From a virus: 30,240 nucleotides of DNA. The DNA lies in IMG/VR virus record IMGVR_UViG_3300017786_000082, positions 1 through 30,240 of that record, one strand, 5' to 3'. Each line of letters opens with the position of its first letter. Within the stretch, counting starts at the first letter, position 1. This document shows, piece after piece, positions 1 through 30,240 of the stretch. The notes below the pieces were generated by a model. It was not told where the DNA came from and made no database searches. It saw only the letters and a list, made by a program, of their open reading frames with translations. The position numbers and the translations under genes are program-made.

Positions 1-29
1 ATAATCTCTAATACCAAGTTTTTAAAACA

Positions 30-37
30 TATAAATA
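30..37 (+). promoter_or_regulatory. T4-type late promoter before gp13
   Basis: The exact octamer TATAAATA, the -10 element used by gp55-programmed RNA polymerase in T4-like phages, lies 35 nt before the gp13 start. Transcription would begin near position 43. The element overlaps the left arm of a hairpin (33-43 with 58-68). Confidence 0.8.
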
Positions 38-68
38 GTCTTATAGAAACTAATCTGTAGGACTATTT
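33..68 (+). promoter_or_regulatory. SD-sequestering hairpin in gp13 leader
   Basis: Positions 33-43 can pair with 58-68 (11 pairs, one of them G-U, 14-nt loop). The right arm contains the gp13 Shine-Dalgarno AGGA at 59-62. A transcript reading in from upstream would carry both arms, while one starting at the late promoter (about position 43) would lack the left arm. The pairing is seen; the regulatory role is inferred. Confidence 0.5.
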
Positions 69-72
69 TTAC

Positions 73-819
73 ATGGCCGCTCCAAACTCAAGACAGACAC
101 TCATTGATTACTGTCTCCGTAAACTCGGAGCACCGGTCCTTGAGATTAACGTCGATGAAGATCAGCTATCTGATCGTGTCGATGAAGCTCTGCAATTTTA
201 TCAAGAATACCATTCTGATGCAATATACAAAGTATATCATAAGCATCAGATCACAATCACTGATGTAACAAATGAATATATCTCGTTACCAAATCAGGTA
301 TTGTCAGTACAACGAATTTTTCCGATGTTTGAAAGTAATTCAAGCGTAAGTATGTTTGATGCAAAGTATCAAATGCATCTTAACGATATGTACAGCCTGG
401 GATTTACCGGCAACCTTGCTAATTACTCACAAACAATGTCATATCTCAGTACAATGAACCTCATGCTAAACGGACCAGAACAGGTACGCTTTAGTCGTCA
501 TATGAATCGTTTATATCTTGATGTTGACTGGGAATCAGATGTAGCAGTAGGTGATTACATTATTGTAGACGCTTATCGCACAGTTGAGCCTGATACACAT
601 ACAGCGATATATAATGATATGCTTCTTAAGAGATATACAACATCTCTAATTAAACAACAATGGGGTGCAAACCTTATTAAATTCGAAGGCATGCAGCTTC
701 CGGGTGGTGTAACTCTTAATGGACGTCAGCTATACGATGACGCTGTTACCGAGATTAACGCCATTGAAGAAGAAATGCAGCTTAAATACGAAATGCCTCC
801 TGAATTTTATATGGGATAG
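73..819 (+). CDS. 13: Neck protein gp13
   Basis: Head-completion (neck) protein of the T4 gp13 family. In T4, gp13 and gp14 form the collar between the portal and the tail and close the DNA-filled head. The 248-aa product has the family's look: an N-terminal helical segment starting with ready-to-recognise RQTLIDYCLRKLGAPVLEIN, an acidic DEDQLSDRVDEALQFYQEYH stretch, and a C-terminal helix. It is followed by gp14, gp15, gp16 and gp17 in the T4 order, which supports the call strongly. The start has AGGA at 59-62 and sits behind a late promoter. T4 gp13 is about 309 aa, so this version is shorter. Confidence 0.88.
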   Translation: MAAPNSRQTLIDYCLRKLGAPVLEINVDEDQLSDRVDEALQFYQEYHSDAIYKVYHKHQITITDVTNEYISLPNQVLSVQRIFPMFESNSSVSMFDAKYQMHLNDMYSLGFTGNLANYSQTMSYLSTMNLMLNGPEQVRFSRHMNRLYLDVDWESDVAVGDYIIVDAYRTVEPDTHTAIYNDMLLKRYTTSLIKQQWGANLIKFEGMQLPGGVTLNGRQLYDDAVTEINAIEEEMQLKYEMPPEFYMG

Positions 820-822
820 ATC

Positions 823-1746
823 ATGCCAACTAATGTATTCTTTTCGCCTAAAGTAAACACTGAGCAGTATATGTTTGAGGACATCATTATTGAGTCCATC
901 AAAATGTATGGCCAAGATGTTTTTTATATGCCTCGCAAAATAGTACAGCGAGACACACTTCTTGGTGAAGATATAGAATCAGAATTTAACACAGCAAATA
1001 CTATCGAGATGTTCATTGAGAATACAGAAGGATTTGAAGGTGAAGGTAATATATTCCAAAAGTTTGGTATGGAAATTCGTGATGAAGCTACATTTATTGT
1101 CGCTAAACGCTCATGGCAAAAGCTTGTAGGTGTATGGAACTCAGATATTAATGATAATAGGCCACGTGAAGGTGATTTAATTTATCTTCCTCTGTCTAAA
1201 TCATTCTTCGAAATCAGTTATGTAGAACACGAACAACCGTTTTATCAGTTAAGTAATTTGCCTGTATTTAAATTGCAAGCACGACTATTTGAATTCAATG
1301 AAGAAGAATTTAATACAGGTATTGCTGAAGTTGATGCTATCGAAAACAATTATGGATATCAAGAAATATTTGAAGTTGGAAGTGTATCAGGCACATTTGA
1401 GATTGGCGAAAGAATTAAGTATGTATCTGTACAAGCATCTGAATTAGATGTTACTCCTGTTATAGAAGAAGTTAATATATCTGCACAACTATTGCAGATA
1501 GATGGTGTAAAAATGACAGTCAATCAGATAGAAACTACTGATGGATTATATCATACATTTGCTGAATCTAATACTCTGGTGGGGATTACATCAGGTGCTA
1601 CCGCAACCATAACTAAGGTTTATGATATTTCTTCTTCTGTGGATAATACATTTACTACAGATCTTGCAGCACGTAACTTTAACTTTGAGAACGAAGCTGA
1701 TGATATTATTGACTTCTCAGAATCAAATCCATTTGGAGAAGTATAA
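823..1746 (+). CDS. 14: Neck protein gp14
   Basis: Second neck protein, partner of gp13 in head completion and head-tail joining. The N-terminal 175 residues (MPTNVFFSP..., MYGQDVFYMPRK, IFQKFGMEIRDEATFIVAKRSW) match what is known of marine gp14 proteins. At 307 aa it is longer than T4 gp14 (about 256 aa). The extra C-terminal part (about residues 180-300) is beta-rich and contains a GITSGATATITKVYD segment that resembles one in the C-terminus of the next gene. The start is 3 nt after the gp13 stop, so the two are probably translated together. Confidence 0.86.
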   Translation: MPTNVFFSPKVNTEQYMFEDIIIESIKMYGQDVFYMPRKIVQRDTLLGEDIESEFNTANTIEMFIENTEGFEGEGNIFQKFGMEIRDEATFIVAKRSWQKLVGVWNSDINDNRPREGDLIYLPLSKSFFEISYVEHEQPFYQLSNLPVFKLQARLFEFNEEEFNTGIAEVDAIENNYGYQEIFEVGSVSGTFEIGERIKYVSVQASELDVTPVIEEVNISAQLLQIDGVKMTVNQIETTDGLYHTFAESNTLVGITSGATATITKVYDISSSVDNTFTTDLAARNFNFENEADDIIDFSESNPFGEV

Positions 1747-1748
1747 AG

Positions 1749-2759
1749 ATGTTTGGTAATCATTTCTATCATGCAGCAATCCGTAGAACTGTTGCAGTAT
1801 TTGGAACACTGTTTAACGATATTAATGTTATGCGTAAAAACACCGATGGCGGCGCAGGGAATATCATAAAAGTTCCATTGGCGTATGGACCTAAACAAAA
1901 ATTCCTTGCAAGATTAGATCAACAATCAGATTTTGATGATCCTAAAATTGCTCTAAAGCTTCCTCGTATGTCTTTTGAAATAACAGGTTTAGCATATAAT
2001 ACTAATACAAAGTTACAAAAGGGATTAAAGCAAACTATTCCTGATCCGCTTGATCCTGATAAAAAGAAAACAATACTTGGTCCTGTTACGTATAGTTTAA
2101 GTCTTCAGCTAAATATTATGGCTAAAAACCAAGATGACGCGTTACAAATATTAGAACAAATACTCCCATTCTTTCAACCAGAATATACTGTTTCTGTAAA
2201 AGAAGTAAATAATTCGTTTGTATCTGATCAGCCATTCATTCTAGGATCAGTCTCTATGGCAGATGATTATGAGGGCGATTTTACAACTAGACGAATTATA
2301 ATATATACATTAGATTTTGAAACTAGGGTTAATTTTTATGGAGGAATTGGATCTCAAGGGATCATTAAATCGGTTAATATCGACTATAATAATAATGTAT
2401 CAGTTAGTAGCAAACCTATGCAAAGACAAGCAGCAGTTGTTAATCCGTTTAGCGCTAAAGAAACAGATTATTATAGCGTAGTTGAAACACTATTTCAGCC
2501 AGATACACCAGATAGAATAATCATCACAATGTCAAATATTACTGCGCCTCAGGATGGTGATGTATTTACTATTGGTGAAACAATTTCTGGAAATAATTCT
2601 GGAGCTACCGGTGTTGTTATTAGTATATCTGATAATAAATTAACGGCAAGAGGTGTTAGTGGAATATTTAATAAAGATGATGTAATAAGCGGCGGAACTT
2701 CAAATATTACCGCTGATGTTGATTCTTTAGTCGAGTCTTGGGACGGTTGGATTAGTTAA
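1749..2759 (+). CDS. 15: Tail sheath stabilizer / tail completion gp15
   Basis: Proximal tail terminator of the T4 gp15 family. It caps the sheath and tube and provides the docking face for the neck. Typical residues are MFGNHFYHAAIRRTVAVFGTLFNDI at the N-terminus (quoted in part) and the central KVPLAYGPKQKFLARL block, followed by a helical and beta core to about residue 235. The product has 336 aa against about 272 in T4. The surplus is a C-terminal beta-type module (about residues 265-330, with GETISGNNSGATGVV) like the one in gp14. It starts 3 nt after gp14 and its stop overlaps the gp16 start. Confidence 0.88.
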   Translation: MFGNHFYHAAIRRTVAVFGTLFNDINVMRKNTDGGAGNIIKVPLAYGPKQKFLARLDQQSDFDDPKIALKLPRMSFEITGLAYNTNTKLQKGLKQTIPDPLDPDKKKTILGPVTYSLSLQLNIMAKNQDDALQILEQILPFFQPEYTVSVKEVNNSFVSDQPFILGSVSMADDYEGDFTTRRIIIYTLDFETRVNFYGGIGSQGIIKSVNIDYNNNVSVSSKPMQRQAAVVNPFSAKETDYYSVVETLFQPDTPDRIIITMSNITAPQDGDVFTIGETISGNNSGATGVVISISDNKLTARGVSGIFNKDDVISGGTSNITADVDSLVESWDGWIS

Positions 2760-3100
2760 TGACTGATATAAAAGATGATTATGCTTATGCTAGGTCTAAA
2801 TATTATAATCTATCTGAGAAAGGTGATGAAGCTATAGAACTTATGCTTGAACTAGCACGAGATTCTGAGCATCCTAGAGCCTTTGAAGTACTATCTAATA
2901 TGATGAAGCAGAATGCAGAGATTGCAGATCGCCTAATGGAATTGCAAAAGAAGAAGAAAGAGGTCGAAAAAGTAGACAAAGATTCACCTATGTTACCTGG
3001 TGGCATGACACAAAATAACGTGTTTGTTGGATCTACCTCAGATCTTCAACGCAAACTATTAGATAAAATGAAAGTAATTGATGGCGACTCTAAAGAATAA
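2759..3100 (+). CDS. 16: Small terminase subunit gp16
   Basis: Small terminase subunit, which regulates the large subunit during headful packaging. The 113-aa protein is mostly helical, with a basic heptad-like stretch MELQKKKKEVEKVDKD near residues 60-75, in line with the coiled-coil oligomerisation core of gp16. It is shorter than T4 gp16 (164 aa), as in other marine relatives. The ATG overlaps the gp15 stop by one base, and its 3' end overlaps the start of gp17 by 20 nt, so translation of the three genes is probably coupled. Confidence 0.8.
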   Translation: MTDIKDDYAYARSKYYNLSEKGDEAIELMLELARDSEHPRAFEVLSNMMKQNAEIADRLMELQKKKKEVEKVDKDSPMLPGGMTQNNVFVGSTSDLQRKLLDKMKVIDGDSKE

Positions 3101-4682
3101 CGAGCTTGGATACTTAGGTAATCCAAACGTTAAAAGAGATGGTGTACAGGAATCATGGACACAAGATCAGGTTACAGAATATACCCGGTGTCTACGAGAT
3201 CCGGTATATTTTGCTTCAACTTATCTAAAAGTTGTGCATCTTGATCATGGGCTCGTTCCATTTGCTTTGTATCCATATCAAGAAAAGATGTTTAATCATT
3301 TTAATGATAACAGATTTTCAATTGTGCTTGCCTGTCGTCAGTCAGGTAAGTCTATCTCATCGGTGGGATATTTACTATGGTATGCTCTGTTTCATCCAGA
3401 ACAGACTATTGCGATCCTAGCAAACAAAGGTGCAACTGCACGTGAGATGCTGGCTCGTATTACATTAATGCTTGAGAACCTACCGTTCTTTCTACAACCT
3501 TGGTGTAAAGCATTAAATCAGGGTTCCATTGAGTTTTCTAATAATAGCCGTATCATCGCTGCTGCTACTTCAGGATCGTCCATACGAGGCATGTCTGTCA
3601 ATCTCCTATTCCTCGACGAATTTGCTTTCGTTGAAAATGCCGCAGAGTTTTACACTTCAACATACCCTGTTGTGTCGTCAGGTAAATCCACAAAAGTAAT
3701 TATTACTTCTACAGCAAATGGTTTAGGTAATATCTACCATAAGCTATGGGAAGGTGCTGTACAAAGCACAAATGAATTTAAACCATTTAGAGTTGATTGG
3801 TGGGATGTTCCAGGCCGTGATGAGGACTGGAAGAAACAAACAATTGCAAATACATCAGAGTTACAGTTTAACCAAGAATTTGGTAATACCTTCCACGGCA
3901 CTGGCAATACTCTGATATCAGGAGATACACTACTTGCGCTAAAGGCACAGAATCCTATCTTTACGCAAAATAATGTAAAGGTATATGTTAAACCAGAAGA
4001 GAATCATAACTATATGTGCTTTGTCGATGTGGCAAAGGGTAGAGGTATGGACTATTCAACTTTTAATATAATAAATGTATCTACACAACCATTTCAACAG
4101 GTAGCAGTATATAGAGATAATATGATCTCACCATTGCTTCTGCCAGACATTATATATAAATACGCTAAGACTTATAATGATGCTCATGTTGTTATAGAAT
4201 CAAATGATCAAGGATCAGTTGTATGTAATGGATTATATTATGATTTAGAATATGAAAATGTGTTTGTTGAATCTATGATTAAAGCCAATTCAATTGGTGT
4301 AACAATGACCCGTAAAGTCAAGCGAATTGGTTGTTCTAATATTAAAGATCTTGTAGAACAAAACAAGATTAATATTGTTGACCAAGATACAATCATAGAA
4401 ATGTCAACGTTTGTCTCTAAGGGTTCTTCCTATGAAGCATCAGATAATAATCATGATGATCTTATGATGAATCTAGTTCTATTTGGCTGGTTTGCCGTTA
4501 CGCCATTCTTCGGTGAAATGACAGATATTGATATGAAAAATATGCTTTATGCAGAGCAGCAAAAGTTAATTGAAGATGACTTAGTTCCGTTTGGAGTATT
4601 CGACGATGGTGTAGAAGATGAACCTGAAACTGAACGGATAGGTGGAGACACATGGTTCGTCCAGAAAGAGACATTCTTCTAA
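3081..4682 (+). CDS. 17: Large terminase subunit gp17
   Basis: ATP-driven DNA packaging motor and headful nuclease. Walker A lies at about residues 84-91 (ACRQSGKS), Walker B with the catalytic Glu at 175-180 (LLFLDE), and the coupling motif near 208-213 (ITSTAN). The C-terminal RNase H-like nuclease begins at FVDVAKGRGMD with Asp316; VIESNDQG and DNNHDDLM supply further acidic residues. The 533-aa length is close to T4 (610 aa). I chose the ATG at 3081; a TTG at 3078 would add one residue. It overlaps gp16 by 20 nt. Confidence 0.95.
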   Translation: MATLKNNELGYLGNPNVKRDGVQESWTQDQVTEYTRCLRDPVYFASTYLKVVHLDHGLVPFALYPYQEKMFNHFNDNRFSIVLACRQSGKSISSVGYLLWYALFHPEQTIAILANKGATAREMLARITLMLENLPFFLQPWCKALNQGSIEFSNNSRIIAAATSGSSIRGMSVNLLFLDEFAFVENAAEFYTSTYPVVSSGKSTKVIITSTANGLGNIYHKLWEGAVQSTNEFKPFRVDWWDVPGRDEDWKKQTIANTSELQFNQEFGNTFHGTGNTLISGDTLLALKAQNPIFTQNNVKVYVKPEENHNYMCFVDVAKGRGMDYSTFNIINVSTQPFQQVAVYRDNMISPLLLPDIIYKYAKTYNDAHVVIESNDQGSVVCNGLYYDLEYENVFVESMIKANSIGVTMTRKVKRIGCSNIKDLVEQNKINIVDQDTIIEMSTFVSKGSSYEASDNNHDDLMMNLVLFGWFAVTPFFGEMTDIDMKNMLYAEQQKLIEDDLVPFGVFDDGVEDEPETERIGGDTWFVQKETFF

Positions 4683-4685
4683 ATC

Positions 4686-4705
4686 CTATTATTTATAAAT
4701 AATAG
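4686..4705. promoter_or_regulatory. Late promoter inside a perfect 20-bp palindrome
   Basis: The late element TATAAATA occupies 4694-4701 and the surrounding 20 bp (4686-4705) equal their own reverse complement, so the complement strand also carries TATAAATA at 4697-4690. The + strand copy serves gp18, 60 nt downstream. The - strand copy would transcribe antisense to gp17. Confidence 0.7.
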
Positions 4706-4760
4706 TAGTGAAAAACATCGTATTATGAAAACTTATTAATTCTCAATGAAGGGGAAATAC

Positions 4761-6443
4761 ATGGCATTCCAAGTCTCACCTGGTGTGCAGGTTAAAGAAG
4801 TTGACTTGACTAATGTTGTTCCTGCCGTATCTACGTCAATTGGAGCTATCGCTGGTGCATTCCAGTGGGGCCCGGTTGAAGAGATTACCACGGTAGGCTC
4901 AGAACAACAATTAGTTAATAAGTTCGGAAAACCTGACGGTAACACCTACAAATATTTTTACCCGGCTGCACAGTTTTTGCAGTATGGTAACTCACTGCGC
5001 GTAGTACGTGCAGCAACTGGTAACTTAAACGCTACTGCTTCTGGTACTGGTATTCTAGTAAAAAATGACGACCATTATGACACTGTAACACCTGGTGCTA
5101 CAGACACATTTATCGCTCGTTTTCCTGGACTATTAGGTAACTCATTGCAAGTGTCAGTTTGTCCTGCAGACGCGACGGCTTTTGCTGGTTGGGCATATGC
5201 AGGTAGCTTTGACTCAGTTCCTGGTACATCGACTTTCTCTACTAATAATAGTGGAGATACAGCAGATGAAATGCACATTGCGGTCGTTGACCAAGATGGT
5301 GCATGGACAGGTACAGCTGGTACTGTACTTGAAACATTTGCATTCGTATCTCAAGCATCTAATGCTAAAGCTGATGACGGTACAGATAATTACTACGCAA
5401 ACGTAATCAATAATCAATCTGCATATGTTCGTTGGGGAGCACATGCATCTGCGCTTACAGATGCCGGTTCTACAATTAATGGTGCAGCTGGTGCTGCTTT
5501 CGTTACAGGTTCAACAGCGCTTTCTGTTTCACTTTCTGGTGGTACAGATGATAATGCTGCTACTGTTGGCGAACTATCAACAGCCTATGACTTATTTGAT
5601 GATGCCGAAACAATTGATGTTAACCTATTAATTGGTCCTGAAACTGCAGCTGCAGATGATGTGACTATGGCTAACTATATGATTGCAATCGCTGAAGGTC
5701 GAAAAGACTGTGTAGCGTTTGTTTCCCCTGCAGTTGCAGAAACAGTCAATAACGCAACAGCTGCTACGGACGTAAAAGCCTGGGCTGATGCATTGACTTC
5801 ATCTTCTTACGCTGTAATCGATTCAACAGCGTTGTATGTATACGATAAATACAATGACGTATATCGTTGGATTGTCGCATCAGGTGCAGTTGCTGGTCTA
5901 TGTGCAAACACAGACAATGTAGCTGACGCATGGTTCTCACCTGCTGGTTTTACACGAGGTCAAATCCTTGGTGTAACTAAGATTGCTTTTAATCCTAAGA
6001 AAGCAGCACGTGACGATCTATATAAAGCTCGAGTCAACCCAATCGTTAGCTTCCCAGGTGAAGGTATCGTATTGTTTGGCGATAAGACTGCTCAATCAAA
6101 ACCAAGTGCATTTGATCGTATCAATGTGCGTAGGTTGTTCATCACATTGGAAAAAGCTGTTGCGACAGCTGCTAAATTCCAATTGTTTGAATTCAACGAT
6201 GAGTTTACACGAGCACAATTCCGCAACCTAGTTGAACCGTTCTTACGAGATGTAAAAGGTCGCCGAGGTATTACAGACTTTGCTGTCATTTGTGACACAA
6301 CAAATAATACTGGCGCTGTTATTGATGGTAACCGTTTCGTGGCTGATATCTATATCAAGCCTGCTAGGTCGATTAACTTTATCACATTGAATTTTATCGC
6401 TACACGAACAGGCGTTGAATTCTCTGAGATCATCGGTCAGTAA
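4761..6443 (+). CDS. 18: Tail sheath protein gp18
   Basis: Contractile tail sheath subunit. The N-terminus (AFQVSPGVQVKEVDLTN, then VPAVSTSIGAIAGAFQWGP) is the family signature. The C-terminal third (NPIVSFPGEGIVLFGDKT, SAFDRINVRRLFITLEKA, EFNDEFTRAQFRNLVEPFL) is the conserved sheath core that packs on the tube and on neighbouring subunits. Residues about 90-290 are a variable surface part rich in Ala, Thr, Gly and Asp. The start is ATG 4761 because GAAGGGGA ends 6-8 nt before it; an ATG at 4746 overlaps that ribosome-binding site and is unlikely. Length 560 aa (T4: 659). Confidence 0.95.
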   Translation: MAFQVSPGVQVKEVDLTNVVPAVSTSIGAIAGAFQWGPVEEITTVGSEQQLVNKFGKPDGNTYKYFYPAAQFLQYGNSLRVVRAATGNLNATASGTGILVKNDDHYDTVTPGATDTFIARFPGLLGNSLQVSVCPADATAFAGWAYAGSFDSVPGTSTFSTNNSGDTADEMHIAVVDQDGAWTGTAGTVLETFAFVSQASNAKADDGTDNYYANVINNQSAYVRWGAHASALTDAGSTINGAAGAAFVTGSTALSVSLSGGTDDNAATVGELSTAYDLFDDAETIDVNLLIGPETAAADDVTMANYMIAIAEGRKDCVAFVSPAVAETVNNATAATDVKAWADALTSSSYAVIDSTALYVYDKYNDVYRWIVASGAVAGLCANTDNVADAWFSPAGFTRGQILGVTKIAFNPKKAARDDLYKARVNPIVSFPGEGIVLFGDKTAQSKPSAFDRINVRRLFITLEKAVATAAKFQLFEFNDEFTRAQFRNLVEPFLRDVKGRRGITDFAVICDTTNNTGAVIDGNRFVADIYIKPARSINFITLNFIATRTGVEFSEIIGQ

Positions 6444-6456
6444 GGAGACATAAAAT

Positions 6457-6984
6457 ATGGCTATTTTAGGCGTAGATGACTTTAAATCCAAGTTGACAGG
6501 TGGCGGTGCCCGTGCTAACTTGTTTAAAGCCACACTTAACTTTCCTGGTTATGCCGGAGCAAATGTTGAGCTTGCATCATTCATGTGTAAAGCTGCTCAG
6601 CTTCCTGCTTCGATCATTGCACCAATTACTATTCCGTTCCGTGGACGTCAATTGCAAATTGCAGGCGATCGTACATTTGAACCTTGGTCAGTGACAATCA
6701 TCAATGATGTTCAAATGGAAACACGCAGTGCTTTCGAACGTTGGATGAATGGTATTAATCAGCATAATGCAAATACTGGTCTAACAAACCCAGTCGACTA
6801 CCAAGCCGACATGATTGTAGAACAGTTAAACAAAGCAGGTGAAACTGTGAAGCGTTATGATTTCCGTGGGACTTTCCCGACTAACATTGCAGCAATCGAC
6901 GTATCGTACGATTCAGAAAATGTTATCGAAGAGTTCACTGTTGAGCTACAAGTTCAATATTGGGAATCAGATACTACTTCATAA
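6457..6984 (+). CDS. 19: Tail tube protein gp19
   Basis: Tail tube subunit, which forms the inner tube through which DNA passes. The 175-aa protein has the family's landmarks: an N-terminal GARANLFKATLNFP, the loop CKAAQLPASIIAPITIPFRGRQLQIAGDRTFEPW, the helix ETRSAFERWMNGIN and a C-terminal strand EEFTVELQVQYWE (each quoted in part). T4 gp19 has 163 aa. It follows gp18 by 13 nt, with TAAGGAGA as ribosome-binding site, and shares the gp18 late promoter. Confidence 0.94.
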   Translation: MAILGVDDFKSKLTGGGARANLFKATLNFPGYAGANVELASFMCKAAQLPASIIAPITIPFRGRQLQIAGDRTFEPWSVTIINDVQMETRSAFERWMNGINQHNANTGLTNPVDYQADMIVEQLNKAGETVKRYDFRGTFPTNIAAIDVSYDSENVIEEFTVELQVQYWESDTTS

Positions 6985-6988
6985 CACC

Positions 6989-6996
6989 TATAAATA
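6989..6996 (+). promoter_or_regulatory. T4-type late promoter before gp20
   Basis: TATAAATA directly after the gp19 stop and 48 nt before the gp20 start. A strong hairpin (6999-7024) begins two bases downstream, so the late transcript would start inside its left arm (about 7002). Confidence 0.75.
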
Positions 6997-6998
6997 TA

Positions 6999-7024
6999 AG
7001 CAGAGGGGATTATTCTCCTCTGCT
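6999..7024 (+). repeat. Inverted repeat in gp20 leader
   Basis: Positions 6999-7009 pair with 7014-7024 (11 pairs including one G-U, 4-nt loop). No T-tract follows, so it is not a typical terminator. The right arm (TCCTCT, 7016-7021) is also complementary to the gp20 Shine-Dalgarno AGAGGA at 7031-7036, so two alternative hairpins are possible. Confidence 0.55.
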
Positions 7025-7043
7025 ATTATGAGAGGATATTACA

Positions 7044-8531
7044 TTGGCCGACTTTTTTGGTTTTGAAATAAAAAGAAAGGATCAAGAGAAGCAAGAGCGT
7101 GCGCGTGCTTCCTTCGTTGCTCCTATGGATGAAGATGAGGGTATCGGCAATGTGATTAATGCCGGTGGCCACTATGGACAGTATGTCGATATTAATGGTG
7201 ATAAAACAAAATCAGAAAAAGAGCTTATCCTTAAATATCGTGATATTTCATATCACACAGAATGTGATGCTGCTGTAGAAGATATTGTTAATGAAGCTAT
7301 TGTTTCTGATGATGAGTCTTCGCCTGTCTCATTGATCATGGATGATTTAGATCAACCTGATCGCATTAAAAAAATGATGACAGAAGAATTCGAACATGTT
7401 GTAAACATGTTAAACATGAACTGGTATGGTCATGATATTTTCCGACGTTGGTATGTTGACGGCCGATTGTACTACCATAAAATTATTGACGAAAAGAATC
7501 CCAAAAATGGTTTGCTTGAGCTACGACCAATTGATCCTACAAAGATCCGTAAAGTTCGCGAACTAAAGAAAGAAAAAGATCCTAAGACTGGCGCTGAAAT
7601 TATAACAGGAGCCACAGAATATTTTATATTCCAAAACGATTCATTAGGAACTAAAGCACAGGGACTGAAGATTGCAAAAGATGCAATTACATATGTTACA
7701 TCTGGACTATTAGATCCAAGTCGTAAACGCATTTTGTCACATTTGCATAAAGCACTGAAGCCTGTTAACCAACTTCGTATGATGGAAGATTCATTGGTAA
7801 TCTATCGTCTTGCACGTGCACCTGAACGCCGTATCTTTTATATCGATGTAGGTAACTTACCAAAAGGTAAAGCAGAAGAATATCTGCGTAACATCATGGC
7901 AAAGTACCGTAACAAAATGGTTTACGATGCTGAAACTGGCGATATGAAAGATGATAAGAAGCATATGTCAATGCTTGAAGATTTCTGGTTACCAAGACGT
8001 GAAGGCGGAAGAGGCACAGAGATCTCTACTCTACCTGGTGGCGAAAACCTTGGACAAATTGATGATATTGAATACTTCCGTAAGAAGTTGTATAAATCAT
8101 TGAATGTACCGAGTGGACGTTTAGAACAAGAAAATCAGTTCTCGTTAGGTAGATCTACAGAAATATCTCGGGATGAATTAAAATTCCAGAAGTTTATTAA
8201 TCGTCTGCGTAAGAAGTTCTCAGCACTGTTTATTGATATTCTTAAGACACAGTTGATTCTTAAAGGTGTTGTTACAGAAGAAGAGTGGGAATCAATCAGG
8301 TCAGACATTAGTATTGACTTCTTAAAAGATAACCATTTCTCAGAGCTAAAAGATGCTGAACTAATTAGAGAGCGTCTCGCAACTCTTCGAGAAGTAGATG
8401 AATATGCTGGACGTTACTACTCTGTAGAATGGATTCGTAAAAATATCCTTATGCAGACTGACGAAGAGATTGAAGATATCATTGCACAAATTAAGCAAGA
8501 TGATATGAATAAACCAGAAGATGAAGTGTAA
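7044..8531 (+). CDS. 20: Portal protein gp20
   Basis: Portal (head-tail connector) protein; it forms the dodecameric vertex ring where head assembly starts and through which DNA is packaged. Characteristic stretches are KYRDISYHTECDAAVEDIVNE, the RRWYVDGRLYYHKIID segment, LRMMEDSLVIYRLARAPERR (the clip/stem region) and LNVPSGRLEQ (quoted in part). Length 495 aa (T4: 524). The start is an unusual TTG at 7044: it has AGAGG at 7031-7035 with 8-nt spacing and gives the expected MADFFGFEIKR; the next in-frame ATG would remove 26 residues. Confidence 0.94.
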   Translation: MADFFGFEIKRKDQEKQERARASFVAPMDEDEGIGNVINAGGHYGQYVDINGDKTKSEKELILKYRDISYHTECDAAVEDIVNEAIVSDDESSPVSLIMDDLDQPDRIKKMMTEEFEHVVNMLNMNWYGHDIFRRWYVDGRLYYHKIIDEKNPKNGLLELRPIDPTKIRKVRELKKEKDPKTGAEIITGATEYFIFQNDSLGTKAQGLKIAKDAITYVTSGLLDPSRKRILSHLHKALKPVNQLRMMEDSLVIYRLARAPERRIFYIDVGNLPKGKAEEYLRNIMAKYRNKMVYDAETGDMKDDKKHMSMLEDFWLPRREGGRGTEISTLPGGENLGQIDDIEYFRKKLYKSLNVPSGRLEQENQFSLGRSTEISRDELKFQKFINRLRKKFSALFIDILKTQLILKGVVTEEEWESIRSDISIDFLKDNHFSELKDAELIRERLATLREVDEYAGRYYSVEWIRKNILMQTDEEIEDIIAQIKQDDMNKPEDEV

Positions 8532-8542
8532 AACTCAAGTTG

Positions 8543-8550
8543 TATAAATA
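8543..8550 (+). promoter_or_regulatory. T4-type late promoter before the prohead core genes
   Basis: TATAAATA, 17 nt upstream of the gp67-like start and 11 nt after the gp20 stop. It would give a leader of only about 12 nt, with the ribosome-binding site GAAAGGTGA very close to the 5' end. Confidence 0.7.
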
Positions 8551-8567
8551 AATGAAAGGTGAACATA

Positions 8568-8789
8568 ATGACTGATGTAAGTGAATTAATTAATGCACTT
8601 GATGCAGGAAATAATAACGATGCTAATAATACATTTAGTGCGTTAATGCAAGGTAAAATTAATACGGCGATGGATGATCGTAAGATTGCAATCGCTCAAG
8701 GTATGTCAGGTACCGAAGTTGAAGTAGAGGACGTTGAAATCGATGATGAAATTTCAGGAATTCAGGACGAAGACAACGCCGGTTTATGA
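8568..8789 (+). CDS. 67: Prohead core protein, gp67-like
   Basis: Probable small prohead core protein in the position of T4 gene 67 (between 20 and 68/21). The 73-aa product begins MTDVSELINALDAGNN, has a segment FSALMQGKINTAMDDRK typical of marine gp67 relatives, and ends in a very acidic tail (VEVEDVEIDDEISGIQDED). Such core peptides are cut by the gp21 protease during maturation. The start is ATG 8568 because AAAGGTG (8556-8561) is its ribosome-binding site; a GTG at 8559 lies within that site. Identification rests on position and composition. Confidence 0.68.
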   Translation: MTDVSELINALDAGNNNDANNTFSALMQGKINTAMDDRKIAIAQGMSGTEVEVEDVEIDDEISGIQDEDNAGL

Positions 8790-8955
8790 GGCTACAAAAA
8801 AGTTTAAGGTAGGCAAAGGTAAGTTTACCGCTGAAATTAAAAAGAAGGGATCTAAGTTTATTGCGTCTATTGACGGCCAGGATTTAGATACTTTTAAAAG
8901 TGAAAAAGAAGCTGAAAAAGCAATTAAAGATTTTACTAAGTTAATGGGAAAATAA
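8743..8955 (+). CDS. 68: Prohead core protein, gp68-like
   Basis: Small basic protein (70 aa, MMKFQEFRTK...) in the T4 gene 68 position. Lys-rich stretches (KKFKVGKGKFTAEIKKKGSKF) follow an N-terminus MMKFQEF that is common among prohead core proteins of marine T4-like phages. It overlaps the end of the gp67-like gene by 47 nt in another frame. AGAGGA at 8726-8731 supports ATG 8743; ATG 8746 is possible. The match to gp68 is by position and charge, not by clear sequence identity. Confidence 0.5.
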   Translation: MMKFQEFRTKTTPVYEATKKFKVGKGKFTAEIKKKGSKFIASIDGQDLDTFKSEKEAEKAIKDFTKLMGK

Positions 8956-8958
8956 ACA

Positions 8959-9231
8959 ATGGCTGAAATTAGACCACTTAGCGCAGAGATCGCAGCTCCT
9001 ACTGGTACAGGAACTGCAACAACAGTATCAGATGGTGTCAATGTACGTATTATTAATACTACATCAGCAGCACACCTTGTTACGTTGGCTACCGCGCAAA
9101 ATGGAACAGTCATTGGTAGTTTTACTATTATGTCGGATGAGCATGTCATTATTAGAAAACAAAAAGATGAAGTTATCTTTGCAGCTAATGCTGGCGTAAA
9201 GTTAACAAGTCTAGCGATTCCGAGAGGATAG
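8959..9231 (+). CDS. Small beta-rich protein of the capsid block, function unknown
   Basis: A 90-aa protein between the prohead core genes and the gp21 protease, where T4 has no gene. It reads as one compact beta domain: alternating hydrophobic strands (VNVRIINTTSAAHLVTLATAQNGTVIGSFTIMS, quoted in part) followed by DEHVIIRKQKDEVIFAANAGVKLTSLAIPRG. No signal peptide or membrane segment is present. A minor capsid or decoration protein would fit the place and composition, but I do not recognise a family. It starts 3 nt after the upstream stop and is separated by 1 nt from gp21. Confidence 0.6.
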   Translation: MAEIRPLSAEIAAPTGTGTATTVSDGVNVRIINTTSAAHLVTLATAQNGTVIGSFTIMSDEHVIIRKQKDEVIFAANAGVKLTSLAIPRG

Positions 9232-9232
9232 T

Positions 9233-9880
9233 ATGAAATTAATTACAGAACATCTAGATACTCAATTAGAGTATATGACAGAAGCTAATGATAAGGGCGA
9301 GAAAACCGCTATTATTGAAGGCATCTTCATGCAAGCTGAGGGCAAGAACCGCAATGGCAGGATCTACCCAAAAGCAGTCCTAGAAAAAGCAGTGGCAAAA
9401 TACACTGCTGAACAAGTTTCCAAAGGTAGAGCCGTAGGTGAATTGAATCACCCAGAAGGTCCTACTGTCAATTTGGATAAAGTATCTCATCGCATCACCG
9501 AACTTAAATGGGATGGTGATAATGTGATGGGTAAGGCACTAATATTGAATACTCCTATGGGTCAGATTGTAAAGGGTCTGATGGAAGGTGGTGTTCAGCT
9601 TGGTGTTTCTAGTCGTGGTATGGGTAGTCTTGTGCGTAAAGGCGATGTTAACATGGTAGGTAAAGATTTTATCTTATCTACAGTAGATATCGTACAAGAT
9701 CCATCTGCTCCTAAGGCCTTTGTAAATGGCATCATGGAGGGAGTAGATTGGGTTTGGGATAATGGTATTCTAAAAGCACAAGAAATTGAACAGTTCGAGA
9801 CTGAGATCAAAGAGGCCAAATCTGCCGACATGTCCAATGTCCAGATGAAAGTTTTCAAAGATTTCCTCTCAAAACTTTAA
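9233..9880 (+). CDS. 21: Prohead protease gp21
   Basis: Serine protease that processes the prohead: it cuts scaffold, core peptides and the N-terminal part of the capsid protein, allowing head expansion. The herpes-assemblin-like fold is recognisable from EGIFMQAEGKNRNGRIYPKAVLE, the His in GELNHPEGP (His73) and the nucleophile in LGVSSRGMGS (Ser126 or Ser127), each quoted in part. Length 215 aa equals the T4 enzyme (212 aa). Its substrates are encoded immediately downstream (gp22, gp23). Confidence 0.92.
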   Translation: MKLITEHLDTQLEYMTEANDKGEKTAIIEGIFMQAEGKNRNGRIYPKAVLEKAVAKYTAEQVSKGRAVGELNHPEGPTVNLDKVSHRITELKWDGDNVMGKALILNTPMGQIVKGLMEGGVQLGVSSRGMGSLVRKGDVNMVGKDFILSTVDIVQDPSAPKAFVNGIMEGVDWVWDNGILKAQEIEQFETEIKEAKSADMSNVQMKVFKDFLSKL

Positions 9881-9897
9881 CTCAATAGGAGACTTTA

Positions 9898-10947
9898 ATG
9901 TCTGATATCGAAAATATCGAAGTCGAAGACATTGCCGAAAAGCTCCAAGATGAGACCCTTGAGAACGTTGAAGTTTCTGATGGGGATCACCTGGACGAGG
10001 CAAAGGCTGCACCTGAAGTTGATGGTGAGAAAGCTGCTGAAACAGACGCTGCTGTAATTAAGAAGTCAGCGCCTGCACAAGCAACTGCACCAAAGACAAA
10101 AGCAGGTATGGTTAATGCTATGTATGGCAAAATGTCGAAGATGAAAAAAGAAGAGCTTAAAGCTGCATATGAAGCTATGTGTGCAACTGAGAGCGTAGAG
10201 ACTGATGATGCAAATACTGTATCTGAATCTCACTTTGAAGAAGATTTGAATGCATTGGTTGCTGATGAAGCAACTCTTTCTGAAGGATTCAAAGGTAAAG
10301 CTGCAATCATTTTTGAAGCTGCACTAAAATCTAAACTAGCAACTAACGTTGCCCGTTTGGAAGAATCTTACCAAGAAGAGTTAGCTGAAGAAACAACTCG
10401 TATTCATTCTGAATTGGTCGAGAAAGTTGATGGCTACCTCAACTACGTCGTCGAAAACTGGATGGAAGAAAATAAACTTGCAGTAGAAAACGGTCTACGT
10501 ACCGAAGTTGCTGAAAGCTTTATGACTGCCCTTCATGGTGTGTTCACTGAGCACTATGTTGATGTACCGGAAAGCAAAGTTGACCTAGTCGACGATCTTG
10601 CTACGAAGGTAGACAACCTTGAAGAAGCGGTTAACGTTTCCGAGCAGAAAAACATCGAATTGTCTAACGAAGTAAAAACTCTTACTCGTGATGCAATCGT
10701 ACGTGAATCTGCAACTGGTTTGAGCGAAGCACAAGCTGAAAAGCTTAAATCACTTGTTGAAGATGTTACTTATGACTCTGCAGCTGAATTTACTGCAAAA
10801 GTCGATACAATCAAAGAAACATATTTCAAAGAAGTGACTAAAACCACTGTTAGCGAAGAAGTCGAAGCTATCGATGAGTCTGCAGATGAAGTATCTGTTT
10901 CTCCTCGTATGCAAAGCTACTTGGCTGCCTTAAAACAAACTATCTAA
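9898..10947 (+). CDS. 22: Prohead scaffold protein gp22
   Basis: Major internal scaffold of the prohead, degraded by gp21 before packaging. The 349-aa protein is highly acidic and almost wholly helical, with long heptad-like stretches (LVDDLATKVDNLEEAVNVSEQKNIEL, residues about 225-255, quoted in part). A central basic segment KTKAGMVNAMYGKMSKMKKEEL (about 65-85) resembles the conserved region of marine gp22. It is longer than T4 gp22 (269 aa). ATAGGAGA precedes the ATG, and gp23 follows after 18 nt. Confidence 0.88.
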   Translation: MSDIENIEVEDIAEKLQDETLENVEVSDGDHLDEAKAAPEVDGEKAAETDAAVIKKSAPAQATAPKTKAGMVNAMYGKMSKMKKEELKAAYEAMCATESVETDDANTVSESHFEEDLNALVADEATLSEGFKGKAAIIFEAALKSKLATNVARLEESYQEELAEETTRIHSELVEKVDGYLNYVVENWMEENKLAVENGLRTEVAESFMTALHGVFTEHYVDVPESKVDLVDDLATKVDNLEEAVNVSEQKNIELSNEVKTLTRDAIVRESATGLSEAQAEKLKSLVEDVTYDSAAEFTAKVDTIKETYFKEVTKTTVSEEVEAIDESADEVSVSPRMQSYLAALKQTI

Positions 10948-10965
10948 TTAACGGAGTAAACAATA

Positions 10966-12321
10966 ATGTTTAACGCAGATAAAAACCTCATGGAGAAATG
11001 GCAGCCAGTAATGGAAGCTGCTGAGGCTCCTTCAATCGCAGATGCGCACAAACGTGCCGTAACTGCAGTCATGTTGGAAAACACTGAAAAAGCGCTTGTT
11101 GAAGAGCGTGGACATCAGAACTTCACATTGACAGAAGCTGCACCTGCTAACGCAACTGGTGCTGGAATCGATAACTGGGATCCAATCTTGATCTCATTAG
11201 TACGTCGTGCAATGCCAAACTTGATGGCATACGATATTGCTGGTGTACAGCCAATGACTGGTCCAACTGGCTTGATCTTCGCAATGAAGTCACGTTATAC
11301 TGCACAAAATGGTACAGAAGCATTGTTCGCAGAAGCAGACACTGCATTCTCTGGTGCTGCATCTGGTGATACTGGTGCTGCAGATGCTGGCAACAACGAT
11401 CCTTTCGCTGGTGACGATCCAGCTTCTGGTGGTTCAGCTGGTAACGACGCTGATACAGTTGCAGAATATGCTCCAGGTACAGCCATGGCTACAGCAACTG
11501 CTGAAGCACTTGGTGATTCAGGTTCGAATGCATTCCCAGAAATGGCGTTCTCAATTGAAAAAGCAACTGTGACTGCAAAGTCTCGTGCTTTGAAAGCTGA
11601 GTACACAATGGAACTTGCACAAGATCTTAAAGCTGTGCATGGTCTTGATGCAGAAGCAGAACTAGCAAACATCTTGTCTGCTGAAATTCTTGCTGAAATC
11701 AACCGTGAAGTTATCCGTACAATCAACATGAAAGCTAAATTGGGTGCGCAACAAGCTGACCTAACAACTGCTGGTACTTTTGACTTGGATACAGATGCTG
11801 ACGGTCGTTGGTCTGTAGAGAAGTACAAAGGATTGCTTGTACAAATTCAACGTGAAGCAAATACAATCGCGAAAGAAACACGTCGCGGTAAAGGTAACTT
11901 CATCATCTGTTCATCTGACGTAGCTGCTGCACTATCTGCATCAGGTATGCTAGATTACACTCCAGCTCTTGCTGCGAATGCAAACTTGAACATCGACGAT
12001 GCTGGTAACACATTTGCTGGTACTTTGGCTGGTGGCATGAAAGTGTACATCGATCCATATGCTGCTGTTAACTATGTTAACATGGGCTATAAAGGTACAA
12101 ACGCATATGACGCAGGCTTGTTCTACTGTCCATATGTACCGTTGACAATGGTCCGTGCAGTTGGTGAGAATTCTTTCCAACCGAAAATCGGCTTCAAAAC
12201 TCGTTACGGCATGGTTGCTAACCCATTCGTTGGTGCAACTGCTGGTAACGATACTGGTGCAGATCGTTCGAACCAATACTACCGTATCTTTAAGGTAGAC
12301 AACATTCTAGGCGAAGGCTAA
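10966..12321 (+). CDS. 23: Major capsid protein gp23
   Basis: Major capsid protein of the HK97-type fold, forming the hexons. The N-terminal 57 residues are the helical part removed by gp21: the site FTLTE/AAPAN (after Glu57) fits the family's (I/L)xE cleavage rule. The mature chain of about 394 residues contains LVRRAMPNLMAYDIAGVQPM, KALKAEYTMELAQDLKAVHGLDAEAELANIL (approximately) and the C-terminal KTRYGMVANPF (quoted in part). Residues about 128-172 are a low-complexity loop rich in Gly, Ala, Asp and Ser, at the place of the variable region after the E-loop. Codon use is cleaner than in neighbours, as expected for a very highly expressed gene. An intrinsic terminator follows. Confidence 0.95.
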   Translation: MFNADKNLMEKWQPVMEAAEAPSIADAHKRAVTAVMLENTEKALVEERGHQNFTLTEAAPANATGAGIDNWDPILISLVRRAMPNLMAYDIAGVQPMTGPTGLIFAMKSRYTAQNGTEALFAEADTAFSGAASGDTGAADAGNNDPFAGDDPASGGSAGNDADTVAEYAPGTAMATATAEALGDSGSNAFPEMAFSIEKATVTAKSRALKAEYTMELAQDLKAVHGLDAEAELANILSAEILAEINREVIRTINMKAKLGAQQADLTTAGTFDLDTDADGRWSVEKYKGLLVQIQREANTIAKETRRGKGNFIICSSDVAAALSASGMLDYTPALAANANLNIDDAGNTFAGTLAGGMKVYIDPYAAVNYVNMGYKGTNAYDAGLFYCPYVPLTMVRAVGENSFQPKIGFKTRYGMVANPFVGATAGNDTGADRSNQYYRIFKVDNILGEG

Positions 12322-12345
12322 ACCCTTCTCCATAACGATTAGAGG

Positions 12346-12372
12346 GGGCAGCCGAAAGGCTGCCCTTTTTTC
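12346..12372 (+). terminator. Intrinsic terminator after gp23
   Basis: Perfect 8-bp GC-rich stem (GGGCAGCC, 12346-12353, with GGCTGCCC, 12358-12365) closed by a GAAA tetraloop and followed by TTTTTT (12366-12371). It ends the capsid transcript just before the next late promoter. Confidence 0.93.
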
Positions 12373-12374
12373 GT

Positions 12375-12382
12375 TATAAATA
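12375..12382 (+). promoter_or_regulatory. T4-type late promoter before gp3-like gene
   Basis: TATAAATA immediately behind the gp23 terminator and 21 nt before the next ATG. Terminator and promoter together insulate the tail gene from the capsid transcript. Confidence 0.78.
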
Positions 12383-12403
12383 GGTATATAAGTGGAGGAC
12401 TAA

Positions 12404-12937
12404 ATGCCATATCAACCAAATATTAATTTCTCAGAACAAGCGACGACTACGCTTATAGAAAACCTGACATATATTACTCCTTCAGGGTTTAGGCTAGTCA
12501 TTGATTCTCAAAAATATCCAAATGCTCAGTATACTGTTCAAACAATTGCATTACCAGATATGAGCGTCTCAGCTGCTATACTTAATACCCCAATGAGAAA
12601 TATTGGAATGGCTCCTGATAAAGTTGAATATAATCCATTTGATTTAACGTTTCTTGTCGATGAAGAAATGAATAACTACAAAGAAATTCATGATTGGATA
12701 CTTGGCTTGGTTACTGAAGATGACTACGGCAATAGAAAAGAACGTGATATTATTCTTCAAGTATTAAATAGCCATAATAACGTATGCAATGAAATACAAT
12801 TTGTGGATGCTTATCCAATCAATTTAAGCTCTTTGCCCTTTGATGCCACTACAACGGATGTAGAATATCTTACAGCTAGCGTCACATTTCAGTACTCTTA
12901 CTTTAAGTTTAAACCTAAGCCTAGCTCCGGATATTAG
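12404..12937 (+). CDS. 3: Tail completion protein, gp3-like
   Basis: Probable tail tube terminator of the T4 gp3 type, which ends tube growth under gp15. The product has 177 aa, the same size as T4 gp3 (176). The middle part (LNTPMRNIGMAPDKVEYNPF, then DLTFLVDEEMNNYKEIHDWILGL) resembles what marine T4-like phages carry under the name gp3, directly before uvsY as here. The tube-like fold is also shared with gp19, so it could be annotated as a second tube-fold protein. GTGGAGG is a strong ribosome-binding site. I rely on order and remembered family features. Confidence 0.62.
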   Translation: MPYQPNINFSEQATTTLIENLTYITPSGFRLVIDSQKYPNAQYTVQTIALPDMSVSAAILNTPMRNIGMAPDKVEYNPFDLTFLVDEEMNNYKEIHDWILGLVTEDDYGNRKERDIILQVLNSHNNVCNEIQFVDAYPINLSSLPFDATTTDVEYLTASVTFQYSYFKFKPKPSSGY

Positions 12938-12945
12938 TATAAATA
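12938..12945 (+). promoter_or_regulatory. T4-type late promoter before uvsY
   Basis: TATAAATA beginning at the last base of the preceding stop codon region, 29 nt before the uvsY ATG. A late promoter directly upstream of the recombination genes uvsY/uvsW agrees with their late need in T4 for recombination-dependent replication. Confidence 0.72.
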
Positions 12946-12973
12946 ATATTGATAATATGATAAGGTGATTATA

Positions 12974-13420
12974 ATGATGAATATTGAAAAAATCTTAGAA
13001 ATGTGGAAAGAAGATTCAAAGATCGATGAACTTCGTTTAGATCAGGCATCTATAGATTCTGCTAAATTGCATGCTAAGTACTTAGAACTCTTAACAACAA
13101 CCAAGCTTCAATTGAAGCGTAAAGATATGGAATTCAAAGTCCTTCTTAAGAAGAAGTGGCTTTGGTATAATGGTAAACTCACTAAAGATCAGATTGATGA
13201 ACTTGGGTGGGAGTATGATGCATTAAATGGGCTTAAGGTTCTTAAAGGCGAAATGGATTATTATTATAATTCTGATCCCCACATTCAAGAAGCAGAAGCA
13301 CGTATTGAATACATTAAGACTATCAAGGAAACCCTTGAAGAAATCATTAACAACATTCGATGGAGACATTCTAGTATCAAAAACGCTATTGATTGGCGGC
13401 GATTTGAATCAGGTGCATAA
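12974..13420 (+). CDS. uvsY: Recombination mediator UvsY
   Basis: Mediator that loads the UvsX recombinase onto single-stranded DNA coated with gp32. The 148-aa, highly charged, helical protein keeps the family pattern: SAKLHAKYLELLTTTKLQLKRKDMEFKVL, then WYNGKLTKDQIDELGW, a DYYYNSDPHIQEAEARIEYIK-like middle and a C-terminal SIKNAIDWRRFESG (quoted in part) comparable to the end of T4 UvsY (137 aa). ATG 12974 or 12977 follows AAGGTG at 12963-12967; an upstream GTG at 12965 is part of that site. The stop overlaps the UvsW start. No UvsX gene is in the window. Confidence 0.85.
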   Translation: MMNIEKILEMWKEDSKIDELRLDQASIDSAKLHAKYLELLTTTKLQLKRKDMEFKVLLKKKWLWYNGKLTKDQIDELGWEYDALNGLKVLKGEMDYYYNSDPHIQEAEARIEYIKTIKETLEEIINNIRWRHSSIKNAIDWRRFESGA

Positions 13421-14925
13421 TGTCTGAGACTATTAGCGTGAAGAAAAAGAATCACGCATTTCTTACAATAACAACAGATCCAGGTATTATGAATGAAATA
13501 TCTGACTTCTTTACATTCTTTGTGCCTGGCTATAAGTTTATGCCGGCATATAAAAACAAAATGTGGGATGGCAAGATACGTTTATTCGATGTACGTGTAG
13601 GTGAATTACCTGGCGGTTTGTTTGCGTATCTACAAGAATTTGCCAGTACTCCAGGCAGAGATTATCATATTGAAATTGAGCATGATGGTTATTATGGTGT
13701 GCCAAGTACTGACTCAGTTGTTGATATGTCATGGATAGATGGTTTAACATTATCATCTAATGGTAAAGCAATTGAGCCACGTGATTATCAACTAGAAGCT
13801 GTACATCATGCATTATCTAAAAAACGCGCGCTATTAATATCTCCTACTGCATCTGGTAAGTCTCTTATCATATATCTTATTATCAGATGGTTCTTAGAGA
13901 GATATGAAAACAAAGTATTAATTGTTGTGCCTACTACATCGTTAGTTAACCAGATGTATACTGACTTTGGTGACTACAGTCAATACGATGATACATTTGA
14001 TCATGAATCTACTATACATAGAATATATTCTGGTAGACCTAAATTTGCAGAGAATGAACGTATTATTGTATCTACCTGGCAATCGATATATAAGCTTGGG
14101 CCAGATTGGTTTAGCCAATTTGGTGCAGTGATTGGTGATGAAGCACATAACTTTAAAGCTAAGTCACTTATATCAATATTGTCTAAAATGCGTGATGCTG
14201 AATACAGGTTTGGTACTACAGGAACATTAGACGGAACACAGACACATAAGCTTGTACTAGAAGGACATTTTGGTCCAGCACGTTATGTAACTACGACTAA
14301 AACACTAATGGATTCTGGTGCATTATCAGAATTAGAGATCTCTATGATTTTGCTTAAGTATCCAGATGAGATACGCAAAGTATGGGGTAAAAAGAAATAT
14401 CAAGAGGAGATGGACTATATCGTTTCATATGAAAAACGTAATAGCTTTATCACTAACCTAGCTTTAGATCAAGATGGTAATACATTAGTATTGTTCCAAT
14501 ATGTTGAGAAGCATGGTAAACCTCTATATGATATGATTAAGAAGAAAGCACATGCTCGCAGACAAATATTCTATGTGTCAGGTGAGACGGGTGCAGACGT
14601 ACGGGAAGATATTAGAAAGATTACTGAAACTCAAAAGAATGCAATTATTGTAGCATCACTTGGAACATTCAGTACTGGTGTCAATATTAGAAACTTGCAT
14701 AATGTTATCTTTGCAAGTCCTTCTAAATCACAGATCAAAGTTTTACAATCGATCGGCCGTGGTTTAAGGAAGTCTGATAATGGCCAAGCGACTAAACTAT
14801 ATGATCTTGCAGATGATCTACATTGGAAATCTCGTAAGAACTATACCCTTCTTCATGCGGCAGAACGCATGAAGATCTACGGCAAAGAAAAATTTAAATA
14901 CAAGATATATGAGGTAGATATATAA
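13420..14925 (+). CDS. uvsW: DNA/RNA helicase UvsW
   Basis: Superfamily 2 helicase that, in T4, unwinds R-loops and branched recombination intermediates and drives the switch to recombination-dependent replication. An N-terminal domain (1-115) with FFVPGYKFMPAYKNKMWDG precedes RecA-like domain 1: Q-motif-like EPRDYQLEAV, Walker A SPTASGKS (141-148), motif Ia VVPTTSLVNQM, DEAH box (240-243) and motif III GTTGTL. Domain 2 ends with SIGRGLRKSD (motif VI, arginine finger). Length 501 aa matches T4 (503). Both ends overlap the neighbouring genes by one base. Confidence 0.94.
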   Translation: MSETISVKKKNHAFLTITTDPGIMNEISDFFTFFVPGYKFMPAYKNKMWDGKIRLFDVRVGELPGGLFAYLQEFASTPGRDYHIEIEHDGYYGVPSTDSVVDMSWIDGLTLSSNGKAIEPRDYQLEAVHHALSKKRALLISPTASGKSLIIYLIIRWFLERYENKVLIVVPTTSLVNQMYTDFGDYSQYDDTFDHESTIHRIYSGRPKFAENERIIVSTWQSIYKLGPDWFSQFGAVIGDEAHNFKAKSLISILSKMRDAEYRFGTTGTLDGTQTHKLVLEGHFGPARYVTTTKTLMDSGALSELEISMILLKYPDEIRKVWGKKKYQEEMDYIVSYEKRNSFITNLALDQDGNTLVLFQYVEKHGKPLYDMIKKKAHARRQIFYVSGETGADVREDIRKITETQKNAIIVASLGTFSTGVNIRNLHNVIFASPSKSQIKVLQSIGRGLRKSDNGQATKLYDLADDLHWKSRKNYTLLHAAERMKIYGKEKFKYKIYEVDI

Positions 14926-15323
14926 TGCAGGAAGAAGAATTAACATTAAAAGATATTGACATTCGACATTTCAAGCTGATGAATGGTGATGAGATTGTTG
15001 GATTAGTAAGAGGACATGACGAGATACAAGTCTTTATTGAGTTTCCCTTGTTACTAAATATTATGTCACTATCTCCTGACAAAGAGCAGTACTACTATAC
15101 AGAGTGGATGCCAATGGCAGGTGATCAGCTGATTAAAGTACATTTTGGATCTATTGTTGCTCAGTCAAAATGTGTTGATTCATTCAAAGAACAATATATT
15201 CGCACCGCGTTACGTCTTAAAGAATCACCGACTCAAGTATTTGATTCTAGTGAAATGGATGAAGACTTTGAAGATGAAGTGTTTGACAGTATTATGAATG
15301 CAGGAAGAAAGACTATCCATTAG
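14925..15323 (+). CDS. Conserved phage protein with Sm-like N-terminal pattern
   Basis: A 132-aa protein of unknown function translated with uvsW (ATG overlaps its stop). The N-terminal 70 residues (FKLMNGDEIVGLVRGHDEIQVFIEFPLLLNI, quoted in part, then TEWMPMAG) follow a short barrel-like pattern also seen in the product at 28394-28681 (VRISTGEELLCTV... LSDVAILIP... PFMAYS). This suggests that the two are distant paralogues with a small Sm-like or SH3-like barrel. The C-terminal third is acidic and helical. The fold is an inference from pattern only. Occupies the place of uvsW.1 in T4 but does not obviously resemble it. Confidence 0.6.
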   Translation: MQEEELTLKDIDIRHFKLMNGDEIVGLVRGHDEIQVFIEFPLLLNIMSLSPDKEQYYYTEWMPMAGDQLIKVHFGSIVAQSKCVDSFKEQYIRTALRLKESPTQVFDSSEMDEDFEDEVFDSIMNAGRKTIH

Positions 15324-15355
15324 GGTATACTCCTCCCCCTCAACAGCACTCTTTA

Positions 15356-15392
15356 ATTATACCACAGTTTGCAACTTTTGTACACAGTTAAT
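15356..15392 (-). promoter_or_regulatory. Leftward TGTACA-type promoter
   Basis: Reading the complement strand, ATTAACTG (15392-15385) leads into TGTACA (15384-15379), then a 17-nt spacer ending in TGTGG, then TATAAT (15361-15356). It is the mirror image of the rightward promoter 37 bp away and would start RNA near 15349, running antisense through 14925-15323 and uvsW. No coding gene is visible on that strand. Confidence 0.72.
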
Positions 15393-15420
15393 TTGCAAAA
15401 AACTAAAAATAATTTAATAA

Positions 15421-15457
15421 AATAACTGTGTACATTTCCTTAGAATTATGCTATAAT
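15421..15457 (+). promoter_or_regulatory. Rightward TGTACA-type promoter for gp55
   Basis: AATAACTG leads into TGTACA (15429-15434), a 17-nt spacer ending TATGC and TATAAT (15452-15457), with an extended -10 TG. It lies 30 nt before the gp55 start codon. It forms a back-to-back pair with the leftward copy; the two upstream boxes are about 28 bp apart. Confidence 0.82.
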
Positions 15458-15487
15458 AAGCTTAATAATATACACTAGGAGTATATA

Positions 15488-16090
15488 ATGACAAAAATTA
15501 AACCAAAGAACAAACCTCATTATGTCAACAATAGGGAATTCTCCTATTCAGTGGTTGACTATGTAAAGAAAGTTAATGCTGCACAGGACTCAGGAGAGCC
15601 TCTCCCTATTGTTCCTGACTATATTGCAGAATGCTTTCTTAAGATCTCAGAAGGTCTTTCACACAAATCTAACTTTATCCGTTATACCTATCGTGAAGAA
15701 ATGGTAATGGATGCAGTTGAGAATTGTCTAAAAGCAATAACAAATTATAATATTGAAGCTGCCACTCGTACGGGTAATCCTAATGCGTTTGCATACTTCA
15801 CTCAAATCTGCTACTATGCATTCCTAAGACGTATTGCCAAAGAGAAGAAGCAGCAAGATATCAAATTCAAATGGATTGAAAAAGCTGGTGTCGAAGACTT
15901 CTTATCATATGGTGAAGCTAATACTGGTGGTGCTCCTGGTGGAACTGAACGTGCATTTGTTGAAGAGCTGCGTGGAAGAATTGATAAGATTCGTGAAGTA
16001 GATAATTCAATCAAAGCTTTCGGTAAGGCTGAAAAAGCTGAAGAGAAAGAACGTAAGGCAAAGGGCCTCGAATTATTTATGGGAGGTTAG
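15488..16090 (+). CDS. 55: Late sigma factor gp55
   Basis: Sigma70-family factor for late transcription: it binds host RNA polymerase core and recognises TATAAATA elements, helped by gp33 and the gp45 clamp in T4. The 200-aa product matches gp55: FSYSVVDYVKKVN, PDYIAECFLKISEGLSHKSNFIRYTYREEMVMDAVENCL (region 1.2/2-like), AATRTGNPNAFAYFTQICYYAFLRRIAKEKKQQ (region 2 core; quoted in part) and a basic C-terminal tail. T4 gp55 has 185 aa. CTAGGAG precedes the ATG and its own promoter is of the TGTACA class, so it would be made before late transcription begins. Confidence 0.93.
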   Translation: MTKIKPKNKPHYVNNREFSYSVVDYVKKVNAAQDSGEPLPIVPDYIAECFLKISEGLSHKSNFIRYTYREEMVMDAVENCLKAITNYNIEAATRTGNPNAFAYFTQICYYAFLRRIAKEKKQQDIKFKWIEKAGVEDFLSYGEANTGGAPGGTERAFVEELRGRIDKIREVDNSIKAFGKAEKAEEKERKAKGLELFMGG

Positions 16091-16091
16091 T

Positions 16092-16820
16092 ATGCCGCGT
16101 ATTACTGTATTTGGAAACGGATTTGTAGGTTCTGCTTATGCTGATTATTTTGAAGAAAATGGATATACTGTAACACGAGTTGATCCCTTACAGGGATTAT
16201 ATGCTACAGAAGAATGCTATAAACAAGCTTCTATAGTATGTGTACCAGCACCTACACTTAAAGACGGATCTATAGATTATAGTATCATAAACGATATCAT
16301 TCAAAAGATAGAAATGCCAGTCATGGTAAAGAGCACTGTGCTTCCTGACTATGCTGAGTGCTTAGATGCTAATGTAGTATATTCTCCAGAGTTTTTAACC
16401 GCTTCAAATGCAGCAGAAGATATTAGAAATAATAAGGATGTTGTTATAGGAGGAGAGGATACACTATTCTGGTCAACAGTATTCAAATCTTTAAATAAGA
16501 CAGTACATACAACTGATGCAAAAACAGCATCGTTTATGAAATATGCTGTTAACACATTCCTTGCCACTAAGGTTGTATTTATGAATCAGCTGTTAGATCA
16601 ATATGATGGCGATTGGAATGAACTAAAATCATTACTTAAATTAGATCGAAGACTAGGTACTTCTCACTTTGATGTTCCTGGTCCTGATGGAGAACGAGGG
16701 TTTGGTGGAGCCTGTTTCCCAAAGGATGTGCAGGCATTCTTAGAATTCACATCGGATGAGTACCTACAGGGTATGAGTGTCCTACATAAAGCAAGTTTAG
16801 CAAACAGAAAGTGGAGATAA
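16092..16820 (+). CDS. Nucleotide-sugar (UDP-glucose-type) 6-dehydrogenase, short form
   Basis: NAD-dependent oxidation of a nucleotide sugar (in the family: UDP-glucose to UDP-glucuronate, or UDP-ManNAc/GalNAc to the uronate). Rossmann motif GNGFVG (8-13), conserved SPEFL with Glu100, FMKYAVNTFLATKVVF with Lys150 and Asn154, and the active-site loop GFGGACFPKD with Cys208 are all present. The protein stops at 242 aa, whereas the family has about 390-450 aa, so the C-terminal nucleotide-sugar-binding domain is missing. It may form a different dimer or use a different substrate. It begins 2 nt after gp55, inside the transcription/recombination block, with the epimerase next. Confidence 0.82.
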   Translation: MPRITVFGNGFVGSAYADYFEENGYTVTRVDPLQGLYATEECYKQASIVCVPAPTLKDGSIDYSIINDIIQKIEMPVMVKSTVLPDYAECLDANVVYSPEFLTASNAAEDIRNNKDVVIGGEDTLFWSTVFKSLNKTVHTTDAKTASFMKYAVNTFLATKVVFMNQLLDQYDGDWNELKSLLKLDRRLGTSHFDVPGPDGERGFGGACFPKDVQAFLEFTSDEYLQGMSVLHKASLANRKWR

Positions 16821-16821
16821 A

Positions 16822-17556
16822 ATGACTTATCATGTATTACTTACAGGCCATGAGGGTTACGTTGGAAACAAACTACAAGATGAACTTCTCAAAAGAGATG
16901 TTATTGTAGGTACTTTTAAAGGAGATCTGCTAGATATAGATTGGGAGAATAAACCAAAACAGTTTGATATGGTAGTACATCTTGCTGGCCTTGCAGGTGT
17001 TCGTCGATCATTTAGAGAACCTAAAGAGTATTATAAGAATAACGTTGAGTTATCACGAAGGATTTTTAAATACTGTGAACGAACACGAACTGAAGTAATG
17101 TATGCATCTTCATCTAATGCACATGAATGGTGGTTAAATCCATATGCAACCACTAAACAAATGATTGAAGAAATGGCATCAATGCTTACTGTTCGCCATA
17201 TCGGAATGCGTTTTCATACTGTATGGCCAGGACGTACTGATATGCTATACGAGCGATTGCGCCGTAACGAAGTTGATTATATTAATGCTGATCATTTTAG
17301 AGATTGGATTCATATTGATGATTTAACAAATGGCATATGTACAATCATGCAAAAATGTTATATAATGGACAAGAAGGTAGTTGATATCGGTACCGGTCAT
17401 GTAACTCCAGTATCTGAACTTGCTAAGAAGTTTAACTTTACAGGTGAGTTTCGTAAAGGTGAAGCACCAGGTGAACGTATGGCAACACGCGCTGATATAC
17501 AATACCTACTAGATTTAGGTTGGACTCCTAAACATAACATTATGAACGAAGGTTAA
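16822..17556 (+). CDS. NAD-dependent sugar epimerase/dehydratase (short extended-SDR)
   Basis: Short-chain dehydrogenase/reductase of the nucleotide-sugar epimerase type. It has TGHEGYVG (8-15) for NAD binding, the VVHLAGLAGVRRSFREP stretch, the catalytic SSS (97-99) and YATTK (Tyr108, Lys112), and a C-terminal VDIGTGHVTPVSELAKKF block found in NDP-sugar epimerases (quoted in part). At 244 aa it is shorter than usual (about 310-340). Next to the dehydrogenase it suggests a two-step route such as UDP-glucose to UDP-glucuronate to UDP-galacturonate, but substrates cannot be read from the sequence. An internal TGTACA-N17-TATAAT promoter lies at 17338-17366. Confidence 0.8.
   Translation: MTYHVLLTGHEGYVGNKLQDELLKRDVIVGTFKGDLLDIDWENKPKQFDMVVHLAGLAGVRRSFREPKEYYKNNVELSRRIFKYCERTRTEVMYASSSNAHEWWLNPYATTKQMIEEMASMLTVRHIGMRFHTVWPGRTDMLYERLRRNEVDYINADHFRDWIHIDDLTNGICTIMQKCYIMDKKVVDIGTGHVTPVSELAKKFNFTGEFRKGEAPGERMATRADIQYLLDLGWTPKHNIMNEG
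17338..17366 (+). promoter_or_regulatory. Possible internal TGTACA-type promoter ahead of gp47
   Basis: TGTACA (17338-17343) and TATAAT (17361-17366) are separated by exactly 17 nt, as in the intergenic members of this family, though without the AACTG extension or the -10 TG. It lies in the epimerase gene 194 nt before gp47, which has no intergenic promoter. Confidence 0.5.
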
Positions 17557-17559
17557 TAT

Positions 17560-18621
17560 ATGAAAGTAGCAATTCTTAACGATACGCATGCTGGCTGTCG
17601 GAACTCATCGGATATCTTTATTAAGTACCAGGAACGCTTCTATAATGAAGTGTTCTTTCCGTACATGGAAAAGCATGATATTAAACAAATCTTGCATCTA
17701 GGTGATTACTATGATCATCGTAAGTATGTAAACTTCAAAGCTCTAAACTCTAATCGTAAAGTGTTCTTAGATCGGATACGTGAACTTGGTATCCATATGG
17801 ATATAATCCCAGGTAATCACGATGTGTTCTATAAGAATACAAACGATTTGTGCTCATTAAAAGAGTTGCTAGGACATTATACGTCCAATGTAAACATTAT
17901 TATGAAGCCTAAAGTTCTTGACTATGATGGTTGTTCTATTGCTGTAGTTCCATGGATCAATAATGAAAACTACGCTGAGTATACAGACTTCATTAGAAAC
18001 TGTAAAGCATCTATACTTGGTGCACACTTAGAATTAGTTGGCTTTGATATGATGAAAGGCATGCCGAATACTCATGGTATGGGTACTGAACTATTCGATA
18101 GATTTGAATTAGTTATGTCTGGTCATTTCCATACTAAATCTAATCAAGGCAATATCCACTATCTCGGTGGACAAATGGAGTTTACATGGTCTGATTGTGA
18201 TGATGATAAGTACTTTCATATCTTTGATACTGAAACACGTGAACTTACACCTGTACGAAATCCTATTACTATTTTCAAAAAAGTAGTGTACAATGATCAA
18301 AAAACAGAGTATAATACATATGATGTAGAGACTCTTAAGGATAAGTTTGTCAAGGTTGTAGTTGTCAATAAGTCTGAGCCATATCTGTTTGATAAATTCA
18401 TTGATCGTATCCAAGGAGTTGATACTCACGAATTAAAGATTGCAGAAACCTTTGATGAGTTCTTAGGTGAGAATGTAGCTGACTCTGAGATTTCTATCGA
18501 GGATACCACTACATTACTAGACTCATATGTAGATGCTGTAGATACAGATTTGGATAAAGATCGGATTAAGACTATGATGCGTGGATTATATGTAGAAGCA
18601 CAGAACCAGGAGATCATTTAG
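17560..18621 (+). CDS. 47: Recombination endonuclease subunit gp47 (Mre11/SbcD-like)
   Basis: Nuclease subunit of the gp46-gp47 complex, which resects DNA ends for recombination-dependent replication and helps degrade host DNA. The metallophosphoesterase motifs are complete: NDTHAG (Asp8, His10), LGDYYDHR (Asp49), PGNHDV (Asn86, His87), GAHLELVG and SGHFHT. The C-terminal part (about 230-353) is the region that in Mre11/SbcD contacts the ATPase. Length 353 aa (T4: 339). It starts 3 nt after the epimerase and is followed by gp46 with a 1-nt gap. Confidence 0.95.
   Translation: MKVAILNDTHAGCRNSSDIFIKYQERFYNEVFFPYMEKHDIKQILHLGDYYDHRKYVNFKALNSNRKVFLDRIRELGIHMDIIPGNHDVFYKNTNDLCSLKELLGHYTSNVNIIMKPKVLDYDGCSIAVVPWINNENYAEYTDFIRNCKASILGAHLELVGFDMMKGMPNTHGMGTELFDRFELVMSGHFHTKSNQGNIHYLGGQMEFTWSDCDDDKYFHIFDTETRELTPVRNPITIFKKVVYNDQKTEYNTYDVETLKDKFVKVVVVNKSEPYLFDKFIDRIQGVDTHELKIAETFDEFLGENVADSEISIEDTTTLLDSYVDAVDTDLDKDRIKTMMRGLYVEAQNQEII
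18287..18315 (+). promoter_or_regulatory. Possible internal TGTACA-type promoter ahead of gp46
   Basis: TGTACA (18287-18292), 17-nt spacer and TATAAT (18310-18315) inside gp47, 308 nt before gp46. It has a preceding AGTAG rather than the AACTG extension and no -10 TG, so it is a weaker member of the family. Confidence 0.42.
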
Positions 18622-18622
18622 T

Positions 18623-20344
18623 ATGATTAAGTTTAAGAGTGTTAGTTGGCAGAACTTCTTGTCAACTGGCAATGATATGACTACTATTCAATTAGATAGA
18701 TCGCCCACTACACTTATTGTAGGTCAAAATGGTGCAGGTAAATCAACTTTACTTGATGCATTGTCATTTGGTTTGTTTGGTAAACCACATCGTGATATTA
18801 ATAAACCACAACTTGTCAATACCATTAACAACAAACAATGTATTGTCAAAGTAGAATTTCAAATTGGCGTACACGACTTTGAGATCGTACGTGGCATTAA
18901 ACCAAATCTGTTTGAGATTTATCAGAATGGTAATATGATTAATCAATCTTCTATGGCACGTGACTATCAGAAGTTTCTTGAGCAAAACATTCTAAAGCTT
19001 AATCATAAGTCATTCCATCAGATTGTTGTTCTAGGTTCATCTTCATTCATTCCATTCATGCAGCTCCCGGGTGGGCACAGGCGTGACGTCATCGAAGATC
19101 TGTTAGACATTAATATCTTCTCTAAGATGAATACTATTCTTAAAGAACGTAGTGCTGTTATTAGAGAGAAGCTTAAAGATATTAACTACAATATCGATTT
19201 GATGAAAGAAAAGATTTCTATTCAGCGTAAGTATATTAAAGATATTACTGAGATGAATGATGAGCAAATCAAATCTAAGCGGTCTTCTATATCTTTATTT
19301 CAAACTGAGATAACTGATATGCAAGCAGCAAACAATGATTATTCTACTTCGATTGAAAGTCTACAAGAAGGACTTAATGATCGTATGAAGAAAGCACATG
19401 ATAAGAAACAATCGTTGATGCAGTATCAAGCACAGTTTCAAACTCAAATGAAGACTGTAGTAAAAGAAGCTAAGTTCTATGAGACTAATGATAAGTGTCC
19501 TACATGTACACAAGATATTGATAAGGCAATCAAGGAAGAAAAGCTAGAGTTCTCTAAGAATAGAGCAAAAGAACTTCAAGAGGGCATGACAAAGGTCGGT
19601 GAACAGGCATCGGTAATAGATGAAACTATCAGCGAACTCAATGATATTACTGATAGCATTAGAAAGAATACTGCTGGTATTACAACTAACAATCGTGACA
19701 TTGAAAGGTTACAGACACAAATCACTAAGCTTGAAGGTGAGATCTCAGGATTAGAATCACGCGAAGGTGATTTAGGTCAAGCTAATGCAGACCTTGAAAC
19801 TCATTTTGAGAAAAGCAATACTCTGACTGAACTAAAGTTATCTATGGTTGATGAACGATCATATAATGAAGCTGCAGGTGAAATGTTAAAAGATGGCGGT
19901 ATCAAAACAAAAGTAGTCAAAGAGTATCTGCCTGTAATGAATAAGTTAATCAATAACTATCTACAGGTTCTAGACTTCTTTGTAGCATTTGATCTTGATG
20001 AGAACTTTACTGAAACTATCAGATCACGTCATAGAGATACATTTAATTATGCATCATTCTCTGAAGGTGAGAAACAACGTATCGATTTGGCATTGCTATT
20101 CACATGGCGTCAGATTGCACGTATGAAGAATTCTACATCTACTAATCTATTGGTACTAGATGAGACGTTTGATTCATCTCTTGATCATGATGGTGTAGAT
20201 AATCTAATGAAGATCCTTGGTACTCTAGAAGATGATAGTAACGTATTTGTTATATCTCATAAAGGAGATTTGCTAGATGGTAAGTTTAGATCTAAGATAG
20301 AATTCATAAAAGAACACAATTTTAGCAAAATAAATGCAAAATAA
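18623..20344 (+). CDS. 46: Recombination endonuclease subunit gp46 (Rad50/SbcC-like)
   Basis: ABC-type ATPase partner of gp47. Walker A is GQNGAGKST (34-42), followed by a long coiled coil with a zinc-hook CPTC (Cys292 to Cys295). The signature motif FSEGEKQR is at 479-486 and Walker B LLVLDE at 509-514, followed by the D-loop SSLD and the switch His in VISHKGD. The coiled-coil arms are short, giving 573 aa, close to T4 gp46 (560 aa). ATP binding opens and closes access of DNA to the gp47 nuclease. A TGTACA-class promoter lies just after the stop. Confidence 0.95.
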   Translation: MIKFKSVSWQNFLSTGNDMTTIQLDRSPTTLIVGQNGAGKSTLLDALSFGLFGKPHRDINKPQLVNTINNKQCIVKVEFQIGVHDFEIVRGIKPNLFEIYQNGNMINQSSMARDYQKFLEQNILKLNHKSFHQIVVLGSSSFIPFMQLPGGHRRDVIEDLLDINIFSKMNTILKERSAVIREKLKDINYNIDLMKEKISIQRKYIKDITEMNDEQIKSKRSSISLFQTEITDMQAANNDYSTSIESLQEGLNDRMKKAHDKKQSLMQYQAQFQTQMKTVVKEAKFYETNDKCPTCTQDIDKAIKEEKLEFSKNRAKELQEGMTKVGEQASVIDETISELNDITDSIRKNTAGITTNNRDIERLQTQITKLEGEISGLESREGDLGQANADLETHFEKSNTLTELKLSMVDERSYNEAAGEMLKDGGIKTKVVKEYLPVMNKLINNYLQVLDFFVAFDLDENFTETIRSRHRDTFNYASFSEGEKQRIDLALLFTWRQIARMKNSTSTNLLVLDETFDSSLDHDGVDNLMKILGTLEDDSNVFVISHKGDLLDGKFRSKIEFIKEHNFSKINAK

Positions 20345-20349
20345 ACTAA

Positions 20350-20386
20350 ATTAACTGTGTACATCCCTTTCAGATTGTGGTATAAT
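20350..20386 (+). promoter_or_regulatory. TGTACA-type promoter for the peptidase-VWA gene
   Basis: AATTAACTG runs into TGTACA (20358-20363), 17-nt spacer with TG two bases before the -10, TATAAT (20381-20386). It lies 28 nt before the ATG at 20414 and begins 6 nt after the gp46 stop. Confidence 0.85.
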
Positions 20387-20413
20387 GGATACATAAATTG
20401 AGAGGAGAGACTC

Positions 20414-22549
20414 ATGATTAGTGAATCAAATATACTAGCTAGGTTACTTGCTAAAGAGAATATCAGTGTACAATACGGTAATTACCAAACCGCTTTCTTT
20501 GATGTAGAAAAGCGTGTGCTTGGGCTTCCATTGTGGAAAGACCGTGGCAAAGACGTACACACATTATTAGTTGGTCACGAGGTTGGCCATGCATTATACA
20601 CACCTGCCGACGGATGGCATAATTCTACTACTGAAATCCCTGGCATTCCTCGCTCATACATAAACGTTGTTGAAGACGTACGTATTGAGAAGCTCGTTCA
20701 ACGTACCTATCCAGGTCTTGTCTCCTCATTTAAACGTGGATACGCAGTACTGAACGACGAGGATTTCTTCAAGATCGCGGGGCGTTCTCTCTCCTCATAC
20801 TCTGTTGTTGATCGTATCAACATCAAAGCTAAGCTCCGCGATCTTGTTGAAGTTGAATTTACTGAATTAGAAGCACCTATTGTTGAACAGGTTATGGCTG
20901 TAGAAACATGGGATGACGTTATTAAAGCATGTAAAGCATTATATGACTTTATGAAGGAGCAGCAACAAGATGATGAGCAAGATGTATCGGCCAGTCCTCA
21001 GATTGATTTCTCTGATGAAGAATATGATTTCCCAACGGGTGACGATTCTTCGGAGGACGATTCTACTATGGACAGTTCAGAGGCAATTGAATCGGATTCA
21101 GAAGAAGATGAAGCTGGACAAGAGTTGGTCAAAGCTGAATCATCCGCTTCCGAAGAATCCAACGAAGAATATAAATCCTCAACAAAAAGTTCAGAAGTAA
21201 ATACTGATATTGATGTAGTAGAAACTGACGCTGCATTCCGTGAAAGCGAAGAAGATCTTCTTGACAAAGATGAGTCTGGAAGACAGCATCTATATACAAA
21301 TGGCTTTTGTAAAGCTCAAGTTGATGCTTGTATTATAAAGTATGCTGATCTTAAAAAGGCTAGACTTCGTAAACTTGAAGAGCATTCAATTGATCCTAAA
21401 TTACATGAAGATGAAGTTAAGTCAATTGAAGTTTTTGAGCAAGAGACTAAAGGCGTAGTAACTGTCATGGCTCGTGAGTTTGAAATGCGTAAAGCAGCAT
21501 ATCGTTTGCAGCGTGCACAAACTTCAAAATCTGGAACTATCAATGTAAATGCCTTGCATAGCTATAAGTACAACGAAGATATTTTTCGTCGTGTTACACA
21601 GTTAGCAGATTCAAAATCACATGGCATGGTTATGTTCGTTGATTACTCTGGATCTATGTCAAATGTTATTGGTAAAGTTATTCGTCAGGCAGTAGTTCTT
21701 GCTGACTTCTGTACAAAGGTTAGCATTCCATTTTCTATCTATGGCTTTACTTCTGTATACGGTGATCGTGAGAGCATTGGAAGTTTTCCTGATCATATCT
21801 CAGAGAAAAACTGTAGCATCTTTGAATTAATTAGTTCTTCCCTATCTAGAGCTGATCAGAAAGAAGCTCGTGATACACTTCTAAAACAATCTGTTATTCT
21901 TGATACAAGTTGGAGATGTGCATTTGCATCAGATGCTGAGAACTTAGGATCTACTCCATTGTATGAAACAATTCTTTGTTCAGAGTTTATCATCAAAGAA
22001 TTCAAAGCAAAGCACTCAATTCAAAAAGTAAATGCTATATTTCTTACTGATGGAGAAGGTGACAGCTTGTATACATATTCACCTTCTTATGATCATAACG
22101 TTAGAACATATGGAAGTGCACTTGCGATTAAGTTTAATAACAAAATCGTTAAATCAAATTCTCGCTATAGTGTTGGTTCTAATCTACTTACAGAACTTAA
22201 AAATATTCCTGGTGTATCTGTTATTGGTTTCTTTGTATGTAAAGATATGTACGAATTCAAAGGACAGGTTTATAGAACTTATAGGTATAACGACAAAATC
22301 ACCACAGATGAAAATATAGCAGATGCTAGAAAGGCTTATAATAAAGATAAGTTCTGGTCAGCAGACAATACATTAGGATATGACAAATACTTTATACTAA
22401 AAGGACATTCATTAAATACTGAAAATGATGAATTATCTGTAACACCACATGCTACAAAAGCTCAGATCACAAAGGCATTTAAGAAGCATGCATCTTCAAA
22501 GAAAGGGAATCGTGTACTTGCCACTCAGTTTGCTAAGCTGGTGGCATAG
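20414..22549 (+). CDS. HExxH metallopeptidase-like plus VWA domain protein (CobT-like)
   Basis: A 711-aa two-domain protein. The N-terminal part (1-180) carries VGHEVGHAL with His55, Glu56, His59 and, 28 residues on, VEDVRIEK (Glu87 as possible third zinc ligand): a gluzincin-like layout. Residues about 185-290 are a Ser/Glu/Asp-rich linker. The C-terminal part has a von Willebrand A domain: MFVDYSGSMS (Asp410, Ser412, Ser414 of the MIDAS), LGSTPLYE with the MIDAS Thr, and IFLTDGEGDS. Such VWA proteins work with MoxR/CobS AAA+ ATPases, and one is encoded two genes downstream. Relatives in marine T4-like phages are annotated as peptidase or CobT-like; true function unknown. Cobalt chelation is not implied. 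Confidence 0.78.
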   Translation: MISESNILARLLAKENISVQYGNYQTAFFDVEKRVLGLPLWKDRGKDVHTLLVGHEVGHALYTPADGWHNSTTEIPGIPRSYINVVEDVRIEKLVQRTYPGLVSSFKRGYAVLNDEDFFKIAGRSLSSYSVVDRINIKAKLRDLVEVEFTELEAPIVEQVMAVETWDDVIKACKALYDFMKEQQQDDEQDVSASPQIDFSDEEYDFPTGDDSSEDDSTMDSSEAIESDSEEDEAGQELVKAESSASEESNEEYKSSTKSSEVNTDIDVVETDAAFRESEEDLLDKDESGRQHLYTNGFCKAQVDACIIKYADLKKARLRKLEEHSIDPKLHEDEVKSIEVFEQETKGVVTVMAREFEMRKAAYRLQRAQTSKSGTINVNALHSYKYNEDIFRRVTQLADSKSHGMVMFVDYSGSMSNVIGKVIRQAVVLADFCTKVSIPFSIYGFTSVYGDRESIGSFPDHISEKNCSIFELISSSLSRADQKEARDTLLKQSVILDTSWRCAFASDAENLGSTPLYETILCSEFIIKEFKAKHSIQKVNAIFLTDGEGDSLYTYSPSYDHNVRTYGSALAIKFNNKIVKSNSRYSVGSNLLTELKNIPGVSVIGFFVCKDMYEFKGQVYRTYRYNDKITTDENIADARKAYNKDKFWSADNTLGYDKYFILKGHSLNTENDELSVTPHATKAQITKAFKKHASSKKGNRVLATQFAKLVA

Positions 22550-22567
22550 TGTGACATTAATGTTACA
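22550..22567. repeat. 18-bp near-palindrome upstream of a promoter
   Basis: TGTGACATTAATGTTACA reads almost the same on both strands (one G-T pair breaks symmetry). It lies directly after the stop of the VWA gene and about 35 bp before the TGTACA element, a place where an operator or a weak transcript end could sit. No function is shown. Confidence 0.3.
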
Positions 22568-22593
22568 ACTAAAATAAAATGAAAAAAAGTGAA

Positions 22594-22630
22594 ATTAACT
22601 GTGTACAAAGGCTTTAAACTATGGTAGAAT
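22594..22630 (+). promoter_or_regulatory. TGTACA-type promoter for the membrane protein / MoxR genes
   Basis: GAAATTAACTG runs into TGTACA (22602-22607), 17-nt spacer, and a -10 of TAGAAT (22625-22630) preceded by TG. The -10 differs by one base from the other family members. It is 28 nt before the ATG of the 43-aa protein. Confidence 0.8.
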
Positions 22631-22657
22631 GGTACCATAATAATTGAGGAGACAGTT

Positions 22658-22789
22658 ATGACTTTACGTGAAAAGATATCAGAATACATGGGCTTTGCCT
22701 TTATCGCTATATTCGCTTTAGGATGGATCGATGTTGGCTTTGGTCCGCAATACACTTGGTGGAACCTGATCTCATACCTAGCTAACTAA
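22658..22789 (+). CDS. 43-aa single-pass membrane protein
   Basis: A short open frame with a good ribosome-binding site (TTGAGGAG, 22644-22651), its own TGTACA promoter and a stop 13 nt before the AAA+ ATPase gene. The peptide begins MTLREKISEYM, continues with a hydrophobic stretch GFAFIAIFALGWIDVGFG (residues about 12-29, one likely membrane helix) and ends QYTWWNLISYLAN with aromatic, interface-type residues. Its position between the VWA protein and the MoxR-like ATPase suggests that it could anchor that pair to the membrane, but this is only context. I do not recognise a family. Confidence 0.65.
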   Translation: MTLREKISEYMGFAFIAIFALGWIDVGFGPQYTWWNLISYLAN

Positions 22790-22802
22790 GAGGATATATA
22801 TT

Positions 22803-23966
22803 ATGAACTTGATTGAAAAAACATTATCGACTACACTTGCATCACGCTTTGCTGATCAAGTAGAATTTCGTCCAGCACAGGTTACAGCAATTGCTCGTGA
22901 ACTTGGCATAAAAGATGGCGAAGCATATAAATATACTACATCGTTCCCAAAGGTTCGACGTGGCGTATATAACTTAGAGTCAGTAGTAGTGCCTCTACGT
23001 CAAATCCCTAATAGCGAGAAAAAATCCGTGGCAAGTGCAGTACAGTCTATTGTTAACAACGAGATCTTTGTACCAGCAAAAGACCAGTATTATGTCCCTT
23101 GGGGAAATTCAAAAGATGTAGAAATGATTGTTAAGTCTGGATCATTCTATCCTACATTCATTACTGGTTTATCTGGTAATGGTAAGACTACTATGGTTGA
23201 GCAAGCATGTGCTCGCACAAACCGAGAGTACGTCCGTGTTCAAATCACTCCTGAAACAGATGAAGATGATTTGATTGGTGGCTTCCGGCTTATTGATGGT
23301 GAGACCGTTTTTGCAAAAGGTCCTGTTATTAAAGCTATGGAAGCAGGTGCTCTGTTGCTGATCGATGAGATCGACCGTGGTTCAAATAAGATCATGTGTT
23401 TACAAGGTGTGCTAGAAGGCAAACCTATCATGATCAAAAAGACTGGTGAAGTTATCAAACCTGCTGAAGGATTCAATGTAATATCTACTGCTAATACTAA
23501 AGGTCAAGGTTCTGAAGACGGACGCTTTATTGCAGCAACTATTATCGATGAAGCTTTCCTTGAGCGTTTTACTATTACACTTGAACAGCCTTATCCTTCA
23601 ATGGCAATCGAAAAGAAGATTATCATAAAGCATATGGATAAGTTTGATTGTAAAGATAATGACTTTGCCGATCGTTTAACTCAATGGTCTGAGACTATTC
23701 GTAAAACATTTGAAGACGGCGGAGTAGACGATATCGTATCAACACGTCGTTTGTGTCATATCGTACAAACGTTTTCTATCTTTGATGATCGTACTAAATC
23801 AATCGATCTTTGTATTAGTCGCTTTGACAATGATACAAAAGAAGCTTTTAAAGATCTATATGCTTTGATTGATGATACAACATCTACAGAAGATGAAAGC
23901 TCTGAGCTTTCTGGTGCTGATATAGATAACATTCTTGATAACGCAATTTACTCAACAGAAGGATAA
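22803..23966 (+). CDS. MoxR/CobS-like AAA+ ATPase
   Basis: AAA+ ATPase of the MoxR/CobS clade (387 aa). Walker A is GLSGNGKTT (122-130), Walker B LLLIDEID (185-191), sensor 1 STANT (228-232), and the arginine finger lies in LERF (Arg255). The ETDEDDLIGGF loop (151-161) is the clade's helix-2 insert. The first 65 residues (FRPAQVTAIARELGI..., KVRRGVYNLESVV) look like a small helix-turn-helix-type domain, an addition not found in bacterial CobS. Marine T4-like phages carry close relatives annotated as CobS. MoxR-type ATPases remodel proteins together with VWA partners, and one is encoded at 20414-22549. Confidence 0.88.
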   Translation: MNLIEKTLSTTLASRFADQVEFRPAQVTAIARELGIKDGEAYKYTTSFPKVRRGVYNLESVVVPLRQIPNSEKKSVASAVQSIVNNEIFVPAKDQYYVPWGNSKDVEMIVKSGSFYPTFITGLSGNGKTTMVEQACARTNREYVRVQITPETDEDDLIGGFRLIDGETVFAKGPVIKAMEAGALLLIDEIDRGSNKIMCLQGVLEGKPIMIKKTGEVIKPAEGFNVISTANTKGQGSEDGRFIAATIIDEAFLERFTITLEQPYPSMAIEKKIIIKHMDKFDCKDNDFADRLTQWSETIRKTFEDGGVDDIVSTRRLCHIVQTFSIFDDRTKSIDLCISRFDNDTKEAFKDLYALIDDTTSTEDESSELSGADIDNILDNAIYSTEG

Positions 23967-23968
23967 TA

Positions 23969-24250
23969 ATGGAATACAAGTTTAATGAAGATAAACTATT
24001 AAAGGAGTTCACTGAATATGTGAACTCCACATATAGTCAACATTATGGACAAACTAAGTTTCAAGCAAATGAAGTAATTGTTGATCGTGGTAACGGCACT
24101 GGTTTTTGTTTAGGTAATGTTGATAAGTATCTGCAACGATATGGAAAAAAAGGAGATGTAACAGAGCATCGAAAAGATCTGTTTAAAATTTTGCATTATA
24201 CATTAATTGCACTATATGTGCATGATAAAGAAAATAATGATGTACAATAG
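23969..24250 (+). CDS. DUF3310 (SaV-like) small protein
   Basis: A 93-aa protein with the DUF3310 core pattern: FCLGNVDKYLQRYGKKGD followed by HRKDLFKILHYTLIALYVHD. This family is widespread in phages and often fused or next to nucleotide-metabolism genes; its biochemical role is not established. It follows the ATPase gene after 2 nt. Its last codons (GAT GTA CAA TAG) contain the TGTACA box of the promoter for the clamp gene, so coding and regulatory sequence overlap. Confidence 0.7.
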   Translation: MEYKFNEDKLLKEFTEYVNSTYSQHYGQTKFQANEVIVDRGNGTGFCLGNVDKYLQRYGKKGDVTEHRKDLFKILHYTLIALYVHDKENNDVQ

Positions 24251-24269
24251 CTTAAAAGTGTGGTATAAT
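24241..24269 (+). promoter_or_regulatory. TGTACA-type promoter for the gp45 clamp gene
   Basis: TGTACA (24241-24246) lies across the last codons of the upstream gene; after exactly 17 nt, ending TGTGG, comes TATAAT (24264-24269), 26 nt before the gp45 ATG. The upstream AACTG extension is absent. Confidence 0.75.
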
Positions 24270-24294
24270 AACCTATATTCATTATGGAGAAAGT

Positions 24295-24978
24295 ATGAAA
24301 CTATCGAATGAAACAATTGGCAGTCTTAAGAACTTTGCCGCAATCAACAGTCAGATTGTTCTTAATCCAGGTAATGTGATTAAGACTATGTCTGAATCTA
24401 AAACTATTTTGTCATCAGCAACAGTTGCTGAAGATATTCCATCTCAGATAGGTATCTATGATCTTCATGAGTTCTTAGGTGCACTCGGCATGTTCGAAGA
24501 TCCTGAGTTAACCTTTGATGATGAGTACAAATCAGTTAAGATCTCACAAGGTCGACAAGCTATTAAGTACTTCTTTTCTGAACCATCTATCTTGACAACA
24601 CCTTCTAAAGATGTTGTTATGCCATCAGTTGATGTATCATTTACATTAACACAAGAAAATATGGCGGCAATTCGCAAAGCAGCCTCTGCTTTAGGTATAA
24701 ATACTGCAGTAATCACTGGTAAACCTGGAGAGAATACAGCTTCAATTGTTGTTACTGATGTTAATGATGCAACATCTAACACATTTGAAATCGAACTAGA
24801 TGGCTGCTCGAGAAGCGAAGAGGGCTTTAAGTTTGTATTCAATATCGCAAACTTTAAGTTTATCAATGGGGACTATGATGTTGCTATCACTAAAAAGCTA
24901 ATTTCACATTTTAAACATACTAAAGAATCAGTAGAATACTGGGTTGCTTTAGAGAAAAACTCATCTTACGGAGATTAA
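24295..24978 (+). CDS. 45: Sliding clamp gp45
   Basis: DNA polymerase processivity clamp, trimeric in T4, loaded by gp44/62; it also acts as the mobile activator of gp55-dependent late promoters. The 227-aa length equals T4 gp45 (228). Typical features are the start MKLSNETIGSLKNFAAINSQ, the turn LGALGMFEDPELTF, and the second-domain strands around FKFVFNIANFKFINGDYDVAIT (quoted in part). It is followed by a small conserved gene and a DsbA-like gene, then the tRNA and the clamp loader, so the replication and late-transcription roles sit together. Confidence 0.92.
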   Translation: MKLSNETIGSLKNFAAINSQIVLNPGNVIKTMSESKTILSSATVAEDIPSQIGIYDLHEFLGALGMFEDPELTFDDEYKSVKISQGRQAIKYFFSEPSILTTPSKDVVMPSVDVSFTLTQENMAAIRKAASALGINTAVITGKPGENTASIVVTDVNDATSNTFEIELDGCSRSEEGFKFVFNIANFKFINGDYDVAITKKLISHFKHTKESVEYWVALEKNSSYGD

Positions 24979-24980
24979 TA

Positions 24981-25226
24981 ATGAGCGAAGAAAATAACGT
25001 AACACCTGAAGCCACAGAGACAGCAGCAGTTCAGCTGGGTCTTAATGATTTGCAGGCCACTATTCAAATTATTGACGTGGCATCAACACGAGGAGCCTTC
25101 CGTGGAGAAGAACTTACATCAGTCGGCGGTGTCCGAGATCGAATCAATGCTTTCCTTGAAGCAAACAAGCCAGCAGAACCTGAAGGCGATGCAGCTGCAG
25201 AACCAGATACTGCTAATGCTGAGTAA
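24981..25226 (+). CDS. Small conserved phage protein, function unknown
   Basis: An 81-aa protein with a conserved middle part (VQLGLNDLQATIQIIDVAST, then RGAFRGEELTSVGGVRDRINAFLEA) flanked by acidic, low-complexity ends (N: EENNVTPEATE; C: AEPEGDAAAEPDTANAE). The pattern is familiar from small proteins near the clamp genes of marine T4-like phages, but no function is known to me. It starts 2 nt after gp45 and its stop overlaps the next gene by 11 nt, which suggests coupled translation and a role near the replisome. Confidence 0.62.
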   Translation: MSEENNVTPEATETAAVQLGLNDLQATIQIIDVASTRGAFRGEELTSVGGVRDRINAFLEANKPAEPEGDAAAEPDTANAE

Positions 25227-25461
25227 CGAAGCAGATCGTAAAAAGGTTCTTGAATGCATGAAAGAAATGTCAAACTCAATGACACGTATTGATGCTGAAC
25301 GGGACTTTCAAAAAGAAGCTGCTAATGCCCTTGCTGATGATGTTGCTATCGATAAGAAGTATATCAATGCACTGGCAAAGATCTATCATAAACAGAATTT
25401 TGCTCAGTTTCAGCAGCAAAAGGAAGAGATTGAAGATCTATACGAATCGATCGTAAAATAA
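25216..25461 (+). CDS. dsbA: DsbA-like double-stranded DNA-binding protein
   Basis: An 81-aa helical protein starting MLSNEADRKKVLECMKEM. Its C-terminal part INALAKIYHKQNFAQFQQQK followed by EEIEDLYESIVK strongly resembles the end of T4 DsbA (LYHKDN...EEVVELYDTVF), and the length is similar (T4: 89 aa). T4 DsbA binds double-stranded DNA and aids late transcription in vitro. The ATG at 25216 lies 11 nt inside the preceding gene; longer readings upstream overlap that gene and are not supported. Nearness to gp45 and the late-transcription theme support the call. Confidence 0.72.
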   Translation: MLSNEADRKKVLECMKEMSNSMTRIDAERDFQKEAANALADDVAIDKKYINALAKIYHKQNFAQFQQQKEEIEDLYESIVK

Positions 25462-25464
25462 ACA

Positions 25465-25484
25465 GTGAGGTGGAAACACCTCAC
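25465..25484 (+). ncRNA. GNRA-capped hairpin before the tRNA
   Basis: Perfect 8-bp stem (GTGAGGTG, 25465-25472, with CACCTCAC, 25477-25484) closed by GAAA. It ends 3 nt before the tRNA 5' end and has no T-tract. It could be a processing signal for the tRNA or a stabiliser of the upstream mRNA's 3' end after tRNA excision; it could also slow polymerase. Confidence 0.5.
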
Positions 25485-25487
25485 TTA

Positions 25488-25564
25488 CAGGGTGTAGCTC
25501 AGTCTGGTAGAGTGCTACACTTGGAATGTAGAAGTCGTTGGTTCGAGTCCAGCCACCCTGACCA
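25488..25564 (+). tRNA. tRNA-Pro(UGG)
   Basis: A complete cloverleaf folds by hand: acceptor CAGGGTG (25488-25494) with CACCCTG (25554-25560), D stem GCTC/GAGT, anticodon stem CTACA/TGTAG, loop CTTGGAA with anticodon TGG (25522-25524), a 5-nt variable region, T arm with TTCGAGT, discriminator A and an encoded CCA (25562-25564). The anticodon reads CCA and, by wobble, CCG proline codons. First base C is normal for bacterial tRNA-Pro. Confidence 0.93.
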
Positions 25565-25573
25565 AATTAGTTA

Positions 25574-25602
25574 TGTACATATCATCCGATATGTGCTATA
25601 AT
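25574..25602 (+). promoter_or_regulatory. TGTACA-type promoter for gp44
   Basis: TGTACA (25574-25579), 17-nt spacer ending TGTGC and TATAAT (25597-25602), placed between the tRNA and gp44, 29 nt before the ATG. The upstream extension is degenerate (TTAGTTA instead of TTAACTG). Confidence 0.78.
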
Positions 25603-25630
25603 GTATTATATTATATTATGGAGTACGTGA

Positions 25631-26569
25631 ATGTCTAATGAATTTCTATGGGTTGAAAAGTATCGCCCATCTAAAATTGACGAATGTGTCTTACCAACCT
25701 CATTGAAAAAAGTATTCAATGAAATGGTTTCGACAGAACAATTGCCAAATATGTTATTTAGTGGTACAGCAGGTGTAGGTAAAACTACAGTTGCTAAAGC
25801 TCTATGTAATGAACTTGGCCTTGATTATATTATAATCAATGGTTCTGAAGAAGGCAACATCGATACACTTCGTGGCAAAATCAAACAGTTTGCTTCTAGT
25901 GTATCGTTACAGGGCGGTTATAAGGTAGTAATTCTGGATGAGGCTGATTACCTTAATCCTCAATCAACCCAACCCGCTTTACGTGGATTCATTGAAGAGT
26001 TCTCAAATAACTGTCGTTTTATTATGACATGTAACTTTAAGAATCGAATCATTGAACCTTTACATTCTCGGTGTTCTGTCTACGAGTTCGCTATACCGAA
26101 TGATCAAAAGCCTGCAATTGCTGGCATGTTCTTCAAGCGACTGATGGATATTCTTACAGCCGAGAATGTGGCGTTCGACAAGGCGGTCTTAGCACAACTT
26201 GTCGAACGTTACTTTCCAGACTGGCGTCGTGTCTTAAATGAATGCCAACGTTATTCCGTCAGTGGATCTATTGATGCTGGTGTCCTAGTCAATCTAGGAG
26301 ACAACAATGTTAAATCACTTATGGAAAAGCTTAAAGGTAAAGACTTTAAAGGCATGCGTCAATGGGTTGTAAACAATATTGATACTGAGCCTCAAGCTAT
26401 CTTTCGTGCTGTTTATGATAAGATGGCTGATCACTTACAACCACAATCTATTCCACAAGTTGTGCTCATACTTGCTGATTACCAATATAAAAACGCATTC
26501 GTCGCAGATCACGAGATGAATGTCGTTGCTTGTATGACTGAGATTATGGCAGGTGCAGAATGGAAGTAG
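25631..26569 (+). CDS. 44: Clamp loader large subunit gp44
   Basis: AAA+ ATPase subunit of the clamp loader that opens gp45 and places it on primer-template junctions. It has the LWVEKYRPSKIDE start, Walker A GTAGVGKT (45-52), Walker B VVILDEAD (99-106), the sensor-1 region FIMTCNFKN and the SRC motif HSRCSVYEF (Ser146, Arg147, Cys148), whose Arg acts in trans on the neighbouring subunit. Length 312 aa (T4: 319). Its stop overlaps the cytidylyltransferase gene. Confidence 0.95.
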   Translation: MSNEFLWVEKYRPSKIDECVLPTSLKKVFNEMVSTEQLPNMLFSGTAGVGKTTVAKALCNELGLDYIIINGSEEGNIDTLRGKIKQFASSVSLQGGYKVVILDEADYLNPQSTQPALRGFIEEFSNNCRFIMTCNFKNRIIEPLHSRCSVYEFAIPNDQKPAIAGMFFKRLMDILTAENVAFDKAVLAQLVERYFPDWRRVLNECQRYSVSGSIDAGVLVNLGDNNVKSLMEKLKGKDFKGMRQWVVNNIDTEPQAIFRAVYDKMADHLQPQSIPQVVLILADYQYKNAFVADHEMNVVACMTEIMAGAEWK

Positions 26570-26964
26570 TAGGTATCACCGCAGGTGCGTTCGATCTATT
26601 TCATGCTGGTCATGTGTTAATGCTTAAAGATGCAAGTAATCAATGTGATCACTTAATTGTTGCACTTCAAACAGATCCAAGCATAGATCGCAAAGAAAAG
26701 AATAAACCTGTTCAGTCAATGTATGAACGTTTTGTTCAAGTTGATGCTTGTAAGTATGTCGACGAGATTATACCTTATGAGACTGAAGATGATCTATATG
26801 CTTTAATTATGAATAATAATATAGATCTTCGTATTATTGGTAATGAATATCGTAATGAAGATTTTACCGCACGAGAAGTTGGACTTGAAATATACTACAA
26901 CGCGCGTAACCATCAATGGTCTACTACCGAACTGCGTGAAAGGATACTCAATGAATCCGTTTGA
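26560..26964 (+). CDS. Cytidylyltransferase-like nucleotidyltransferase
   Basis: A 134-aa member of the TagD / RfaE-C / PCT nucleotidyltransferase superfamily, which couples CTP (or another NTP) to a phosphorylated alcohol or sugar. The family's FDLFHAGHVLML with HxGH (His15, His18) is complete, a DRKEKNKPVQ-type loop follows, and the C-terminal WSTTELRERI (about 120-130) corresponds to the STTxLRxR signature (quoted in part). It overlaps gp44 by 10 nt and gp62 by 14 nt, so it is wedged between the two clamp-loader genes with tight coupling. Substrate unknown; glycerol-3-phosphate or a heptose/sugar phosphate are possibilities. Confidence 0.82.
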   Translation: MEVVGITAGAFDLFHAGHVLMLKDASNQCDHLIVALQTDPSIDRKEKNKPVQSMYERFVQVDACKYVDEIIPYETEDDLYALIMNNNIDLRIIGNEYRNEDFTAREVGLEIYYNARNHQWSTTELRERILNESV

Positions 26965-27328
26965 ATACCTTAATGCTATCAATACTACAAAGAAAGATAT
27001 AATGGTTGATGACTTGTCTGAGAAATCATACAATGCATTCATGGTAAACCGCTCTCTTTCTTACTTCCATGATACGATTCTACTTGCTAATGAGATGAAT
27101 AGATATCACCACCTAGATAATAAACTCCAATTTTCTTTTTTGATAAATACTGTTAGAAAGAGGAAACGTTTTAGCAAATGGGCTAAACCGGCAAATCTTA
27201 ATAACATTGAAGTTGTTAAAGAATATTATGGCTATAGCAATGAAAAAGCACGCCAAGTTTTGACAATATTATCAAAAGAACAAATTGAAGAATTAAGGAT
27301 GAAGGTGTATAAAGGTGGAAGAAAGTAA
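26951..27328 (+). CDS. 62: Clamp loader small subunit gp62
   Basis: Small subunit of the clamp loader (one copy with four gp44 in T4). The 125-aa product begins MNPFEYLNAINTTKKDIM, contains LSEKSYNAFMVNRSLSYFHDTILLANEMNRYHHLDNKLQFSFLIN and ends with EVVKEYYGYSNEKARQVLTILSKEQI (quoted in part), as in other marine gp62 proteins; T4 gp62 has 187 aa. The start is ATG 26951 with AAAGGA at 26937-26942; an upstream in-frame ATG lies in the cytidylyltransferase and has no such site. It sits between gp44 and RegA, as in T4. Confidence 0.85.
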   Translation: MNPFEYLNAINTTKKDIMVDDLSEKSYNAFMVNRSLSYFHDTILLANEMNRYHHLDNKLQFSFLINTVRKRKRFSKWAKPANLNNIEVVKEYYGYSNEKARQVLTILSKEQIEELRMKVYKGGRK

Positions 27329-27722
27329 ACCAATTGAGTGGACACCAGCGATCATGCTGGAAGTTACCCTCAACGAACCAGATGATTTTCTAAAAGTAAG
27401 AGAAACTCTAACTAGAATTGGTGTGGCATCACGCCATGACAACAAGCTATTTCAGTCTTGTCATATTCTACATAAGCAAGGACGATACTTTATTGTCCAC
27501 TTTAAAGAGCTATTCCTGTTAGATGGTAAACCTTCTAATCTATTAGAGAATGATATTCAGCGACGTAATACTATTGCAACATTGCTCAGTGATTGGGGAC
27601 TAGTAGAGTTTTCTCAAAAAGAAGCATTGCAAAAGGCACCGCTGAGACAGATCAAAGTTGTATCTTATAAAGAAAAGGCAAAGTGGGAACTATGCCCTAA
27701 ATACAACATTGGCAATAAATAA
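27315..27722 (+). CDS. regA: Translational repressor RegA
   Basis: RNA-binding repressor that binds near ribosome-binding sites of early phage mRNAs. From residue 14 the protein aligns by eye with T4 RegA: MLEVTLNEPDDFLKVRETLTRIGVAS, LFQSCHILHKQGRYFIVHFKE, RRNTIATLLSDWGLVE and the C-terminal WELCPKYNIGN (quoted in part). At 135 aa it is slightly longer than T4 (122). The start is a GTG at 27315, preceded by GAAGG at 27301-27305, within the end of gp62; the ATG at 27354 would match the T4 start but has a poor ribosome-binding site. T4 regA also lies after gene 62. Confidence 0.9.
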   Translation: MEESKPIEWTPAIMLEVTLNEPDDFLKVRETLTRIGVASRHDNKLFQSCHILHKQGRYFIVHFKELFLLDGKPSNLLENDIQRRNTIATLLSDWGLVEFSQKEALQKAPLRQIKVVSYKEKAKWELCPKYNIGNK

Positions 27723-27736
27723 TTCAAATAAACGAA

Positions 27737-27773
27737 ATTAACTGTGTACATCCTTATTCATTTATGGTATAAT
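27737..27773 (+). promoter_or_regulatory. TGTACA-type promoter for the accessory block
   Basis: GAAATTAACTG runs into TGTACA (27745-27750), 17-nt spacer with TG before the -10, TATAAT (27768-27773), 33 nt before the HAD-family gene. The 5' part is the same as in the copy at 22594. Confidence 0.84.
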
Positions 27774-27805
27774 AGCACTATAATGAAAAAAAAGGAGAGA
27801 TTTAT

Positions 27806-28390
27806 ATGATGAAAGAAAAAGTAATACTTACTTACTGTGATGGAGTCTTAGTTGACTGGGTTCATGGTTTTACCAAATGGATGGATAGCTTAGGATATAA
27901 GCGAGCATCCCCTGATATTGTATCTTATGATATGGAAATAATGTTTGGTATAGATCGCGGAGAATGTAAAAAACTTGTAAAGCATTTTAATACTAGTGCT
28001 GACATGAGATTTCTTTCCCCACTGCGAGATTCAATTAAATATGTACGTAAACTACATGAAGAACATGGATATGTTTTCCGCTGTATTACAAGCTTAAGCC
28101 TTAATCCGGCCGCAGCTGAATTGCGAAAACAAAATTTAGAACTTCTATTCGGACCTACTGCGTTCGAGGAAATAGTATGTTTAGATACTGGTGCAGATAA
28201 AGACGACGCACTAGAACAATATAGAAGTAGCGGATGCTACTGGATAGAAGATAAACCAGAAAACGCTGATTTAGGTTTGCGCATTGGTTTAAACAGTTTG
28301 CTAATTGCACACGGATTTAATGCTGACTATAAGGGATTATGTCCACGTGTAAAAAACTGGAAAGAAATTTATAACATTATTACAGGATAA
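27806..28390 (+). CDS. HAD-superfamily (5'-nucleotidase-like) protein with altered nucleophile
   Basis: A 194-aa protein of the phage 5'(3')-deoxyribonucleotidase-like HAD group. Motif I is normally DxDGVLxD, and here it reads YCDGVLVDW: residue 10 is Tyr where the nucleophilic Asp belongs, while Asp12 (general acid) and Asp17 remain. Motif II Thr/Ser is in CITSLS, and the acidic motif IV is WIEDKPENADLG. A helical cap lies between motif I and II. The codon is TAC, one base from the Asp codon GAC. The product may be catalytically dead, or use the remaining site for binding. AAGGAG precedes ATG 27806. Confidence 0.78.
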   Translation: MMKEKVILTYCDGVLVDWVHGFTKWMDSLGYKRASPDIVSYDMEIMFGIDRGECKKLVKHFNTSADMRFLSPLRDSIKYVRKLHEEHGYVFRCITSLSLNPAAAELRKQNLELLFGPTAFEEIVCLDTGADKDDALEQYRSSGCYWIEDKPENADLGLRIGLNSLLIAHGFNADYKGLCPRVKNWKEIYNIITG

Positions 28391-28393
28391 ATC

Positions 28394-28681
28394 ATGAGTG
28401 ATATTAAAATCGTCCGTATATCTACTGGCGAAGAACTACTATGCACCGTTGACTCAAGTAACAAGGATCATTTGACTCTATCAGATGTTGCTATCTTGAT
28501 TCCAACAGAAGCTAACTCCCTTGGACTTGCGCCGTTTATGGCATATTCAGATGCTAAGGATGGAATGGAAATTCCACGAAGCTATGTTATGTTTATGGTA
28601 GATCCAGTAGAAACGCTTAAGAAGCAGTATCAAACAATGTTTTCGAAAATCATTACAAATGAATCGAAATTGATTATCTAA
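28394..28681 (+). CDS. Second small protein with Sm-like pattern
   Basis: A 95-aa protein beginning MSDIKIVRISTGEELLCTVD, followed by strand-like segments HLTLSDVAILIPTE and LGLAPFMAYSDA and a C-terminal helix VETLKKQYQTMFSK. Short proteins with this K(I/V)xxxxxGEE(L/I) start are common in marine T4-like phages and recall Sm/Hfq-like barrels, but I cannot prove the fold. It resembles the N-terminal part of the protein at 14925-15323. It follows the HAD gene by 3 nt. Confidence 0.6.
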   Translation: MSDIKIVRISTGEELLCTVDSSNKDHLTLSDVAILIPTEANSLGLAPFMAYSDAKDGMEIPRSYVMFMVDPVETLKKQYQTMFSKIITNESKLII

Positions 28682-28685
28682 AATG

Positions 28686-28693
28686 TATAAATA
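28686..28693 (+). promoter_or_regulatory. T4-type late promoter before hsp20
   Basis: TATAAATA directly after the preceding stop, 60 nt upstream of the hsp20 ATG, giving a leader of about 54 nt that can fold (next entry). Confidence 0.76.
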
Positions 28694-28698
28694 ACCTT

Positions 28699-28747
28699 GG
28701 AACGCAGAGTATCTGGTTCCTTTAAAATATCTTGCTTGCAAAAGGAG
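28699..28747 (+). promoter_or_regulatory. hsp20 leader with alternative hairpins (thermometer-like)
   Basis: TTCCTTT (28717-28723) is complementary to AAAGGAG (28741-28747, the hsp20 Shine-Dalgarno; six Watson-Crick pairs and one G-U, 17-nt loop). The same TTCC is also part of GTTCC (28716-28720), which can pair with GGAAC (28699-28703). A weak hairpin over the ribosome-binding site of a small heat-shock gene is the layout of an RNA thermometer; this is an inference. Confidence 0.42.
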
Positions 28748-28753
28748 AAAATT

Positions 28754-29233
28754 ATGACAGGCAAATTTAACACTACACTATTCCCTTCATCCGCTTTCGT
28801 TGGATTTGATCATCTACTAAAAGAACTGGATCATGTTACCAAACATGCCCACGATCACTATCCGCCCCATAATATTCTAAAGACTGGTGAATCCGACTAC
28901 CTCATTGAATTAGCGGTAGCAGGTTTCAGTAAAGATGGTATTAACATCGAAATGCATGAAAGGACTCTCACTATCACAGGTGAGCATGTGAAAAAAGGTC
29001 GCGAATACGTTCACCGTGGTATTTCCACGAAGAAGTTCAAACGTACCTTTAGGCTGTCTGAACACGTGCAAGTGCACGGAGCTGACATCATCGATGGTAT
29101 CTTAGCAATTGAATTGAAGGTTATCATTCCTGAAGATCAGCGTCCTCGTAAAATTAATATTGGAAAAAACGAGGAATCTACCAATGACACAACTAATACT
29201 AACACAAGCGAATTTCTTACAGAACGCAATTAG
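28754..29233 (+). CDS. hsp20: Small heat-shock protein Hsp20
   Basis: ATP-independent chaperone of the alpha-crystallin family (159 aa). The alpha-crystallin domain runs from about residue 38 to 130: YLIELAVAGFSKDGINIEMHERTLTITGEH, HRGISTKKFKRTFRLSEHV, and the closing ADIIDGILAIELKVIIPE (quoted in part). A C-terminal I-x-I anchor KINIGK follows, then a polar tail. Hsp20 genes are common in marine T4-like phages and are thought to help capsid or scaffold folding; the late promoter in front fits that. AAAGGAG precedes ATG 28754. The tail overlaps the next gene by 50 nt. Confidence 0.92.
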   Translation: MTGKFNTTLFPSSAFVGFDHLLKELDHVTKHAHDHYPPHNILKTGESDYLIELAVAGFSKDGINIEMHERTLTITGEHVKKGREYVHRGISTKKFKRTFRLSEHVQVHGADIIDGILAIELKVIIPEDQRPRKINIGKNEESTNDTTNTNTSEFLTERN

Positions 29234-29414
29234 AGCTCTGTTTGAACTATTTAAAGATCTGAACACAGCACGCAAGGATACGTCAGAAGCAAGGAAAACT
29301 ATTAAGGAGCTTAATAAGCTAACTGATAAAGATCTTGCAGATATCGGCCTATGTCGTGGAGACATCTGGAACGTTGCTCATAATAAGACTGACGATTTAC
29401 GGAGACGTTTCTAA
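29184..29414 (+). CDS. DUF1127 (YjiS-like) small protein
   Basis: A 76-aa basic helical protein. The C-terminal part TIKELNKLTDKDLADIGLCRGDIWNVAH is the DUF1127 signature (eL.kLsDreLaDIGlsRsdI). DUF1127 proteins are mainly bacterial, abundant in Alphaproteobacteria, where some bind RNA. GAGGAA at 29171-29176 supports ATG 29184; a TTG at 29160 would add eight residues and is less likely. The start lies in the hsp20 tail and the stop overlaps the next ATG (TAATG). Confidence 0.75.
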   Translation: MTQLILTQANFLQNAIRALFELFKDLNTARKDTSEARKTIKELNKLTDKDLADIGLCRGDIWNVAHNKTDDLRRRF

Positions 29415-29584
29415 TGACTGAAGCAGTAATGAAATATGCCTTTGCACCAGTGGGTGGACTCTTTAGTGGATTCAATAGCTTCTTCCTATCCGTAGGAAAA
29501 GCACGAGCTGCATCTGAGCTTTCTAGAATGGGTTACCATGAAGAAGCAAAGTATCTAATGCTGACTGATACGAAAGACTTGTAA
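29414..29584 (+). CDS. Small DUF1127-like companion protein
   Basis: A 56-aa protein: MTEAVMKYAFAPVGGLFSGF then NSFFLSVGKARAASELSRMG and YHEEAKYLMLTDTKDL. The middle (ARAASELSRMGYHEEAKYLM) looks like the N-terminal half of DUF1127-type proteins, which often occur as adjacent pairs in alphaproteobacteria. The ATG overlaps the preceding stop by one base, so they are translationally coupled. An intrinsic terminator follows, ending the hsp20 transcript. Function unknown. Confidence 0.62.
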   Translation: MTEAVMKYAFAPVGGLFSGFNSFFLSVGKARAASELSRMGYHEEAKYLMLTDTKDL

Positions 29585-29606
29585 GTCATAAAAAACAAAA
29601 AGTATA

Positions 29607-29641
29607 ATGTGGGGGCTTATATAGGTCCCCTCATTTTTTTA
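29607..29641 (+). terminator. Intrinsic terminator after the DUF1127 pair
   Basis: ATGTGGGG (29607-29614) pairs with CCCCTCAT (29627-29634) with one T-T mismatch, followed by TTTTTT to 29640. It separates the hsp20 transcript from the secreted-protein gene. Confidence 0.78.
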
Positions 29642-29659
29642 AACAAAAAGGAATAAAAA

Positions 29660-29998
29660 ATGAAACATGTAATTTTAGCAGCTGCTGCGGCTGTAACTTT
29701 TGCAGGTGCTGCTGCAGCCGAAGGTTGGGAACGTCCAGCTGTAATCGGCAAAACTGAGTATAATGTAACAACTGAGAAATGGGCATATGATGCTGGTGTA
29801 AAAGTTGATATGCTTGGTGTAATGGTAACACCTAAAGTAAAAGGTGCATATTCAAGTGCTTCAAGCTTTGACTTTGTTGGATCAGAAGTAAACGCTTCTT
29901 ATTCAGTAAACGGTATGGCAACTGCATATGTGACAGTTACTGCTGATAATGACTGGAAATATAAAGATACGACAGTAGGCGTAAGCTTTAGTTTTTAA
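29660..29998 (+). CDS. Small secreted protein, beta-rich, with outer-membrane-like C-terminus
   Basis: A 112-aa protein with a textbook Sec signal peptide: MKHVILAAAAAVTFAGAAAA, predicted cut before EGWERP (after residue 20). The mature part (about 92 aa) is a run of amphipathic strands (WAYDAGVKVDMLG, VMVTPKVKGAYSSAS, VNASYSVNGMATAYVTVTA, TVGVSFSF) and ends in Phe, the mark recognised by the BAM machinery of outer-membrane barrels. It resembles the final strands of bacterial OMPs but is too short for a full eight-stranded barrel. No late promoter is seen; AAAAGGAA precedes the ATG. A phage-encoded surface or superinfection-exclusion protein is one idea. Confidence 0.65.
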   Translation: MKHVILAAAAAVTFAGAAAAEGWERPAVIGKTEYNVTTEKWAYDAGVKVDMLGVMVTPKVKGAYSSASSFDFVGSEVNASYSVNGMATAYVTVTADNDWKYKDTTVGVSFSF

Positions 29999-30006
29999 CA
30001 CTGTAA

Positions 30007-30045
30007 GACTCCCTTGTATAAATAAAACATACGTACAAGGGAGTC
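30007..30045 (+). promoter_or_regulatory. SD-sequestering hairpin wrapped around a late promoter
   Basis: A perfect 12-bp inverted repeat: 30007-30018 (GACTCCCTTGTA) with 30034-30045 (TACAAGGGAGTC), 15-nt loop. The right arm contains the Shine-Dalgarno AAGGGAG of the next gene. No T-tract follows. The late promoter TATAAATA (30017-30024) overlaps the left arm end, so late transcripts start after the left arm. Confidence 0.7.
30017..30024 (+). promoter_or_regulatory. T4-type late promoter before the SNase-like gene
   Basis: TATAAATA, 27 nt before the ATG at 30051. Expected start near position 30030, between the two arms of the inverted repeat. Confidence 0.76.
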
Positions 30046-30050
30046 AAACA

Positions 30051-30240
30051 ATGTATGAATACAAATGCACAATCGTGCGAGTGATCGATGGGGATACAGT
30101 TGATGTAGACATCGATCTAGGATTCGGTATTATCATGGCAGATGAGCGAGTTCGAATCATGGGTATTGATACACCCGAATCACGTACAAGTGATAAAGTA
30201 GAAAAGCTATTTGGTAAAGCTGCAAAGGCTAGATTACAAG
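30051..30240 (+). CDS. Thermonuclease (SNase)-like protein, 3' end outside window
   Basis: Only the first 63 residues are present: MYEYKCTIVRVIDGDTVDVDID then LGFGIIMADERVRIMGIDTPE and SRTSDKVEKLFGKAAKARLQ. This is the start of a staphylococcal-nuclease-type domain: DGDT (13-16) and a strand with Asp21, RVRIMGIDTPE with Arg35, Asp40 and Glu43 (the calcium and catalytic residues of the family). Such nucleases are frequent in phages; a role in host DNA breakdown would fit, but the late promoter in front argues for late, possibly regulated, production. AAGGGAG lies 6 nt before the ATG within the hairpin. Confidence 0.78.
   Translation, partial: MYEYKCTIVRVIDGDTVDVDIDLGFGIIMADERVRIMGIDTPESRTSDKVEKLFGKAAKARLQ

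Follow-up and report, generated by a model that had tools for sequence, protein, structure and literature searches.

Phage gene pairs of the type considered here are widespread and are usually filed as subunits of the vitamin-B12 cobalt chelatase. In an auxiliary-metabolic-gene reading, CobS and CobT would act with the CobN of the host to raise cobalamin during infection (PMC8651126). MoxR-VWA systems described outside this setting include NorQD, which inserts iron into nitric oxide reductase (PMC13036017), and CbbQO, where MIDAS mutants of CbbO lose the activase function (PMC5437159). A MoxR ATPase paired with a vWA protein carrying an N-terminal metallopeptidase domain was published in 2021 for group 2.2 jumbo phages, and its authors proposed a role in virion assembly; the part of that paper available to us assigns cyanophages to group 2.1 and makes no mention of the pair there (PMC7824862). 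The preliminary description of the present locus called its machine uncharacterised, which holds for experiments but not for the architecture. The pair therefore adds to an uncharacterised kind whose architecture has been known since 2021.

Results

We analyzed a window of 30,240 nucleotides from a marine T4-like phage (positions 1 to 30,240 of the IMG/VR record IMGVR_UViG_3300017786_000082), in which the two genes match the profiles of the phrog_459/phrog_249 pair and are adjacent to each other (Table 1).

Table 1 Features of the gene pair and its surroundings (window positions).
Feature	Position	Strand	Basis
Promoter-like element TTAACTGTGTACA, 17 bp, TATAAT, upstream of VWA gene	20351..20386	+	exact 13-mer and -10 box
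Metallopeptidase-like VWA protein, 711 aa, phrog_459 'peptidase'	20414..22549	+	ORF; PHROG E=1e-173
HEVGH, residues 55-59; predicted zinc ligands H55 and H59, predicted catalytic E56	20576..20590	+	conservation
NVVEDVRIE, residues 84-92, next helix; E87 predicted third metal ligand	20663..20689	+	N84, E87, D88, R90 invariant
Acidic disordered linker, about residues 185-265	20966..21208	+	sequence; pLDDT <50 at 192-263
MIDAS DxSxS, residues 410-414, C-terminal VWA domain	21641..21655	+	invariant 78/78
Promoter-like element TTAACTGTGTACA, 17 bp, TAGAAT, upstream of 43-aa ORF	22595..22630	+	
Predicted membrane protein, 43 aa, between VWA and ATPase genes	22658..22789	+	ORF
MoxR-type AAA+ ATPase, 387 aa, 'CobS', phrog_249	22803..23966	+	AAA_5 5.9e-21; phrog_249 6.8e-110
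Predicted winged helix-turn-helix N-terminal domain of ATPase, residues 1-60	22803..22982	+	AF2 secondary structure, high confidence
Walker A GLSGNGKT, residues 122-129	23166..23189	+	sequence
Walker B LLIDE, residues 185-189	23355..23369	+	sequence

Wherever the ATPase was found among the relatives, its gene lies just downstream of the VWA gene on the same strand (71/71 loci). In phage records, the tallies of VWA and ATPase genes are equal (Synechococcus 365/365, Cyanophage 61/61, Prochlorococcus 24/24). The pair is encoded in the replication region, with gp46 upstream in 20 of 23 representatives and gp45/gp44/DUF3310 downstream in all 22 representatives offering 2.5 kb of room or more. In SSU5-, Rhizobium-, Klebsiella- and Pseudomonas-type phages, it is found at or near the gene for DNA polymerase III alpha. 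This position may reflect a common timing of expression and nothing more. Phages recorded on E. coli K-12, Salmonella LT2, Klebsiella, V. cholerae and Pelagibacter carry relatives of the pair, and so do plasmids in 219/5426 complete E. coli genomes (4%). A scan of genome contigs returned nine loci, all with phage-type relatives, and reached no cellular family. The pelagiphage HTVC008M, which has the pair, also encodes a class Ia ribonucleotide reductase and 2OG-Fe(II) oxygenases.

The 711-aa VWA protein has no Pfam family, with single relatives giving only weak and scattered matches. Conservation was assessed in an alignment of 78 sequences (77 IMG/VR loci and the window), one of which ends before the HExxH motif, leaving 77 readable sequences. 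The intact HEVGH motif and downstream Glu of the preliminary description were recovered as H55-E56-H59 and E87/D88. Lack of conservation among relatives had been named there as a refuting observation; H55, E56 and H59 are intact in all 77 readable T4-like sequences, an outcome in favour of the description within this family, and the motif is absent in three more distant phages. The string H55, E56, H59, N84, E87, D88, R90, E92 is identical in 75/78 sequences, two having Asp in place of the last Glu, and after a 90% identity cut H55, E56, H59, E87, D88 and R90 are kept in 37/37 representatives. The protein thus combines HExxH with a conserved, predicted downstream acidic ligand, as in zincin-type sequences. 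HExxH also occurs in the majority of the phages sampled from other families. It is absent in the Pseudomonas phages hairong and nickie and in Stenotrophomonas phage ANB28; all three keep the pair, so the machine works without the motif in some lineages.

The proposed MIDAS-type VWA domain was likewise borne out, as a VWA fold with a complete metal site (D410-x-S412-x-S414, T514 and D546) identical in 78/78 sequences, which is the pattern of MIDAS VWA partner proteins. In the AF2 model (mean pLDDT 77, pTM 0.72), HExxH and E87 are placed on two successive predicted helices; the structure search covered the whole chain, and its lists were filled by VWA matches. The VWA half aligned with the NorD VWA domain in VIA-align (Z 16.8, 256 residues, rmsd 7.0) and with NorD-like proteins in hhalign (53.9, null maximum 23.7).

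The ATPase has an AAA_5 match of 75.4 bits (cut-off 22), invariant Walker A (G122, S124, G125, N126, G127, K128 and T129 in 31 sequences) and Walker B residues (L185, L186, D188 and E189), and a model that fits CbbQ (Z 23.2, 260 residues) and NorQ (Z 22.4), the next best match being at about 15. It therefore shows the AAA_5-type domain, Walker motifs and CbbQ/NorQ-like fold of a MoxR AAA+ protein. The N-terminal helix-turn-helix-like domain suggested earlier is visible in the AF2 model as helices 3-15, 24-33 and 38-46 followed by a beta-hairpin at 50-57, with pLDDT 84-95 across the block.

The N-terminal domain of the VWA protein was compared with those of cellular VWA partners. It is linked directly by profile to CbbO-like proteins, whose FEDxRV[DE] motif aligns with residues 84-92. 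These proteins keep HxxxH and E-D but have M, I or L in place of the catalytic Glu in 23/23 cases; the phage family, in contrast to this HxAAH pattern, has the Glu in 77/77. A profile link to the CobT N-domain runs through SSU5-type phage proteins and indicates remote homology. The direct comparison between window and CobT is unconvincing alone (22.7, reached or exceeded by 3/60 shuffles; for a shorter comparison, 22.2 and 0/100), so that the relationship rests on the SSU5-type bridge. PF13203 (DUF2201) has no match in the window, and searches with it in two phyla yielded fewer full-length relatives than a profile requires.

We further looked into the cobaltochelatase assignment itself. Neither TIGR01651 nor Pfam CobT matches the VWA protein, and the ATPase scores 65.1 bits on TIGR01650 against a cut-off of 558.55. 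HExxH was found in 0/31 cellular CobT proteins within the first 260 residues. The 30-kb window holds no CobN, although the host may supply one. The fold lists, from a library up to April 2026, contained neither CobT nor the recent CobS structures, though both are in the PDB by sequence. The bacteria named above as hosts of phages with relatives of the pair are expected to lack CobN. Because the curated models failed, 31/31 CobT proteins have no HExxH and relatives occur in such hosts, the pair is not a canonical cobaltochelatase, and judging from the sequences such a role is unlikely. This agrees with the earlier view of a MoxR-VWA pair that is probably no chelatase, as does the strong conservation of HExxH and the downstream Glu.

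The preliminary description also envisaged a membrane-associated device of three genes. The relatives do not support this version. Homologues of the 43-aa ORF were found in just seven near-identical loci besides the window, all of them closest relatives or copies, and the stretch separating the VWA and ATPase genes leaves no room for it in most relatives. The ORF is therefore not a conserved component, and we rejected the three-gene system. The copies differ too little for a selection test, and the protein has no PHROG match and only Pfam matches below the cut-off. The promoter proposed as its own is indeed present as a sequence element; the same element, however, precedes three other genes of the window, the VWA gene among them. 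At up to two mismatches, the window has five copies, with 1.28 expected.

Discussion

The reading we favour, and to which we give about an even chance, is a MoxR-VWA machine that remodels proteins in the manner of CbbQO and NorQD, has a metallopeptidase domain that looks active, and may serve as a maturation or removal protease of the replication phase. It builds on what is observed for the two genes, namely their pairing, fold-level relationships and conserved residues. In such a device, a hexameric ATPase ring would hold the VWA protein, whose MIDAS site would dock an acidic residue of a single specific client. Hydrolysis of ATP would then shift or twist the VWA part against the N-terminal domain, with the acidic linker between the two. 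With less certainty, this N-terminal domain, unlike those of CbbO and CobT, may be an active zinc peptidase that clips the opened client, in which case the device might not be a pure chaperone but a protease driven by ATP, for maturation or removal. The client, handled during the replication phase of infection, would probably be a phage protein of replication, recombination or transcription, or else one of the host; the 43-aa membrane protein would stand outside the machine. As the related domain of all 23 CbbO-like proteins does without the catalytic Glu, this residue is no requirement of the fold, and its invariance in the phage family argues for catalysis.

That invariance (E56 in 37/37 representatives) is left unexplained by a metal-insertion chaperone, in which HExxH and the downstream Glu would bind a metal for delivery while the motor opens a metalloenzyme client without proteolysis. 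By analogy with iron insertion by NorQD (PMC13036017) this is conceivable, if in our view unlikely. The CbbO-like proteins, which dispense with the Glu and keep HxxxH and E-D, provide a precedent in sequence for a metal site without catalysis, and the enzymes encoded by HTVC008M would be of a fitting type. Example clients might be the phage ribonucleotide reductase or an Fe(II) oxygenase, a link that is a guess.

Heads of T4-like phages require proteolytic maturation, and the pair could, by analogy with jumbo phages, be a virion-assembly chaperone or protease that processes structural proteins. Such a role has been published for the same architecture (group 2.2, in the available part of PMC7824862), but we hold it to be improbable here: the pair lies in the replication and not the structural region, the window encodes a separate prohead protease (phrog_207), and relatives in unrelated phages are near DNA polymerase genes. 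The part of a virion proteomics paper available to us names two cyanophage-core virion proteins (T4-GCs 15 and 190), neither of which is cobS. Most improbable appears the increase of cobalamin by CobS/CobT with a host CobN. The ATPase profile does match solved CobS (1.6e-29), the N-domain is a remote homologue of that of CobT, and CobN was found in Synechococcus elongatus, so that cyanobacterial hosts could supply it. Against this stand the failed curated models, the 31 CobT proteins without HExxH, and the relatives in phages of hosts expected to lack CobN and on the E. coli plasmids.

If the pair is indeed a remodelling peptidase, counts of cobS/cobT as viral cobalamin genes describe something else. 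More broadly, and as a possibility on the doubtful side, phages of several unrelated families and phage-plasmids may carry a metallopeptidase that docks through MIDAS, is driven by ATP and has a dedicated client in DNA replication or host takeover; the cellular CobT and CbbO adaptors would carry inactivated relatives of its peptidase domain. Were this true, it would be wrong to read cobS/cobT in ocean viruses as 'viral cobalamin' genes, as has long been done. The N-domain comparison offers a testable account of how the N-domains of CobT and CbbO relate to the phage domain. Because a phage recorded on E. coli K-12 has a relative of the pair, as do plasmids in 4% of the complete E. coli genomes, the question is open to testing in a standard laboratory host without an expected CobN.

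Among known systems, the pair of phrog_459 ('peptidase') and phrog_249 ('porphyrin biosynthesis') found in cyanophages and pelagiphages such as P-HM1 and HTVC008M is identical in families and order and likewise lies between gp46/47 and gp45/44; nothing essential differs, the window having the 43-aa ORF in addition between both genes. The group 2.2 jumbo-phage pair with the proteins ASV44728 and ASV44729, compared by description in the available part of PMC7824862, has the same domain architecture and belongs to T4-related phages. CobS/CobT share the MoxR ATPase, the VWA protein with an acidic linker and, via SSU5-type phages, a remotely homologous N-domain, but differ in HExxH, curated models and CobN as set out above. 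Putative metallopeptidase-VWA proteins of the DUF2201 type have HExxH together with a DxSGS VWA motif in a single chain, as seen in two sampled loci. In one of the two, another His follows five residues later (HELWHVLLAH), and the phage E-D motif is missing. Structurally, the VWA half is matched best by NorQ/NorD, as is, alongside CbbQ, the ATPase, and NorD also joins its N-domain and VWA by a flexible linker; the sampled NorD-like N-domains, however, have no significant similarity to the phage N-domain. The rubisco activase CbbQ/CbbO, finally, has a MoxR ATPase of the same fold and a VWA protein with MIDAS, in whose N-domain HxxxH and FEDxRV[DE] align with the phage motif; the CbbO-like proteins differ in the replaced catalytic Glu and in a motif about 230 residues further from the N-terminus.

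A conserved gene pair beside replication genes

The 30,240-base virus record has T4-like gene content, including terminase, sheath, tube, portal, prohead protease, major capsid, UvsY, a UvsW-type helicase and the late sigma factor. Beyond the latter, the order is gp47, gp46, the genes of the von Willebrand factor A (VWA) protein, a predicted 43-aa membrane protein and the MoxR-type ATPase, a DUF3310 protein, the sliding clamp and the clamp loaders. A single tRNA-Pro(tgg) lies within this replication region, flanked by a phrog_639 transcriptional-regulator gene and gp44. Sugar-nucleotide genes also occur among the replication genes; the set in the window consists of a UDP-glucose dehydrogenase-like gene, an epimerase-like ORF and a heptose adenylyltransferase-like ORF. 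Two tail-tube-like genes are present, both phrog_45, of which one follows the major capsid gene.

Features of the window
Feature	Position	Strand
VWA protein ORF, 711 aa	20414-22549	+
43-aa ORF	22658-22789	+
ATPase ORF, 387 aa	22803-23966	+
Promoter-like element	15379	-
Promoter-like element	15422	+
Promoter-like element	20351	+
Promoter-like element	22595	+
Promoter-like element	27738	+
Tail-tube-like gene	6457-6984	
Tail-tube-like gene	12404-12937	
tRNA-Pro(tgg)	25488-25564	
Sugar-nucleotide genes	16092-17556	
Sugar-nucleotide genes	26560-26964	

Relatives of the VWA protein were gathered from IMG/VR (80 loci). In all 71 loci in which the ATPase gene was detected, it follows the VWA gene and shares its strand; the loci lacking it break off a short way from the VWA gene. 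The two proteins have equal match counts among phage records of Synechococcus (365), cyanophages (61) and Prochlorococcus (24), as group totals rather than per-record pairs. The preliminary description had proposed a three-gene machine, which must be reduced to a pair: the 43-aa ORF was detected in seven loci, each of them a copy of the window or among its closest relatives, and elsewhere the space between the two genes is mostly too small to accommodate it. A ribosome-binding site and promoter-like element stand in front of it, which makes an independent small gene probable. The element consists of TTAACTGTGTACA and, 17 bp further on, a TATAAT-like box; the window has five copies, one of which reads ATAACTGTGTACA. 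The promoter ascribed to the 43-aa gene is present, but the element is shared: further copies precede the VWA gene, the gene for the late sigma factor and the gene at 27806. The copies at 15379 and 15422 are divergent, with no gene assigned to the minus-strand one. Early or middle expression is plausible.

Counting representatives whose flank is 2.5 kb or longer, gp46 lies upstream of the pair in 20/23 and gp45, gp44 or DUF3310 downstream in 22/22; P-HM1 and HTVC008M show the same gene order as the window. Phages of the SSU5, Rhizobium, Pseudomonas, Klebsiella and Stenotrophomonas types have the pair at DNA polymerase III alpha or close to it, frequently accompanied by a ligase. This recurring context points to the replication phase, without naming a client.

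Conserved sites of the VWA protein and the ATPase

The VWA protein corresponds to phrog_459 'peptidase' (1e-173), and the Pfam scan assigned no family. As previously described, its N-terminal domain carries an intact HEVGH motif with a downstream Glu: in 78 sequences of at least 600 aa, window included, H55, E56 and H59 are found in 77 (the other row is incomplete at this point), E87, D88 and R90 never vary, and the five residues of the VWA metal site (MIDAS) are identical in 78/78. Across 37 representatives below 90% identity, H55, E56, H59, A60, E87, D88, R90 and I91 are invariant, despite identities to the window protein down to about 30%. One relative (L082:2497-4371, 93% identical) is encoded on a contig that was binned into a Rhodobacteraceae genome; this could point to the host or reflect a binning error.

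In the AF2 model (pLDDT 77, pTM 0.72), helix 46-62 carries HEVGH and helix 80-98 carries E87; an acidic stretch further on (192-263) is disordered, and the VWA domain comes after it. The top structural match is the NorQ-bound NorD VWA domain (Z 16.8, 256 residues, rmsd 7.0), supporting the proposed VWA fold, with the Rea1/Midasin MIDAS domain slightly below; the match lists are filled by VWA domains and bear on this part of the protein.

The ATPase matches AAA_5 (5.9e-21) and phrog_249 (6.8e-110), and its profile matches in the PDB are Midasin, CobS (1.6e-29), NorQ and CbbQ. By structure, CbbQ (Z 23.2) and NorQ (Z 22.4) stand out from all others (about 15). For residues 1-60, three helices and a hairpin are predicted with high confidence; this would fit a winged helix-turn-helix and is in line with the N-terminal domain suggested earlier.

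Relation to cobaltochelatase

The pair is usually labelled CobT/CobS, and according to a published view CobST of the virus takes over the host's CobN, the name 'peptidase' being an error (PMC8651126). The doubts already raised about this naming find support. The VWA protein has no match to TIGR01651 or to Pfam CobT, the ATPase stays below the CobS cut-off (65.1 versus 558.55 bits), and HExxH is missing from the first 260 residues of all 31 cellular CobT proteins compared, a set drawn from the class to which a Rhodobacteraceae bin belongs. The pair also has relatives in Pelagibacter phage HTVC008M, Vibrio phage ICP2, Klebsiella phage KPC53, Salmonella phage SSU5 and E. coli K-12 phage PhiR41_1, in whose hosts CobN is not expected. 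The PhiR41_1 pair (L211:4992-8431) occurs in 219 of 5,426 complete E. coli genomes, always on a plasmid and never on a chromosome. For B12 production in E. coli, cobN, cobS and cobT were brought in from other bacteria (PMC6249242). The pair is not a canonical cobaltochelatase, and on the residue data we argue that the 'peptidase' label is not baseless.

Conservation of HExxH, complete in the window's own family apart from the truncated row, does not extend to all relatives. Of 17 further phage proteins inspected individually, those of Pseudomonas phages hairong (L181, DSEIAK instead) and nickie (L216, DSEISK) and Stenotrophomonas phage ANB28 (L213, DREVST) lack the motif. Since all three phages keep the pair, the peptidase site is dispensable in some lineages.

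Comparison with known MoxR-VWA systems

Profile-profile comparison with column-shuffled controls as null linked the window N-domain to that of SSU5/Rhizobium/Nickie-type phages (81.2, null maximum 18.3), and the latter to that of CobT (49.8 across 114 columns against a null maximum of 20.9); the direct link between window and CobT is weak. The N-domain of CbbO-like proteins, a set defined by adjacency to CbbQ_C genes, length and a VWA domain rather than by a CbbO-specific model, scored 49.5-50.4 against that of the window protein (null maxima 30.7 and 23.5). All 23 of these proteins carry H-[MIL]-A-A-H followed by E-D-x-R-V-[DE]...PGL, retaining both His and the E-D of the phage proteins, whereas the catalytic Glu is replaced; CobT has the same domain without HExxH. 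Judged from sequence, this appears to be one domain in three states, namely a full peptidase site (phages), metal ligands without the Glu (CbbO-like) and no HExxH (CobT).

The architecture of MoxR plus a vWA protein with an N-terminal metallopeptidase was known before, though experimentally uncharacterised: in a jumbo-phage survey, such a pair is described for group 2.2 phages with virion assembly as the proposed role, and cyanophages are placed in group 2.1 (PMC7824862). Its likeness to the window's pair is one of published domain description. In NorQD, cryo-EM showed a VWA finger inside the ATPase pore and the N-domain on the ring, with the VWA domain rotating relative to the ring-bound N-domain across a linker (PMC13036017), and MIDAS mutants of CbbO retained ATPase but lost activase function (PMC5437159). 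As the phage pair has parts matching these systems, we infer that it would follow the same motor logic, within which the N-domain might act as a peptidase, a step suggested by conservation.
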